Assembly: GCA_031315865.1 (NCBI GenBank) | Contig: JALDRJ010000002.1 | Location: 1,152,001-1,216,000 of the forward strand | Direction of reading: 5' to 3' | Origin: Nitrospirales bacterium | Lineage (GTDB): Bacteria > Nitrospirota > Nitrospiria > Nitrospirales > UBA8639 | Length of the DNA: 64,000 nucleotides | Shown: positions 1 through 64,000 of the stretch, piece by piece | Layout: each line of letters opens with the position of its first letter | Position numbering within the stretch: the first letter of the stretch is position 1 | The notes under the pieces: generated by a model | The model's database searches: none | What the model was told of the DNA's origin: nothing | What the model saw: the letters and a program-made list of their open reading frames with translations, nothing else | Position numbers and translations under genes: made by a program

Positions 1-1312
1 TTCCCGACTGAGGCAAGCCCTGTCCTTCTGAAAGAAACGAAGAAGACTGCGCATCATTCACAATACTCGTCGTTCCGTTCCCGGGCTGAGCAGAGGGTTC
101 GGAAGCATTCGCCCCATGGATAGTCAGCGTTTGAGCGGGGAGCACGGCCTCTTCAGGCTTTTTTGTCTCCAGATTCCACCAACGTATTCGAATTTCCGGT
201 AGGAGGACATCGCCTGGTCGTGTCGGAACGAAGGCCAGTTTTTGCTCGCGTTTTCCAACGGCCCACGACCCGTCAAATGCCGTCGTGATAGACGGTTGAT
301 CAGGGTACACCTTAACGCTTGAATGCTCAGTGACGGGCACTTCCGGTAACTGTTCGCCGGTTAACCCCCGGGCTTGAATCGTAATCGTCCGGGTCACGGG
401 CTCGCCCACTTGAAGTTTGGTAAGATCGGAAGACCATGTCTCGTTCACGGAGAGCTCACGAGCGGGTAGCCATGAGCCTTGTTGCATCGTGGGAGGAATT
501 TCCTCTACGTTCAAAGTCATCTCCTGGCTTCTGGCCCGAATCAATCGTGTTGACTGAAACCCGCTCCCAAACACACCGGGACGATTCCCGAACATCTCCT
601 CAAACATCGATCGCGGCCTCCGGCCATCCGGCACCTTTCCGGTAAACAACACCGAGGGAATGGTTAAGGGACCGCTGGCTTGGGGAATCACGAGATAACG
701 GCGTTCAATCACCTGATATCGGCGCCCATTTTGAATCGTCTCAAACGAGTGATCTTCACCGATACGTTCAACGATAGCTTGGCTGATTTTGGGATCTTCT
801 AATTGCCCCTCGCGAAGCAAAACGGCATGATACAAACGCAAGGTGAAGACCATTTGGCTTTGCACATATGGTTCACGGGGTTCGATCGACGCCTCTAAGT
901 ACACATCCTTTCCTGCGGGGTCTCCTGTATTTTGCGCATGTTCCTGAACCCGTAACGTCAGGGGCGCACTAGACTGCGTACCCACCCGGATCGCGGGAAT
1001 CGTGACATCGCCGACTTGCTTAGGCGAAAGAGTTATCGCCCATTGCGTTGAAGTCGAAGTTCGGCCGTTGATGATGCTGGTTTGACTGCTTTGTGAATTC
1101 TCCAGCACATCAAAATTCTTCTTCAACCCGGAGAGATCGGGGGTCTCGCCCGTCGATGGCCCTTTCAGCTCCACGACCAAACGAACCGTTTCGTCCATGG
1201 AGATGGGATTCCGGTCGACATAAGCTCGAACCGTTTGCCCCAATGCGCTGTTGATACTGAATTCCAGCAGCAGCAACGTCACAAGCCAGATACAAGAACG
1301 AGGACTCACCAT
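1..1312 (-). CDS. batD: BatD-like protein (partial, runs off left edge)
   Basis: The frame stays open from an ATG at 1312 to the window edge, about 437 codons. It starts with a hydrophobic signal peptide (about residues 7-25, ending near ALGQ). A long beta-rich periplasmic region follows, with repeated immunoglobulin-like patterns such as the early segment VRAYVDRNPISMDETVRLVV and later TIPAIRVG and FVPTRPGDV. This is the layout of BatD/BatE-type aerotolerance proteins, which sit in the envelope next to BatA/BatB. The ATG overlaps the stop of the upstream batB/C gene by 7 nt (ATGGTGA), so the two are translationally coupled. Bat genes were first linked to oxygen tolerance in Bacteroides, and their biochemical role is still unclear. 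The C-terminal membrane segment expected for the family lies outside the window. The family call rests on both sequence pattern and operon position. Confidence 0.85.
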   Translation of the reverse strand, partial: MVSPRSCIWLVTLLLLEFSINSALGQTVRAYVDRNPISMDETVRLVVELKGPSTGETPDLSGLKKNFDVLENSQSSQTSIINGRTSTSTQWAITLSPKQVGDVTIPAIRVGTQSSAPLTLRVQEHAQNTGDPAGKDVYLEASIEPREPYVQSQMVFTLRLYHAVLLREGQLEDPKISQAIVERIGEDHSFETIQNGRRYQVIERRYLVIPQASGPLTIPSVLFTGKVPDGRRPRSMFEEMFGNRPGVFGSGFQSTRLIRARSQEMTLNVEEIPPTMQQGSWLPARELSVNETWSSDLTKLQVGEPVTRTITIQARGLTGEQLPEVPVTEHSSVKVYPDQPSITTAFDGSWAVGKREQKLAFVPTRPGDVLLPEIRIRWWNLETKKPEEAVLPAQTLTIHGANASEPSAQPGNGTTSIVNDAQSSSFLSEGQGLPQSG

Positions 1313-3270
1313 GCCTGCCCTCCTGAATATGGAAGCTGACCAGCCTCTTGCCGGCGGCGATGTTCTAATAAAAACTTTCGGCGCAGAAGCCCTCCCGGAT
1401 CATCAGGAATACGCCGAAGCCATTGCTCCATGGCCTGCTGTGACTCCATGTCACGTTTTTCTTCTCTCGATAAACCCGCAGTCATTCTGGAACCCTGATC
1501 CTCGCTCTCTACGTCTTGTTCGGATGGATCGCCAACGTCTTCCGCCTGCTGCATTTCTTCGCCACTCTTGTCTGTTTCGCTCTCACCAAGTTGTTCAGCG
1601 TGCTCCCGCTCAGATTGAGTTTCCGAACCGAACGGTTCCGATGATTGCTGAGAAGCCTGTCGCTCCGTGTCTTGAGAAGAGCGTTCTTGAGGCTGATCTG
1701 ACTGACCGTTTGACTGTTCGCCTGCTTGCGAAGCGTCGGCCTGTTGTTGATCGGCCTGTTGCTGATCCGTTTGTCGCTGATCAGGCTGTTGCGATTGCTC
1801 TCCCTGCGATTCGCTCTGGGATTGACCGTTTTCAGAAGACTGTTGATCTTGAGAAGGCTCATTCTGTGAGCCGGGACTCTTATTTTGTTGGTCATGTTGT
1901 TGAATTAACTTGCTGATGAGTTCATGGTTAAACTGCGCATCTTCATGATGTGGGTCACGCTTCAGGACCGTCTGATACGCCTGCAGGGCTTCCTGTAGCT
2001 GTCCCGCACGAGCCAAGGCATTCCCGCGGTTGTATTGACCATCTATCGAATCATCCTGAGTGAAGTCTTCGATGGCCTGCTCAAAATTTCCCGCTCGATA
2101 ATGCGCGACGCCCTTCCACGCTGAATCTTCAAAGAGGGTTGCGGCTGTCTGCGGATTATCCTGCTCAAGCGCTTGAGAGCCCTGCTGATCGGGTCGAAAC
2201 CACCAGTCGCCTTCAAAAAAAGCCATGCCTGGAGATGGCGACAGCAAGACCATGAGCGCCACCACCCCAAGCCATCCTTGCCGAAACGCAGGTAGCGTCA
2301 GCGCCAAAATCGCGAAAAGAAGCCAGGGCCCTTCTTCTCGCCACCGGTCGGTCGTCCTTTGATTATCCTCGTCCTGCTGATGATCGGTCACCTTCCAGTC
2401 TGATGGCAACACCGTTTCAAGGTCTTGATCGTCAACGGTCAAGGTCGCGTATCTCCCCTGAGCGCTTCGCGCCAAATGAGCCAGCGACGTGACATCAAGT
2501 TTGGGAATGACAATCTCCCCATCACGGTCCTTGAGAAAACCTCCAGACTGGGGAATCGGCGCTCCATCTTTGCTTCCAACACCAAGGACAGAAATCCGGT
2601 GATGACCGTGTATTGCCTCGATGACAGACTGCAACTCACTTTCATCGGCACCATCTGTGATGAGAAGAATATCTCCCTTTGGCACATGACTTTGCCCGAG
2701 CAACTCCAGAGCTTTGCGCAACGCTAAATCCGAACGGCTGCCTTGCAAGGGCATTAAATCCGTGTCGAGTGAAGAAACCATCGAGGAAATCGTATTGGCA
2801 TCATCCGTCAACGGTGAAACCACATGAGGCTCTCCAGCGTAGACGACTAATGCCGTCTGTCCTTCTTGTCGACGTTTCAGGATATCCAATAACTTATGCT
2901 TGGCCCGCGTGAGCCGTGACGGTTTGACATCTTCGGCATCCATCGATCGAGACAGATCCAGGACGACCACCAGTGCCGACTGAGCGCGGAAAACCGGTTG
3001 AGGCAACTTGGACCAGACCGGTCCTGCCAGAGCTAAGAGGGCGAGTATCCACGCCAACGCCACTAGGATGAACGGACCTCGAGTCTGCACCCGATGGCTT
3101 CCTACGAGTAAATGCGGAAGCAAATGCGCATCACACGCGGCTTCCCATCCTGTGGATTTCGCCCGCTGACGAATGAGCAGCCATATGACGGCGCCCAATG
3201 GCAGAAAGCCCGCTAACCACCAGGGTCGTAGAAAGTGAAAATCCAGGACATCCGTAATCATGGTTTCCAA
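1306..3270 (-). CDS. batB: BatB-BatC fusion: VWA domain plus TPR protein
   Basis: A 654-residue membrane protein. Residues 14-33 and 66-84 are membrane segments. They are followed by a von Willebrand A domain with a MIDAS motif DLSRSM (105-110) and a downstream LITDGAD strand. A second hydrophobic stretch lies near 315-350. Residues about 375-460 form TPR-like helical repeats (GNFEQAIEDF, YNRGNALARAGQLQEALQAY). Residues about 465-600 are a Gln/Ser/Glu/Asp-rich low-complexity tail. In many bacteria BatB (VWA) and BatC (TPR) are separate genes; here they form one frame. The protein lies between batA and batD in the moxR operon and probably assembles with them in the inner membrane, with MoxR acting as a chaperone-like ATPase. 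The exact function is not established for the family. Confidence 0.87.
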   Translation of the reverse strand: METMITDVLDFHFLRPWWLAGFLPLGAVIWLLIRQRAKSTGWEAACDAHLLPHLLVGSHRVQTRGPFILVALAWILALLALAGPVWSKLPQPVFRAQSALVVVLDLSRSMDAEDVKPSRLTRAKHKLLDILKRRQEGQTALVVYAGEPHVVSPLTDDANTISSMVSSLDTDLMPLQGSRSDLALRKALELLGQSHVPKGDILLITDGADESELQSVIEAIHGHHRISVLGVGSKDGAPIPQSGGFLKDRDGEIVIPKLDVTSLAHLARSAQGRYATLTVDDQDLETVLPSDWKVTDHQQDEDNQRTTDRWREEGPWLLFAILALTLPAFRQGWLGVVALMVLLSPSPGMAFFEGDWWFRPDQQGSQALEQDNPQTAATLFEDSAWKGVAHYRAGNFEQAIEDFTQDDSIDGQYNRGNALARAGQLQEALQAYQTVLKRDPHHEDAQFNHELISKLIQQHDQQNKSPGSQNEPSQDQQSSENGQSQSESQGEQSQQPDQRQTDQQQADQQQADASQAGEQSNGQSDQPQERSSQDTERQASQQSSEPFGSETQSEREHAEQLGESETDKSGEEMQQAEDVGDPSEQDVESEDQGSRMTAGLSREEKRDMESQQAMEQWLRRIPDDPGGLLRRKFLLEHRRRQEAGQLPYSGGQAW

Positions 3271-3294
3271 GCATTCATCATATGATGAAAATCT

Positions 3295-4350
3295 TCACCC
3301 CACCTCTGTTGACGAAAGCGTTCGAGCCACTGGGTCATAGGATTTTCTCGTCAGTAAAGAAGGCATTCGCAGAAAGGTCAGCGCGAAAAGAACGGAGAGG
3401 ACCAACGCTGCCCCCAAAGGCCAGGGGTACAATTCGTCCGTGGGACGAAAAAACTCTGTCTCCTCTGCTGCAGGCTCCAGTTCGTCGAGTTGCCGGTAGA
3501 CTTGCTCAAGTTGTTGCTTATCTTTTGCGCGTAAATATGTTCCTCCGGTAAGCTGAGCGATTTCCTTCAACGTGCCTTCATCCAGGTCTTGTGACGGATT
3601 GACCGTTCGACTGCCGAACAATGAAGACACTTGCATCTGATCCGCCCCGACCCCGATCGTGTAAATACGGATGCCCTCTTTGGCCGCAAGCTTTGTCGCT
3701 TGAAGCGGACTGATATCTCCAGCCGTGTTGGCTCCATCCGTAAGCAAAATCAGCACGCGATTCTCCTGCGCTTGGTTTTTCAGACGCTTGGTCACTAACC
3801 CAATGGCATCGCCGATGGCCGTTTCTTTTCCTGCCAGACCAATTTCCGCTTCGTTCAACATCGTCTGTGCAGTAGTCCGGTCAAATGTGAGTGGGGTTTG
3901 GACATAGGCTTGAGAGCCGAATAAGATCAATCCTACGCGATCGCCCTTTCTCCGTTTGATAAACTCACCAGCCACTGCTTTCACCACCATCAAGCGATTG
4001 GCCTGCTCTCCTTGGAGCGTAAAGTCCGGGATTTCCATGCTTCCAGAGACATCAACCGCCATCATGACGTCACGTCCGCTTACCGGCAACGAGACAGGAT
4101 CTCCGATCCATTGCGGACGAGCCGCGGCGGTTAGCAAAAGAAGCCAAACCAACATTCCGAGCCAAAAGTTGCGGAAGGATCGGGAACCCTGTTTCACCGC
4201 AGTCTGACCACAATCAATCGACATCACATCTTGATAAAATGGAATGCGTAATGAACTTTCCGCGTTCCGTTCTACGGGCTTGACGAGTCGTTGAACCACC
4301 CAGGGGAGGGGCAACAACAGAAATACCCACAGCCATACCCACGTGATCAT
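3295..4350 (-). CDS. batA: BatA: membrane VWA-domain protein
   Basis: A 351-residue protein with N-terminal membrane segments (about 2-19 and 62-77), a VWA domain and a C-terminal membrane helix (about 310-330). The metal-binding MIDAS signature DVSGSM is at 100-105, and LLTDGANTAGD carries the conserved Thr/Asp of the fold. This is the usual BatA architecture: the VWA domain is held at the membrane between helices. Its ATG overlaps the stop of the DUF4381 gene by 4 nt (ATGA). Only 24 nt separate it from batB/C downstream, so it sits inside one transcription unit with moxR. In related operons MoxR is thought to help VWA proteins bind metal and fold; that is inferred here from context. Confidence 0.9.
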   Translation of the reverse strand: MITWVWLWVFLLLPLPWVVQRLVKPVERNAESSLRIPFYQDVMSIDCGQTAVKQGSRSFRNFWLGMLVWLLLLTAAARPQWIGDPVSLPVSGRDVMMAVDVSGSMEIPDFTLQGEQANRLMVVKAVAGEFIKRRKGDRVGLILFGSQAYVQTPLTFDRTTAQTMLNEAEIGLAGKETAIGDAIGLVTKRLKNQAQENRVLILLTDGANTAGDISPLQATKLAAKEGIRIYTIGVGADQMQVSSLFGSRTVNPSQDLDEGTLKEIAQLTGGTYLRAKDKQQLEQVYRQLDELEPAAEETEFFRPTDELYPWPLGAALVLSVLFALTFLRMPSLLTRKSYDPVARTLSSTEVG

Positions 4351-4838
4351 GCCGTCATCCTTTTCGAAGGCAAAGGAACTTGCTTAATCCATCGCTCGGC
4401 TAGATCGATCATTTCGTAGCCGTTCACCTTATCGTGGTCGAGACCATACGGGACTTCTAACCATGCGTGACGGCTTCCCGCATCGGAAAATAGATGCGTT
4501 TTTGCGTGTTCATCCAAAAATCGCAACCAGGGCAAGCCTGTGAGACCTGCCACTGCCTGACGTCCGAAACAGGAGAGTGCATATCGACGAAGGAGTTGCG
4601 AGAGACCAGACATTAGCTCTTGGCAATTCTGTGTCTGCGTGAATTGCGTCTTGAGCGCGAGGAGTTTCTGTAAGGCGTCGCGACGCAACGCTGTTTTTTT
4701 GCGGTACCACATAAACCAGAGACCAAGAGCCAAGAGCGCAAGAAGGCTCCCGGCAACGATCCACCAACCGATCGCTGGAGGCCAGAATGAAACCGGAGGC
4801 GGTAAGTGGAGGCCGCGCAATTGGTCAAGCGAGTCCAT
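4347..4838 (-). CDS. DUF4381 family membrane protein
   Basis: A 163-residue protein with one clear transmembrane helix near residues 22-44 (WWIVAGSLLALLALGLWFMW). A basic stretch and a cytoplasmic helical domain follow, containing LSQLLRRYALSCFGR and the W-rich LPWLRFLDEH. This matches DUF4381, a small family found almost always between the DUF58 gene and batA in moxR operons. It has no known activity and probably acts as an accessory or scaffold in the complex. It is separated from the DUF58 gene by 7 nt and overlaps batA by 4 nt. The start is the ATG at 4838. Confidence 0.8.
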   Translation of the reverse strand: MDSLDQLRGLHLPPPVSFWPPAIGWWIVAGSLLALLALGLWFMWYRKKTALRRDALQKLLALKTQFTQTQNCQELMSGLSQLLRRYALSCFGRQAVAGLTGLPWLRFLDEHAKTHLFSDAGSRHAWLEVPYGLDHDKVNGYEMIDLAERWIKQVPLPSKRMTA

Positions 4839-4845
4839 AGGCCAT

Positions 4846-5871
4846 TCATGAATCTCCGTTTAGGCGTCTCGCACGAATGTGTTTGTGACGATCCCCGATT
4901 AGCCTGAGCCCCCGACGCACAGCTTCTTCCACCGGCACATGCGTGCTGATTTGAAAAAATCCCATGCCCCGTTGCACACACAGATTTTCTACCAACTGAT
5001 ATCGTTCTTTAAATCGACGACGATAGGTTTCCACGAACGGCGCATCCCACGTGTTCACTACCCCAAAGTCGGTACCATTCGTTACCCCATACATGCCTGG
5101 ACTTGGCGGTTCCTGTTCGAGCGGATCAGAAACCATCACTCCGACAACATCATGATGCCCGCTTAATTGAGTGACGTAGGGGATGGCTTGATCATCTAAC
5201 GCCCGAAAGTCGCTGAGGATAAAGATTAGACTCCCGGGGCGGGCCGTTCGCTTTACTCTCTCGAGTGCCGTGGAGAACGCCGACCTCCCTGTACCATCGT
5301 TCATCGGTGTGTGCATGTCGATCTGTTGATGATGCCTGGATAGGGCGTGTAACACCTGGAGAACTCCCGATTGTCCACCTCGGGGCCGGACAATGGCATG
5401 ACCGTGATCTGAAAAGACGACAGCGCCGACCCGATCACCGCGATGTTGCGAAGCCCAAGCCAGCAGGCTGGCTGTACGCGCGGCGATGACGGACTTAAAC
5501 GCCACTCTCGTTCCGAACAACATCGAGCTCGTATAATCGACGACGACAAACACCGGCCGCTCGCGCTCTTCACGAAATATCTTGAGATGCGGCATTCCAG
5601 ACCGCGCCGTCACCCGCCAATCCATGTGCCTGACATCATCACCGGCCTGATATCTGCGTACTTCTTCGAAGTCGACGCCTCGTCCCTTGAACGGCGATCG
5701 CTCGCCTCCCGCCAACAACGAATGCACACCTTTTTGCGCGCCAACTCCCAGGGCATAAATGCCATGACGAGCCTCGATCAACTCATCCAGTACGACACAG
5801 GTCCCGGAGTCGACGGTAACGTTGGATGGAAATGTTTCTGATTTGATCGCACGATCAGGGAACGGCCACAC
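4846..5871 (-). CDS. DUF58 domain protein of the moxR/bat operon
   Basis: A 341-residue protein carrying the DUF58 hallmark FEEVRRYQAGDDVRHMDWR followed by TARSG, then a VWA-like core with DYTSSM in place of the MIDAS DxSxS and LSDFRAL downstream. DUF58 proteins are encoded directly after moxR in most Bat-type operons. They are considered cytoplasmic or membrane-associated VWA-like adaptors for MoxR. There is no strong membrane helix, in contrast to BatA and BatB. The start (ATG, 5871) overlaps the end of moxR by 17 nt, which supports co-translation. The sequence is full length for the family. Confidence 0.87.
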   Translation of the reverse strand: MWPFPDRAIKSETFPSNVTVDSGTCVVLDELIEARHGIYALGVGAQKGVHSLLAGGERSPFKGRGVDFEEVRRYQAGDDVRHMDWRVTARSGMPHLKIFREERERPVFVVVDYTSSMLFGTRVAFKSVIAARTASLLAWASQHRGDRVGAVVFSDHGHAIVRPRGGQSGVLQVLHALSRHHQQIDMHTPMNDGTGRSAFSTALERVKRTARPGSLIFILSDFRALDDQAIPYVTQLSGHHDVVGVMVSDPLEQEPPSPGMYGVTNGTDFGVVNTWDAPFVETYRRRFKERYQLVENLCVQRGMGFFQISTHVPVEEAVRRGLRLIGDRHKHIRARRLNGDS

Positions 5872-6829
5872 GAGAGAGGATCTCCGTTATCACATGGTCC
5901 GATGTGATGTTTTCTGCCTCGGCCTCAAACGAGAGGAGTATTCGATGTCGCAAGACATCAGCGGCGATGGCTTGGATATCTTCCGGGGATACATACTCAC
6001 GCCCTGCAAGCCAAGCATGAGCCCGCGCACAGCGTTCGATACCGATGGTGGCCCGGGGACTGGCTCCATAACGCACCCAGCGCGCCAATTCCCGGCTATA
6101 AGGACTTGGGTCACGCGTCGCGACCACCAATTGGACGATATATTCTTCAAGACTGGGGGCAAGATGAAGGTGCAATATCTCCTGTCGTGCCGAAAAAATG
6201 ATTTTTTGTGGAATAGGCGCCTGAGCTTCCCCCCTCGTCATCAGTGACATCTGGGCCTGCCGGCGGACAAGTTGAGCAATCTTTCTTTCCGATTCCAGAT
6301 CCGGGTAGCCCACCTGGACGTACAATAAAAATCGATCGAGTTGAGCCTCGGGAAGAGGATAGGTTCCTTCCTGTTCGATCGGATTCTGGGTCGCCATGAC
6401 CAAGAACAATTCTGGCAGGGGATAACTTTTCCGCCCTATCGTCACCTGACGCTCTGCCATCGCCTCAAGCAAGGCTGCCTGCACCTTGGCCGGCGCACGA
6501 TTAATCTCATCCGCTAAGAGCAGGTTGTGGAAGATGGGACCCTGTTGAAACGCGAATGATCCATCCTGGGGACGATAAATATCTGTTCCCGTGATATCGG
6601 CCGGCAGCAGATCCGGAGTGAATTGAACGCGGTGGAAATCAGCTTCGATCCCGGAAGCCAGGGACTTAATCGCGGTCGTCTTGGCCAGCCCGGGAGCCCC
6701 TTCAACCAGCAAGTGCCCATCGGCCAGCAGCGCAATCAGCAGACGAAGGATAAGTCCTTCCTGTCCGATGACCTGTTGGTTGAGGTAGACCTGAAGCTGC
6801 AGCAGGCTTTCGTGTTCAAATCTAGACAT
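5855..6829 (-). CDS. moxR: MoxR-family AAA+ ATPase
   Basis: An AAA+ ATPase of 324 residues from the preferred ATG at 6829. It has the Walker A GAPGLAKTT, Walker B LLADEINRAP, sensor ATQNPIEQEGTYPLPEAQLD and an arginine-finger region FLLYVQVGYP. The C-terminal lid contains WVRYGASPRA, typical of MoxR. The frame stays open upstream to 7051, but those 74 extra residues are not like the family, so I start at MSRFEHES. No strong ribosome-binding site precedes either start. MoxR proteins act as chaperone-like ATPases for metal-dependent VWA proteins. The gene heads the operon moxR-DUF58-DUF4381-batA-batB/C-batD, all on the minus strand with short overlaps. Confidence 0.9.
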   Translation of the reverse strand: MSRFEHESLLQLQVYLNQQVIGQEGLILRLLIALLADGHLLVEGAPGLAKTTAIKSLASGIEADFHRVQFTPDLLPADITGTDIYRPQDGSFAFQQGPIFHNLLLADEINRAPAKVQAALLEAMAERQVTIGRKSYPLPELFLVMATQNPIEQEGTYPLPEAQLDRFLLYVQVGYPDLESERKIAQLVRRQAQMSLMTRGEAQAPIPQKIIFSARQEILHLHLAPSLEEYIVQLVVATRDPSPYSRELARWVRYGASPRATIGIERCARAHAWLAGREYVSPEDIQAIAADVLRHRILLSFEAEAENITSDHVITEILSRVAVP

Positions 6830-7248
6830 TGGTCTTGACGTGAACCTCGAAGAATTCGCGTTGGATTGATAATGAGTTACAACCCAAGATGTCTCCGCCC
6901 GTACGGAGACCATGGAGCAGTCATTCCTCTTTGTGTCATTCTCTATTCTACCAGATAACGCTGCTGTTTCGAGAGTCAAGGGTTCCTCAACATTCCGTCG
7001 CAGGTTTCTAATAGCGTGAGTAAGGATCATCGTCATGATTTTCCTACGCAAACGACTTCCATAAACAATGTCACTAAACCGTGTGCTTCACCGGCATTCA
7101 ATGCGCAACACCCCACGCATTCATCGAACAAATGGAAGCTTCCTCTTGACTTTTTCCCAAATCGATTTATCTCTTGAACAAGCCGGCAAGAGAACACAAA
7201 ACACATGACTCACACAAACAACACATATACTTCAAAAAGGAGGGTGCT
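6830..7248. other. Intergenic region between moxR and hsp20
   Basis: These 419 nt separate two divergent genes and should hold both promoters. The moxR frame stays open in this stretch to 7051, but the translation is not family-like. I see one promoter-like sequence for hsp20 (listed separately) and no convincing structured RNA. Confidence 0.5.
7146..7173 (+). promoter_or_regulatory. Candidate sigma70-type promoter of hsp20
   Basis: TTGACT at 7146-7151 is followed after 16 nt by TATCTC at 7168-7173. This is about 75 nt upstream of the hsp20 start. The -35 match is good and the -10 match is only moderate (4 of 6). No CIRCE-type inverted repeat was seen. Confidence 0.35.
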
Positions 7249-7668
7249 ATGACACTCACAACGTATGCTCCATTCGATACCCAGATTGACCGCTTGTTTA
7301 ACGATGCCGTTCGCGCCTTTGGCCGGGATGTTCACAGTTGGGCTCCGGCGAGCAATGCCTGGGAGGATGACGAGACATTCGGCATTGAGCTTGCGCTACC
7401 AGCGTGGAAGTCTGATCAAGTGAATGTTCAGGTGGATAAGGGCGTCTTAACGGTGGAAGGAAAACGGGAAGAGAGCGGCGAGAAGACCGAAAAGAGCAGC
7501 AGAAAATATCATGTCCGTGAAGTTGAAACTGCCTCGTTTAAACGGTCGTTCCGTCTTCCCACAAATCTGCAGTGGGACAAAGCCGATGCATCGTTTACCG
7601 ACGGTGTTCTCACGATCGCGTTCCCCAAACGGGAAGATGCGAAACCCAGACAGATTACCGTCCGCTAA
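7249..7668 (+). CDS. Small heat-shock protein, Hsp20/alpha-crystallin family
   Basis: A 139-residue small heat-shock protein that holds unfolding proteins in a refoldable state in the cytoplasm. The alpha-crystallin domain spans about residues 40-139. It contains the strands VQVDKGVLTVEGKREE and FKRSFRLP and the closing motif ADASFTDGVLTIAFPK, equivalent to the conserved A-x-x-x-n-G-v-L. The start is the ATG at 7249, preceded by a strong AAGGAGGG at 7237-7244; an in-frame start further upstream (7174) is not needed. The C-terminal extension is short and ends in PRQITVR, whose ITV resembles the IxI/V oligomerisation motif. It is monocistronic and followed by a strong hairpin. Confidence 0.93.
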   Translation: MTLTTYAPFDTQIDRLFNDAVRAFGRDVHSWAPASNAWEDDETFGIELALPAWKSDQVNVQVDKGVLTVEGKREESGEKTEKSSRKYHVREVETASFKRSFRLPTNLQWDKADASFTDGVLTIAFPKREDAKPRQITVR

Positions 7669-7680
7669 ATTTCACAAGAT

Positions 7681-7706
7681 CCAGGAGCCGCATATGCGGC
7701 TCCTGG
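7681..7706. terminator. Perfect 26-bp palindrome between convergent genes
   Basis: CCAGGAGCCGC and its exact complement flank ATAT. The hairpin lies 13 nt after the hsp20 stop and 28 nt after the end of the convergent hydrolase gene, so it probably serves as a bidirectional terminator. Neither side has a strong T-run, which lowers certainty. Confidence 0.6.
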
Positions 7707-7734
7707 ACTTACCTGCCACAAGCCTTCTTCGACC

Positions 7735-8535
7735 TCAAAACACTTCGTCGAAAAAGATCTGCATCTGCTTCCATGAGCGTTCGTCTGCCTTCTTATCATA
7801 CTTGAGAGCATCTATTCCGACTTTATCGGCCGCTGGATTGGTAAAACTGTGACGCGCGCCCGCGTAGATGACCATCTGCCAATCCACTCCGGCTTTGTCT
7901 AACGCATTGCGAAATCGTTGAATGTGCTCTTCCTTGAGAAAGGGATCTTCGTTTCCATGCGCGATAAGCATTTTCACGTTTGTGGCAATCTCCTGATCAG
8001 CGCTTGGTAATGGCAAGGCTCCATGAAAACTCACGACGCCCTTTACGGGAGCACCTCGATAGGCCAGTTGCGTCACTGTCGCTCCGCCGAAACAATACCC
8101 GATGGCCGCCAGTCGCGTCGTATCGACGGCTTCTTGCGTTTGCAATACTGTAAGCCCTGCCATGGCACGATCCTGCCATTCATTCACATTCGCGGTCATT
8201 TCATTCATCCAGGCTCCTGCTTGCTTGGGATGATCCGTTACTTTCCCTTTTCCATACATGTCTACCGCAAACGCGACATAGCCCAGCGCGGCCAATTGCT
8301 CGGCCCTTGTTCTGGCATATTCATTTAAGCCCCACCACTCGTGTACGACGAGTACGCCAGGGCGTTTGCCCTTCACGGCATCATCCCATGCAAGGTAACC
8401 CTCCAACTGAACGTCACCATGACGATAAGGGATCTGTTTCGTGATAACTTTTGCAAAACCCTGTTCCAGTGGAAACAACAGACCGACGATTCCTATCATG
8501 AATGAAACGATGATGAGTTCTCGATAAACTTTCAT
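7735..8535 (-). CDS. Secreted dienelactone hydrolase family protein
   Basis: An alpha/beta hydrolase of 266 residues with an N-terminal signal peptide (MKVYRELIIVSFMIGIVGLL, cleavage expected near GFAK). It carries the family signatures VLVVHEWWGLNEYAR, the nucleophile elbow GYCFGG with a catalytic Cys, GNEDPF with the likely Asp, and ARHSFTNP with the His. The Cys-Asp-His triad is typical of dienelactone hydrolases. The natural substrate cannot be told from sequence, and many family members act on other esters. The start is the ATG at 8535, which has a strong AAGGAGG just upstream; the open frame to 8679 is unlikely to be translated. Export suggests a periplasmic role. Confidence 0.9.
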   Translation of the reverse strand: MKVYRELIIVSFMIGIVGLLFPLEQGFAKVITKQIPYRHGDVQLEGYLAWDDAVKGKRPGVLVVHEWWGLNEYARTRAEQLAALGYVAFAVDMYGKGKVTDHPKQAGAWMNEMTANVNEWQDRAMAGLTVLQTQEAVDTTRLAAIGYCFGGATVTQLAYRGAPVKGVVSFHGALPLPSADQEIATNVKMLIAHGNEDPFLKEEHIQRFRNALDKAGVDWQMVIYAGARHSFTNPAADKVGIDALKYDKKADERSWKQMQIFFDEVF

Positions 8536-8723
8536 ATCGACCTCCTTACGACGCATTAAACTTGGTGACAATGGCTTTCCTTTTTGATCGTTATCAGAGC
8601 TTATACCGTAACCCGAATGACAAGACAATGAATCGGTAGAAGGGATATCACGATGATTGGATTCGCTATATTTCTGCAAAGGATAAGATAAGAAAACAAA
8701 ACGGCTGGCGTGAGAAAACGGGC

Positions 8724-10403
8724 TTAAGACACGGTCTGAATCGAAACCAATAGAATTTTCCGTTTCGGTCTTGGAAATTCCCTCAAAATCGTTGAGGTCA
8801 GACCTGCGGCTGGTTGAATGATTTGCCGAAACTGGTGTTCAGTCATGAGGATTACCAATGATCCTGTTTGACGCACCTCCTTTTGCAGTGATTCCAATGC
8901 TTTTTCATCAGTCTGATTCTCGCCGATGATACGTTGATTCTTGTGCACGTGGAGCCAGTAATATAAATCCTCATCGCTTCTCCAATTCCAGTGTTGAAAG
9001 GTTTGAATCGGATCGTTCGGAGTTTTCAGATAAGACTGCACTTCCGACATAAGCAGTTTAGGAGAAGCGACAGCGTTAATCCCTGGCACGATGATCAGGA
9101 CAAGACTCATCATCAAACCCACAGCTAAGACCCCTACCATATTGAGTGCCGCACGCGCGTGGGCTGTAGAGACGGCATACATCAAAACTCCAGCGCCGAA
9201 TAGAAAGCCCACTTGATACATGAATGGAAATATGTCGGAAGGCAGATTCCATTTTTTTTCTAACAGATAGGGGGCCAGGAAAATGACGACCATAAGCAGA
9301 AGGCTCAACAGTACAAGCATGCGCTTGCTCGATGGAAACGTCCATAGATCGAAGTCTTGCGCGTCGAACACGCGATGATACACATACCCGATCATGAGCG
9401 CGATTCCCGGAATCATCGGCATGAGATAACGCTCATGTTTCTCAGGAAACAACGAAAAGGCCAGGATGTATCCCAACACCCACAGTAAAATGAACGTTTC
9501 TCTTGGATAGTGGCGTCGAGGTTTTTGTCGCCAGAGAAGGAGCAACCCGGCGGGAAGTAATGCAGACCATGGGAAACAGTCAAACCAGATCACGAAAAGA
9601 TACCAGACAATCGGGCGTTTCCCAAAATAGGCATCCAGTGCGCTGCCTTGCGTGTCTCCCGCTAATTTCGTCATGCGCTGCAGATTTTCTTTCAAGACAT
9701 AATGCTGAATAAACTCTTGCCCCAAGTAGACATAGTACCCTCCGACGAGTAGGACAAACGTGGCGATTCCCAGCCAAAAGTAACGGGTTTTGAAGGGTGT
9801 TCCATCACGACGAATGATCAGAAGCGCGACAAAGAGGGCCACAGGCAGCGCAAACGCGTGAAGGTTTTTCACCATGGCGCCGAATGCCAAGGCGATAAAC
9901 CCGATGACGTACCACCATGACTGTTCTTCCATGAAATAGGCTCGCACGAATCCCAGCGTGCCCAAGGTCATCGAAAAGGTAAGGACGGGGTCAATGATTG
10001 CCATTTGCCCGAACCATACGGATGCGTAGCACGTCAGCATCACCAGGGCCGCCCAAAAGCCAGCTGTCGATGAAAACAAGGTTCTCCCTATCCAATAGGT
10101 CGCCACGACAGTTCCGAAACTACAGAAGGCGCTCGGTAGCCGTAAGGCGGCTTCATTCATTCCCCAAGATTCTGTAGAGAATGCCTGGAGCCAGAAGAAC
10201 ATCGGAGGTTTATGGAGGTAGGGCTCACCATGCAGAGTCGGATGCACATAGGCACCCGTTCGGACCATCGTCTCGGTCACGGACGCATAGAGCCCTTCGG
10301 TCACGCCAAATAGGGAGACCGGAAGATTGTAAAAGAAGGCCAGCAGGCCCATTGTTCCGAGTACAAACCAATGTCCCCAACCGTTCCGACTGATTTGCTT
10401 CAT
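8724..10403 (-). CDS. GT39/ArnT-like membrane glycosyltransferase
   Basis: A 559-residue polytopic membrane protein. The N-terminal loop reads EGLYASVTETMVRTGAYVHP and is followed by a LHKPPMFFW segment. This is the pattern of lipid-linked-sugar glycosyltransferases related to ArnT and protein O-mannosyltransferases (PMT/GT39), where an acidic residue in the first periplasmic loop is catalytic. About ten hydrophobic helices follow, with the conserved FPEKHERYLMPMIPG near 345. The C-terminal 110 residues form a soluble periplasmic-type domain. Substrate unknown: lipid A, a glycan or a protein are all possible. It stands alone on the minus strand. The start is the ATG at 10403. Confidence 0.82.
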   Translation of the reverse strand: MKQISRNGWGHWFVLGTMGLLAFFYNLPVSLFGVTEGLYASVTETMVRTGAYVHPTLHGEPYLHKPPMFFWLQAFSTESWGMNEAALRLPSAFCSFGTVVATYWIGRTLFSSTAGFWAALVMLTCYASVWFGQMAIIDPVLTFSMTLGTLGFVRAYFMEEQSWWYVIGFIALAFGAMVKNLHAFALPVALFVALLIIRRDGTPFKTRYFWLGIATFVLLVGGYYVYLGQEFIQHYVLKENLQRMTKLAGDTQGSALDAYFGKRPIVWYLFVIWFDCFPWSALLPAGLLLLWRQKPRRHYPRETFILLWVLGYILAFSLFPEKHERYLMPMIPGIALMIGYVYHRVFDAQDFDLWTFPSSKRMLVLLSLLLMVVIFLAPYLLEKKWNLPSDIFPFMYQVGFLFGAGVLMYAVSTAHARAALNMVGVLAVGLMMSLVLIIVPGINAVASPKLLMSEVQSYLKTPNDPIQTFQHWNWRSDEDLYYWLHVHKNQRIIGENQTDEKALESLQKEVRQTGSLVILMTEHQFRQIIQPAAGLTSTILREFPRPKRKILLVSIQTVS

Positions 10404-10611
10404 AACTCTTGCTTGAACATCTCTAACCCTTGCTGCATTTCATGAAACACCGCAGGCCTCATTGCTTTTTGTTGGAGAACCATCAAGCCCCCCTATGGCC
10501 ATACCATTCCGGTCCATAGTGAAGAGATATTGTATACGACTCGTGGCCGGGGTTGTACCGGAGGAAGGAATGTAGAGTGTTAGTTCGGTTCGACGTATCG
10601 TGGACAGGGTC

Positions 10612-11607
10612 TCAGAAAACCAACGTCCACCCCTGCCGCTCGGCATCGCGTATCGTATACGAAACGCCATCGATCTTCGTACCGTCTTGATCGACCAGCG
10701 TTATGATCCCGCCTTTGTTCGAAAGTTGTGCGCCGTTCCCCGTTAACGTCACTCGCACGGCTTCACCCGGTTCTATGCCGCCGGTCAGTGTTTCACGCCT
10801 CTTATTCTTATCCAAAATTCCCCAACCTGAAATATCCACTGGATGTGGCGTTGGATTCAAAAGCGTGACGGTTTCTTTTCCTACATCACCATCTAGCGGG
10901 TTGACTCGTGCGGCCACAATGTTGATCTGCCCTTGCGGATCCTCCCCAGGTTCCATCGCAATGGCGTGCCCGGTCTGATCGTCGGTGTGCCACGACTGCG
11001 ACTGAAACGCCAGAAATATCGCTACCCACCGATCCTCACTGGGAAAGTGCATGAACAGCGCCCCATCTTGCCAGACGCCGTCATCGCTCACAAACCGTCC
11101 AACATTCCCCTGATTCATGTGGATATCATGAATACCATTCCCCGGTCGAAAACCGAAATACTTGTCCCGACTGTCGGCCTCTGGCCCCCACCGCTCACCA
11201 AATGCATACACGACGGCGTCTTCTTCCGCGAGCGCTCGTGTTACATGGGCGTCAATTTTTTCATTCAAATCATTATCCGGCCCGGGTACGTCATGGGGAA
11301 GGGGAATCAGGGAATCTCGATCAAACAGATTTCCTCGAATAAAATCCAACGCCAAACCATTGGGTTGACTCGGAAGAGCCGTAAAACCCGGAGGCTGTGT
11401 TTCCAATTCTGCCAGCAGTGGATGTTGAAACCGGTCATTGACGACGTACAACAATTCCGACGGACTCAGTTTTGATTTCACGTTGATGGCAATACGATAG
11501 TCCGTCTCGTCATCGACGAGATGAATTTGATAGTGGGGGCTTTGTCCCATACCCAAACGCGATTGAATTGGCCGTCCTTTTAGCAGACCGTATCGATGTA
11601 GCGGCAT
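10612..11607 (-). CDS. DUF2278 (YukJ-like) protein with C-terminal lamin-tail domain
   Basis: A 331-residue protein. Residues 1-215 match the DUF2278/YukJ pattern: the opening MPLHRYGLLKGRP, YRIAINVKSK, YAFGERWGPE, GIHDIHMNQGN and the closing FPSEDRWVAIFLAFQSQSWHTDD. Residues about 235-331 look like a lamin-tail (LTD) beta-sandwich: VTLLNPTPHPVDISGWGILDKN, GGIITLVDQDGTKIDGVSYT. Such fusions are known, but neither part has a demonstrated function in bacteria. There is no signal peptide. The start is the ATG at 11607, with AAAGGAG about 7 nt upstream. It is monocistronic, and an extensive inverted repeat lies about 145 nt upstream. Confidence 0.8.
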   Translation of the reverse strand: MPLHRYGLLKGRPIQSRLGMGQSPHYQIHLVDDETDYRIAINVKSKLSPSELLYVVNDRFQHPLLAELETQPPGFTALPSQPNGLALDFIRGNLFDRDSLIPLPHDVPGPDNDLNEKIDAHVTRALAEEDAVVYAFGERWGPEADSRDKYFGFRPGNGIHDIHMNQGNVGRFVSDDGVWQDGALFMHFPSEDRWVAIFLAFQSQSWHTDDQTGHAIAMEPGEDPQGQINIVAARVNPLDGDVGKETVTLLNPTPHPVDISGWGILDKNKRRETLTGGIEPGEAVRVTLTGNGAQLSNKGGIITLVDQDGTKIDGVSYTIRDAERQGWTLVF

Positions 11608-12149
11608 GTTTTATTCTCCTTTGTCATTGCTATACAAGCCCAGTAAACCTGAGGACATTTCTCACGGTTCTATATTCGTAAGGGCAATTGCCATACCGAA
11701 TGAATTCTTCGCTCTGACAAGAAATTTATTCAACCGTCACGCAGACTCGATATCTCTTCAGATACACCGGCGTCTCTGAAGAGATACGCTGCCGTATGGC
11801 ATGTTTGAGATCGTGGTGATGATGACGCGCCGTTACGGCCTGAAAATACACTGCCGTTCGTACCTTCATCGACTCTTTCACTCAATCTGGCTCTTCTTTT
11901 GCTTTATCCAACATTCACGATGCTGTCACCATGACAACGCCGTAACAACAGACAGCCCAAAAAACCCCTTTGTCAGTATGGATGTCAGGTAGGCAGGAGG
12001 AACACGGTGTTGCAAGCCGTCGAAACCGCCATCAATTCAGGCCGCTATCAAAACACCGGGGTTTGCACGGCATTTCTATTCGATCAACAAAATCCCGGAG
12101 GATGTGTGAAAGAGATAGGGTAGAGAAATTGCAAAAATATTTTTGTCTA
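11608..12149. other. Non-coding stretch upstream of the DUF2278 gene
   Basis: Short open frames occur here, for example 63 codons from 11801, but they have no ribosome-binding site and no protein-like composition. The only clear structure is the inverted repeat at 11751-11786. The region marks the left edge of the accessory segment. Confidence 0.45.
11751..11786. repeat. Perfect 12-bp inverted repeat with 12-nt spacer
   Basis: TATCTCTTCAGA at 11751-11762 and its exact complement TCTGAAGAGATA at 11775-11786 flank a 12-nt loop. It could be an operator dyad or an RNA hairpin. There is no T-run, so a terminator is less likely. Confidence 0.6.
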
Positions 12150-12602
12150 TCAAGCGTGAGAGAACAACCCGATGTTCAGTGGAAGGTTACGGAGCTTGGT
12201 TAATGCCCTGTCATTCGTCACAAACCAGTCAGCGTGTTGAGCGAGCGCCGTGGCCAGATGCAAGGCATCAGGGGTTCGAAGTGAGGACTCGGCTCGAAGC
12301 CGTGATGCATCATAGGCAATCCGGGCGTTCACGTCGATGAGCTCGAGATGAGGAAAATGCGTCAGCAAACCAAACACATTCTGTGCACTCGACGATAGGT
12401 GATCGCGAAATGCCGGCACCAGCAGTTCTGTCAAAACCAACGTTGAGGCTACGGCCTCGATCATCCCCTTTTCAATACGTTCAAACAGATTTTTAGCAGA
12501 ATCGTAAAAAACAGGGTGTCGTTCAAGGAAGTAGATAAACGTGACCGTATCGAGCGCAACTCGACTGCCAGAGGGAATTCGGGTTAGCGTTCCCGGTCCC
12601 AT
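12150..12602 (-). CDS. vapC: VapC-type PIN-domain toxin
   Basis: A 150-residue PIN-domain protein, probably a metal-dependent ribonuclease. The expected acidic residues are visible: the first Asp in VALDTVTFIYFLE, the Glu in LVLTELLVPAF, the Asp in RTPDALHLATAL and the Asp in FVTNDRAL. The start is the ATG at 12602 with GGGGACA immediately upstream. It overlaps the antitoxin gene by 19 nt, the usual toxin-antitoxin layout with the antitoxin first. VapC toxins usually cleave tRNA or rRNA, but the target here is unknown. Confidence 0.9.
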   Translation of the reverse strand: MGPGTLTRIPSGSRVALDTVTFIYFLERHPVFYDSAKNLFERIEKGMIEAVASTLVLTELLVPAFRDHLSSSAQNVFGLLTHFPHLELIDVNARIAYDASRLRAESSLRTPDALHLATALAQHADWFVTNDRALTKLRNLPLNIGLFSHA

Positions 12603-12823
12603 TGTCCCCGATCATCCTTCAACTTACGAGCATATCCCTTCCACGAAGATGCAGTGGTAATTGTTTCAAGCGCTTGTACGTAGGATTTGGGAACTTTTCG
12701 AAGGATGGCATGATCGCCTTCTACTTGAACATCGATTTGATCACCGGGGTTGATTCCCAATTGCTTTCGGACGGCGGCTGGCAAAACCAGTTGATGCTTG
12801 GAACTTAAGGTGGCATCGGGCAT
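12584..12823 (-). CDS. vapB: VapB antitoxin, AbrB/MazE-type
   Basis: A 79-residue protein beginning MPDATLSSKHQLVLPAAVRK, a SpoVT/AbrB swapped-hairpin DNA-binding domain (residues 1-45, with LGINPGDQIDVQVEG). The charged C-terminal tail (WKGYARKLKDDRGQWDRE) would bind and block VapC. I chose the ATG at 12823 because GGAG lies 7 nt upstream; an ATG 15 nt earlier lacks one. It probably represses its own operon through the inverted repeat about 50 nt upstream. Confidence 0.88.
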   Translation of the reverse strand: MPDATLSSKHQLVLPAAVRKQLGINPGDQIDVQVEGDHAILRKVPKSYVQALETITTASSWKGYARKLKDDRGQWDRER

Positions 12824-12873
12824 CGTTTTTCTCCACATCCCTATTTAAAATGATCGAAAGCAACTTCAAGATA

Positions 12874-12891
12874 CTTTACTTCATGGTAAAG
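12874..12891. promoter_or_regulatory. Candidate VapB operator
   Basis: Inverted repeat CTTTAC-6 nt-GTAAAG, located 51-68 nt upstream of the vapB start. The position and symmetry fit autorepression by an AbrB-type antitoxin. Confidence 0.45.
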
Positions 12892-13339
12892 CGATACGGA
12901 AATTCTGTCAAGTGATGAATCCACGAAATGCCATCAATCCGGAGTTGTCGAGGAAGGATTGGTTTGGCGGGGAGGAAGCGTATACTTTATGAATCTTCTT
13001 CTCGTTATCCGTTTCGATACATCTTTGTATCTAAAGCAATACAGGCGCTAGCTGGTAGGGCCATTGATCGCAACCAACTGTTCCACAAGATATGAAGTCA
13101 TCTTTCTATACACTTATCGTGCATTGAAAAATTATTAGCGGTGAGGCCAAATCTGGCTCATGACTTGCTTCATGTTGAAATAAAGACAGGATTGTACCAA
13201 TATCGCATCAATAGACTACGCTCATTCAGAGCGATTTAAAGTCATGAGATTCCATCAGTAATAGACTGCCAAAAGATAGGACGTAATAAGCACAGCAATA
13301 ATACAACAATAGATCCGGCCCTAATAGGAAGGAGTACAG
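12892..13339. other. Intergenic region between vapBC and the SNase-like gene
   Basis: About 450 nt with no plausible gene on either strand. It should hold the promoter of the rightward SNase-like gene. I see no repeat or conserved structure. Confidence 0.4.
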
Positions 13340-14338
13340 ATGGGAAAAGCCATATTTTCGAACGGCAACTTCATCTTTGGTGAAAGCGGACTTGGCCGGT
13401 ATGGGCAAGGCATAGGATCGGTCAAACAAGTCACCCATGATGGCGACACCGTCAACGTACGCCTCCTGGACAATTTGGCGATTCGGTTTTTGGGTATAGA
13501 CACGCCGGAAACGAGTTTCGATTTACCCGAGCCGGCAGGTGAGGCCAATACACTAAATTTCGTCTCACTTGGTGACGATCGATGGGAAAATTTTCTCAGC
13601 AATCCATTCAGTTCAACATGGAAGACATTCTCCCCACCTCTTCACCATGACTTACACACACACTTATCGACGGCCACCGGAGTGGGGGTCGCCAAAAATC
13701 ATCACACACATGCCAAAGCCGCAGAAGATGAATTGGAAAGGTTGATTCAGGAAGATTTTGACAGCAGGGGACTCAGCGATGAGAACGGCCGGTTTTTTAT
13801 GGCTTTTGCCAACGACGTGATGGATGGATATGGTCGTCTGTTGTGTTACCTGAATATCCAAGAACCAAATGCGGAACGGCGGCCTGTAACTTACAATGAG
13901 CGTTTACTCGCGTCGGGAATGGCCGTGCCGTATTTTATCTGGCCGAATATTGACCCATTTCGACGAGAACCTTCTCTCGCCAACGCGGCCTTATCACCCA
14001 CAGCCTTTCGTCAGCGAATTGCAGAATCACCCACACTATCCGTCTCCAGAGCGGCCGTCAAACAAGCCCGCCATGATCGCAAGGGTATTTTTTCCCCAAC
14101 CGACCCGCTCATGCTCCTTCCGTTTGAGCTTCGTTTTCTGGCACGTCGCCAGCCGCCATCACGTTGGGTGATTGACCTCGCGGCAGAAGACAATCGGATC
14201 TATGTCCCTCAACGATACATCAACATTCCGAACGTCGAAGACCGGTTGTTTCTCCCGGAAGAATTCGTACCGCTCTTTACTTCGAAAGGGTGGCAAGCCA
14301 GTACTTTAGAAGCCCCTTGCCAAGTCGCAATCGCCTGA
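13340..14338 (+). CDS. Staphylococcal-nuclease-like (SNase) protein with large insertion
   Basis: A 332-residue protein with the parts of an SNase fold in order. VTHDGDTVNVRLLDN (31-45) and IRFLGIDTPET (48-58) supply metal-binding Asp residues, Arg49 and Glu57. YGRLLCYLNI (164-173) supplies the third catalytic Arg (166), and NERLLASGMAVPYF (186-199) closes the domain. Classical SNases have about 30 residues between the TPE motif and the YGR strand; here there are over 100, rich in His (HHDLHTH, KNHHTHAK). About 130 C-terminal residues have no domain I recognise. There is no signal peptide, so it may act inside the cell, unlike most thermonucleases. AGGAAGGAG lies just before the ATG. Confidence 0.75.
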   Translation: MGKAIFSNGNFIFGESGLGRYGQGIGSVKQVTHDGDTVNVRLLDNLAIRFLGIDTPETSFDLPEPAGEANTLNFVSLGDDRWENFLSNPFSSTWKTFSPPLHHDLHTHLSTATGVGVAKNHHTHAKAAEDELERLIQEDFDSRGLSDENGRFFMAFANDVMDGYGRLLCYLNIQEPNAERRPVTYNERLLASGMAVPYFIWPNIDPFRREPSLANAALSPTAFRQRIAESPTLSVSRAAVKQARHDRKGIFSPTDPLMLLPFELRFLARRQPPSRWVIDLAAEDNRIYVPQRYINIPNVEDRLFLPEEFVPLFTSKGWQASTLEAPCQVAIA

Positions 14339-14404
14339 AGCCGTGTTGATCATCTCCAGAGATGCTTTCCCTCCGCACGAAGCTCGTGCCCTTGAGGCAC
14401 CGGT

Positions 14405-14953
14405 TTAAAACCGCACGCCAAAAGTGAGACTTGGCATGACATTCGTGTCATTATAACTACCGCGATGATCCAAGTCGGTGAAGTTCAACAAAAAATCACT
14501 TTTAAACGCCAGCTGCGGGTTAATTTGATAATCGAGCCCCACCCCCAAGGGAATAAGAAATGAAGTATCCGACGGCCCTGCGTCGGCGTGGACAAATCCG
14601 ATACCGCCCTGCAGCAGAACCTTGAATTTGTCGCTTCCTTCGATGGGAAAAGCATATTTGCCTTGCCCGGAAAACCCAACGAGTGTGAGATCACCCGTAA
14701 AACCCAATTGAAGAAGGGGTCCAAAGGATGCGCGTTCGTTGAGACGGACATCTCCAGTAAAATTGAGAGCAAACGCGGCACCATCAGGGGTATTCGCCAA
14801 ATACCCCAAGGCCCCGCCAACACTCCACGGTTTCTGGGACGATGGCTCTGCAGCTTGTACGTCGTTCGTGCCGAACAACCCAACACTCAACCACATGATG
14901 GCACCTATCCATACACTCATTGTTTTTTTACTGCTTCTAAGGTCACATAGCAT
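14405..14953 (-). CDS. Small outer-membrane beta-barrel protein
   Basis: A 182-residue protein with an N-terminal signal peptide ending near VQAAEP. Alternating amphipathic strands follow (SVGGALGYLAN, FALNFTGDVRL, GFSGQGKYAFP, LTFGVRF). It ends in Phe preceded by a hydrophobic/aromatic alternation, the usual outer-membrane insertion signal. This is the OmpW/OmpX-like or porin-family small barrel type. No ligand or function can be assigned. It converges with the SNase-like gene, 66 nt away. Confidence 0.75.
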   Translation of the reverse strand: MLCDLRSSKKTMSVWIGAIMWLSVGLFGTNDVQAAEPSSQKPWSVGGALGYLANTPDGAAFALNFTGDVRLNERASFGPLLQLGFTGDLTLVGFSGQGKYAFPIEGSDKFKVLLQGGIGFVHADAGPSDTSFLIPLGVGLDYQINPQLAFKSDFLLNFTDLDHRGSYNDTNVMPSLTFGVRF

Positions 14954-15140
14954 ATTACGAATCCTCCTTTACCTGTAAATCGTTCAGTGATAACCCTTGC
15001 CGTACACAGTTACGATTGTCAATGCAATAGGACAAGCCTGTCAAAAAGTCAAGAAGGGATTGTGTATCATAAGATCCTGATTGAAAAGATAGAACGATCA
15101 GGACGCGCAACAAGGTTTACGAGACAATTTGGAGGAATGC

Positions 15141-15896
15141 ATGATGGATGACCATAGGCTCGACGTTTTCTTCGACGTCCACTGCGGTCTTCCCCGTCAG
15201 GGACCGGGAGACGCCAAGAGTACGCGCAAAGCGCTCAGGCTTTGTCGTGACCTGCCGTCAGACGCCAACATCCTCGATATCGGATGCGGGCCAGGCGCTC
15301 AAACCGTCGTAATCGCAGAGGCCCTGCCTGAAGCTCGTATCACAGCTATCGATGCGCATGAGCCGTACTTGAAGCAATTGCAAGACCGGGCAAAATCGGT
15401 GGCATGCGACACACGAATATCGGCCCAACGGCATGATATGAGCCAACTACCGTTCACGCCTGGTAGCTTTGACCTCGTCTGGGCGGAAGGCTCAGCCTAC
15501 ATCATGGGGGTTTCCCACGCATTGAGAACATGGAGGCCCTTGCTGCAAAACGGAGGTTATATTGCTCTAACAGAGCTCGTGTGGTTGACCAAGAATCCCC
15601 CGGCGAAAGCCTCTGAATTTTTCACGATGGAATATCCCGACATGACCACGCCTGACAAAATCGTCTCAATAATCGCCGAAGCCGGTTATCAGACGCTCGA
15701 TCACTTCACGCTCCCGGATCATGCCTGGTGGGATGACTACTACACACCACTTTCAACTCGACTCCAGTCATTGGAGAAAAAATACGCTGGCGACGAGGCC
15801 GCGATGGCGGTCATTGAATTGACGAAAAAAGAACTGGCTATTCGTGAGCAGTTCAGCGCCAGTTATGGGTATGAGTTTTTTGTGGCGAGGAAATAA
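15141..15896 (+). CDS. Class I SAM-dependent methyltransferase
   Basis: A protein of about 251 residues with the SAM-binding motif I NILDIGCGPGAQT, an acidic end of strand 2 (ITAIDAHEPYL), motif II-like DLVWAEGSAYIM and post-motif GGYIALTEL. It belongs to the small-molecule methyltransferase group (UbiE/arsenite-methyltransferase-like fold); the substrate is unknown. GGAGGA at 15131-15136 supports the ATG at 15141 or the next one at 15144; an in-frame TTG at 15129 is too close to it. It stands alone on the plus strand. Confidence 0.85.
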   Translation: MMDDHRLDVFFDVHCGLPRQGPGDAKSTRKALRLCRDLPSDANILDIGCGPGAQTVVIAEALPEARITAIDAHEPYLKQLQDRAKSVACDTRISAQRHDMSQLPFTPGSFDLVWAEGSAYIMGVSHALRTWRPLLQNGGYIALTELVWLTKNPPAKASEFFTMEYPDMTTPDKIVSIIAEAGYQTLDHFTLPDHAWWDDYYTPLSTRLQSLEKKYAGDEAAMAVIELTKKELAIREQFSASYGYEFFVARK

Positions 15897-16017
15897 AGCA
15901 CGTCAAAGAGACCATACTTTCGGGAGCTTTAGATAGATGTTAGGGACATGCGGGTCTACAAGAAGATTGGAAAACACTCCATTTCCACTCAATTCCTGAA
16001 AGGGGAGGAGAATCACA

Positions 16018-17376
16018 ATGCTGAATCGCCGTAACATATACGCCATCCTTCTGAGCCTTTCGACTTCCTATCTTATAGCGACCAGTGTCTACGCCGATGC
16101 TTCCGACCCCATCCGTCGTTGCAGCTATGAACAAAAAATCCACTCCCTGTCGAAGACATTGAAAAATTCAGAAGGGTCGCAGGATCGAGCGGAAACTATC
16201 ACCAAACGCATACAATATATCGAAGAAATGAATCGCTTAGATGCGAATACTCAGTTCAAATTTTGCTCTGATGAAAGCGGGAAAGCCTCTCTCAAATTTA
16301 ATACGCCGGAGGAAAAATGGCGCGATAGGATCGAAACCCTTTTCAGCCTGCTCAAGGTGTTAGATCGGAAGGCTGTCGCTCATGGGAGTCTTCAGGGAGT
16401 AGGGGATTCCATAAAAGAACAAATTAAGAAAGCAAAGGAAAAGCTTGCAGACCTTCGGGAATTCAAAAAGCGGGCAATTGATAAGTATGAAACCGCCACG
16501 CATAGCAAAACAGGAAATCTTGATGAATTGTTTCAAGAATACCAACAACTGCGCAAAGAGCGACAGGATGCGATGAACAACCTGTCCCACCTGGCCGACC
16601 GGTGGCTCTGCCTAGGCGCGACAGCCGAAGATATGGAATTGGCACGTCTATTTCATGAAACTATCCCACAAGATTCAAGCTGTAATCCGTTATTACGGGT
16701 AAATTTACTAGACCGCATCCGCACGAGCGGAGGAAGCCTGATCAATAGGGCTTTGCTGGAAAAAGAGACCTATGAACGAGTAAAAATGGCCTGCCCGAAC
16801 CTAGGCCCGTTGGGAGCAACCGGCAGTTGGCACACCAAACACGTGCAAACCCAATCGACGAAATACCCGCAAGGGCATGTCTGGTACGTGGCAGTTTCAC
16901 CCACAAGCCTGGAGAAGACCATCGAAAAGAATTTTCGCGACGGTTCAAAAGAGAAAGTACATGCCAAAGTCACAGCGACCCAAGGCCCGCCCTCGAAATT
17001 GAATATTGGACGGCCTGCGACCGGAGAAGTCAATTTTGTCGTGGAAGGGGAAATTTCGGGGTTTATCAAAAAGATGTCAGCCGAAGGGATGAGCAATGAT
17101 CTCCGTTGTATCAATTGCGAGTTTAAGTTGTTGGGGGGGTATCAACAGGTCCATCCCCGTACTGGTCGCTATTGCAACCCCACAGGAAAGAAAGAGCGGT
17201 GGAACCCGAGTCAATCGTTCTCTTCAAGAATTGCTATCGGATCCTTAAATTTTTGTCGAAGAAAATTTAGATATGAAATTCAAGTCGTCGCGACCTCTAA
17301 AATGAAGTCGCCAGAAATTCATTTGAAAGGGCCTTCTCTGTCAGAAATCATGTGGACCTATGATCAGCGAGATTAA
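16018..17376 (+). CDS. Secreted coiled-coil protein of unknown function
   Basis: I do not recognise a family. The 452-residue product starts with a signal peptide (residues 1-26, cleavage expected near VYADA) and is therefore probably periplasmic or exported. Residues about 35-200 are strongly helical and charged, with coiled-coil spacing (KEQIKKAKEKLADLREFKKR, YQQLRKERQDAMNNL). Residues about 260-452 look more beta-rich and carry several Cys residues (RCINCEF, RYCNP, LNFCRRKF), which might form disulfides. GGGGAGGAG lies about 8 nt before the ATG. Neighbours do not suggest a role. Confidence 0.65.
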   Translation: MLNRRNIYAILLSLSTSYLIATSVYADASDPIRRCSYEQKIHSLSKTLKNSEGSQDRAETITKRIQYIEEMNRLDANTQFKFCSDESGKASLKFNTPEEKWRDRIETLFSLLKVLDRKAVAHGSLQGVGDSIKEQIKKAKEKLADLREFKKRAIDKYETATHSKTGNLDELFQEYQQLRKERQDAMNNLSHLADRWLCLGATAEDMELARLFHETIPQDSSCNPLLRVNLLDRIRTSGGSLINRALLEKETYERVKMACPNLGPLGATGSWHTKHVQTQSTKYPQGHVWYVAVSPTSLEKTIEKNFRDGSKEKVHAKVTATQGPPSKLNIGRPATGEVNFVVEGEISGFIKKMSAEGMSNDLRCINCEFKLLGGYQQVHPRTGRYCNPTGKKERWNPSQSFSSRIAIGSLNFCRRKFRYEIQVVATSKMKSPEIHLKGPSLSEIMWTYDQRD

Positions 17377-17432
17377 AATGCTTCGATGAAAACTGTACAT
17401 GAACCAATTTGGATTCCGCCCCAATATCGTCT

Positions 17433-17455
17433 CATTTAATATTTCATATTAAATG
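17433..17455. repeat. Perfect 10-bp inverted repeat, 3-nt loop
   Basis: CATTTAATAT and ATATTAAATG flank TTC, 57 nt after the stop of the secreted coiled-coil gene. It could end that transcript, although no T-run follows, or be an operator. Confidence 0.55.
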
Positions 17456-17472
17456 GGATGATCGTGTGCTCG

Positions 17473-17525
17473 CGCAAGTTTCTCCATATCGAGGACAGAT
17501 TAATCGTAGAGCTTTCTGGGCCAGA
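17473..17525. mobile_element. Orphan IS3-type end (remnant)
   Basis: This stretch resembles the left end of the IS at 27210. GACAGATTAATCGTAGAGCT followed by TTCTGG differs from the IS copy by one base over about 26 nt. The segment before it (CGCAAGTTTCTCC) is a diverged version of the terminal repeat TGTAAGCTTCCCC. No transposase follows, so this is the scar of an older, related element. Confidence 0.6.
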
Positions 17526-17647
17526 ACTTCTTCTATCTCCATAGACAACTTAGCAAACCTCATCAGTGAGAGGAAATGCCGAGTTTTAGGGCAATGGGCG
17601 GAAAGGTGCATTCCGTTGACCTTGTGCCGAGCAAGGACAAAAAATCC

Positions 17648-17676
17648 TTGCAAAACGTACGCCTTTACCGTACACT
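17648..17676 (+). promoter_or_regulatory. Promoter of higBA
   Basis: TTGCAA at 17648-17653 and TACACT at 17671-17676 are spaced by exactly 17 nt. The -10 element ends only 8 nt before the toxin ATG, so transcription should begin within about 1-3 nt of the start codon. Confidence 0.55.
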
Positions 17677-17684
17677 AAAAGGAG

Positions 17685-17975
17685 ATGATTATTCGCTCTG
17701 TGCGCCACCGGGGTTTAAAGCGCCTCATAGAAAACAATCAAACCAAAGGCCTGCGGCCCGACCTGGTGAACAGGGTACGGAATATCATCACCGCGCTGAT
17801 TGTGGCGGAAGATATGCAAATGTTTCGGGGCGGGGCCCCACCGGGATGGCGGGTGCATCAACTCGCAGGCGACCGAAAGGGCACCTGGAGCGTGTCTACC
17901 TCAGGCAACTGGCGGATCACGTTTGAAGAAGAGAGCGGGTATTTGGACTTGTTAGATTTGGAGGACTATCACTAA
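17685..17975 (+). CDS. higB: HigB-type toxin (RelE superfamily)
   Basis: A 96-residue RelE-fold toxin of the HigB type (ribosome-dependent mRNA interferase in studied members). Recognisable segments are IRSVRHRGLKRLIE, WRVHQLAGDRKGTWSVSTSGNWRITF and the C-terminal LDLLDLEDYH, all standard for HigB. As usual for hig loci, the toxin precedes the antitoxin. The GGAG directly abuts the ATG with no spacing and cannot act as a normal ribosome-binding site. Together with the promoter position this suggests a near-leaderless transcript. It shares one nucleotide with higA (TAATG). Confidence 0.92.
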   Translation: MIIRSVRHRGLKRLIENNQTKGLRPDLVNRVRNIITALIVAEDMQMFRGGAPPGWRVHQLAGDRKGTWSVSTSGNWRITFEEESGYLDLLDLEDYH

Positions 17976-18280
17976 TGGCAAAGAAAGGGATTAAAATCGG
18001 CATGAAGCCGTCTCATCCGGGAGCGTTTATCAAAACAGAAATCCTGGATGAATTGGACTTGAGTGTGACCAAGGCCGCTGAAGTGCTAGGAGTTCGCCGG
18101 GCAACCCTGTCCGATCTGGTGAATGAAAAAGCAGCGCTTTCCCCAGAAATGGCGTTACGGCTGGAAAAAGCCTTTCACCTCAACATGGACATGTTGCTAC
18201 AAATGCAAGCCTGGTTTGATAGCACCGAGATGCGCAAACAGGCGGGGAAAATCAAGATCGTCCCTTATGTATCAGCATGA
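17975..18280 (+). CDS. higA: HigA antitoxin, XRE-type HTH
   Basis: A 101-residue antitoxin. MKPSHPGAFIKTEILDELDL followed by SVTKAAEVLGVRRATLSDLV is the typical HigA start and helix-turn-helix, and the C-terminal part is helical (MALRLEKAFHLNMDMLLQMQAW). It neutralises HigB and probably represses the operon. Its ATG overlaps the higB stop by one nucleotide, so expression is coupled. Full length. Confidence 0.93.
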   Translation: MAKKGIKIGMKPSHPGAFIKTEILDELDLSVTKAAEVLGVRRATLSDLVNEKAALSPEMALRLEKAFHLNMDMLLQMQAWFDSTEMRKQAGKIKIVPYVSA

Positions 18281-18384
18281 CCATAGTAATAATTAGTCGA
18301 AATCTATACTATCGCACAAAGGATTTTATAATTGGGGACTGTGTTTTCTTTCACGATATTTGGCCCATTTTTCCAGCAAGTTTT

Positions 18385-19575
18385 TTATTTAACTGCCTGC
18401 GTTAACGATGCAGTCACTGGATCATACTGAAATCCTGTAATCGTGCCATCCTTAATGCGCTCAACAACCTCGTCGATCACAAAGATCGGCACGAGAAACC
18501 ATTCGCGCGGCACAACGGGATTTCCAAAGCGATCCTTGATTTCAATATCAAGCCTTGCCGGATCAAAAATCCGATGAATGAGATGTTCGAGCTTACTACG
18601 ATTGATGTTAGAAAGCTTGTACGTGGCAACAACCTCCACATCCGCCATCAGGAATGTGGGATCAAGTTTGGCATTGCCGATTCGACGTTCAATATTGCCG
18701 CCGGTCACACCGATCTTGTGCAGAATATCCCGATTGGCTTCGACCACCGGATGGTCTGACTTACTCTGTAGAACATAGATGGTGCCACTTTCTTCGTCGC
18801 CCTCTTCGATTTCGGCGGAAAATAGCGGCCCATAACCTACCTCTGTAATGCGTCGTCCAGCGTTATCCCGATGAAGGGCACGTTGGAGTGAACGCAAAAG
18901 AACGTCGCTTTCCGTCCCATTGTCATAGATAACGCGAAGCCTGCTGTCCCGCCGGTCATATTCTGTAACAAATTCTTTGCCAACTTCTGCCACGTAGGCA
19001 ATCTGGCCACCAACAACAAACCATTGACCTTTCTGAATTTCAGCCATTTTTTGAAAGGGGCTAGTTTGCCTCATACCGGTTTCGAGGTCTTTCTTGACTT
19101 GAAGAAACATCGATTTGAATTCTTCAAAATTCTCACACTTCTTGCGGTTGGCAATTTCTTCCGCTGCTCTCTTCTCGGCGGTGGAGCGGACATGTCGAAG
19201 CTCTGTAACGCTCTCCGAAGAACCATCAACGCCAAGTGCTTCCAGAAGCTCGTGGTCATCTAGGTCGTCAACCTCCGGAATGGATGACGCTTTCCCACCT
19301 TCCAGCAAACCTTGCCGATCTAAAGTCCTAAGGAGATCCCGGCATTCTGTCAGGGCGCGCAGGCGATCCAAGCGCACGGCGTAGAGTCGCTCGAAAATAT
19401 CACGATCTTCCCCGTGTTGCGGGGTGCTTCCGTGCTCGTCAACAAATCGCTGAATTTCCTCGAAGCCAGCGATGATCCGTTCCTCACGAGGCGTACGACC
19501 ACCCGACGTCTTCGTCTCAATCCCGACACCAAGTTCCTCAAGCAGGGCGTCGTCTTCATCGGTGAATTTAGCCAC
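18385..19575 (-). CDS. GIY-YIG (T5orf172/Mug113-type) nuclease of the defence operon
   Basis: A 396-residue protein. The C-terminal domain (about 262-375) reads GTIYVLQSKS, HKIGVTGGNIERRI, then a conserved Glu in KLEHLIHRIF (330), and PREWF (356-360). This is the T5orf172/Mug113 variant of the GIY-YIG nuclease fold, where the second motif is KIGxT and the Glu binds metal. Residues about 37-73 (FEEIQRFVDEHGSTPQHGED) resemble a helicase-associated module. The short motif DDxLLExLGV occurs twice (about 8-17 and 106-116). It is last in the operon and overlaps the helicase gene by 8 nt. I infer that it makes the DNA cut for the methyltransferase/helicase system. It has not been shown to be active, and a regulatory role is possible. 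Confidence 0.8.
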   Translation of the reverse strand: MAKFTDEDDALLEELGVGIETKTSGGRTPREERIIAGFEEIQRFVDEHGSTPQHGEDRDIFERLYAVRLDRLRALTECRDLLRTLDRQGLLEGGKASSIPEVDDLDDHELLEALGVDGSSESVTELRHVRSTAEKRAAEEIANRKKCENFEEFKSMFLQVKKDLETGMRQTSPFQKMAEIQKGQWFVVGGQIAYVAEVGKEFVTEYDRRDSRLRVIYDNGTESDVLLRSLQRALHRDNAGRRITEVGYGPLFSAEIEEGDEESGTIYVLQSKSDHPVVEANRDILHKIGVTGGNIERRIGNAKLDPTFLMADVEVVATYKLSNINRSKLEHLIHRIFDPARLDIEIKDRFGNPVVPREWFLVPIFVIDEVVERIKDGTITGFQYDPVTASLTQAVK

Positions 19576-21631
19576 GCTCTGCCTCCGCTTTCATCCGTGC
19601 AAGATACGCGACGCCTTCGGCCATGCGCTTTTCCCACGCATCGGGCGACGTGATGGAAGGCAAGCGCCCACGTTCATGCTTGAATCTCAAGGCGCGTTTC
19701 GCAAGTTCTCGCGCTTCCTCCAAGGACAAGCTGACGCGTTTGGCTGAAATGGCAGCCTGAACTTGTTTCAGGCTATCTTCGTTCATGGTTTTGGCGAGAA
19801 TGGCATAAGCTTCCTGGAACGGATTAATCCGGTCGATCAGATCAATGTCCAACTCTCGCACATCCATGGCAAACTTACGAACGCCATCAATCAGGGCCGT
19901 ATTACTGCTTTGTTGTTCTTGGTCACCTGTTTGCCCAAGAATAGCCTTTTTGGCCTGTTGCGTGAGATTCAAGGCCGCGATGGCGTGCTGGCGAACAGAT
20001 TCCTGGTCTTGCTCATTTAATTCAGGATACTTGTCCTTGATGATCTTCCCCATGCGGACTTGGGTCAGTTCTTCCGGCACAAGCTCTTCGTCGAAAAGTC
20101 CGCGTTCAATTGCTGTCTTGTCCTGAACAAATTCTGCAATAACCTCATTCAAGTCCTCACGGCAGATGCGTGCCGCCTCTTGCGTCTTTGGTTCGGTCAG
20201 TCCCTTAATTTCGATCTGAAATTGTCCGGTCTCGCCATTGAAACCCACGTTGCATTTGTTTGGATCATACCCGCCTTCCCCGTAGTCAAAACCAGGGGTC
20301 GGCCCGCTATTCGGATTCTTTGGTTTGAACTCAAAGCGTGGGGCAAGGACTTGCTCCATGAGGAGGCTAGCCGCAATCGCCTTAAGGGTGTCGTTTACGG
20401 CCTCAGTGACAGCCTCCGTCGACGCATCAGGTTCGGCAATCAAATTCGTAAAACGCGCGCGCAGCTTTTCCGGTGCGTCGCGCGTGGCACGACCGATAAT
20501 CTGCACAATCTCTGTCAGGCTCGACCGGTAGCCGATCGTCAACGCATGTTCACACCAAATCCAGTCGAATCCCTCTTTGGCCATGCCCAAAGCAATGATG
20601 ATGTCCACATGGTCCCGGTTATTCTTCTGCGATGGGTCTTTCAACGAAGCTGAGACGCGATCACGTTTTACCGCATCGTCATCAACAAGATCGGCAACCT
20701 TGAGAACGCGACCTGTTGCAGTTTTCACAATTTGAAAGCCGGTTTCCGGGTCAGCACCCTGCCATTCGCCCAGTTCTTCGATGATATGCTCAACCTCTTT
20801 GATCTTATCCTTGGTACTCTCGCGCGAATTGACGCTCGGGATATGAATGATCGTCTTCTCTTCCTGATTTAGTACCTTCAAAATGTCGTCGGTATAGGAT
20901 CCAGAATAGAAGAAATAACCAATATCGAGCTGCTTCAGATACTCATACCCGTTGAGTTGCTCATAATATGTATAAGTGACCGTATCGAACTTTGCTTCGT
21001 CATGCGGGGCCAGAACGGCCTCAGCATCGCCACGGAAATACGACCCCGTCATCGCAAGAATATGTGTTTTGTCGCGGGCAATGAGCTGGCTAAGATGGCG
21101 GCCAAGTTTATTATCGTCATCTGCCGAAACATGGTGAAACTCATCCACGGCAATAAGACGGTTATCGAATTTCTCAATCCCGAACTTGTCAACGGCAAAC
21201 CGAAATGTCGCATGCGTGCAAACCAGCACCCTGTCATCGCATGCCAGGAACGTACCGACTGAATTCACTTTCCCACTATTGTCCCCGCCGGGCGCGTCAC
21301 AAAGATTCCATTTCGGCTCAACATGCCAATCAGCCCAAAATCCATACTGCATCAAAGGTTCATCGTGAAAACTCGCACCGATTGACCGTTCCGGCACGAC
21401 GATAATGGCCTGCTTGATACCTTGATTTTGGAGCTTGTCGAGGGCAACAAACATGAGCGCCCGGCTTTTACCTGAAGCCGGCGGCGACTTGATGAGAAGA
21501 TATTGCTCTCCGCGCCGTTCATAAGCACGCTCCTGCATCGGACGCATCCCAAGGGTATTGGCTTTGGTCGCCTTGCCGTTCCTCGCATATGAAACGGAAA
21601 TCGATGGAAACGATTTTATTTCATCTGTCAT
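19568..21631 (-). CDS. DExH-box superfamily 2 helicase/translocase of the defence operon
   Basis: A 687-residue SF2 ATPase. Motif I is SPPASGKSRA (49-58), motif II is VDEFHH (162-167), motif III is MTGSY (194-198) and motif VI is QIIGRATRD (377-385), preceded by GMAKEGFDW. The order and spacing match the restriction-type helicases of type I/III enzymes. The C-terminal 35 residues (RFKHERGRLPS, DAWEKRMAEGVAYLARM) resemble a helicase-associated module also seen at the N-terminus of the GIY-YIG protein. There is no nuclease domain of its own. The start overlaps the methyltransferase stop by 4 nt (ATGA). Likely role: ATP-driven translocation on unmethylated DNA, handing it to the GIY-YIG partner. 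Confidence 0.87.
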   Translation of the reverse strand: MTDEIKSFPSISVSYARNGKATKANTLGMRPMQERAYERRGEQYLLIKSPPASGKSRALMFVALDKLQNQGIKQAIIVVPERSIGASFHDEPLMQYGFWADWHVEPKWNLCDAPGGDNSGKVNSVGTFLACDDRVLVCTHATFRFAVDKFGIEKFDNRLIAVDEFHHVSADDDNKLGRHLSQLIARDKTHILAMTGSYFRGDAEAVLAPHDEAKFDTVTYTYYEQLNGYEYLKQLDIGYFFYSGSYTDDILKVLNQEEKTIIHIPSVNSRESTKDKIKEVEHIIEELGEWQGADPETGFQIVKTATGRVLKVADLVDDDAVKRDRVSASLKDPSQKNNRDHVDIIIALGMAKEGFDWIWCEHALTIGYRSSLTEIVQIIGRATRDAPEKLRARFTNLIAEPDASTEAVTEAVNDTLKAIAASLLMEQVLAPRFEFKPKNPNSGPTPGFDYGEGGYDPNKCNVGFNGETGQFQIEIKGLTEPKTQEAARICREDLNEVIAEFVQDKTAIERGLFDEELVPEELTQVRMGKIIKDKYPELNEQDQESVRQHAIAALNLTQQAKKAILGQTGDQEQQSSNTALIDGVRKFAMDVRELDIDLIDRINPFQEAYAILAKTMNEDSLKQVQAAISAKRVSLSLEEARELAKRALRFKHERGRLPSITSPDAWEKRMAEGVAYLARMKAEAERG

Positions 21632-24405
21632 GCGCTCGCCCCCTCTTTCTTCCTCTTCCCTGTTTCCTTACCCGCCTTCATCTTTGTATAGAGTTTAAAC
21701 AGCTTTTCAAGCCGCTCGGTGTCGTTGCGGAAGCGCCGCCCAATATAGATCCGCTCCAGCACTTCATCGTTGTGCTCATGCGCCTCCCGGAGATTGGCGG
21801 GCATGTTGTCAGGATCGTAGAGATCGGCGATTGTCGCCGGGAAATGGGCTTCACGAGCCAGGAGGATGTCTTCAGCGCAGCGCGTGAGGTCGGCTTTGTT
21901 CTTTTCGGTGAGTGTCGGGACGGGGAATGTGTTCCACGCAAGGGTGTTTGTAAACCTATAATCTGTCCTCATTCTTGAGCATACAGTTGCTACCCAAATT
22001 AAATTTGTTCGTGATGCTACAAGAGCCAGAACCCACAAATCTTTACTAGGCATTCCAAACGATAAATTGGAAATAACAGTTTCCGGCTTTAGCAAGCCGA
22101 CAGGCAGATATTCCCTATTTTCAGAACTTGTAACAGGAACGCAAATTATCGGTTCTTTTGGTAGTGGCTTTCGCTCATCAAATCTGTAAGCCCATTTTGC
22201 TGCGGCCACTGTAGCTTGTTTTTTGCTTCGTAGACGGAAGTTCCTTACCTGTTCAACTCTACTGGCTATGCTCGGAATAGCCATGGCCTCTTTTACTGAG
22301 TTGTCATCAATCCATATGCAATACCTTTGTTCACCTCTTATAAGCTCCATAGAGCCAACGAAAGAACGTATAAATTGTCTTGACTGCTCTAGTGTGAGAT
22401 TCAAATTGTCAACATCGTTTCTATTTAGAAGAAGGTGCCCACCATCCGTAGGTGAATTACCACGATCAAATTCAGGTAGTTTGGAAAGGTGCAATCTACT
22501 AGATTCTACTATTATATTTTCTCCGGAAACTAAATATGGGTTAATGTTCTCAACTTGTTTCACCGTAGTATTTTGGTTTGCATCCAAAGAATAAAGAGAT
22601 TTAGTTTTTGATCGCTTTGAAATTCCAATAATAACTACAGTTACTCCCGCGTTATGGCTTGCCAAATTCGACCATGTGAATGAAGTATGAGCAAAGCTAA
22701 TGCGATGTCCGGAAGCGAATATTAGAGGCCAAAGGGCAGCGACCTGCTGTCCTTGGCATACGGAATTTGTTGCAACAAATGCAGATGTCGTTTCTGTAGA
22801 ATTCCCATATTCAGCAGCTCTCATAAGCCATCCAGCTACATAGTCTAAAACCTTCCAATCCTTCGTTATGTTTTTGAAAACTGATTCTAAGTCAGATTTT
22901 TGAATGGATTCTTGCCTCTTGCTGCCAAGATACGGCGGATTCCCGCAGATGTATGTCTCTCCCCCTTCGTTTTCGAAGTCAATTTGTGTCTGATCCAGGG
23001 GTGTGCTAAATAAGTCGTCACTGACTAGCTTCACACCCGTTCCAGTCGGGGGACAGATACTCAGCCAATCCAACTGCAAAGCGTTCCCGCGCGTGATCCA
23101 ATTCTCTTTTTCGAGAGGCAGAAACTCTGCGAGAGCGAGCTTTTGACCGCGGTAGTGTACGTCACATTGATACTCGGTGATAATCAGCGCAAGACGTGCG
23201 ATTTCAGCTGGGAAGTCCCGCCTTTCGATTCCACGAAAATTGGTAAGAGGGATGCCAGAATGGCGGTTGGATTCACCCCGTCTCTTGTTGATCTCGGCTT
23301 CAATCTCCCGCATTTCTTTGTAGGCAATAACGAGGAAATTTCCGCTGCCACAGGCTGGGTCGAAGACTCTGATTCTTGAAATGCGACTACGCAAGTTGAG
23401 AAGTTTGCGCGAATTATCCCCCGCTTCTTCCAGCTTCGCCCGTAGATCATCAAGAAACAGCGGGTTGAGCACCTTCAGGATATTCGGGACGCTTGTGTAA
23501 TGCATTCCGAGGGCACCCCGTTCTTCATCTTCGGCGACTGCCTGAATCATCGAGCCGAATATATCCGGGTTGATCCTGGTCCAATCGAGATTGCCAATGT
23601 GCAAAAGGTAGGAACGCGCGATCTTGCTGAAACGCGGAACGTCCATCCGGCCTGAAAAAAGGCCGCCATTGACAAAGGGGAAGCCCTTTGTCCAGCGCGG
23701 AAGACCACTGGATTCCCGATCCTCCTGTTTTGTGTTCATGGCTAGAAAGAGCGATTCGAGGACTGCATGCGTGTTGGATGAATCCCTCGCACTCATTGTT
23801 TCCACGGTTCTTGTGAATTGCGCGTCTTCACCAAAAATGTCGGTATCTTCCGCAAAAAAACAGAAAATCAGCCGTGCCATGAAATGATTCATATCCGGCC
23901 GGCGCTCTTCCGTACCCCATTCCGGATTGTCCTTCAACAGTTCCACATAGAGCCGGTTCAGTCGACTGGTCGCGCGGATGTCGAAGGAGCTTTCACGCAC
24001 CTGCTGGACGGTTGTAATGCCCGCCAACGGGAGAAAAAACCCGAAGTGATCCGGGAAGTCACGATAGGCACAGGCAACGGTCTCACCGCTTGACAGATCT
24101 TCAGCTTCAAAAGTCTCCCCATCCGTTGCCAGGACGAACTTGGCTTTGGCACGCGTGGTTGCCGGACTCTCTTTCAAGGCTAATAGGGTCTTCGTGACCT
24201 CATTCGCCGCGGCGACGGCAATATGGATATTGTTGGATTGAAGGACTCCGGCTAGATCGGATTTATTGGACTCGCCCTTACGGAGCCGCTTGAGGGTCGT
24301 TTCCTTGTTACCGAAGGCTTGCAGGAAGGCGAACGGAAACTCCTGAGGATCGAATGTTTCCTCAGCCAGCGCGGAAATTGCTTCTTCAATTTCAACCGCG
24401 TTCAT
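21628..24405 (-). CDS. MmeI-family adenine DNA methyltransferase, nuclease motif not apparent
   Basis: A 925-residue protein laid out like MmeI-type type IIL enzymes: N-terminal nuclease-like region (about 20-130), helical spacer, methyltransferase with motif I DPACGSGN (349-356) and catalytic NPPY (489-492), target-recognition region (about 550-815), and a C-terminal domain containing WNTFPVP, LYDPDNMP and LFKLYTKM. The motifs indicate N6-adenine methylation. At the place where MmeI has its D...ExK nuclease residues this protein reads NNIHIAVAAANEV, so I infer it no longer cuts. DNA from about 21955 to 22915 (residues about 497-817) is much more AT-rich than the rest of the gene. GGGAAGA precedes the ATG. 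The start overlaps the stop of a 39-codon ORF by 4 nt. Confidence 0.88.
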   Translation of the reverse strand: MNAVEIEEAISALAEETFDPQEFPFAFLQAFGNKETTLKRLRKGESNKSDLAGVLQSNNIHIAVAAANEVTKTLLALKESPATTRAKAKFVLATDGETFEAEDLSSGETVACAYRDFPDHFGFFLPLAGITTVQQVRESSFDIRATSRLNRLYVELLKDNPEWGTEERRPDMNHFMARLIFCFFAEDTDIFGEDAQFTRTVETMSARDSSNTHAVLESLFLAMNTKQEDRESSGLPRWTKGFPFVNGGLFSGRMDVPRFSKIARSYLLHIGNLDWTRINPDIFGSMIQAVAEDEERGALGMHYTSVPNILKVLNPLFLDDLRAKLEEAGDNSRKLLNLRSRISRIRVFDPACGSGNFLVIAYKEMREIEAEINKRRGESNRHSGIPLTNFRGIERRDFPAEIARLALIITEYQCDVHYRGQKLALAEFLPLEKENWITRGNALQLDWLSICPPTGTGVKLVSDDLFSTPLDQTQIDFENEGGETYICGNPPYLGSKRQESIQKSDLESVFKNITKDWKVLDYVAGWLMRAAEYGNSTETTSAFVATNSVCQGQQVAALWPLIFASGHRISFAHTSFTWSNLASHNAGVTVVIIGISKRSKTKSLYSLDANQNTTVKQVENINPYLVSGENIIVESSRLHLSKLPEFDRGNSPTDGGHLLLNRNDVDNLNLTLEQSRQFIRSFVGSMELIRGEQRYCIWIDDNSVKEAMAIPSIASRVEQVRNFRLRSKKQATVAAAKWAYRFDERKPLPKEPIICVPVTSSENREYLPVGLLKPETVISNLSFGMPSKDLWVLALVASRTNLIWVATVCSRMRTDYRFTNTLAWNTFPVPTLTEKNKADLTRCAEDILLAREAHFPATIADLYDPDNMPANLREAHEHNDEVLERIYIGRRFRNDTERLEKLFKLYTKMKAGKETGKRKKEGASA

Positions 24406-24521
24406 TCTTCCCGTTCCCGGTACGCTCTAATAATAATTCCATCCAAATCTTCATCCACTTTCTCGGTCTTAATTTGACTCTGTAGCCAGCCTTTCTTGGG
24501 TTCAGGAATAGAAACATTCAT
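24402..24521 (-). CDS. 39-residue ORF coupled to the methyltransferase, ParD-N-terminus-like
   Basis: ATG at 24521, TGA at 24404-24402 overlapping the methyltransferase ATG (ATGA). The product begins MNVSIPEPKKGWLQSQIKTE and ends RAYREREE. The first half resembles the ribbon-helix-helix start of ParD/CopG-type regulators (MNVSIPEPLK-like). It is about half the usual ParD length, so it could be a mini-regulator, a degraded antitoxin, or simply a leader peptide that couples translation. AGG lies about 5 nt before its start. It begins 24 nt after the GmrSD stop. It is easily missed because it is so short. Confidence 0.55.
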   Translation of the reverse strand: MNVSIPEPKKGWLQSQIKTEKVDEDLDGIIIRAYREREE

Positions 24522-24545
24522 GGTCGCCTATGTTCCTTTGTTCGG

Positions 24546-26639
24546 TTAAACTTCATTACCCATTTGGCGCTCAAAGGATTGGCGAACTAAACCCATGACG
24601 TAAGGTAGGTCCTCCAGATTATCTAAAGTAACTTCAATATCTCCATTACCCCAACGGCCTAGGTTAGTAACATCCTTGCACAGACCTCTCGGATCACTAA
24701 TTTCTGAGAACTCCATATTTAGGGATAATCTTAGACGTTTTGCTTGGGGAACAATATCAACGAAGTTTGTTTCCGCTTTATAAGCAACATATAGCTTCAA
24801 AAACTCCTCCGTCACACAAGGGTCGAGAGCCAAAACCTCCTTTCGGAACGCTTCATATAATGGCCTCATGTTTGTTGATAACAAATGAGGATGGTCCTCA
24901 ATTGAATAAGTTGTCGTTTCTACTTTTTTAGGTTGATATTCTGCCAATATTTCTGGAGGTAATTTTGGAATGTTCCATACATCTAAAGCTAAATGAGACA
25001 ACCTTTCTGCCCGTTCCTTAATCGATTCTTCATTCCAGTGGTCAAGTTGTCCTAGTCCTGTATTAAGTTTTAATGGGCTTTCTTTAAAACCGCCTTCCAT
25101 ATCCCGTTTTTCATTAAATGGCCGATCCCCGTATTCGGAGTTATAACCTGTTAGAGTCAGATTTCCTAAAGTATGAAGCAAGGTTTCTTGTACACGCTTC
25201 CAATCTGGCCCCAACTGGGTCTGCCATTGCTCTGAAAGGTTTTCGTTTTGCGGCAAAATGTGTTCAATCGTGTATTGATCAACTGACACGCGTTCCTTCC
25301 GCCCAAAGTTTTCTAAGCGCCGCAACCAATAACTTCGACTTCTAAAATTGTATAAATCCCGTCTTTGGAGTTCCCGACCAAACTCTTCATTGACGGGAAA
25401 CCGACGGTATGAAGGTAATTTCAAAAAATGGGCTTGAATACTTTCCAAATAACGGTCTTTCTTCAAAGCTTTTCCAAAAGTAGCAAAGGTTTTGTTCAAG
25501 GAATTGGTGGGTATTGCACAAATTGCTCTTCGAAAAACATATGCCTCAATAAGCCTGACCGCTTTTAACAATTCTTCCTTTTGCAAAATTGTTTTTTCAT
25601 AATCGTGGTACAGCTCAAGCAAAAATGGAAAGGCGACATCCACTTTCAATTCACGAAGATCATGAAAGGCTTCCTTTAATTTTGGGTCGTCCTCGGCACC
25701 AAGAGCCATCGCACAGAAATACCGGGCAAATCGACGAATGTCTTTTACAAGATTATCGATTCCAGCTTCTGCTATTTCCGGTGTTCTAGCATGGGTTTTA
25801 AACCCTTCGTAAACTTCATTTAACTTGGGTATTTCACCTGTTTTAACCGTCAGATAATGGCGCATAAAAGCGTCGAAATGGGCTCCATAAGCTTCTTGCC
25901 CAAATTCCATTTCCATCGGTCTCCAATATTGCTTATAGAGTTGTGTTTGGAGTTCCGGTTCCAGACCCATTAGGATGAAATTGCGAATTAAATCTGCCTG
26001 ACTTAATTCCTTTCCGGTGGAATTCATACTCTCAAAAATGAGCTGTGGATTGTCTTGATCCCTTGTAAGGGCAACATCAACAATGACCAGTTTTAATAAT
26101 CCCGTGCATATATCCTTATAATCACCTTGGCAACTAGCGATGAGCTTCTCAAATAACTGGAAATTCTGAACAACCCTTAAAGAATGCTGTTTGGGTAAAT
26201 CACCACCGTCAACTATGGCCGTGAGGGATTCTTTGTCAGTTTGAGATAAAATGAGCTTATGGTGGCGTTCTCCGGTTTCCTCTGGATTTAAGAGATAATA
26301 ATTTTTTAACTTCCTTTGCGAAAATCCCTCGACTGGTTCAGTATCCCCAATAGCCTTTAACAAAGCTGAAATTAAAAGCGATACGGTTGTTAGGCGTTGT
26401 TGCCCATCAATGACCAGTAAAGGGGATTGATCTGTTACTTGCGATAAGCCTGATTCGATATAAACAATAGACCCGACAAAATGAACAGAGACTTTTTCAT
26501 TCCGACCAGCCCGAATAATATCATCCCACAGTTGCAAACACTCTTTTTCGTTCCACGAGTACGTTCTTTGGTAAATAGGAATAACAAACTGTGGGGATTT
26601 TTTTATAAAAGTGAGTAACTTTGCTTCAGTAGCTTTCAT
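24546..26639 (-). CDS. GmrSD-type (DUF262/DUF1524) type IV restriction enzyme
   Basis: A 697-residue single-chain GmrS-GmrD type protein. The DUF262 half has IPIYQRTYSW (20-29) and IDGQQRLTT (77-85), the nucleotide-binding ParB/Srx-like motifs of GmrS. The second half has a His-Asn nuclease signature of DUF1524: IEHILPQN (near 458-464), LGNLTLTGYNS and FNEKR. Residues about 590-695 look like a DUF5655-type C-terminal domain. Such enzymes cut phage DNA carrying modified bases, classically glucosylated hydroxymethylcytosine, using NTP. The gene is AT-rich (21 G+C in 60 nt at 25441-25500), unlike the helicase gene, so it was probably acquired separately. It heads the defence operon. Confidence 0.88.
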   Translation of the reverse strand: MKATEAKLLTFIKKSPQFVIPIYQRTYSWNEKECLQLWDDIIRAGRNEKVSVHFVGSIVYIESGLSQVTDQSPLLVIDGQQRLTTVSLLISALLKAIGDTEPVEGFSQRKLKNYYLLNPEETGERHHKLILSQTDKESLTAIVDGGDLPKQHSLRVVQNFQLFEKLIASCQGDYKDICTGLLKLVIVDVALTRDQDNPQLIFESMNSTGKELSQADLIRNFILMGLEPELQTQLYKQYWRPMEMEFGQEAYGAHFDAFMRHYLTVKTGEIPKLNEVYEGFKTHARTPEIAEAGIDNLVKDIRRFARYFCAMALGAEDDPKLKEAFHDLRELKVDVAFPFLLELYHDYEKTILQKEELLKAVRLIEAYVFRRAICAIPTNSLNKTFATFGKALKKDRYLESIQAHFLKLPSYRRFPVNEEFGRELQRRDLYNFRSRSYWLRRLENFGRKERVSVDQYTIEHILPQNENLSEQWQTQLGPDWKRVQETLLHTLGNLTLTGYNSEYGDRPFNEKRDMEGGFKESPLKLNTGLGQLDHWNEESIKERAERLSHLALDVWNIPKLPPEILAEYQPKKVETTTYSIEDHPHLLSTNMRPLYEAFRKEVLALDPCVTEEFLKLYVAYKAETNFVDIVPQAKRLRLSLNMEFSEISDPRGLCKDVTNLGRWGNGDIEVTLDNLEDLPYVMGLVRQSFERQMGNEV

Positions 26640-26703
26640 AATTTTATAGCCTCATTAATGAATTTATTTCCCTATTTACGGTTATCGATAGGGTTTTCAC
26701 AAG

Positions 26704-27021
26704 TTAAGATTTTCCCCCAATAAAAGCAAACAACGGGCAATCCGGACCCAGGACTTCGGTGAAGCCCTGAATTCCCAGATAATTGCACTCCCGGTAAATG
26801 GGATGCTCGTAAGAACCGGTATAAGAATAAGAAATCCGCAGATGCGGCGTTTGCGGCAGAAGAAAGATCATCACAATGGCCAGAACAGGCAACAGCGGCA
26901 AGAGTGCAATCAGCCAGCGTAACCCCACCCGAAACCGGGCCCTGTATCCCCACCCCAAGCCTGACGGCTTATGAACGGCTTTAAAGCGTTTCACTTTGGC
27001 GCGCTTCATCGCTTTCCTCAT
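26704..27021 (-). CDS. Small single-span membrane protein, possible conjugation accessory
   Basis: A 105-residue protein with a very basic N-terminus (MRKAMKRAKVKRFKAVHK), one transmembrane helix (about 34-54, LRWLIALLPLLPVLAIVMIF) and a short outside tail with two Cys (YRECNYLG, GPDCPLF). I do not recognise a family. The ATG overlaps the stop of the coupling-protein fragment by 4 nt, so it belonged to the same conjugative operon. It may be intact, but its transcription has probably been cut off by the IS insertion upstream. Confidence 0.55.
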   Translation of the reverse strand: MRKAMKRAKVKRFKAVHKPSGLGWGYRARFRVGLRWLIALLPLLPVLAIVMIFLLPQTPHLRISYSYTGSYEHPIYRECNYLGIQGFTEVLGPDCPLFAFIGGKS

Positions 27022-27209
27022 TTATATTTCAGCCACACGCGGGTTTTGCCTTTGAGTTTTTTCCCAAAAAGCGGATTGGCCTGCACCCAATCCGACCAGG
27101 GTTTTACCTCATGGTAGCCGGTCTTGATCGCATGAATGGGCAACAAGTTACGAATAAAAAGAATCGTATCGGGGAAACGGCGCACCTCATCAGGCGTGAG
27201 TAATCGTCT
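27018..27209 (-). pseudogene. 3' fragment of a VirD4/TraG-type coupling protein gene
   Basis: Reading leftward from the IS boundary, 63 codons remain open: RRLLTPDEVRRFPDTILFIR, then LLPIHAIKTGYHEV and a basic tail ending VWLKYK. LLTPDEV followed by ILFIRNLLPI and KTGYHE resembles the C-terminus of type IV secretion coupling proteins (P-loop DNA pumps), where the motif is roughly TPDEv..lp...ilf..g..Pi.akk..Y. Everything upstream is missing at the IS3 end. It indicates a former integrative conjugative element. Confidence 0.6.
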
Positions 27210-27279
27210 TGTAAGCTTCCCCCCAAAGTAGACAGATTAAACGTAGAGCTTTCTGGCAGAATGCCCCCAGGAGGTTCTC

Positions 27280-27546
27280 ATGAAAACGAGTCGATTCAGT
27301 GAAACGCAAATTGTGGCGATCTTGAAACAGGGAGATGCCGGGCTCAAGGTCAAAGACCTGTGTCGGGAGTATGGCATCAGTGATGCCACCTATTACAACT
27401 GGAAAGCGAAGTCCGGTGGACTGGAGGCGTCAGACCTCAAGCGCCTGCAGGAGACCGAGAGCGAGCTGTCAAAGCTCAAACGGATGTATGCCGACCTGGC
27501 CTTAGAGAATCGGGCGCTCAAGGATCTGATTGAAAAAAAGCTTTAG
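27280..27546 (+). CDS. IS3-family transposase OrfA
   Basis: An 88-residue OrfA with an HTH_Tnp_1 domain (FSETQIVAILKQGDAGLKVK, DLCREYGISDATYYNWKAK). A leucine-zipper-like coiled coil follows (LKRLQETESELSKLKRMYADL, ENRALKDLIEKK). It binds the IS ends and regulates transposition. The last codons lie on the slippery sequence A-AAA-AAG (27534-27540), where a -1 shift leads into orfB to give the OrfAB transposase. AGGAGG lies upstream of the ATG. Confidence 0.93.
   Translation: MKTSRFSETQIVAILKQGDAGLKVKDLCREYGISDATYYNWKAKSGGLEASDLKRLQETESELSKLKRMYADLALENRALKDLIEKKL
27534..27540 (+). promoter_or_regulatory. Programmed -1 frameshift site A-AAA-AAG
   Basis: A classic slippery heptamer in the orfA frame, four nucleotides before the orfA stop. 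A -1 shift gives EKK-ALALAEKREAV, which is the normal OrfA/OrfB junction of IS3 elements. Confidence 0.7.
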
Positions 27547-28394
27547 CGCTGGCCGAGAAACGGGAAGCAGTGCACACCATGCAACCAAGGCATGGACTCT
27601 CGATCGCTCGAGGGGGGGGTGGCGCTCAAATTGACTCGGTCGGCGTATTATCAGGCGCCCCATGATTGGGCAAGCCACGATCAAGCCGTCCTTGCGGCTC
27701 TGAAGCAGTTGGGCGAAACGCATCCCCGGTGGGGCGTGTGGAAATATATCGCTCGCTTACGCCCGTTGGGCCATCCCTGGAATCACAAACGGATTTATCG
27801 GGGGTGTATCGACAGTTGGGGCTTAATCAGCCCCGACGAACCAAACGCCGGCTGCCGAAGCGACCTTCCATGCCGGTGTTTGTGCCAGAGGGGGCGAACG
27901 AAGTCTGGTCGGCGGATTTCATGAGTGCTGCCGTATACCATGGCTCCCGCTTTCGGACCTTCAATCTCATGGATGCCTTCAATCGAGAAGCCCTCGCCCT
28001 TGAGATTGCTACCTCGCTGCGGGCTGAAAGGATTATTCGTGTGCTGGAACGCTTGAAGACCGAGCGTGCATTACCGCATATGGTTCGGGCGGATAACGGG
28101 CCAGAGTTTCTCGCTCAAGCCCGGCAAGACTGGGGCAAGACCAATCGCGTGCTCATTGATCACATTCAGCTCGGTCGCCCCACACAGAATGCGTTTCTTG
28201 AACGGTTGAATCGCACCTATCGGAACGAAGTACTCAATCTCTACCTCTTTCGAAGCTTGGAGGAAGTGCGGGAGCTGACCGCAAAGTGGATAACAATCTA
28301 TAACGAGCAACGGCCTCACGCGGCGTTACTGGACGTCGCCCCTTGCTCCGATCACCAACCAACAGAAAACTCTATTTATGAATTGTCCGCTTGA
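27540..28394 (+). pseudogene. IS3-family transposase OrfB, two compensating frameshifts
   Basis: An rve-type DDE transposase. The catalytic residues are intact: Asp in EVWSADFM, Asp in RADNGPEFL and Glu in FLERLNRTYRNE. The C-terminal YNEQRPHAALL is typical of the IS407 group. The frame is broken twice, each time at a G-run. A run of eight G at 27612-27619 moves reading from the orfB frame to the next one. A run of five G near 27799 moves it back; seven and six G would give one continuous protein. The middle part (GVALKLTRSAYYQAP, WKYIARLRPLGHPWNHKRIYR) is otherwise well conserved. It is either a recently inactivated transposase or a homopolymer sequencing error. Confidence 0.85.
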
Positions 28395-28449
28395 CGGGGA
28401 AGCTTACAATGGGCTTAACCAGCAGGAAACACCATTTTTCCATATATGC

Positions 28450-28489
28450 CCTAATCATGCTATGATTAGGTATGTATTATGATTATAAT
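28450..28489 (+). promoter_or_regulatory. parDE promoter/operator region
   Basis: A perfect inverted repeat with arms CCTAATCAT and ATGATTAGG (28450-28470, 3-nt spacer) is followed by TATAAT at 28484-28489, 24 nt before the antitoxin start. The dyad would overlap the -35 area, as expected for ParD autorepression. Confidence 0.6.
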
Positions 28490-28512
28490 CGTATCCTATG
28501 GAAGGTGTTGCT

Positions 28513-28797
28513 ATGAATATCAGATTTCCTGACGTAGATGAACACTACATCAAAGCCAAGGTCGAGGCTGGTTTTTACATGAACGAAACCGAGTTGGTTC
28601 GCGATGCCGTCCGGCACATGCGCGAGGAAGACGAACGCAAAAACCAGTTTCTCTCTGCAATTAAGGTTGGGCAAGACCAAGTAGCTAGCGGACAGCACCG
28701 GGAACTCACACCTGACGTGTTAAACGAACTTCGGCAAACTGCCATACGAAAAATTCAGGAAGGACACAAGCCGAAGTCTGATGTCCTCCCCGAATAA
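28513..28797 (+). CDS. parD: ParD-like antitoxin (ribbon-helix-helix)
   Basis: A 94-residue antitoxin. The N-terminal ribbon-helix-helix reads MNIRFPDVDEHYIKAKVEAG followed by FYMNETELVRDAVRHM, a typical ParD/CopG DNA-binding unit. The acidic/amphipathic C-terminal part wraps the toxin. I use the ATG at 28513 because GGAAGG lies 8 nt upstream; an ATG 15 nt earlier coincides with that site. It overlaps parE by 17 nt. Confidence 0.85.
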   Translation: MNIRFPDVDEHYIKAKVEAGFYMNETELVRDAVRHMREEDERKNQFLSAIKVGQDQVASGQHRELTPDVLNELRQTAIRKIQEGHKPKSDVLPE

Positions 28798-29086
28798 ATA
28801 CACGCTATCCCTCACTCAAGAAGCAGAAAGCGATTTTGTCGATATTTTGGTTTACACCGCCCAGGAATGGGGCGAAGAAAAACTGCATGAATACGAAACC
28901 TCCCTCTCCCATGCCTTGGATGTAGTCAAAGACAATCCCTTCCTTGGGTATCGCCATACCCTGCTATCTGAAGACCATCGCTGCTTTAACGTCAGAAAAC
29001 ATGTCCTGGTCTATCAAATCATGAATTCCCATATTTATGTGCTGAGGATACTGCATCAACGGATGAATCTCCCCGATCATCTGTAA
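28781..29086 (+). CDS. parE: ParE-like toxin (RelE/ParE superfamily)
   Basis: A 101-residue toxin with the ParE pattern. LTQEAESDFVDILVYTAQEW forms the first helices, followed by NPFLGYRHTLLSEDHRCFNV, HVLVYQIMNSHIYVLRILHQRM and a short tail. ParE toxins poison DNA gyrase in studied cases. gyrA and gyrB are also in this window, but interaction is only presumed from the family. The gene overlaps parD by 17 nt. Confidence 0.87.
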   Translation: MSSPNKYTLSLTQEAESDFVDILVYTAQEWGEEKLHEYETSLSHALDVVKDNPFLGYRHTLLSEDHRCFNVRKHVLVYQIMNSHIYVLRILHQRMNLPDHL

Positions 29087-29154
29087 AACGTATTACGGAT
29101 TATATTCCTATTTTTACGTTTGTATGTTTCCCAGTTTCCTTGTAGGGTAGCGCT

Positions 29155-29612
29155 ATGATGGAACAGACGAACATGAAAACACGAAACCCAAAAGCTGTCA
29201 TTGACCGCCATGTGTCAGGCTCCGCTCAAGTCAAGAGGGGTGACGGACTCGGATCGCAAGAAACCCGCTGCCGGGAGTATGCCCAACACAAAGGCTATAA
29301 CGTGCTTGAAGTCTTTAACGATGAGGGCACGTCCGGTGGCATGATTGACCGACAAGCTGAGAAATACTCCACCGCCTCACGGACATAGACAATCCGATTG
29401 TCGTGAAAAAAGACGCACAGGAAATTACGTGGCTGGAAAAACAAAAATTTCTGCTGCGCGAAAAAATCGAAAAGTGCGGGCGTCCATTGCAGCCCTTCGA
29501 GGATTGTTTTCGAACCGCTAGAAATGAAGAATTATCGTTTCCGTTCCGATGCTTACAAGATTTTACGAGTGGGAAGCATGAAGTGGCGCGCCCAGAAGGA
29601 GTAAGTTCGAAC
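29155..29612 (+). pseudogene. Decayed large serine recombinase (resolvase)
   Basis: The first frame (29155-29388) keeps part of a resolvase N-terminus: QVKRGDGLGSQETRCREYAQ, then HKGYNVLEVFNDEGTSGG. The active-site Ser region is already altered: VIDRHVSGSAQ stands where YxRVSS is expected. After a stop and a large internal deletion, a second frame (from 29403) keeps the zinc-ribbon/C-terminal part LEKQKFLLREKIEKCGRPL followed by FEDCFRTA, then the LPFR...ARPEG-type end that runs into a tRNA-derived attachment sequence. It is the remains of an integrase that used the nearby tRNA-Arg. Confidence 0.7.
29584..29612. repeat. Att-like partial copy of the tRNA-Arg 3' end
   Basis: TGGCGCGCCC is identical to the 3' end (antisense view) of the tRNA-Arg at 30582. 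The following nine bases agree at seven positions, and CGAAC of the T-loop recurs after a 5-nt offset. It lies directly at the end of the decayed recombinase, as expected for an attachment site, and is in direct orientation to the tRNA copy about 1 kb away. Confidence 0.6.
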
Positions 29613-29724
29613 TTGTTATTCCAAACTCTTGAAGAATGGAATCGGATTCTTCAGGGCACTTCACTCCTATCTTGCCTAACTCCTGGTCAATAATTCCAGC
29701 ATATTGAGTGTTTTTTCCTTGCGC

Positions 29725-29744
29725 ATATTACAATATTGTAATAT
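29725..29744. promoter_or_regulatory. Perfect 20-bp palindrome, probable TA operator
   Basis: ATATTACAATATTGTAATAT is fully self-complementary and lies 25 nt before the start of the Gp49-like toxin gene. TTGCGC just before it and TATCCT overlapping its end could be the -35 and -10 with a 17-nt spacing. Binding by the HTH antitoxin is likely. Confidence 0.6.
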
Positions 29745-29768
29745 CCTGTACAGAGAAGGAGATTCTGC

Positions 29769-30134
29769 TTGGCCCAGCATGACACGATCCGGCCTGTTGT
29801 TTGGGTGGGAGATAGCAAAAAGCAACTCAAGAAAATGCCGGAAGACGTGCAAAGACAAATGGGCGGTGAATTATATTTTGCCCAGAAGGGAGATATGCCG
29901 CCACACGGCAAACACTTTAAAGGCGTTGCTAGTGGAGTCTTTGAAATTAAAGATGACTTTGAGACGAACACGTACCGGTTGGTCTATGCCGTCCAAATCG
30001 GAAAGCGACTCTATGTTCTGCATGCGTTTCAGAAAAAGAGTACCAAAGGTATTGCGACCTCCAAGAAAGACCTGGATTTGATCGCACGTCGGTATAAGGA
30101 AGCAGTCGCAATGGAAAAGGAGCACCAGCCATGA
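29769..30134 (+). CDS. Phage-derived Gp49-like/HigB-type toxin
   Basis: A 121-residue protein of the Gp49-like (DUF891) group in the RelE/HigB superfamily. KKQLKKMPEDVQRQMG, the central YRLVYAVQIGKRLYVLHAFQ followed by KKSTKGIATSKKDLDLIARR are diagnostic. The start is a TTG at 29769 with AAGGAG 7 nt upstream; no ATG is better placed. It overlaps the antitoxin by 4 nt (ATGA). This is a toxin-first arrangement and the second hig-type locus in the window. Confidence 0.88.
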   Translation: MAQHDTIRPVVWVGDSKKQLKKMPEDVQRQMGGELYFAQKGDMPPHGKHFKGVASGVFEIKDDFETNTYRLVYAVQIGKRLYVLHAFQKKSTKGIATSKKDLDLIARRYKEAVAMEKEHQP

Positions 30135-30463
30135 AGAAAAAAAGCAAAATTAAATTTGAAGAAAGCTCCGGCAATGTCTTCGCTGATTTAGGATTAAAAG
30201 ATGCTGATAGTCTGCTGATGCGAGCAGAACTGGGATACCAAATCCTCAAAATCCTAAAAGGCCGGAACCTGAAAAAACAAAAAGACGTGCAAGAGGCCTT
30301 GGAAATTGGACAAGCCGAAGTTTCACTCCTGATGAATGCGCGGTTTCATCGGTTTTCTGAAGCGCGGCTCATGAGTTTTTTGAATAAACTTGATCAGAAA
30401 GTCACGGTCAAGGTGAGTCCTCGGCGCAGAGGTGAAAAACCACAAGAGGTAGTCTTTGCTTAA
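30131..30463 (+). CDS. HigA-like XRE antitoxin
   Basis: A 110-residue HTH protein. ESSGNVFADLGLKDADSLLM followed by RAELGYQI is the standard opening of antitoxins paired with Gp49-like toxins. The helix-turn-helix spans about 48-72 (LKKQKDVQEALEIGQAEVSL). The C-terminal part is basic (SPRRRGEKPQEVVFA). It would silence the toxin and bind the palindrome at 29725. It is the last gene before the tRNA that bounds the island. Confidence 0.88.
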   Translation: MKKKSKIKFEESSGNVFADLGLKDADSLLMRAELGYQILKILKGRNLKKQKDVQEALEIGQAEVSLLMNARFHRFSEARLMSFLNKLDQKVTVKVSPRRRGEKPQEVVFA

Positions 30464-30581
30464 CAGAAATGATTACGTCTATTCAAAAGTTTTTGAGATG
30501 TTTTCTTGGAAGAAAAGTATGATTGGAAACCTTGCCCGCAAATGGAAATTTTCTCTTTTAATTTCATATAGTTAAATGGCT

Positions 30582-30657
30582 TGGCGCGCCCGGAGGGAGT
30601 CGAACCCCCAACCCCTGGATCCGAAGTCCAGTGCTCTATCCATTGAGCTACGGGCGC
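30582..30657 (-). tRNA. tRNA-Arg (anticodon UCG)
   Basis: Read leftward, the acceptor stem GCGCCCG pairs with CGGGCGC, followed by G and an encoded CCA (30584-30582). The D-arm is AGCTCAATGGATAGAGC, the anticodon arm CTGGA-CTTCGGA-TCCAG gives anticodon TCG (reads CGA, Arg), and the T-arm contains GGTTCGACTCC. A complete cloverleaf. Its 3' end is the attachment target repeated at 29584. Confidence 0.95.
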
Positions 30658-30784
30658 AGTGGGGCTTCTTTATACATTCCCCAAGCGGACCCGTCAACTA
30701 AGGCGATTCGAACGTGGTATCTTCATCTCACCTCTTGGAAGAGTAAGCAATCTCTCGAAAAACGAATCATCGCCTTTTGACGCA

Positions 30785-31423
30785 CTAGAGCATATTGAAT
30801 TTTTCCAGAGCGGAGGCGCACGCGGCTTTCACCTTTGAATTCGGGAGTCGGGGAGTAGACAGCCCTCCATGTTCGGCTGCTCGTGATTGTAACGAGACTA
30901 AAGATACGGTCGGCTCGATTTGGCTATCAAGAAGACTTCGTGCGTATGATTCGGTGAAAAAGCGCGTCTCTCCTCGTGTACGGGCTTTCCTATTGTTCTC
31001 CCATGCCCCCTGCGCAAAGGGTGTTCGTATCCCGTCATAGATTCGATTCGCCGTGAACTCTCCTAGACCAATTTCGAGCATGGCCAGGTACATCACGGCA
31101 TCGGCTTCGTCTTTCGTACATGACTGTTCCCAGTAGAGGTAGTCATGAACGATCGCGGGGGCCATCGTCCCTTCGTGTGGAGCCTCCCACCACCAGAGGA
31201 GGCTCGGAATACTGGCTAAATCCGTGACAAACCCGACTGGAATGACGATTTCGTGTTGTCCATCATCCGGTGTGTAGCGTAAGGGGTGCGCCACCATGAA
31301 CACGGGAGGATCGGGCACGAGTTGAGTGATCGTTGGCCGGCTTATGAGATAATTCGGGATGAATAATGCCGCAGCCAGTCCGATTATGATACACACCAAT
31401 ACCGTTAGGAATAGCGTTCGCAT
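30785..31423 (-). CDS. DUF1353 family membrane-anchored protein
   Basis: A 212-residue protein with an N-terminal hydrophobic helix (residues 2-24). A DUF1353 domain follows: IPVGFVTDLASIPSLLWW, IVHDYLYWEQSCTKDEADAV and a closing IYDGIRTPFAQGAWENN. DUF1353 occurs in phage and phage-derived loci and in secretion-linked loci, without a proven function; the conserved HDYLY and D residues suggest an enzyme. The C-terminal 60 residues are not conserved-looking. It stands alone between the tRNA and the tandem-repeat region. Confidence 0.8.
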   Translation of the reverse strand: MRTLFLTVLVCIIIGLAAALFIPNYLISRPTITQLVPDPPVFMVAHPLRYTPDDGQHEIVIPVGFVTDLASIPSLLWWWEAPHEGTMAPAIVHDYLYWEQSCTKDEADAVMYLAMLEIGLGEFTANRIYDGIRTPFAQGAWENNRKARTRGETRFFTESYARSLLDSQIEPTVSLVSLQSRAAEHGGLSTPRLPNSKVKAACASALEKFNML

Positions 31424-31917
31424 TGAGGTGCCGACGTAACAGCTCTGTTTCGTGAAGATGATCCGAAGTTTCGCAAAAGAGAATATCTCATTTTATATAG
31501 CAATCAAGGAAGTTGCTTGTCTTCTAAATGCGCTTGCTATAACCGTCCTAGCAAGCTCAGGGATCACCTACCCGAGAAAGACCAGATACAGAATTGTTGA
31601 CGATTCCATTTGCTCCGGACTGCCATTCAACCTCGCACCCTTTCGGATGCAGCAGTGTTGAAGATTGCATACAATGTCTTCTTTGTCTTCTTTGTCTTCT
31701 TTGTCTTCTTTGTCTTCTTTGTCTTCTTTGTCTTCTTTGTCTTCTTTGTCTTCTTTGTCTTCTTTGTCTTCTTTGTCTTCTTTGTCTTCTTTGTCTTCTT
31801 TCTCAAATTTGACAAATAACCAAAAATCAATACCATTCCTCTCAAGAATTCCAATAAGATTGGAATAGATTTCGTACACCCCTCGTTGTTTTGCTTAATT
31901 ATGGAGGATGAGCTCTA
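31424..31917. other. Intergenic region with a 9-bp tandem repeat
   Basis: It separates the DUF1353 gene from the PEP-CTERM metalloprotease gene. Frames read through the repeat (for example KED repeats on the minus strand, 31568-31879) come from the 9-bp unit, which leaves every frame open; I do not call them genes. The rest shows no structure. Confidence 0.5.
31675..31800. repeat. 14 perfect copies of TGTCTTCTT
   Basis: A 126-bp pure minisatellite with no variant copy, ending 117 nt before the start of the PEP-CTERM metalloprotease gene. Perfect identity implies recent expansion by slippage. It is not a CRISPR because there are no spacers. Confidence 0.97.
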
Positions 31918-32661
31918 ATGTTACGTTCATCTAATCGTCTTAATTTTCTTTTCTTTTTACTGATGACTCCCGTTTACTGCCTCCCATCTCTCGTATGGGC
32001 TATTCCGATCGACCAAAAAGTGACCATTCAGCCTATCCAGGTGTGTGATAATTATTTTATCTCATGTGCTCCGGTTGGGCTTTTGGAGGCAGAGACAGAT
32101 AAAATCTGGTCACAGGCCGGTATTGACGTAGACTTTCTAAGTCCTACGCAATTTAATCGCGCGGACTTCTTGGTTCTCAACAATATCGATGAGGTCATTG
32201 ATCTCTTTAGGAGTCCTGGACACGGAAACCATCCCGATAATCAAGTTCTTAATATGTGGTTTGTCAATGATATTCTGGGGGCTTACGGGTTCGGAGAACT
32301 GGGTGGGAACGGCATGGCCATCAGGAGTGACGTATTCACATTAAATATGGGTGCTGGTGGAAGTTTTGGGACTATTGCACATGAAATCGGACATAATCTT
32401 GGACTGACTCATGCATCAGGATTAGACGATTCATTGAATTTGATGACGTCCTATGTGCGACCTACGAACATTAATGACATCTTTCCGGATGGCATTATGG
32501 CCGCACAATTAAATCTCGATCAAATCAACACCGCCAGACATAGCAGATTCTCTGTTGATATCATGCCCCAGCCCATCCCTGAACCCTCGACCATACTATT
32601 GTTCGGAACAGCATTAACGGGACTCGGATTCTGGAGATGGAACAAGGGAAGACCTCATTAA
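31918..32661 (+). CDS. PEP-CTERM-anchored zinc metalloprotease (zincin)
   Basis: A 247-residue secreted protein with a signal peptide (1-28, ending VWAIP). The metzincin-type zinc site is HEIGHNLGLTH near 160-170, where three His bind zinc and Glu is catalytic. It ends in the sorting signal PEPSTILLFGTALTGLGFW followed by basic RWNKGR. The PEP motif, hydrophobic helix and Arg cluster are the exosortase/PEP-CTERM signal, so the protein is exported and processed by an exosortase encoded elsewhere. GGAGG lies about 11 nt before the ATG. The substrate is unknown; roles in matrix or surface processing are possible. Confidence 0.88.
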   Translation: MLRSSNRLNFLFFLLMTPVYCLPSLVWAIPIDQKVTIQPIQVCDNYFISCAPVGLLEAETDKIWSQAGIDVDFLSPTQFNRADFLVLNNIDEVIDLFRSPGHGNHPDNQVLNMWFVNDILGAYGFGELGGNGMAIRSDVFTLNMGAGGSFGTIAHEIGHNLGLTHASGLDDSLNLMTSYVRPTNINDIFPDGIMAAQLNLDQINTARHSRFSVDIMPQPIPEPSTILLFGTALTGLGFWRWNKGRPH

Positions 32662-32726
32662 CCCAGCCATTTGCTTGATACAAAGGTGCGTCATCTTTTT
32701 TCGAGAACGGAGGTCAAGCAGCTCCT

Positions 32727-33419
32727 ATGTCCGAAGCCAGCCCAAAAGACAATCAACCACTCGCGACGGCCATCCTTGAAGATGTCGTCACGCTCCTCAC
32801 GAATCCGGTGTCATTCTATCGTCGCATGCCCAAGACCGGCGGCTATGGCGACCCGATCCTTTTTCTTATGGTCATTGCCGTCATTACGGCAGTGATGATG
32901 GCAATCTTTTCGCTGTTTGGATTGGGGACGGTGGGCGAGGCGATGGCCGTCGGATTTGGCGGCATCATATTCCTACCCATGATGACCTTGGTCTTGAGCT
33001 TTATCGGGGCCGGTCTTTTGTTCATCGTCTGGAAATTCATCGGATCGAAAGAATCCTTTGAAGTGGCCTATCGCTGCGTCGCGTATGCGTCCGCGCTTTT
33101 TCCCATTTCGGCCATCGCCGGCATGATTCCGTATCTTGGCTCGATTGTCGGGATTGTCTGGTGGACGTATCTCATGATTGTGGCCAGCATTGAAGTCCAC
33201 CATCTTCCGCCCCAAACGGCCTATGTCGTGCTGGGCATCATTGGGTTCTTTTTTGTCGTGACGAATCTCAGCAGCGAGATTGCGGCAAGACGATTGGCTA
33301 CTGAATTCGAACAGTATGGGGGAAGTGTCAAGCAGCTCGAAGAGCTGTCTCCCGAGGAAGCCGGTGAAGCCGTCGGAAAATTTTTAAAGGGCCTTGAAAA
33401 ATCCAGACAGGAACCATAG
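32727..33419 (+). CDS. Yip1-domain membrane protein
   Basis: A 230-residue integral membrane protein. The opening VVTLLTNPVSFYRRMPKTGG followed by YGDPILFLMVI is the standard start of bacterial Yip1/YIP1-family proteins (P-x-x-F-a-x-M). Five hydrophobic segments follow (about 47-66, 74-100, 118-140, 143-160, 168-186), and a hydrophilic tail (FEQYGGSVKQLEELSPEEAG). Function unknown in bacteria. It is monocistronic on the plus strand. Confidence 0.8.
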   Translation: MSEASPKDNQPLATAILEDVVTLLTNPVSFYRRMPKTGGYGDPILFLMVIAVITAVMMAIFSLFGLGTVGEAMAVGFGGIIFLPMMTLVLSFIGAGLLFIVWKFIGSKESFEVAYRCVAYASALFPISAIAGMIPYLGSIVGIVWWTYLMIVASIEVHHLPPQTAYVVLGIIGFFFVVTNLSSEIAARRLATEFEQYGGSVKQLEELSPEEAGEAVGKFLKGLEKSRQEP

Positions 33420-33549
33420 CAAGGGCTCTTGGCTTCGTATTCTGGCCGAGGTCCGACCCCTCATCGAGGTAAAGACAAGGCATTGATTTTTCAACACCCC
33501 TACAGAATTTCTAATGGACCGTGGTTTTTTCAATCCTTACTGAGGTGAC

Positions 33550-34380
33550 ATGATGATCGGACGAATTGAAAGCTTCGACCAATTGCTGGCTGAAGGGTTT
33601 ACTGAACTCCGGCTCCGGTTAAAAGAGAAGGTGAGGAGCGGCAAGCTCTCACGCGAACAGTCGACAGATGTTTTGGCCCTGGTGCAGGACCTGAATTTTC
33701 CAGCGCTGATCATGTTTTTAGCAAAAGGAAGCGATTCGCGAGCGAGCGGCAAGGCGATGAAATCCTCCACATTCGACATCCATGACTCGAAAGCGATTCG
33801 CGCAGCGTTAAAAAGAATTCCCCTACCGAAAGGCCTAACACCCTCCGACGTCCAACAGGCTATCGACCTGTTGCAGACAGGACAGTTTCGAGGCGATGTG
33901 GCGGATGCCACCGCTGCCGTCCTTCATCTGATCCCTGATCTACCCGTTTCAGTCATTCAGGACATTCGGTCTCTTCCCCGGCTGCCGATACGACTGGTCA
34001 TTGCCCTTAAACGGGACTTCGTCACCGTCCCAAGCCGCATTCGCCTAGTCTCGAAAGATCTTCTGGATAACGGCAAGCTCGATCGCCAACCGGTCATCTT
34101 GCACAACACGATCAAAGCGATTTTTCAACAAGCCGTGCCCTTTCAGGTCGCCCAAACCGTCCACACTCTCCTGGGGAATCAAACGGTACGCTTAGCGATT
34201 ATTCTCTACGCCAGATCAGAAGGTATTGAAATCAGTCAAAAAGAACTCGACGCCGTCCAGGCAGCCCTTGACCCCAACGATCCCGACTTGGGAGCTCTCG
34301 TCGTTCCAGCCTATGAACGATTCAGTAAAGAGATTGGCGCCGACAAAGCGATGGCGTTCCTGGAACGTTTGGTGGCGTAA
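33550..34380 (+). CDS. Helical-repeat-like protein of unknown function
   Basis: I do not recognise a family. The 276-residue product is soluble, without signal peptide, and almost entirely helical. Segments such as RIESFDQLLAEGFTELRLRL, AVLHLIPDLPVSVIQDIRSL and AVPFQVAQTVHTLLGNQTVR recur with similar hydrophobic spacing, as in a HEAT-like repeat. GAGGTG supports the ATG at 33550 or the next one at 33553. Codon usage looks native, so it is probably a real chromosomal gene. Confidence 0.6.
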   Translation: MMIGRIESFDQLLAEGFTELRLRLKEKVRSGKLSREQSTDVLALVQDLNFPALIMFLAKGSDSRASGKAMKSSTFDIHDSKAIRAALKRIPLPKGLTPSDVQQAIDLLQTGQFRGDVADATAAVLHLIPDLPVSVIQDIRSLPRLPIRLVIALKRDFVTVPSRIRLVSKDLLDNGKLDRQPVILHNTIKAIFQQAVPFQVAQTVHTLLGNQTVRLAIILYARSEGIEISQKELDAVQAALDPNDPDLGALVVPAYERFSKEIGADKAMAFLERLVA

Positions 34381-34432
34381 AAGACGACACGTCGATGAGC
34401 CATGGTATCCGTGAGTTCATGCCTGAATCAGG

Positions 34433-34873
34433 TCAGTAGGTCGTTGGGGGAGGGAGATCGACTTCGGGCTTGTTGGCTTCAGGGAACAGCTTGTGAAGCC
34501 GATGGTACAGATCTCGAATACGGTCTTGTTCAGCCTTGTTGAATTGAACCTTCTCGTCCTTGTGGAGTTGGACAAGCTGTTCGACGGCCTGCTGTAACGG
34601 AGGGACGGCATCGAACACCTTTCCAGCTTCAAAGGCTTCCAGGGAATTCAGAAAGAGCGGACTCAGAGCCTTGTACGTGATGCCGGCTCGGTCACGAAAC
34701 CGATACACCGTCTCTTCATACGATTCCACGTCTTCTTCTTGTGGTCGAATCCCCCCCGGAATTGACATGAATGACTGCGCGGGAACTTTCGCCGAAAACG
34801 TGGTTAATGCGGCAATCAGTTCGCCTAACGTCTCAATCACCTGCGAGGGTTCTATTTCGCTGGGTCTAGCCAT
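34433..34873 (-). CDS. Small helical protein of unknown function
   Basis: I do not recognise a family. A 146-residue soluble protein from the ATG at 34873 (an upstream in-frame GTG at 34885 is less likely). It has a central acidic helix (PQEEDVESYEETVYRFRDRA) and a charged helical second half (LVQLHKDEKVQFNKAEQDRI) ending in a Pro-rich tail. It converges with the previous gene, 52 nt away, and precedes the rluD-like gene divergently by position only. Confidence 0.55.
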   Translation of the reverse strand: MARPSEIEPSQVIETLGELIAALTTFSAKVPAQSFMSIPGGIRPQEEDVESYEETVYRFRDRAGITYKALSPLFLNSLEAFEAGKVFDAVPPLQQAVEQLVQLHKDEKVQFNKAEQDRIRDLYHRLHKLFPEANKPEVDLPPPTTY

Positions 34874-34918
34874 ACGTGTCAACACCTTAGCCCTAAGCCT
34901 ATCATGAGGAATGGCAGC

Positions 34919-35884
34919 TCAAACGGAAGCCGTCACTTGCTGCAACGCTGTGGTCACCCCAACTATATCCTCGGGTAAGGGGGCTTTCAAGAGGACTTCT
35001 TGTTCGGTAACCGGGTGAATAAAGCCCAAAACTTTCGCATGCAGCATCACACGGGGAACGATGACACCGCCAACCTCCATCACTTTTTTCCCACCATACG
35101 TGATATCGCCCAAAATCGGGCAGTGCAGCGCGCTGAGATGAACCCGCAATTGATGCGTACGACCAGTGCCTGGGATCAATTCCAGATGACTCGCAAGTTT
35201 CCCGAAACGTTCGAGGACTCTGTACTGTGTGAGCGATTCTTTGGGACGCGTGGTCCTCGCTGAAAATTTTTTCCGGTCTTTCGTATCGCGACCGATCGCT
35301 AATTCGATCCGGCCTTCCGTCGTTTTTGGTTTTCCCCAGACCACGGCTTCATACACCCGTGTAATGCTGTGTCGTTTGAATTGAGCAGAAAGTACTCGAT
35401 GTGCATGATCATCCTTTGCCACAACCAGCACCCCTGTCGTGTCCTTATCCAATCGATGGACCAGACCTGGCCGTTCTCTTCCTCCAATCGTCGATAGACC
35501 GGCTTCACTCGTTTTCAAATGATATAACAGCGCATTGACGAGCGTGCCACTCCAATGGCCAGGTGCAGGATGAACGACGAGTCCAGCTTGTTTATTGACC
35601 GCCAATAATGATTCATCCTCATACAGCACCTGGATAGGGATGGCCTCCGGCTCAATCTCCAGAGGCTCGGGACGAGGAACAATTAGAAGGATTCGATCAC
35701 CGGGCTTGATCTTATGGCTGGGTTTCACGGGTTGACCCTCAACCGTGATGTGACCACCAAGGATCAAACGTTGGAGAGCCGTCCTGGAAAAATTGGGATC
35801 CCGGTTCGCGAGGAAATGATCAAGCCGTTTTGTTGATTCACCAGGCGTGACGAGAATTTCGGTCCGCGTTTCAACGAACGCCAT
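34919..35884 (-). CDS. rluD: RluA/RluD-family 23S rRNA pseudouridine synthase
   Basis: A protein of about 321 residues with an N-terminal S4 RNA-binding domain (RLDHFLANRDPNFSRTALQR, GHITVEGQPVKPSHKIKPGD) and the pseudouridine synthase domain. The catalytic Asp is in HRLDKDTTG, and GRTHQLRVHLSALHCPILGD closes the active site. The presence of S4 and the spacing fit RluD (which modifies the helix 69 loop of 23S rRNA), but RluC cannot be excluded. The ATG at 35884 is used; a GTG four codons earlier is possible, and neither has a clear ribosome-binding site. It lies directly downstream of the ATPase operon. Confidence 0.85.
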   Translation of the reverse strand: MAFVETRTEILVTPGESTKRLDHFLANRDPNFSRTALQRLILGGHITVEGQPVKPSHKIKPGDRILLIVPRPEPLEIEPEAIPIQVLYEDESLLAVNKQAGLVVHPAPGHWSGTLVNALLYHLKTSEAGLSTIGGRERPGLVHRLDKDTTGVLVVAKDDHAHRVLSAQFKRHSITRVYEAVVWGKPKTTEGRIELAIGRDTKDRKKFSARTTRPKESLTQYRVLERFGKLASHLELIPGTGRTHQLRVHLSALHCPILGDITYGGKKVMEVGGVIVPRVMLHAKVLGFIHPVTEQEVLLKAPLPEDIVGVTTALQQVTASV

Positions 35885-35909
35885 GGCAAGCGCCACGCAT
35901 GCGAGAGGA

Positions 35910-36364
35910 TTAGTGAGAGGAAAAAGAGCTGCGCTGTTTCAGACGGCCAGCGATTTTTTGACGGAGCCGAGCTTTTTCGAGACTGATCTGCGCTTCTTTG
36001 ACTTCCGAGGGCAGTCCACCGCGTTCAAGACGTTCTTCCGCTTTCTTTACGGCTTCTTCAGCCCGCTCCACATCGATATCTTCGGCCTTTTCAGCAACTT
36101 CGGCCAGGATCGTGACTTTCTTAGGGGTGACTTCAGCAAAACCCCATAAGACAGACATGAATTCCGTCTTCTCACCGGTACGATAGTGTAATTCACCAAC
36201 CCGCAGCGTCGTCAAAAAATGACAATGACCTGGAAGGACACCAAAATCACCCTCACTCCCCGGGGCCGAAACATAATCGACTTCCTGGCTGAGCAGACGA
36301 TGATCGGGAGTGACGACTTCAAGAAGAATCTTGCCCGGTGTCACAGCGTGAGCAGACGTAGTCA

Positions 36365-36365
<1 letters not shown>
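35910..36365 (-). CDS. atpC: F1-ATPase epsilon subunit
   Basis: A 151-residue epsilon subunit. The N-terminal beta-barrel contains LEVVTPDHRLLSQEVDYVSA and the signature GSEGDFGVLPGHCHFLT. The C-terminal helical hairpin is long and charged (EDIDVERAEEAVKKAEERLE) and would inhibit ATP hydrolysis by inserting into F1. It shares one nucleotide with atpD (TAATG). Last gene of atpHAGDC. Confidence 0.95.
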
Positions 36366-37882
<1,517 letters not shown>

Positions 37883-37887
37883 TTAAT

Positions 37888-38760
37888 TTATTTAATAGCC
37901 TCAGCGCCTCCGACGATATCCATCAGTTCTTTGGTAATGGCTGCCTGACGAGTCTTGTTATAAAACAAGGTGACTTTCTTAATCAGTTCGCCAGCATTGC
38001 GCGTGGCACCATCCATCGCCGTCATCCGTGCAGCCTGTTCGGCAGCGGCTGACTCGAGCAATGCCCGGTACGTCTGAACCTCAAAATGTTTCGGCAACAA
38101 GGTCTCCAGCAACTCTCCCTCATCGGGCTCATAGAGATAACCGCCGATGGTTTGTGTATCATCTCCCCGTGCGTCATCAAGGGATTCGATGGGCAAGAAT
38201 TTTTCGACAATCACTTCTTGCTGCATTGCGGATTTAAACTCATTGTAGACGACATAGAGTTGATCAAATGTGCCGGCATAGTATTGAGAGACGACGTTTT
38301 GACCGATGTCCAAGGCATGTTCAAAGCTCAGGCGGTCAAACACGCCGCCCCATTCTTGCCGAATAGGCCAGTCACGTCGTTTAAAAAATTCGATGGACTT
38401 CCTGCCAATGAGGCTCACCGACACTTGCATGCCCTGCCGGCGTTGCTCTTCTAAAAAATCAACCGCCCGGCGAAGAATGTTCGTATTAAAGGCTCCGCAC
38501 AAACCACGGTCGCTGGTCACGACCAATAGCTCAACCGTACGGCCATCACGCCGGCTTAAGAGGGGATGAGAGGCCCGGTTTACGCGTTGGCTTAAATTAC
38601 CCATCACCTCACGTAATTGATGGGCATAGGGCCGAGACGTCAGAATGCGCTCTTGCGCACGCTTCAATTTCGCGGCCGCCACCATTTTCATGGCTTTGGT
38701 GATTTTTTGAGTGTTTTTGACGGAAGTAATCTTCCGACGCAGGCTTTGTAAACTAGGCAT
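37888..38760 (-). CDS. atpG: F1-ATPase gamma subunit
   Basis: A 290-residue central shaft subunit. The N-terminal helix MPSLQSLRRKITSVKNTQKI followed by TKAMKMVAAAKLKRAQ and the C-terminal helix with MDGATRNAGELIKKVTLFYN and RQAAITKELMDIVGGAEA are the two conserved coiled-coil strands that rotate inside the alpha3beta3 ring. SDRGLCGAFN is the conserved core strand. Standard length, placed between atpA and atpD. Confidence 0.96.
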   Translation of the reverse strand: MPSLQSLRRKITSVKNTQKITKAMKMVAAAKLKRAQERILTSRPYAHQLREVMGNLSQRVNRASHPLLSRRDGRTVELLVVTSDRGLCGAFNTNILRRAVDFLEEQRRQGMQVSVSLIGRKSIEFFKRRDWPIRQEWGGVFDRLSFEHALDIGQNVVSQYYAGTFDQLYVVYNEFKSAMQQEVIVEKFLPIESLDDARGDDTQTIGGYLYEPDEGELLETLLPKHFEVQTYRALLESAAAEQAARMTAMDGATRNAGELIKKVTLFYNKTRQAAITKELMDIVGGAEAIK

Positions 38761-38838
38761 CGCTCGTTAAAAATGGCTTTCAGCGTCGTTGTCGTCGCTG
38801 ACCTTTTTCATTCCATATGAGGTACGGTTTTTCTTTTC

Positions 38839-40356
38839 CTATGCCTTGCCGAACCCTTTGGCTTTTTTAAATTCTCCGATAATCTGTTTCAACTGCCCGC
38901 CAAATTCATCATCGATTTTCTTCTTGGACGTGATTTCATCTCGGACTTGCGAATGTTTTTCTTTCACATACTCCAAGAGGCCTTTTTCAAATTCTTTAAT
39001 TTTATTGACCGGCACATCGTCAAGGAATCCGCTGACCCCGGCATAAATCGACAACACTTGATCAGCCACGGGCAATGGTTTGTATTGATCTTGCTTGAGC
39101 AATTCCACCATCCGCTCTCCTCGAGCCAACTGAGCCTGCGTCGCTTTATCTAAATCGCTTCCAAACTGGGCAAACGCGGCCATCTCCCGGTATTGGGCCA
39201 AATCAAGCCTCAACGTTCCAGCAACTTGTTTCATCGTTTTAATCTGCGCGGATCCTCCCACACGTGAGACCGAAAGCCCGACGTTAATCGCCGGTCGTAT
39301 ACCGGAATAAAACAGGTCGGCCGCTAGGAATATTTGCCCATCCGTGATGGAAATCACATTGGTGGGTATGTAAGCCGAAACGTCACCGGCCTGCGTTTCA
39401 ATGATAGGCAGGGCCGTCAAACTACCCGAACCTTTTGCCTCGCTCATCTTTGCTGCACGTTCCAGGAGCCGAGAATGCAAGAAAAACACATCACCGGGGT
39501 AGGCTTCACGGCCTGGAGGCCGTCGAAGCAGGAGGGAAAGCTGACGATACGCCGTGGCATGTTTGGACAAATCATCATAGACAATGAGTGCATGTTTCCC
39601 ATTGTCACGGAAATACTCCGCCATGGTCACGCCGGCATACGGCGCAAAAAATTGTAATGATGCCGAGTCACTGGCGGTCGCTGAAATGACCGTGGTGTAC
39701 TCCATCGCGCCGTAATCTTCAAGAGTTTTCACCACTCGGGCAACCGTCGAACGTTTCTGACCAATGGCAACATAGAAACAATAAACGTCCAATCCCTTCT
39801 GGTTAATAATCGTATCGACCGCGATGGCGGTTTTCCCGGTCTGGCGGTCTCCGATAATCAGCTCTCGCTGGCCACGACCAACTGGAATCATGGCATCAAT
39901 AGCCTTTAACCCAGTCTGCAATGGTTCGCTGACCGATTGCCGATCTACGACCCCAGGGGCTTTAATTTCAATGAGCCGAGACTCTGTGGAATTGATAGAT
40001 CCTTTTCCATCGATGGGCATCCCAATCGCGTCAACAACACGACCTACCAGGGCTTCACCCACGGGAACTTCAGCAATTCGACCGGTGCGTTTGACCGGAT
40101 CTCCTTCACGAATGCCTACATCTTCTCCAAGCAACACCGCGCCAACGCTATCTTCTTCTAGATTAAGGGCAACTCCATAGAGACCGCCGGGAAATTCTAA
40201 CAACTCTCCCGACATGGCCCCTTCGAGTCCATACACCCTGGCGATGTTGTCACCTACTTGGATGACATACCCCATTTCTTGAACGTCGACCCGCTGATCG
40301 AAGCCTTTAATTTTTTCTTGAATGATCGAACTAATCTCTTCTGCCTTAATCTGCAT
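38839..40356 (-). CDS. atpA: F1-ATPase alpha subunit
   Basis: A 505-residue regulatory/nucleotide-binding subunit. The P-loop is [18 protein letters not shown]. The arginine-finger region [15 protein letters not shown] (here [13 protein letters not shown]) and [20 protein letters not shown] are both present. The ATG at 40356 lies 3 nt after the atpH stop. A slightly degenerate spacing of 78 nt separates it from atpG, the longest gap in the operon. Confidence 0.97.
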
Positions 40357-40359
40357 AAT

Positions 40360-40899
40360 TTACCCCTTTGCCAGGCGGGTCCTCATATTGTCTAATTTAC
40401 CTCGTATTGTATTGTCAAAGACGAGACTCCCAATCCGAATTTGGAGACCTGCGATCAACGTTGGCACGGTCTCAACTTCGAGTTTCACGGCTCTGTTGAG
40501 TTTTTGACTCAATTCGGTCTCGAGTTGTTGTTGCTCGGCATGCGTCAGGTCTTTGGCCGAAGCCACCCAGATATGCTGCACCCCTTTCTTTTCATCAGCT
40601 AAGTTGCTAAAGGCTTCGGCAATCTCAGGAAGGATAACTCCTCGGTTCTTCTTCAAAAGTTGCGTGAAAAACTGTTTCATGACCGGTGGAGCACCGGTTC
40701 GGTCACACAACTCTTTAAGAATCGCGTTTTTTTCTTCAAAGGTAAACACAGGAGATGCGATGGCATGCTTGAAGGACTGCGAGGACTCCAGCGCGCGCGC
40801 GATGGCATTCAAACTGTCACGCACGACCGGGACATGTTGCTCTTCCAGCAAGTTGAAGAGGGCACTGGCATACCGACGCGCAACGGAACTCTTGTTCAC
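40360..40899 (-). CDS. atpH: F1-ATPase delta subunit
   Basis: A 179-residue peripheral-stalk subunit with a GTG start (VNKSSVARRYASALFNLLEE). The C-terminal segment VTVPTLIAGLQIRIGSLVFD (here VPTLIAGLQIRIG), then NTIRGKLDNMRTRL, is the OSCP/delta signature. It joins F1 to the b subunits. It is the first gene of the cluster here; genes for a, c and b (atpBEF) are not upstream, where mnmA lies, so F0 is encoded elsewhere. Confidence 0.95.
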   Translation of the reverse strand: MNKSSVARRYASALFNLLEEQHVPVVRDSLNAIARALESSQSFKHAIASPVFTFEEKNAILKELCDRTGAPPVMKQFFTQLLKKNRGVILPEIAEAFSNLADEKKGVQHIWVASAKDLTHAEQQQLETELSQKLNRAVKLEVETVPTLIAGLQIRIGSLVFDNTIRGKLDNMRTRLAKG

Positions 40900-41220
40900 A
40901 ACTTAACTTAACACTCCTAACTAGATGCTCAGTGGATTACTGCGAAATTAATGTTGATCGTGAAAGTGTCTATGACATCAGCTCGTTCATTTTAGCCAAG
41001 CACAGGCGCTCCCAGTTGGCGTCTCTCACCCCTTCCGAACATGTCAATCACCGACATTTCACGCTGATACAGCGCGTATCATGCACGACACGTATCAGAA
41101 GTGTATGGGAGCGGCTATTTTTGAGGAGAGCTCAAACGGGGAAAATTAGCATGGAGGGATGAGGGTGTCAACTCAAATGTAGAGTTTGACCATTGTTTCT
41201 CTGAAGAAACAGGAGTTCTA
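40900..41220. other. Intergenic region upstream of atpH
   Basis: It should carry the promoter of atpHAGDC. I see a short dyad TGATAC-AGCGC-GTATCA near 41060-41080 and a GTTTCT/AGAAAC hairpin near 41192-41207, close to the end of mnmA. Neither is followed by a T-run. No gene is supported. Confidence 0.4.
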
Positions 41221-42366
41221 TTATGAAGTAGTAAGCAGCGGGGAGGAGTGGTCAGTTGGAACCGCAGACAACTCTTTCTCACGCTGAATAATTCCTCCAC
41301 CCAGAACCAACCCGTTGGCATCATATAACACGACCGATTGCCCGGGACTCAAGGATCGTTGAGGATTCGAGAACGTAAGCTTGATCGTGTCTTCTTGCTC
41401 CCAAGCGACAGTTGCCTGAACGGCAGGGGATGCGTAGCGACATTTTGCGAGAACAGGCGCTCCCTCTATAATTTCTTGCTTCCTAAAGATATTCAACTCC
41501 GCAATACGACAGGTCCACGTGTTCAAATCCTCAGCCGATCCCAATACGACCGTATTGTGTTCAGGGATGACATGGTGGACGTACAAACGCTCGCCAGTCG
41601 CCAGGCCCAAGCCTTTTCGTTGGCCAGACGTATAGAACGCGATCCCTTCGTGCTCGCCAAGGGGACTGCCTTGCATATCGACAAACGTCCCTGGCTTCAT
41701 CGATTCCGGAACGCGTTGTTTCAGGAAATCTTTATAATTTCCTTGCGTCACAAAGCAAATTTCCTGACTTTCCTTCAATTCCTCCGTGGGAAGCCCCATC
41801 TGCTCTGCACGGGCCCAGACTTCAGATTTTTCTAAGTCGCCAAGAGGAAACAGTATTTGAGGAAGCCAAGCAGAGGACACGCGATACAAAAAGTATGACT
41901 GGTCCTTCTTTCGATCCTCAGCCATCCCCAGCTGAAACTCGCCGTCTGGGCTTTGTACAATCTTGGCGTAATGCCCAGTCGCGACGAAATCCGCCCCCAT
42001 GCTCTTGGCATGTGCATACAAAGAACCAAATTTGACCCGTTCATTGCATCGAATACATGGGTTCGGAGTATTACCACTTAGGTATGATTGCGTAAAATCG
42101 TGAATGACGCCTTGTTGAAAAATTTCCCTTGTGTCTATTAATTCATGTGAAATATCAAGCAGTTGAGCCACATGTTTCGCGATGCCTACCTTACAGCAAC
42201 CTCGCTCCTCCCATCGCTTCGTTTTTCTGGTTTCTTCATCCTCTTCTTCCCAAACCTGTAACGTGACACCCCTCACATCGTATCCTTGCTCCACGAGCAA
42301 GGAGGCGGCGACCGAACTATCGACGCCACCACTCATTCCAAGTACAACAATTGGACGATTAGTCAC
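41221..42366 (-). CDS. mnmA: tRNA 2-thiouridylase MnmA
   Basis: A 381-residue tRNA-uridine 2-sulfurtransferase, which installs 2-thio on the wobble uridine of Lys/Glu/Gln tRNAs. The PP-loop GMSGGVDSSVAA is at 9-20, the first catalytic Cys is in NPCIRCNERVKF and the second in EICFVTQGNY. GQRKGLG and a C-terminal beta-barrel complete the protein. Functionally it pairs with MnmE/MnmG a few kb away, which add the 5-substituent to the same uridine. The start is the ATG at 42366. Confidence 0.96.
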   Translation of the reverse strand: MTNRPIVVLGMSGGVDSSVAASLLVEQGYDVRGVTLQVWEEEDEETRKTKRWEERGCCKVGIAKHVAQLLDISHELIDTREIFQQGVIHDFTQSYLSGNTPNPCIRCNERVKFGSLYAHAKSMGADFVATGHYAKIVQSPDGEFQLGMAEDRKKDQSYFLYRVSSAWLPQILFPLGDLEKSEVWARAEQMGLPTEELKESQEICFVTQGNYKDFLKQRVPESMKPGTFVDMQGSPLGEHEGIAFYTSGQRKGLGLATGERLYVHHVIPEHNTVVLGSAEDLNTWTCRIAELNIFRKQEIIEGAPVLAKCRYASPAVQATVAWEQEDTIKLTFSNPQRSLSPGQSVVLYDANGLVLGGGIIQREKELSAVPTDHSSPLLTTS

Positions 42367-42399
42367 GGAGTTTAACGAGGTTGGAAAAACAAATGAGGA

Positions 42400-42849
42400 T
42401 TATGAATCGTGGGCAACTTGAAGGCTTTTGGAACCATGGTTTCCGTTTTCTTGATGATCAGCCTCAACATCGAAGACCTGGGCCGGCGCCGCGCCCATAT
42501 CGCACATGCCATGAAAGTATACACCATCCTCCATGGAAAATCCCGGACTATGAACATCTCCGATGAGCACGGCGGGTTTGAGGAGTTGAACCTTGTTCGT
42601 TGCCGTGATGTTCCCTTCCACTCGGCCACCACTCACGATGGTTCCTCCGATGATCGTCCCCTTAATCACCGCATGCTCCCCGATGATTAACGTGTCATCG
42701 GTCGTAATTTCACCCTCAAAATGGCCGTCAACGCGAACTGTGCCCTCGAATTGCGCTTTGCCTTTGAAGTCCACCCCTTTCCCAAGAAAAGTATAATGGT
42801 CGTCCTCAAAGATGGTCTCTTTTTTCGGTTTTCCTTTCTCGCCCCACAT
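42400..42849 (-). CDS. Bactofilin (polymer-forming cytoskeletal protein), copy 1
   Basis: A 149-residue bactofilin. The central beta-helix is built of Gly/Val/Ile-rich turns: VDFKGKAQFEGTVRVDGHFE, GEITTDDTLIIGEHAVIKGT, GRVEGNITATNKVQLLKPAV. Short flexible tails flank it. Bactofilins polymerise without nucleotide into filaments that organise the envelope or poles. The start has AGAGGAGG upstream. An almost identical architecture is seen in the next gene. Both lie downstream of parAB on the same strand. Confidence 0.9.
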   Translation of the reverse strand: MWGEKGKPKKETIFEDDHYTFLGKGVDFKGKAQFEGTVRVDGHFEGEITTDDTLIIGEHAVIKGTIIGGTIVSGGRVEGNITATNKVQLLKPAVLIGDVHSPGFSMEDGVYFHGMCDMGAAPAQVFDVEADHQENGNHGSKSLQVAHDS

Positions 42850-42933
42850 TGCTATGCCTCCTCTAAACGCCGACTCAAAGGGCCATAACTCCCTCGGAAC
42901 AATGAACGCTCATATAGTATCATCGGCAAAGCA

Positions 42934-43422
42934 TTAGGATACTTTGAGGGTCTCTTCCGATTTTCCGACGAAAGAGGAATCTTTGGTCTTACTCTCTCCT
43001 GGTTTGGGCATGACACATGTCCCATTAAAAAGGACGCCTTCATCCATTGAAATCGAGGGTGTTTTAACTGATCCCTCAAATACCGCAGGAGACATGAGCT
43101 TCACTCGCTCCTTAGCCACGATGTCACCGGTAATCCGCCCCTGGCAGGCAATCGTCCCGGCTTCGATTTTCGCTGAAATGATGGCCTTTTCACCGACGAT
43201 AAGGATCCCATCCGTAAATATTTCACCCTCAAGACGGCCGTCAACTCGTACGGACCCCTTGTAACGAATAGTTCCCTTAAATGTGACGCCCTCTCCTACA
43301 AAGGCAATGACATCACCGGCAGCTTTGTCGAGATCGAATGGTTTGGCATTTCCCATTGGCGTGGCCCCCTCCGTAAAGCCTGAAGATTGATCATTTTCAG
43401 CGTTGTTATTTCTTCCAAACAT
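42934..43422 (-). CDS. Bactofilin, copy 2
   Basis: A 162-residue bactofilin with a longer N-terminal tail (about 40 residues). The beta-helix reads VTFKGTIRYKGSVRVDGRLE, GEIFTDGILIVGEKAIISAK and GRITGDIVAKERVKLMSPAV, ending with a Ser/Lys-rich tail. It is clearly a paralogue of the neighbouring copy, probably by tandem duplication, and the two may co-polymerise. GGGGG lies just upstream of the ATG. It is 152 nt downstream of parB. Confidence 0.9.
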   Translation of the reverse strand: MFGRNNNAENDQSSGFTEGATPMGNAKPFDLDKAAGDVIAFVGEGVTFKGTIRYKGSVRVDGRLEGEIFTDGILIVGEKAIISAKIEAGTIACQGRITGDIVAKERVKLMSPAVFEGSVKTPSISMDEGVLFNGTCVMPKPGESKTKDSSFVGKSEETLKVS

Positions 43423-43574
43423 AAAACCCCCTTACTGTTTTGGACATCGGTCAGGATGACCAATGATCCAGAGTTCCCATGTGAGGGTCATCAGCATAAT
43501 GTGTCGTCCTTGCACCTTACACCTGACAATCCGTGACTCAACGTGTTGGTGAAACTGGATTTATCCAGCAAATT

Positions 43575-44423
43575 TCATTCCAATATCGAACCAACGATTC
43601 TTTCAAGCTCCTCCTCTGAAAAGAAGTGAATAATAAGCTTTCCTCCCTTCCGGCTTTTGGCAATATGCACCTTGGAACCGAGTCGACGCCTGACCTGTTC
43701 TTCCACATGAAAAAACTCATTGGACTTTCTCATGACTGTACGAGGGATATTGTTGTTTTTCGCCTTGTTTACAATGATTTCTGCCGCGCGAACTGACAGG
43801 CTATCGCGAATAATTTGCCGAGCGATAGAAACCTGCTTTTCGGCCTGTTTGAGGCCTAATAACACCTTGGCGTGACCCAAAGAAATTTGACGATGTTCGA
43901 TGAAATCTTGGATTTCCCTTGGGAGAGACAACAGGCGAATTAAATTCGCGACAGTCGATCGATCTTTCCCCACTGCCGTAGAGACCTGCTCCTGGATAAG
44001 ACCAAAGTCATCGATGAGCTGCGTATAGGCACGAGCCTCTTCCATGGGGTTGAGGTTTTGCCGTTGCACATTCTCAACAAGCGCCAGAGCCAATGACTTT
44101 TCATCGTTCGAGAGACGAACCAATGCAGGGATCGCCGCAAGGCCAGCAATTTTTGCCGCCCTTAACCGCCTTTCACCGGCGATGAGTTCAAACGCACCAT
44201 CACCGGTTCGCCTGACAATGACGGGTTGAAGAACCCCATGTTCTTTTACGGACGCGGCGAGGTCTGATATTTCAGACTCATCGAACGTTTTTCTCGGCTG
44301 GTATCTATTGGGAATGATTTGATCAACAGAAAGGTATTTGACCTCTTCTCCCACGCTCCAATTCACAGACTTTTTTTCCGGCAGGAGCGCCTGCAATCCC
44401 TTCCCAAGTGCTTTCTTTTCCAT
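43575..44423 (-). CDS. parB: Chromosome-partitioning protein ParB
   Basis: A 282-residue ParB/Spo0J. The CTPase/nuclease-like N-domain has YLSVDQIIPNRYQPRKTF and the box GERRLRAAKIAG. The central HTH (QEQVSTAVGKDRSTVANLIR) reads parS, and the C-terminal part dimerises. ParB loads on parS as a CTP-dependent clamp and spreads. The start is the ATG at 44423, whose A is the last base of the parA stop (TAATG). Two parS sites lie 0.8 and 1.6 kb upstream. Confidence 0.96.
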   Translation of the reverse strand: MEKKALGKGLQALLPEKKSVNWSVGEEVKYLSVDQIIPNRYQPRKTFDESEISDLAASVKEHGVLQPVIVRRTGDGAFELIAGERRLRAAKIAGLAAIPALVRLSNDEKSLALALVENVQRQNLNPMEEARAYTQLIDDFGLIQEQVSTAVGKDRSTVANLIRLLSLPREIQDFIEHRQISLGHAKVLLGLKQAEKQVSIARQIIRDSLSVRAAEIIVNKAKNNNIPRTVMRKSNEFFHVEEQVRRRLGSKVHIAKSRKGGKLIIHFFSEEELERIVGSILE

Positions 44424-45172
44424 TAGGCAATGATCTCCTCGGCAAGATCTAGATATGCGCGTGAGCCAGAAGAAGCGGCATTGTACAGTAAGACCGGCTT
44501 TCCATAACTTGGGCATTCCGCCAGAGAAACATTCCTGGGTATGACGGTCTTGTACACTTTGCCTTCGAAGTATTCCCGAATTTCTTTTTCTACTTGACGG
44601 GATAGATTAATACGCGAGTCATGCATCGTCAATACTATTCCCTCGAGCTCCAATCGAGGATTGATAGACTCTTTTATTCGATCAACATTCCCGAGCAATC
44701 TCCCAAGACCCTCCATGGCATAATATTCACATTGAACAGGGATCAGCACTGATGATGCCGCGACCAAGGCATTGATGGTCAGGAGGCCAAGCGCAGGAGG
44801 GCAGTCAATGATGACCCATTCATAGTCCCTTCGAATTTTCCCTAAGATAGTCTTCAAGACTTCTTCTCTTCCGGGTACATGTGAGAGTTCCACCTCTGCC
44901 CCGACAAGATCAGAACTAGCCGGAATCATGTCCAATCCTGAGATCATCGTCTCTATAACCGCACCGTCGATGAAATCCCTTGCCATCAAACAATCATAAA
45001 TCGTGCACTTTGGCGCCTGAATTCCCATTCCACTCGTTGCGTTGGCTTGGGGATCAAGGTCGATGAATAGGACCGACCGCCGTGTATGCGCGATAGAAGC
45101 ACAGACATTAATGGCAGTGGTTGTTTTGCCTACACCACCCTTTTGATTCGCGACAGCGATAATTTTTTTCAA
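44423..45172 (-). CDS. parA: Chromosome-partitioning ATPase ParA (Soj)
   Basis: A 249-residue MinD/ParA-type ATPase. The deviant Walker A KGGVGKTT is at 11-18, Walker A' FIDLDPQANAT follows, and Walker B is in WVIIDCPPALG. It forms the nucleoid gradient that pulls ParB-parS complexes. It is short, without an N-terminal HTH, and so chromosomal in type. A parS site ends 26 nt before its ATG, so ParB may affect its expression. Confidence 0.96.
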   Translation of the reverse strand: MKKIIAVANQKGGVGKTTTAINVCASIAHTRRSVLFIDLDPQANATSGMGIQAPKCTIYDCLMARDFIDGAVIETMISGLDMIPASSDLVGAEVELSHVPGREEVLKTILGKIRRDYEWVIIDCPPALGLLTINALVAASSVLIPVQCEYYAMEGLGRLLGNVDRIKESINPRLELEGIVLTMHDSRINLSRQVEKEIREYFEGKVYKTVIPRNVSLAECPSYGKPVLLYNAASSGSRAYLDLAEEIIA

Positions 45173-45197
45173 GTACAGACTCCCGTATTACCGCAAA

Positions 45198-45213
45198 TGT
45201 TCCACGTGGAACT
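45198..45213. promoter_or_regulatory. parS: parS site 1
   Basis: TGTTCCACGTGGAACT contains the perfect 14-bp palindrome GTTCCACGTGGAAC and matches the bacterial parS consensus closely. It lies between rsmG and parA. Confidence 0.92.
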
Positions 45214-45312
45214 TGAACACGTGTAATGGAAATGTCAATTGCTAAGAAATTCTGAACAAAAAATCCCAGTACATTCGGTAGAAGCCTTCTCATCTACCGT
45301 GGTCAAGAACAC
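45198..45312. repeat. parS-containing repeat unit, copy 1
   Basis: It begins with parS and TTGAACACGTGTAATG, passes TTGCTA, and ends with CTACCGTGGTCAAGAACAC (45294-45312). The same order of blocks recurs at 45998-46113 with 94-95 nt from parS to the last block in both. Confidence 0.7.
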
Positions 45313-45327
45313 TTGATGAATCCTGAA

Positions 45328-46014
45328 TCATGGACATGGCTTACAATTTACATCTGTAGCCAGTGGCCGCAACACAGAGAGGACTCTTTCCCCGTAGCCT
45401 TTCGGCAACTGATAAACAATTTCCCGATCCAATAGCATATGAAAATGTGAGATCCCTGTTCCTATAGATCGGGACCTGTATATACACACACGACTTTCCG
45501 GATGCAAGAGAGAGAGTACCGTCGGGAAGAGGTTTTCCGGCTTTACAGCCTTGAATGTCACAACGTCATATGAAGTTGGCCGTGATGGCATACGTACGTA
45601 ATCCTGAATCGTTTGTGGTTTAACACATACATCATCCAACGAAAGCGCTCCGATTATATGATGGAGAAATGCCACCTTTTTGAGCTTAGGTTCAACCAGA
45701 GTCAGGGAAATGTGGGGAAAGACAATCTTAAGTGGAAGACCAGGAAAACCTCCTCCACTTCCGATATCGATAAACGACTGGCCCATTCGATGATTTTGAG
45801 CCAGAGAGAACGCTAAAGAATCGACAAAAAGGTTGACGACAATATCAGACGTTGAACTGAGACCGGTGAGGTTAATTTTTTCATTCCATCGAGTAAGTTC
45901 TTCGAAATAGACAAGGAATTTTTTAATGGTCTCATCAGATAATGTGAGACCAAATTCCTCCGCGCCTGATATGAGTATGGATTCGATAGACCTCTTTTGT
46001 TCCACGTGGAACAC
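45328..46014 (-). CDS. rsmG: 16S rRNA (guanine-527-N7) methyltransferase RsmG
   Basis: A 228-residue methyltransferase (GidB). SAM motif I is FIDIGSGGGFPGLPLKIVFP, followed by LVEPKLKKVAFLHHI and a core strand TFKAVKPENLFP. It methylates G527 of 16S rRNA. The start is uncertain. The frame is open to 46068, but I use the GTG at 46014, giving MFHVEQKRS, because the N-terminus otherwise lies beyond the family. These first codons are read from the parS palindrome itself, a known feature of origin-proximal genes. Upstream AGG is weak. Confidence 0.88.
   Translation of the reverse strand: MFHVEQKRSIESILISGAEEFGLTLSDETIKKFLVYFEELTRWNEKINLTGLSSTSDIVVNLFVDSLAFSLAQNHRMGQSFIDIGSGGGFPGLPLKIVFPHISLTLVEPKLKKVAFLHHIIGALSLDDVCVKPQTIQDYVRMPSRPTSYDVVTFKAVKPENLFPTVLSLLHPESRVCIYRSRSIGTGISHFHMLLDREIVYQLPKGYGERVLSVLRPLATDVNCKPCP
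45998..46013. promoter_or_regulatory. parS: parS site 2
   Basis: TGTTCCACGTGGAACA is a perfect 16-bp palindrome with the parS consensus. It overlaps the first codons of rsmG. Confidence 0.94.
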
Positions 46015-46113
46015 TTGAACACCTGCAATGAAGTTTCCAGTTGCTAGACAAGTCTCATCTAAAAACAATTACCATAGGCTTGAGGCCTTTAAATCTACCG
46101 TGTCCAAGAACAC
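45998..46113. repeat. parS-containing repeat unit, copy 2
   Basis: parS is followed by CTTGAACACCTGCAATG, then GTTGCTAGA, and ends with CTACCGTGTCCAAGAACAC (46095-46113). The last block is 19 of 21 identical to copy 1 when taken with its two preceding bases. The spacing is conserved, while the middle has diverged. Confidence 0.7.
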
Positions 46114-46230
46114 CTCTAATTAAAATACCAATGGCTAATCATGGAAGAACAGAGAATGCTTGTGAAGCAAACCCTTGCACACCAGGGAACACAATAATGC
46201 TTTCTTTGACGCTAGAAAAATACTGTTGAG

Positions 46231-48111
46231 TTAGGACGTCGCATAATCACGCCGACGCCTATGACGATCAAGCGCGACAAGAAGAAGTGAAATCGCAGCC
46301 GGCGTGACTCCTGAGATTCGCGAGGCCTGTCCGATTGATGAAGGCTTTATAAGGGATAATTTCTCAATCACCTCGTTTGAAAATCCTGTGATCGATCGAT
46401 AATCAAAGCCTACCGGGATACGGCGATCTTCTAATTTTCTAAATTTTTCGACCTGCTGCTCTTGCCGTTGTATGTATCCTTCATACTTGACGGCCACCTC
46501 CAGAGACTCCATAAAATCGTCATCGAATTCTTCGTGCTCGACGGAATCCGAGAGCAATTGCCTATACGTAATATTTGGTCTTTTGAGCAGTTGGGCCAAG
46601 GTGAGATTATTGGTGCTGAGATCAATACCCAACGATTGAATAAATTGAAATCCATTTGATTTAGATGGCGTCGTACCCTGCAATCGACTCATTTCCCGTT
46701 CAAAAAATTCACGCTTCTGTTCAAACTTCCCAAACATACGATCGTCGATCAACCCCAGACGATGACCGATATCCATCAATCGCATATCTGCATTATCCTG
46801 CCTCAGGAGCAGACGATGTTCTGCGCGCGACGTAAACATCCGGTAGGGTTCATGAGTATCCTTTGTGATCAAATCATCGATGAGTACGCCTATGTAGGCT
46901 TGAGAGCGGTCAAGAATGAGGGGAGGCTCACCCTTCACACGAAGCGCGGCATTTATTCCTGCGATAATACCCTGCGCCGCGGCTTCTTCATAGCCGGAAG
47001 TCCCGTTTATCTGACCGGCATGGTACAGACCTCTGACAATCTTCGTCTCTAAGGTCTCATGAAGCTGTCGCGGAGGAAAGTAGTCATATTCAATGGCATA
47101 GCCTGGTCGTAGAAACTTGGCATGTTCCAATCCTGGAATGGTTTTGACCATCGCCTGCTGAACATCGATGGGAAGACTCGTAGAGATACCATTGGGATAA
47201 TAGGAGTTTGAATGTAATTCTTCTGGCTCCAAAAAAATCTGGTGCTGGGTTTTATCGGCGAACCTGACCACTTTATCCTCGATGGATGGACAATACCGAG
47301 GGCCAGTCGCGTCGATCACGCCGGAATACATAGGTGATCGATCAAGATTTTCTCGAATTATGCGATGAGTTTCCTGATTGGTATAGGTAATGTGACAGGA
47401 TATCTGCGGATTGGTGATGGCAGAGGTTCGATACGAAAACGGTCGGGGTGGAGTATCACCTGGCTGCGCGACGGTTTTGTCAAAACAAATACTGTCTCGA
47501 TCTAATCGCGGAGGCGTTCCTGTCTTCAATCTCCCAACCTGAAACCCTAAGTCTCGCATACAGTCGGAAAGATGTTCGGCGGAAAATTCTCCGGCTCTTC
47601 CACCGGGAAGATGATTCAACCCGACATGCATCAACCCCTTGAGAAAGGTCCCTGAAGTTAAAACCACTGCACGGGATAGCACTTTGATTCCGTCCTTAAG
47701 GATAACTCCTTCTACCTGACCGGCTCGTGTCATGATTCGATCCACCGTGCTCGAGATAATCTGCAATCTATCCTGCCGGCGCAATGTTTGTTGCATGGCC
47801 TGGCTATACATCCGCTTATCACACTGCACACGGAGCGCTCGCACGGCTGGCCCTTTTTTGGTGTTCAGCATGCGAAATTGTATGCCTGATAAATCAGTAT
47901 TAATACCTATTTCTCCTCCCAATGCATCAATTTCCCTTACGAGATGTCCCTTAGCTATTCCACCCATTGCCGGATTACAGGGCATTTGGGCGATCTTTGA
48001 CTCGTCGATGGTCACCAGGGCAACGTAACAGCCCATACGTGCCGCAGCCAGCGCAGCCTCGCATCCAGCATGCCCTCCTCCGACAACGACGATGTCAACA
48101 TTGATCGACAT
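46231..48111 (-). CDS. mnmG: tRNA modification enzyme MnmG (GidA)
   Basis: A 626-residue FAD-dependent enzyme that, with MnmE, adds carboxymethylaminomethyl to U34 of tRNAs. The FAD motif is [18 protein letters not shown] (residues 7-24). [27 protein letters not shown] and the C-terminal GYIQRQ helical part are conserved. I use the ATG at 48111, with GAGGGA upstream; the frame extends six codons earlier. It lies next to mnmE and rsmG, the usual origin-proximal set. Confidence 0.97.
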
Positions 48112-48237
48112 ACTGTTTTCCCTCACCAAGACCTTGATACAGAATAGCCGAACGTCTCACACTTGTCCCTGAACTCCGTTTGAACAATTCTATACTTTAT
48201 TCTCTCAACTTACCTAAAATAGTTTACCTGCGAATCT

Positions 48238-49689
48238 TCACTTTCCTATACAAAACTCCGAGAACACACGGTCAAGAATATCATCGGTACTGGTCGAACC
48301 GGTAATTTCACCAAGATACTGTAGCGAAGCGCGCAAATCTACGGCAACACAATCGCACGAAAACTCCTGTTCAATCGCGAAAAGAGCATTGACGATGGCC
48401 TCCTGCGCCGAGAGCAGAGCTTGTTTATGACGAAGCCGTGTGATGAGCAAGGAATCTCTCGTTTCTCGTCTATCTCGAATCAAGACATCGGCTATTTTCT
48501 GGCGCAGCCGATCCATTCCATCATGAGTTTTTGCCGAAACAGGCACGAGTACGGTGTGATCAGGATTGACATCTTCTACTGATGCTTCGTTAAGGCAAGC
48601 TTCAACATCCCGTTCATGGACTTTGACTGGCAAATCGGTTTTGTTCAAGATCAGAACCCGCTTCTTTTTCGCACTGTCCTGAATTAGCTTGATATCTTCT
48701 GGCGCGAGGTCTTGCGAAGCATCAATCACGAGCAAAAGAAGTTCTGCCTGCTTAAGTGCTTCTTCGGAACGACGGATTCCCTCTTCTTCGATTTCGTCAC
48801 TGGCCTCCCGGATGCCGGCAGTATCTCGTAACCGAAGCAAGATCCCGTTGACAGTGAGCGCTTCTTCCAAGACATCTCGCGTCGTGCCCGGAATAGATGA
48901 GACAATGGCGCGATTCGTTCGTAAAAGCGCGTTCAGCAAACTAGATTTCCCGGCATTCGGTCTTCCGATGATGGCCGTATTGACACCCTCACGAATGATT
49001 CGACCATGTTCTGCGGTCTTGAGTAATGTGGAGATATCACCTTGGATCAGCATCAACGTCTCCTTGAGCTCATCCTGTTCTAGAAAGGTGATGTCTTCTT
49101 CGACAAAATCCAATCCGGCTTCAAGATGGGCCAGCACGCGAATCAATCGTTCCCGGATGCGTTCGACCGTGTCGGCCAAGCCTCCGGCTAATTGTTCCTG
49201 CGCGAGCTGAAGGCTCATCGATGTCGTCGCTCGTATCGTATCCAGAACAGCCTCAGCCTGTGTCAGGTCCAGGCGACCACGAAGAAAAGCTCGCCGCGTA
49301 AATTCTCCTGGCTCTGCGAGCCGCGCTCCTTCCTGTATCAATGCTTCACACACCATTGTCAGGACGAGCGGCCCTCCGTGACAGTGAATCTCGAAGACAT
49401 CCTCTCCCGTATACGATCGCGGGGCCCGCATATGCACAACCAAGGCTTCGTCGATTTTTTTCATCGCGGCATGAACTGACGACATCTCAGAGTCCAGGAG
49501 TGCGACTCGCACATCCGCCAAATAGAGCTGATGACTCTTCATAGTTTGCAAGGGTATCCCTCGCCGAAGAGTGATAATCTTCGAGGTCAAACGCTGTGAA
49601 TCCGGACCACTGACGCGGACGATGCCGATGCCACCCTCGCCAACAGGTGTGGCAATGGCACAAATCGTATCATCCAGCTGCACGCTCAC
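48238..49689 (-). CDS. mnmE: tRNA modification GTPase MnmE (TrmE)
   Basis: A 483-residue GTPase. The N-terminal formyl-THF-binding domain starts DDTICAIATPVGEGGIGIVR. A G domain is embedded in the helical domain: P-loop GRPNAGKSSL, switch PGTTRD, DTAGIREA and NKTD. It ends with the catalytic Cys motif FCIGK. It acts as a heterotetramer with MnmG. The start overlaps the yidC stop by 4 nt (ATGA), so the genes are coupled. Confidence 0.97.
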   Translation of the reverse strand: MSVQLDDTICAIATPVGEGGIGIVRVSGPDSQRLTSKIITLRRGIPLQTMKSHQLYLADVRVALLDSEMSSVHAAMKKIDEALVVHMRAPRSYTGEDVFEIHCHGGPLVLTMVCEALIQEGARLAEPGEFTRRAFLRGRLDLTQAEAVLDTIRATTSMSLQLAQEQLAGGLADTVERIRERLIRVLAHLEAGLDFVEEDITFLEQDELKETLMLIQGDISTLLKTAEHGRIIREGVNTAIIGRPNAGKSSLLNALLRTNRAIVSSIPGTTRDVLEEALTVNGILLRLRDTAGIREASDEIEEEGIRRSEEALKQAELLLLVIDASQDLAPEDIKLIQDSAKKKRVLILNKTDLPVKVHERDVEACLNEASVEDVNPDHTVLVPVSAKTHDGMDRLRQKIADVLIRDRRETRDSLLITRLRHKQALLSAQEAIVNALFAIEQEFSCDCVAVDLRASLQYLGEITGSTSTDDILDRVFSEFCIGK

Positions 49690-51515
49690 TTCCTGCCTTT
49701 ACGCCTGTTCTTCCCCTTCTCAGGAGCCTTGGGTGGGTCTTGTGGATCCTTGGACTTCTTGTCTTTCTGGTCTTGGGAATCGTTGGGAGGGTCGCCATCA
49801 GATTGTGGCGATGAAAAAGTTGGTTTTTTAAAAATGTACCGGTCTGTGATGAATTGTTGCAGAATGGTGAGAACATTGTTGGTGACCCAATACAACACGA
49901 GCCCGGCGGGAAAGGTCAGGAATAAAAAGGTCAATCCGACCGGAAGGAACAACATCATTTTGGCCTGTGTCGGGTCCATCGTGGTGGGCATGATTTTTTG
50001 TTGCAGGACCATCGAGGCTCCCATCAGTATCGGCAACACGTAATAGGGGTCAGGGACCGATAAATCCGTAATCCATAACATAAACGGAGCTTGGCGAAGA
50101 TCGACAGTCATGTACAGGATGTTAAACAGCGAGATAAACGCCGGCATTTGCAGGAACATCGGAAGGCATCCACCGACCGGGTTCACTTTGTGATCCTTGT
50201 AGAGTTTCATCAACTCTTTATTGAGCCGCTCGCGATCGTCCTTATATTTATTCTGGATCTCCAAGACCTTGGGTTGAATCTTCTGCATCCCTTGCATCGA
50301 TTTGTAACTTTTATATTGCAAGGGAACGAACAACAACTTGATGCAGACGGTCAAGAGTATGATGGCGATACCGTAATTATGTGTGTACTCATAGAAATAT
50401 CGCAGGACATAGAACAGAGGCTTGGCCACAGCCTTCACGACGCTCCAGTTGTCATAGATAAACCAGCCGAAGTCGATCGTATCTTCCAAACCGATGTGAA
50501 AGTCTTTGAGAATGTCGAATTGTTTCGGACCAGCATAAAGACGAAATGTGTAACTGTGCGGTCCCTGTGCCCCGTCGAATTTCACGCCGGCTGTGATGAC
50601 ATGCTCGAGTTCTTCTTGCGCGAAATATCCTTCCGCCTTTTCAGGGATGATCACACTCATGAAGTATTTGTCTTGCAATGCACCCCAACGGATATTCCCT
50701 GTCTGTTCGAGATATGCTTTGGTGCCCGGTTCGGCACCCTCATCGAATTCTGGTGATGCCTTTTCTAATTTATCTCCGATCATCCAGGCCGGCCCCAATG
50801 ATCCGATGAAACCTTGCCCCCATTCGACAATGCCGAAATTCGTTCCCAGCAGTACATTAAGATCATGACTTACGCCTTCGACATTGACAGTCACATCGAC
50901 AACATAGGAATTATGATGAAACGTAAAATTTTTCTGTATTCGCACACCATGTTCCGCGGACTGATAAGTCATGGACATGTGCCCGACGGGATGTGTCTCA
51001 TCCAAGACCGAGAAGTCGCGTTCAACTTCATAAATAGCTTCCTGGGCCGCCTGAGTGACTTTGTCATCATCAGTCGAAAGGGATAAAGGACCGGCGAATT
51101 GTCCTTCGGAATAGACAAGTTCGATTGGAACCGGATCATCGGATTGCGTGAGGTAGCGGGTTAATTTCCAGCTCTTGATCTGCGCACCGCGGTTCGAAAT
51201 TTCCGCTCGATAGAGTGGTGTGTCTATCGTCTCTATCTTGACTTCCGCGTTCGTCGTCTGGGACTGGGAGTCGTTGGCGGGTGCCTCGTTTGAGCTGACC
51301 GATGAGCGATCGGGACTGTTATCGGGAGTATTGGCTTCTGGCGTTCCTAGTTCGGGCTCTTCTCCTGTCTTTTTGTTGGTTGAAGGAGCTTCCTCCGTCT
51401 GATCGATGATTACTGAATCACTGACCGGAACGAACCCATATTGTTTCAAGACCAGATCCCAGCCAATGATGATTCCCAAACAGAGGATGATAAACAAGAC
51501 GACGCGTTTTTCCAT
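49686..51515 (-). CDS. yidC: Membrane protein insertase YidC
   Basis: A 609-residue insertase of the Gram-negative type. An N-terminal membrane helix (4-22), an acidic linker (35-75), a large periplasmic beta-domain (about 90-365) and the conserved five-helix core follow: YNYGIAIILLTVCIKLLFVP (here HNYGIAIILL), PKVLEIQNKYKDDRERLNKE, GGCLPMFLQMPAFISLF. The last 40 residues are Lys/Pro-rich and would help ribosome contact. It inserts proteins such as the ATPase c subunit into the inner membrane. Confidence 0.96.
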   Translation of the reverse strand: MEKRVVLFIILCLGIIIGWDLVLKQYGFVPVSDSVIIDQTEEAPSTNKKTGEEPELGTPEANTPDNSPDRSSVSSNEAPANDSQSQTTNAEVKIETIDTPLYRAEISNRGAQIKSWKLTRYLTQSDDPVPIELVYSEGQFAGPLSLSTDDDKVTQAAQEAIYEVERDFSVLDETHPVGHMSMTYQSAEHGVRIQKNFTFHHNSYVVDVTVNVEGVSHDLNVLLGTNFGIVEWGQGFIGSLGPAWMIGDKLEKASPEFDEGAEPGTKAYLEQTGNIRWGALQDKYFMSVIIPEKAEGYFAQEELEHVITAGVKFDGAQGPHSYTFRLYAGPKQFDILKDFHIGLEDTIDFGWFIYDNWSVVKAVAKPLFYVLRYFYEYTHNYGIAIILLTVCIKLLFVPLQYKSYKSMQGMQKIQPKVLEIQNKYKDDRERLNKELMKLYKDHKVNPVGGCLPMFLQMPAFISLFNILYMTVDLRQAPFMLWITDLSVPDPYYVLPILMGASMVLQQKIMPTTMDPTQAKMMLFLPVGLTFLFLTFPAGLVLYWVTNNVLTILQQFITDRYIFKKPTFSSPQSDGDPPNDSQDQKDKKSKDPQDPPKAPEKGKNRRKGRK

Positions 51516-51620
51516 TGGCTTTAATATTTCCCTGACAGATTGAAGTCTCTATGGCGCATGAACGTACTCTATTCGACCCATCCCGACGACCGAGAAAAGC
51601 TCATACAACGGAGAATAGGG

Positions 51621-51830
51621 TTAGGGAACAAGATCCGTCCCACCAGAATGGAACGGTTGACACTTCAGAAGCCTAATCATCGTCAAACTCAACCCCTTAA
51701 CGGCTCCATAGCGACGTATGGCTTCGTAAGCGTAATAAGAGCAAGTTGGATAAAATCGACAGTGTGGTCTAAAGAAGGGCGAAATCCATCGTTGATAAAT
51801 TGAGATTAACCAGAGAATGATTCGGGACAT
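51621..51830 (-). CDS. yidD: Membrane protein insertion efficiency factor YidD
   Basis: A 69-residue YidD: an amphipathic N-terminal helix [20 protein letters not shown], then the three-Cys core CRFYPTCSYYAYEAIRRYGA and a CQPF(H)SGG end. It helps YidC-dependent insertion. The ATG at 51830 lies inside the last codons of rnpA (25-nt overlap), a common arrangement. There is no obvious ribosome-binding site, so coupling to rnpA is likely. Confidence 0.93.
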   Translation of the reverse strand: MSRIILWLISIYQRWISPFFRPHCRFYPTCSYYAYEAIRRYGAVKGLSLTMIRLLKCQPFHSGGTDLVP

Positions 51831-52195
51831 GACGGATGAGGAGAGGGACGAAGAACCCCAATCTTGTGAAGGGCTATTTTCCAATTTTTTTGAACGATTT
51901 GAAACTGTTGATCCAAGACCGACGGCTTAGGAAATATGATGATGTCGTATCCTTTTACCAGTTCATCATGGATAGCCCGCACTAGCTCTCGAAAGATCCG
52001 CTTAGCTCGATTTCGAAGAACTGCCTTCCCAAAGCGCCGACCAACGACTATACCAACACGAGACGAAGAAATCTGATTTTCACAGAACATGACGTTAAAC
52101 AGTGAATTCTGAAGACGCCTGCCTCGTAACTTGACTCGAGCATAGTCCCGCGATTTCTTCAAGAATAACTCGGCGTCAGATGCACGTCTATTCAT
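51806..52195 (-). CDS. rnpA: Ribonuclease P protein component RnpA
   Basis: A 129-residue basic protein that binds RNase P RNA for tRNA 5' maturation. [20 protein letters not shown] is the N-terminal substrate groove and [20 protein letters not shown] the RNR signature. The ATG at 52195 overlaps the end of rpmH (ATGAATAG). The frame is also open to an ATG at 52255, which would overlap rpmH by 68 nt, as in Thermus; the shorter form has normal length. Confidence 0.93.
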
Positions 52196-52328
52196 CCGAA
52201 ACAGTGAGACGATACCGTCCTTTCTTTCTTCTCCTTGCGAGTACTTTGCGTCCATTCTTCGTGCTCATTCGCTTGCGAAAACCGTGGTCCCGTTTTCTTT
52301 TTAAATTTGAGGGCTGTCGATAGGTCAT
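52188..52328 (-). CDS. rpmH: 50S ribosomal protein L34
   Basis: A 46-residue L34: [20 protein letters not shown], then [18 protein letters not shown] and a short tail ending SDE. The family signature runs from the RKR-x-HGFRxRM motif to GR-x-VL-x-RRRxKGR. The start is MTYRQPSN, slightly different from the common MKRTYQPS. It overlaps rnpA by 8 nt. It is the first leftward gene beside the origin. Confidence 0.95.
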
Positions 52329-52564
52329 TGACACGGCAAGATCTCCTTCATGGTTTTATTGATGCAAACCGCAAATTATCGTGATTCAGCTCGAGTAAGT
52401 CAATGAGGGCACTCTTTACACACAAAAAGATTGGAGAATCACTTCCCCACTCCCTTGGCTCCGCAGGACTCTAATTGACTGAACCACATACGAACGATAT
52501 AGTCCATTTTGAAAAAAACACAAGTAAATATCATGAGTTATCGCATACTTCAGGAAGAAAAACT

Positions 52565-53845
52565 GTGAAAATTCGAGGCATTAAAGGTATCAAAGACATT
52601 CTTCCAGGCCAGATGAATAGTTGGGATGCCGTTGAATCCACTGCTCATAAACTGGCTCAATGCTATGGCTTTTCAGAAATTCGAATCCCAATTTTTGAAC
52701 AGACGCAATTGTACTCGAGAAGTATTGGGGAATCTACCGATGTGGTGGAAAAGGAAATGTACACCTTCGCTGATCGTGATGGTACATCGTTGACCCTGCG
52801 CCCAGAGGGAACCGCTGGTGTCGTGAGATCCTACCTCGAACACAATTTACATACCCAGTTTGCAAACCGAAAACTCTACTACATCGGGCCAATGTTCCGT
52901 CATGAGCGTCCTCAGGCCGGTCGTTATCGACAGTTTCATCAATTTGGCGTGGAGGTCTTTGGAACGGATGATCCTTACATGGACGTCGAGGTCATTGCGT
53001 TACTATGGCAGTATTTTCACGAATTACAGCTTCCCGACCTTACGTTATACCTTAATTCGATAGGAACCCCAGAAGACCGACAGCGTTACACGAAAGAACT
53101 TCAAGATCATCTCACACCTCGTATCAAGGACTTCTGTGGGAACTGCCAGCGTCGACTATCAACCAATCCCCTACGAATCCTCGATTGCAAAGTCCCGTCA
53201 TGTCAAACGCTCACTGATAAGGCGCCAAAGATCCTCGATCATCTCTCTCCATCTGCCTCAGCACACTTCCAGGCCGTGCTTGACGGCCTTGCTCTCCTGA
53301 ACATCTCCTATACCATTGACCACAGACTCGTTCGAGGGCTGGATTACTACACTCAAACAACGTTTGAAATGACTTCATCCAACTTGGGAGCCCAGAATAC
53401 CATAGGGGCTGGGGGAAGGTATGACGGACTCGTCAGGAATTTAGGAGGGCCAGACACACCCGCTGTCGGTTTTGCGGTCGGTCTTGAACGGGTGAATCTC
53501 CTTATTCCTTCCACGATTCTTTCAGAACCTTCACCTTTGGTTGTCGTAGCTGGGTTTGGGCTCAAAGGACGACCTGCAGGCCTTCAACTCTTATCTCGTC
53601 TCCGTGAATCTGGAATTCGGGCCGATTCAGACTTTCGGGCCAATTCGCTGAAGGCTCACTTAAAATCGGCAGATAAACTTGACGCGCTCGCAACAATCAT
53701 CATCGGAGATGATGAAGTCCATAAAGGCCTTATCGTCTTAAGGAATATGCGAGATAAACGACAGACTGAAATACCCATACCCCATGTCCCGGATCGCCTG
53801 AATTCATGGATCCACCACGATACGGACATCTTTCTAAATTCTTGA
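52565..53845 (+). CDS. hisS: Histidyl-tRNA synthetase
   Basis: A 426-residue class II synthetase. The N-terminus KIRGIKGIKDILPGQ, motif 2 MFRHERPQAGRYRQFHQFGV, the histidine-binding LVRGLDYYTQTTFE and motif 3 GFAVGLERV (here VGFAVGLERVNLL) are intact, followed by the anticodon-binding domain. I place the start at the GTG at 52565 with AGGAAGA upstream; the frame is open for 30 more codons from a TTG at 52475 but that part is not family-like. It is unusual to find hisS between rpmH and dnaA. Confidence 0.95.
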   Translation: MKIRGIKGIKDILPGQMNSWDAVESTAHKLAQCYGFSEIRIPIFEQTQLYSRSIGESTDVVEKEMYTFADRDGTSLTLRPEGTAGVVRSYLEHNLHTQFANRKLYYIGPMFRHERPQAGRYRQFHQFGVEVFGTDDPYMDVEVIALLWQYFHELQLPDLTLYLNSIGTPEDRQRYTKELQDHLTPRIKDFCGNCQRRLSTNPLRILDCKVPSCQTLTDKAPKILDHLSPSASAHFQAVLDGLALLNISYTIDHRLVRGLDYYTQTTFEMTSSNLGAQNTIGAGGRYDGLVRNLGGPDTPAVGFAVGLERVNLLIPSTILSEPSPLVVVAGFGLKGRPAGLQLLSRLRESGIRADSDFRANSLKAHLKSADKLDALATIIIGDDEVHKGLIVLRNMRDKRQTEIPIPHVPDRLNSWIHHDTDIFLNS

Positions 53846-53995
53846 CTTTTTTCGCGAATAACTGTTATTTTTTCTCTTACTTTTCAATAAGAAACGATTT
53901 TTTCGTTTATCCCTCCGCTGTTCGATACAGCATGCTTTCTGGTGTGTTATCAATCGTATACGTTTCCAATTCTTCAATGGTTTGTTAATGCATCC

Positions 53996-54343
53996 ATGTC
54001 TTTATCACTCATTGTCCTAATCCGTAAGGATCCAACGGTTTCTCAACAACCCGTAGAGGGCTTACGCATTGCTCTCGGTCTATCAACTGGCCCCAATCGA
54101 TTAACGATCATCCTTATGGGAAACGCTCGCATGCTCGTCACTGATGAACTGAGCCCAGCTATCATGGATTTAGATACCCTCGAAAAATACTTACCCTCCA
54201 TTCAGGATTTACAATTACCAATCGTCCTTCCGGAGGGAAGTGAACAGTCATTTGATTTAGACCCTGACTTTTCCCTACAAAAGAAGTCAAAACGAGACAT
54301 TCAGACCCTCCTTCATGAAGCTGATAGAGTTGTTGTTTTTTGA
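53996..54343 (+). CDS. DsrE/TusC-like small protein
   Basis: A protein of about 115 residues with the DsrE/F-like alternation: SLIVLIRKDP, a helix with EGLRIALGLSTG, LTIILMGNARMLV, and a final strand ADRVVVF. The fold matches sulfur-relay proteins of the DsrEFH/TusBCD group. The conserved Cys of DsrE/TusD is absent, as in TusC/DsrF. The start (ATG, 53996) is not supported by a ribosome-binding site. It precedes a DsrH/TusB-like gene. The function could be sulfur transfer to tRNA or a derived role. Confidence 0.6.
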   Translation: MSLSLIVLIRKDPTVSQQPVEGLRIALGLSTGPNRLTIILMGNARMLVTDELSPAIMDLDTLEKYLPSIQDLQLPIVLPEGSEQSFDLDPDFSLQKKSKRDIQTLLHEADRVVVF

Positions 54344-54354
54344 GTAAATTCAGG

Positions 54355-54645
54355 ATGGCCTCTCAGGTGAAACCCCATTCTCTCTATATTCTTTCTCCTA
54401 GAGCACAGGAATCTCATGATTTTGAATTCATTGATGATATCAAACAGTATGTTGAGCAACATGAAATCCAGTCGTCACTTGTTCTATTAGAGGAACCTAA
54501 AGGTCAATATCAGTTCTTTGGGGAAAAACAATATATTATTCAAGAAGATAGAGAATGTCAGGTTCAAGCGTTATCACAGACTCCAATTTCATATAAAGAT
54601 CTTTTGAACCTAATTTTTATTTCAGATCGGATCTTGATTTTCTAA
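54355..54645 (+). CDS. TusB/DsrH-like small protein
   Basis: A protein of about 96 residues: SLYILSPRAQ, a helix FEFIDDIKQYVEQHEIQ, SLVLLEE and the closing ISYKDLLNLIFISDRILIF. The size, strand-helix alternation and end resemble TusB/DsrH, the third member of the sulfur-relay trimer. No Cys is present, unlike active DsrH, where a Cys near the C-terminus is typical. The start is uncertain: a TTG at 54340 would overlap the previous stop by 4 nt. It is 315 nt upstream of dnaA. Confidence 0.45.
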   Translation: MASQVKPHSLYILSPRAQESHDFEFIDDIKQYVEQHEIQSSLVLLEEPKGQYQFFGEKQYIIQEDRECQVQALSQTPISYKDLLNLIFISDRILIF

Positions 54646-54959
54646 CAGATATAAACATGAGATTGTACGACTCTTCTCTTATGTTTTCTGTCTAAATACC
54701 AAATTCGTCGTAAGAGTCGGAAGAATAGTAGGACCTGTTAATAACAGGAAGTTTAAATGAAAAATGTTTAAAATCATTACTTTAGACGTTCTATTGTATC
54801 TTGGAAACTTGTGAAGTACTCTCAGATTTCAAGAGAAAATCTGTAGATGACATGGTGTATGAGGCTGAAGAAGGTGGTGGTAGCTTGCTTTTTTTATAAG
54901 GGGTTCTTCGTTAACGTTTTAAAATTCTCATTGAATTATTAACAGGTGTTTATAAGTCT
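54646..54959. other. oriC: Candidate oriC segment upstream of dnaA
   Basis: 314 nt, AT-rich, without genes, at the point where leading-strand orientation changes within about 2.5 kb. It contains a perfect dyad CCTGTTAATAACAGG (54735-54749) and, at its dnaA end, three DnaA-box-like 9-mers. A weaker box (CTTTACACA, 52414-52422) lies in the rpmH-hisS gap, so the functional origin could also include that gap. Confidence 0.6.
54735..54749. repeat. Dyad CCTGTTAATAACAGG in the oriC candidate
   Basis: A perfect 7-1-7 inverted repeat containing TGTTAATAA, one base from a DnaA box read on the other strand. TATTAACAGG recurs near dnaA at 54938-54946. Confidence 0.6.
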
Positions 54960-54967
54960 GTGAATAA
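54936..54967. promoter_or_regulatory. DnaA-box cluster at the dnaA start
   Basis: TTATTAACA (54936-54944, 8/9), TGTTTATAA (54947-54955, 8/9 on the reverse strand) and TGTGAATAA (54959-54967, the perfect box TTATTCACA on the reverse strand). They start 11 and 12 nt apart, near helical repeat. The perfect box contains the dnaA GTG start, so DnaA may repress its own translation or transcription here, besides any origin role. Confidence 0.65.
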
Positions 54968-56339
54968 ATTAGATTCTTCAACGGTCGACCTTCAACATAC
55001 TTGGAGTCAGGTACTTGATTTCCTGCAACCCCGAGTGGGGGGAGAGGTGTTGGAGACCTGGTTTAACCCCTTGTTATACGAGGGAATTAATGGGAAAAAA
55101 GCTAGAATTTCTGTCCCTAATAAATTCTTTGGCGAGTGGTTAAGCCGGAATTATTTGGCTGTTTTGACGGAAGCCATTCAAGTCGTGGGAGCGGTATCTG
55201 GTCCCGTAGAAGTTGACTTTATCGTGAGGGAATCTAACGAAGACCCGTATTCCCAGTCAGGCGCACCGATTAGGAATCCACCACGAGATCCCCAATCCGT
55301 CTTGAATCGGAACAAGAAGTCCCCATTACCAAACCCTAAATACACGTTCGATAACTTTGTGGTCGGTGCAAGCAATCAATTTGCTCATGCCGCCAGTCGA
55401 GCTGTCGCGGAGTCTCCTGCCTTAGCCTATAATCCACTGTTCATCTACGGAGGGGTAGGCTTAGGAAAAACACATCTTCTGCATTCGATCGGAAATTACG
55501 TGGCCCAGAACGGAGAACTCCGAATCGCGTATGTCACCACGGAACAATTTACGAATGAAGTGATCAACTCCATACGCTACGACAAAATGATTGAACTCCG
55601 GCGTCGGTATCGTAACGTTGATATGTTGCTGATCGACGATATCCAGTTTTTGGCAGGAAAGGAGCGGACACAGGAAGAATTTTTTCATACGTTTAACTCT
55701 CTCTACGAGGCTCGGAAACAGATCGTGCTTTCCAGTGATCGTTTTCCTAAAGAGATGCCGTCGATGGAAGAACGTCTGCGGTCGCGGTTTGAATGGGGGT
55801 TGATCGCGGACCTGCAACAGCCGGACGTCGAAACGCGCATAGCCATCCTCAGAAAAAAATCTGAAGAAGAAGGTGTGGGGATATCAGAAGAAGTCATTCA
55901 ATTGTTGGCCGCGAATCTCAAGAGCAACATCCGAGAAATTGAAGGGGCACTCATTCGTCTGGGTGCGTATGCATCACTGACCGGCCAAGTCATTACGGTC
56001 GAGATGACGAAGAATGTCCTGCGTGACTTGTTAGGGGGAAAGCGGAATGTGATCACGATCGAAGACATTCAGGAGGCCGTCGCAAACCGGTTTCATGTCA
56101 AGGTTTCGGACTTAAAATCGAAACGTCGAACGAAGACCCTCGTTCATCCCCGACAGGTTGCCATGTATCTTTGTCGTGAACTCACGGATGCCTCATTTCC
56201 TGAAATAGGCCGAGATTTCGGGGGGAAAGATCATACGACGATTATCCACGCCTGCAAGCAAATTCAAAAATCACAAGAAACAGATTCCGTGTTACGAAAT
56301 ACGATTATGAGTCTGAAAGAAGAGATCGGAAAAGGTTAG
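54960..56339 (+). CDS. dnaA: Replication initiator DnaA
   Basis: A 459-residue initiator. Domain I is 1-90 (TWSQVLDFLQPRVGGEVLET), followed by a short linker. The AAA+ domain has Walker A GGVGLGKTHLLHSIGN, Walker B LLIDDIQFLAGKERTQEEFF and the box VII Arg region SRFEWGLIADLQ. Domain IV ends with the DNA-binding signature (LCRELTDASFPEIGRDFGGK, DHTTIIHACKQI). The start is GTG at 54960 inside a DnaA box. A weak AGGTG lies 12 nt upstream. Confidence 0.97.
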   Translation: MNKLDSSTVDLQHTWSQVLDFLQPRVGGEVLETWFNPLLYEGINGKKARISVPNKFFGEWLSRNYLAVLTEAIQVVGAVSGPVEVDFIVRESNEDPYSQSGAPIRNPPRDPQSVLNRNKKSPLPNPKYTFDNFVVGASNQFAHAASRAVAESPALAYNPLFIYGGVGLGKTHLLHSIGNYVAQNGELRIAYVTTEQFTNEVINSIRYDKMIELRRRYRNVDMLLIDDIQFLAGKERTQEEFFHTFNSLYEARKQIVLSSDRFPKEMPSMEERLRSRFEWGLIADLQQPDVETRIAILRKKSEEEGVGISEEVIQLLAANLKSNIREIEGALIRLGAYASLTGQVITVEMTKNVLRDLLGGKRNVITIEDIQEAVANRFHVKVSDLKSKRRTKTLVHPRQVAMYLCRELTDASFPEIGRDFGGKDHTTIIHACKQIQKSQETDSVLRNTIMSLKEEIGKG

Positions 56340-56360
56340 CCTCCGCAGGAGTTTGGAATT

Positions 56361-57488
56361 ATGAAGGTCACGATCCAACGGCAAGGACTGCTCACGGCCC
56401 TTCAGCGTGTTCAGGGAGTCGTCGAAAAAAGAAACACGATGCCCATCTTGGCGAATATTCTTCTAGAAGCCAAAGAAGATGGACTAGACATTCTCGCAAC
56501 CGACTTAGAGTTGGCCATGCGTGGACTCTACAATGCGAAGGTGGACCAACCTGGAGCCGTTACCTTTTCGGCTCGGAAGCTGTTTGAAATATTGAAGGAG
56601 ATCCGCGAACCAGAAATTCAGATTACCGTATCGGACAATTCCTGGGTGACCATCAAGGCTGGTCGGAGCGAATTTCGTGTTGTTGGTCTTCCAAGCCAGG
56701 ATTTCCCCAGTCTCCCTGCCATCGAAAGGGACGGTCTTATTCCTCTTCCTTCATCCGGGCTCTTAGAATTAATCCGACATACCATTTTCGCGGTTGGTGA
56801 CAACGACACTCGCTACGTCCTCAATGGAGTCTTAGTCTCCATTACCAGTGGCCCGGCCCAAAAAGCCACGATTCGACTCGTCGGTACCGATGGGCATCGA
56901 CTGGCCTTGGCGGAAGAGGAAGTCTCGATCGAGCCAGGATCCCTTCCAGACAATGAGACGAAAGTGATCATTCCCAAGAAGGCTGCAGTCGAAATCCGAC
57001 GACTGTTAGAAGAGGATGACAACGAACCACTGGTGGGATTTACGAAGAATATGGTCATCTTCCGGAAAAGCGGACTTGTCCTGACATCGCGTGTCATGGA
57101 AGGCGCCTATCCTAATTACCAGCAGGTCGTTCCGAAAGAAGGATCCAAGAAGATTAAAGTCTCAAAGGACGATTTTGAAGGGGCCATTCGACGCGTGTCG
57201 TTGCTCTCCAAAGATAAGTCCTACGCTATTAAACTCGCCTTTACAAAAGATCGAATTCATTTATCATCAAGTAACCCTGATTTGGGAGAAGCAAACGAAG
57301 AAATCGCCGCACAACATACAGGAGACGACTTTTCAACGGGGTTTAACGCCCGCTATTTGCTAGACGTCTTGAGTGCGATAGATGGGGAATTTCTGACTTT
57401 GCAGATGGAAACCCCGCTGAGTCCGTGCTTAATCCAGGAGCACGAGAATCCCAAATTCAAAGCCGTGGTTATGCCGGTCAAAGTCTAA
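56361..57488 (+). CDS. dnaN: DNA polymerase III sliding clamp beta subunit
   Basis: A 375-residue clamp with three repeated domains. MKVTIQRQGLLTALQRVQGV begins domain I, GTDGHRLALAEEEV closes domain II, and the end SPCLIQEHENPKFKAVVMPV is the usual C-terminus beside the partner-binding pocket. It encircles DNA to make the polymerase processive. It lies 21 nt after dnaA. recF, which usually follows, is absent; gyrB comes next. Confidence 0.97.
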   Translation: MKVTIQRQGLLTALQRVQGVVEKRNTMPILANILLEAKEDGLDILATDLELAMRGLYNAKVDQPGAVTFSARKLFEILKEIREPEIQITVSDNSWVTIKAGRSEFRVVGLPSQDFPSLPAIERDGLIPLPSSGLLELIRHTIFAVGDNDTRYVLNGVLVSITSGPAQKATIRLVGTDGHRLALAEEEVSIEPGSLPDNETKVIIPKKAAVEIRRLLEEDDNEPLVGFTKNMVIFRKSGLVLTSRVMEGAYPNYQQVVPKEGSKKIKVSKDDFEGAIRRVSLLSKDKSYAIKLAFTKDRIHLSSSNPDLGEANEEIAAQHTGDDFSTGFNARYLLDVLSAIDGEFLTLQMETPLSPCLIQEHENPKFKAVVMPVKV

Positions 57489-60050
<2,562 letters not shown>

Positions 60051-60053
60051 CTG

Positions 60054-62555
60054 ATGCCCACTGAAGAACGTCTGACACAGATTGCGATCGAAGACGAAAT
60101 GCGTCTGTCCTACCTGGATTACGCGATGAGCGTGATCGTAGGGCGCGCCTTGCCCGATGTGCGAGATGGCTTGAAGCCGGTCCATCGTCGCATCCTCTAT
60201 GGCATGAATGAGATGGGGTTGGCGGCGAACCGGCCCTACCGTAAGTCCGCCAAAATCGTCGGGGAAATCATGGGGAATTATCATCCTCATGGCGATTCGG
60301 CCATTTACGATACGCTCGTGCGGATGGCGCAGCCATTCAACATGCGCTACACCCTGGTGGATGGCCAAGGCAACTATGGCTCTGTTGATGGTGATCCGCC
60401 CGCCGCCATGCGGTACACCGAAGCGCGGCTCACCAAAATCGCCCAAGAGATGCTGGTCGATATCGAGAAAGAGACGGTGGATTTCACGCCCACCTATGAT
60501 GAGTCCAGCGTTGAACCTCTCGTCCTTCCCGCCAAGGTTCCAAGCCTGCTCATTAATGGTGCGGGCGGGATCGCCGTTGGCTACGCTACGAATATCCCGA
60601 CCCACAATCTCGGTGAAATCGTCAGTGCTCTCATCGAATTAATCGATCGTCCGGAAATGAGCATTGACCAGCTGATGGACTATATTCCCGGGCCGGATTT
60701 TCCAACCGCGGGATTTATCTATGGCACGCAGGGGATTAAAGAGGCCTATCATACGGGTCGTGGTTTATTGACCGTTCGGGCTAAGGCCGAGATTGAAACG
60801 GATGAAAAAACCGATCGCTCTCGCATCATCGTGACCGAATTACCCTATCAAGTGAACAAAGCCAGACTGTTGGAAAAAATCGCCGAACTGATCCACGACA
60901 AACGAATCGAGGGTATCAGTGACCTTCGTGATGAATCGGACCGTGATGGCCTTCGTGTCGTCATCGAGCTGAAGAGAAATGAGACTCCGATCGTGGTTCT
61001 CAATCAGTTGTACAAACACACGTACATGCAGACGACCTTTGGGGTCATCATGCTGGCGCTGGTACAGAACCGTCCGGAAGTCCTCAACCTCAAGCAAATT
61101 CTGGAAGCCTTCATTGAACACCGTCGCGAAGTCATCATACGTCGAACGGCGTTCGATCTTCGCAAGGCCGAAGAACGCGCTCATATTCTCGAAGGCCTGA
61201 CGATCGCCCTCTCCCACCTCGATGCCGTCATTGCGCTCATCCGTGGAGCGAGTTCGCCGGACGTGGCTCGACAAGGCTTAATCGATCAATTTTCACTGAG
61301 TGACATTCAGGCCAACGCGATCCTCGACATGCGGTTGCAACGTCTGACACAACTCGAACAAGAAAAATTGGCTCAGGAATATCAAGAGATCAAGGCCAAG
61401 ATCCTTGAACTCAAGAGTATTCTGGAATCCGATTCGCGCGTTCGACAGATCATGAAGGATGAACTGGTAGAGATCAAAGACGCGTATCGGGATGAACGCC
61501 GGACCCGGATTATCCCGGTTGAAGCGGAAATCCAGCGTGAAGACCTCATCGCCGAAGAGGAGGTAATCGTTACTATCTCGCATGCCGGGTACATCAAGCG
61601 AAACCCCATTTCCGAGTATCGCGCGCAGAATCGAGGCGGGAAAGGCAAGATTGGAATGGGGGTACGGGAGGAGGATTTCGTAGAAAAGATCTTCAGTGCC
61701 TCCACCCATGATTACCTGCTCTTTTTTACCGACGCTGGAAAAGTCTACTGGCTCAAAGTGTATGAGTTGCCGGATGTGGGCCGTGCCACGAAAGGGAAAG
61801 CCATCGTGAATCTCCTGGCTCTTGGGCAGGATGAAAAAGTGACCATTACGTTGCCGGTGAAAGAGTTTCGTGATGATCACTATGTCGTCATGGCCACCCG
61901 GCAGGGCACGATTAAGAAGACCGAGCTGTCTGCGTTTTCCAATCCTCGTCAGGGAGGCATTATCGCGTTGTCGTTGGATGAGGGGGACAAACTCATTGGC
62001 GTGGAACTGACAGATGGACAACGGGACATCGTCCTAGGGACGCGTTTTGGTCTGGTCATTCGGTTTCGCGAAGATGATGTACGGGCCATGGGACGAACAG
62101 CCCGAGGTGTGCGAGGCATTAATTTGGAAGAAGGCAATGAGGTCATTGGAATGACAACCCTGCTGCCTGCGTCTGAGTCTTCAATCTTAACGGTGACAGA
62201 ACTTGGGTATGGTAAGAGAACCCAAGCGTCTGAATACCGTGCGCAAGCCCGAGCTGGAAAAGGCGTGATCAGCGTGCGGGTGACTGACAAAAACGGCCCG
62301 GCAGTGTCCTTTCATCAAGTCACAGATGCTGATGACATCATGGTCATGACGGCCGAAGGCAAAGTTTTGCGGATGCACATCGGCGATCTGCGCGAAATTG
62401 GTCGAAACGCTCAAGGTGTCCGATTAATCGATATGACCGATGACGATCGCGTGGTGGGTGTTGCGAAGCTCAGTGATTCCTCAGGCTCTGGAGAGAATGG
62501 AACCAGTGCGCCATTATCAGGGCCTGACGTAAACGGACCGGCCGATAATCACTAA
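60054..62555 (+). CDS. gyrA: DNA gyrase subunit A
   Basis: An 833-residue subunit. The N-terminal [20 protein letters not shown], the quinolone-resistance region with [11 protein letters not shown] (Ser and Asp at the E. coli 83 and 87 equivalents, so wild-type like), and the catalytic Tyr in [10 protein letters not shown] are present. The C-terminal beta-pinwheel has six blades and a GyrA-box variant QNRGGKG, so it should wrap DNA and supercoil. It starts 3 nt after gyrB. Confidence 0.97.
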
Positions 62556-62656
62556 AACCCTCTTTCCGTTTTTTATACTAGTCCTCCAAACTCGAAGTGG
62601 CCGAGCGGCCATGTAGTGATTTTGCCGAAGGACGTTTCGGATAGAAAAAACAAGAA

Positions 62657-62687
62657 CGGGCGGTTGGCTTCACTGCCCAACCGCCCG
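62657..62687 (-). terminator. Hairpin terminator of the M11-type protease gene
   Basis: CGGGCGGTTGG and CCAACCGCCCG form an 11-bp stem with a 9-nt loop. Read leftward, it is followed by TTCTTGTTTTTTC, a proper T-rich tract. It can also stop transcripts leaving gyrA. Confidence 0.8.
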
Positions 62688-62738
62688 TCATGACAGAATC
62701 TCTGCCTCTGTTTAGCTCGCCTAAAACCCAGGTGTTGC

Positions 62739-64000
62739 CTAGTTTCTCCCTTTCCCGCTTCCTGGCTTCGTCGAACCGCCACTATATGTGTAAGAGGCAG
62801 TTCCTGGGGTCGTTGAAACATGTCCTACCTGATCGACGGCGTAGATGTCATAATGATTGTCCGTCGTCGTTGAAAAGTTCTTATCAGAAAAATTCAAATT
62901 GGAGGCAGAGCCGATAAGCGTTCCATTTCTGTACACTGAATAGGATGCAATCCCCGACCCCTGTGGTCCATCACTGGCGGCATCCCAGGTGAGTTGAACG
63001 GTTTGGTTTTGTTTTTTCCCTGATAATGAGGCAGAGACATTCGATGGTGTCGTGGGAGCGGTCGTATCAACTGTTACAGAAGCGTTCCCTATCGTGTCAT
63101 GCGTGGGATTTTCTCCAGAGGTCGTGACGATCAATGGATAGCTGGCATCTCCACTATTGGTCGTCATGACGGTCATCGTCGTTGTCGCGGAAGTTCCCGG
63201 CGCGACGGTCAGCACTGAATCCTGGAAGGTGCCTGTGACTCCTGAAGGAAACGTTCCATTCAAAGATAGTTGTGCCTCCATGCATCCCAACGTGTCAGTA
63301 TTGGTAATGGTGACCATAAAGGGATGAATGGCGCTGGGGTCACCCACTATTTGTGTTGACGGAGTCAGGGACACGCTGGGCGTATGTGCGATACAAGAAT
63401 GAAAGCTTACGTCTACCGTGACATAGTTCGCATTATTTTCAATTTGCGAGATTGTAATGCCGTTTTCAGAGTCATGGAACTCATAAGAACTGGGATCGCT
63501 AAAATCACTCTTCAACACTTTGATCAGATAAGACCAATTATCAGTATCAACCCCACGGTGGATATTCACTCCGGTTGTGTAGGTTGAGGAAAGCCCTGTG
63601 TCCAAACCGGTTCTTTGCCGGTAAGAGAGATAATAGGGACGGCCTGTGGAAGGTGTGATCCGGACAATTTGCGGATAGGTGGAAGTGTCTGGATCTGTGC
63701 CTAGTGGCGATAAGCTATATTGTCCCGCTCCAGTCACATCAATAATCTTCTCTTGTAAGTCGGCTCGATCGAACCACCCGACTTGATCGACATGCACACT
63801 GTTAAGCTTCCGTTTTGAACAACAATATCCCATCAAATCCGATGTATCTCCATATTCCACATTTTTCAGTTCATCGTTGTCTGGATCCGTCGCAGCATGG
63901 TGCCAGCCGATGTTATGCCCCAACTCATGTGCAAAAGCGATCGGGTCGATTTTAGTACTCCAGGATTTTCGCACCGACGAGCTTCCGTAACTTCCCACCT
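62739..64000 (-). CDS. Secreted M11-type zinc metalloprotease with C-terminal Fn3-like domain (partial)
   Basis: The frame is open to the right window edge, so the N-terminus is missing; 420 codons are visible. Near the edge HELGHNIGWHHA is the zinc motif HExxHxxGxxH of gametolysin-type (peptidase M11) enzymes, followed by SDLMGYCC and a downstream VDQVGWF. A beta-rich region (150-310) with an NEW3-like segment (PFMVTITNTDTLGCMEAQLS) and a fibronectin-III-like domain follow (APTTPSNVSASLSG, GSGIASYSVYRNGTLIGSAS). The C-terminal tail is Gly/Ser/Lys-rich. It is probably secreted and may act on the surface or matrix. A good terminator follows. Confidence 0.85.
   Translation of the reverse strand, partial: VGSYGSSSVRKSWSTKIDPIAFAHELGHNIGWHHAATDPDNDELKNVEYGDTSDLMGYCCSKRKLNSVHVDQVGWFDRADLQEKIIDVTGAGQYSLSPLGTDPDTSTYPQIVRITPSTGRPYYLSYRQRTGLDTGLSSTYTTGVNIHRGVDTDNWSYLIKVLKSDFSDPSSYEFHDSENGITISQIENNANYVTVDVSFHSCIAHTPSVSLTPSTQIVGDPSAIHPFMVTITNTDTLGCMEAQLSLNGTFPSGVTGTFQDSVLTVAPGTSATTTMTVMTTNSGDASYPLIVTTSGENPTHDTIGNASVTVDTTAPTTPSNVSASLSGKKQNQTVQLTWDAASDGPQGSGIASYSVYRNGTLIGSASNLNFSDKNFSTTTDNHYDIYAVDQVGHVSTTPGTASYTYSGGSTKPGSGKGRN

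Follow-up and report, generated by a model that had tools for sequence, protein, structure and literature searches.

The locus lies in a window of 64,000 nucleotides from a Nitrospirales bacterium; by the window we mean the whole stretch of DNA that was analysed. The features of the locus and its surroundings are as follows.

Gene content and setting of the locus

12150-12602: gene of a PIN-domain protein that may be a VapC-type toxin
17476-17519 and 27213-27256: 44-nt direct repeat with 80% identity between its copies; the left copy is isolated, the right copy is the start of the IS3-type element
17685-18280: toxin-antitoxin pair HigB-HigA, the two genes overlapping by one base and running toward the GIY-YIG gene
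18385..19575, minus strand: GIY-YIG nuclease ORF of T5orf172/MUG113 type, 396 aa, GTG start; YeeC homologue (ORF list, Pfam, alignment)
19568..21631, minus strand: SF2 DEAD/ResIII helicase ORF, 687 aa; YeeB homologue (ORF list, Pfam, alignment)
21628..24405, minus strand: MmeI-architecture methyltransferase ORF, 925 aa; DnmA/YeeA homologue, gamma-class N6-adenine, with target recognition domain (TRD) (ORF list, Pfam, alignment)
24402..24521, minus strand: 39-aa ORF similar to the N-terminal half of a ParD (ribbon-helix-helix) antitoxin (tblastn)
24546..26639, minus strand: GmrSD-type gene, DUF262/GmrSD_N + GmrSD_C + DUF5655 (Pfam; best PADLOC model 'Orf5')
From near 27280: IS3-type transposase pair, at the right end of the block

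The four ORFs between 18385 and 24521 overlap by 4 nt (39-aa ORF and methyltransferase), 4 nt (methyltransferase and helicase) and 8 nt (helicase and GIY-YIG gene). The coordinates and overlaps in the ORF list agree with the chain of four leftward genes first read from the letters. The SF2 helicase and then the T5orf172/GIY-YIG gene follow directly downstream of the methyltransferase, which is the order of the YeeABC set. A single scan returned more than 540 related loci, which places the trio far beyond chance.

The 39-aa ORF had been taken as the first of the four genes. The ORF and its 4-nt overlap are real, but the ATGA overlap is a consequence of the methyltransferase start ATG AAC, codons common to most relatives, and the ORF does not share the conservation of the trio; no homologue of it was found beside other trio copies. 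It matches no Pfam family, even at E 10; against plasmids, tblastn gave end-to-end matches to ParD antitoxins, the best with an E of only 0.2. These matches make a ParD-like remnant or a small regulator the likeliest identity of the ORF, and it is probably an accessory or relic rather than a component of the trio. In other copies, small DNA-binding genes of several unrelated families often reach up to or into the start of the methyltransferase gene, and these might be operon controllers. The genes just upstream of the methyltransferase include HigA-like HTH (L007, L024, L058), RHH (L031, L043) and Xre (L068) types.

A gap of 24 bp separates the 39-aa ORF from the GmrSD-type gene (type IV-like restriction), which lies upstream on the same strand; this gene is probably co-transcribed with the trio and stands outside its core. 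As the 44-nt repeat occurs at both ends, the block from 17.5 to 27.2 kb is bounded by related IS sequence. A third related copy of the repeat is present elsewhere in the genome. Among the 60 relatives searched, the helicase was found only in the host's own genome. The IS boundaries, the HigB-HigA pair, the GmrSD neighbour and this distribution of the helicase fit a horizontally acquired defence block. Phage records gave at most partial 50% matches to the helicase, and no phage-borne copy of the trio was found among them.

Methyltransferase, helicase and GIY-YIG protein

All five MmeI domains are found in the one 925-aa chain of the methyltransferase, as in type IIL enzymes (Pfam: MmeI_N 5e-35, MmeI_hel 3e-25, MmeI_Mtase 8e-115, MmeI_TRD 5e-74, MmeI_C 2e-17). 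Its best solved relative is MmeI (5hr4, E 4e-145); a search with Eco57I (PF07669) failed to pick up the gene. DPACGSG and the NPPY region are kept across about 90 homologues. In MmeI the catalytic residues of the nuclease are D70, E80 and K82 (PMC4833311). In the alignment with the window methyltransferase the aspartate falls in a deletion, the glutamate is replaced by A63 and the lysine by A65, which bears out the earlier remark that the equivalent N-terminal stretch has no ExK. The stretch NNIHIAVAAANEV corresponds to residues 58-70, and the D...ExK of the type IIL N-terminal domain has no aligned counterpart there. One group of the MmeI-family relatives that we gathered does carry the nuclease motif (for example GFIDLFWRGTLIAEHKS). 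The catalytic D and E.K are present in all aligned full-length nuclease-bearing homologues and absent, at the aligned positions, from all helicase-linked homologues inspected.

The alignment thus indicates that the nuclease residues are lost and the domain itself is kept, since MmeI_N is still recognised by Pfam. Mean identity to relatives at 64-73% is 0.76 for the N-terminal domain, 0.76 for the spacer, 0.71 for the methyltransferase core, 0.44 for the TRD and 0.86 for the C-terminal domain. The catalytically dead domain matches the methyltransferase core in conservation, which suggests that it has another role; the motor or the nuclease may dock on it. A model of the domain (mean pLDDT 83) gave no significant Foldseek match in the PDB. 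The nuclease domain of MmeI is disordered in 5hr4 (PMC4833311) and is therefore without a solved template.

The helicase (Pfam: DEAD 2e-7, ResIII 6e-6) has all motor motifs conserved, with PPASGKS, DEFH and QIIGRATR kept across about 90 homologues, and Pfam recognised no nuclease domain in its 687 residues. The GIY-YIG protein (MUG113 2e-14, T5orf172 5e-13) keeps Y267, K287, G289, R298 and E330 across about 90 homologues; its residues 1-260 are uncharacterised, helical with an SH3-like region, the SH3-like part being weak. Pfam and these motifs bear out the identities first given to the methyltransferase, the nuclease-free SF2 helicase and the T5orf172/MUG113 GIY-YIG protein. Purifying selection acts on both downstream genes: dN/dS is about 0.03-0.05 in the helicase and about 0.08-0.10 in the GIY-YIG protein (Nei-Gojobori, nearest relatives with unsaturated dS). 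A PDB sequence search found no relative of either protein, and Foldseek found no significant PDB match for the GIY-YIG model (pLDDT 76). PADLOC and NCBIfam hold no model of the helicase or the GIY-YIG protein as a system; a hit to PbeA was weak (E 2e-4).

Nuclease loss, gene association and target recognition

Methyltransferase loci were collected from 80 genomes (methyltransferase identity 64-73%), from the flanks of the best PF20473 matches in a phylum-wide search, from 18 plasmid loci picked over a spread of similarity and from E. coli, Klebsiella and Acetobacter, and duplicates were then removed. Both the helicase and the GIY-YIG gene lie downstream of 88 non-redundant methyltransferases without D...ExK and of none with it; the 23 methyltransferases that carry the motif have neither gene. 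The Fisher p of about 5e-23 (88 against 23) is uncorrected for relatedness or sampling and, as the first group is weighted toward relatives of the window, is not to be read as a probability, although the split is clean. The other cases without the motif are contig ends, a broken locus (L076) and an interrupted ORF (L137) that sits among nuclease-bearing relatives. In L076 (Paracoccus sp.) the helicase match covers only residues 9-384 and the GIY-YIG gene is missing despite 8 kb of downstream sequence, as in a decaying locus.

A tree of the methyltransferases, made from residue 171 onward so that the nuclease domain was left out, parts the two groups without a misplaced leaf (38 and 24 leaves, support 0.96). 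The co-occurrence count and this tree uphold the expectation that nuclease loss goes together with a helicase and a GIY-YIG nuclease encoded separately. The 88 sampled loci that keep the trio together come from several phyla and include both chromosomal and plasmid copies. In 46 of 74 non-redundant loci, though not in the window copy, extra DNA of up to about 3 kb separates the methyltransferase from the helicase. These inserts often carry defence-type genes (RhuM, AlbA_2/Schlafen, Fic, Abi_2 and GmrSD_N, as well as several families that match nothing in Pfam), with examples at L012:8982-10124, L063:10790-12478, L033:14013-15155, L015:10887-11849 and L047:3496-5223 of the L002-L080 set.

Diversification is confined to the TRD (0.44); among relatives the helicase is 67-89% and the GIY-YIG protein 52-87% identical. 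Because the TRD diversifies while the other two proteins stay similar, specificity is assigned to the TRD only, an arrangement shared with Type I systems. At the positions equivalent to 806 and 808 of MmeI, 91 of 92 sequences have K-D or R-D, or else E-R (K-D 36, R-D 26, E-R 29, other 1). In MmeI enzymes a K-D pair reads G at position 6 and an E-R pair reads C, and the equivalent positions here behave like a working recognition code. The window enzyme has R813-D815, L781 and R817. If R-D reads as K-D does, these residues predict that the methylated A is flanked by G at both position 4 and position 6, and the target would be roughly 5'-NNNGAG-3', with the A methylated.

Proposed mechanism and relation to known systems

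The trio is a further copy of the known dnmA(yeeA)-yeeB-yeeC (YeeABC) set and not a new kind of system. The sequence-only reading knew of no characterised system with exactly this set; in fact the same set is published, in papers of 2020 and 2023 (PMC7261158, PMC9973331). In PMC7261158, Morgan et al. (2009) are cited as having placed DnmA/YeeA among MmeI homologues without the nuclease motif, flanked by YeeB- and YeeC-like genes, and a Type I-like system is said to have been proposed for DnmA with the YeeB and YeeC homologues. The dnmA-yeeB-yeeC synteny is conserved between species (PMC9973331). B. subtilis gave a signal for MmeI_Mtase in the phylum-wide search, and an Acetobacter plasmid homologue of the window helicase carries the annotation 'DNA helicase restriction/modification system component YeeB'. 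Our assignment is made from the missing motif and from gene content and order. The placing of the system between type IIL and type I/III is supported as a reading; a possible Type I-like action has already been published for dnmA-yeeB-yeeC.

We consider it probable that the locus is a YeeABC restriction-modification operon that functions in the manner of a Type I/Type ISP/Type III enzyme assembled from separate parts. Its likeliest action would be methyltransferase-directed, ATP-driven restriction, with the GIY-YIG protein as the cutter. The methyltransferase with its TRD would read an asymmetric 6-bp site and methylate its adenine on one strand. At an unmethylated site on foreign DNA, it would engage the helicase via shared scaffold domains, including the dead MmeI_N; the helicase would translocate using ATP, and the GIY-YIG protein would cut, probably at the meeting point of two complexes that set out from sites in opposite orientation. 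In type III and type ISP enzymes, single-strand protection goes with a need for two opposed sites. MmeI protects by methylating a single strand (PMC7261158), and by analogy two opposed sites would be needed here. Complex formation, ATP-driven translocation, cutting and the requirement for two sites and their orientation are what we infer; the gene set, the intact active sites, the dead N-terminal site, the strict association, the purifying selection and the variability of the TRD only are observed directly. We count in favour of this YeeABC model the association, the tree split, the conserved motifs, the domain identities, the dN/dS values, the TRD pairs, the V. crassostreae phenotype and the E. 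coli overlaps. Counted against the model are the B. subtilis trio, which shows no restriction, and the Foldseek searches of the N-domain and GIY-YIG models, which gave no significant match. Of the earlier proposal that cutting has moved to the helicase and GIY-YIG pair, the strict association with motif loss is upheld; DNA cutting by the trio is a predicted activity, and restriction was not seen in B. subtilis.

The B. subtilis work is also the argument for an orphan or epigenetic methyltransferase, which would mark the genome and alter expression beside inactive remnants of the helicase and GIY-YIG protein. The B. subtilis locus methylates GACGAG and affects expression without restriction (PMC9973331, PMC7261158); three phages were not restricted, and the authors use the term non-functional relic (PMC9973331), and deletions left plasmid uptake unchanged (PMC7261158). 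The B. subtilis YeeB and YeeC are without several C-terminal stretches found in V. crassostreae (PMC9973331). In the window, however, none of the motor and nuclease residues is lost, purifying selection acts on both genes, and the trio is kept jointly in the 88 loci from several phyla. In V. crassostreae, deletion of the dnmA or yeeB homologue gave higher sensitivity to some phages, as reported in PMC9973331. We therefore regard an orphan methyltransferase as unlikely.

Phage exclusion without site-specific cutting is rather improbable. The methyltransferase would sense unmethylated sites, as in BREX and DISARM, and the helicase and GIY-YIG protein would block or degrade replicating phage DNA. 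B. subtilis phages show no avoidance of the DnmA site, unlike standard type II sites (PMC9973331), and the methyltransferase is weakly similar to PglX and DrmMI. Against this, GIY-YIG domains are nucleases, neither PglX with PglZ/BrxC/BrxL nor drmA/drmB/drmC was found beside the trio, and the trio and its upstream neighbour gave no match to further BREX or DISARM families. Much less probable is a composite unit, in which the GmrSD-type gene (24 bp away in the same direction) would work together with the trio and join type IV to type I-like restriction. In L072 the start of the methyltransferase gene is overlapped by a distinct DUF262/GmrSD relative, which in L048 and L047 is placed next to the trio or within it, but such relatives occur in only 3 of 80 loci, in diverged versions and differing places, and many other defence-type genes fill the same slots. 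That MmeI_N, although kept and well conserved, still cuts via a displaced active site in an ordinary type IIL protein with passengers is scarcely credible, as the aligned D and E.K are missing from the helicase-linked homologues inspected and present in the nuclease-bearing ones, and PMC7261158 cites Morgan et al. for the finding that DnmA showed no endonuclease activity.

Within the restriction reading, it is conceivable, and we hold it only tentatively, that the trio forms a distinct mechanistic class, with one-strand methylation and a dead nuclease domain that docks a separate motor and GIY-YIG cutter, the split having arisen once in the MmeI family. The strict link of fused-nuclease loss with the two extra genes makes the proposed docking platform directly testable.

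Compared with MmeI and type IIL enzymes, the five-domain architecture is common to both and the TRD recognition positions align, but the window enzyme has no D...ExK, and other proteins have to do the cutting. Type I, Type III and Type ISP systems likewise tie a helicase motor to an adenine methyltransferase, have a variable TRD and carry defence genes nested in the operon. Here, in contrast, the cutter is a separate GIY-YIG protein rather than a motor-fused PD-(D/E)XK domain, and specificity and methyltransferase are in one MmeI-type chain; by Pfam, the trio is not the Type I set of an HsdR-type motor with fused nuclease, HsdM and HsdS. The V. crassostreae DnmA-YeeB-YeeC homologues, known here from PMC9973331 alone, are the same three genes. 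The B. subtilis set (M.BsuPY79I, GACGAG) has the same order of nuclease-less MmeI-like methyltransferase, SF2 helicase and T5orf172/GIY-YIG protein, and the last three bases of its site are those predicted for the window enzyme; no restriction was seen there, whereas every sequence test shows the window copy to be intact. The same genes with other neighbours are present on plasmids (Klebsiella pC240_1, Acetobacter pAC258-26), and the E. coli trio (EBJ003 chromosome) has the same genes and identical 4- and 8-nt overlaps, although its neighbours differ. The YeeABC set is widespread and its best studied copy is apparently inactive; because of its intactness, the window copy, with its E. coli relatives, is a better candidate for deciding whether YeeABC restricts.
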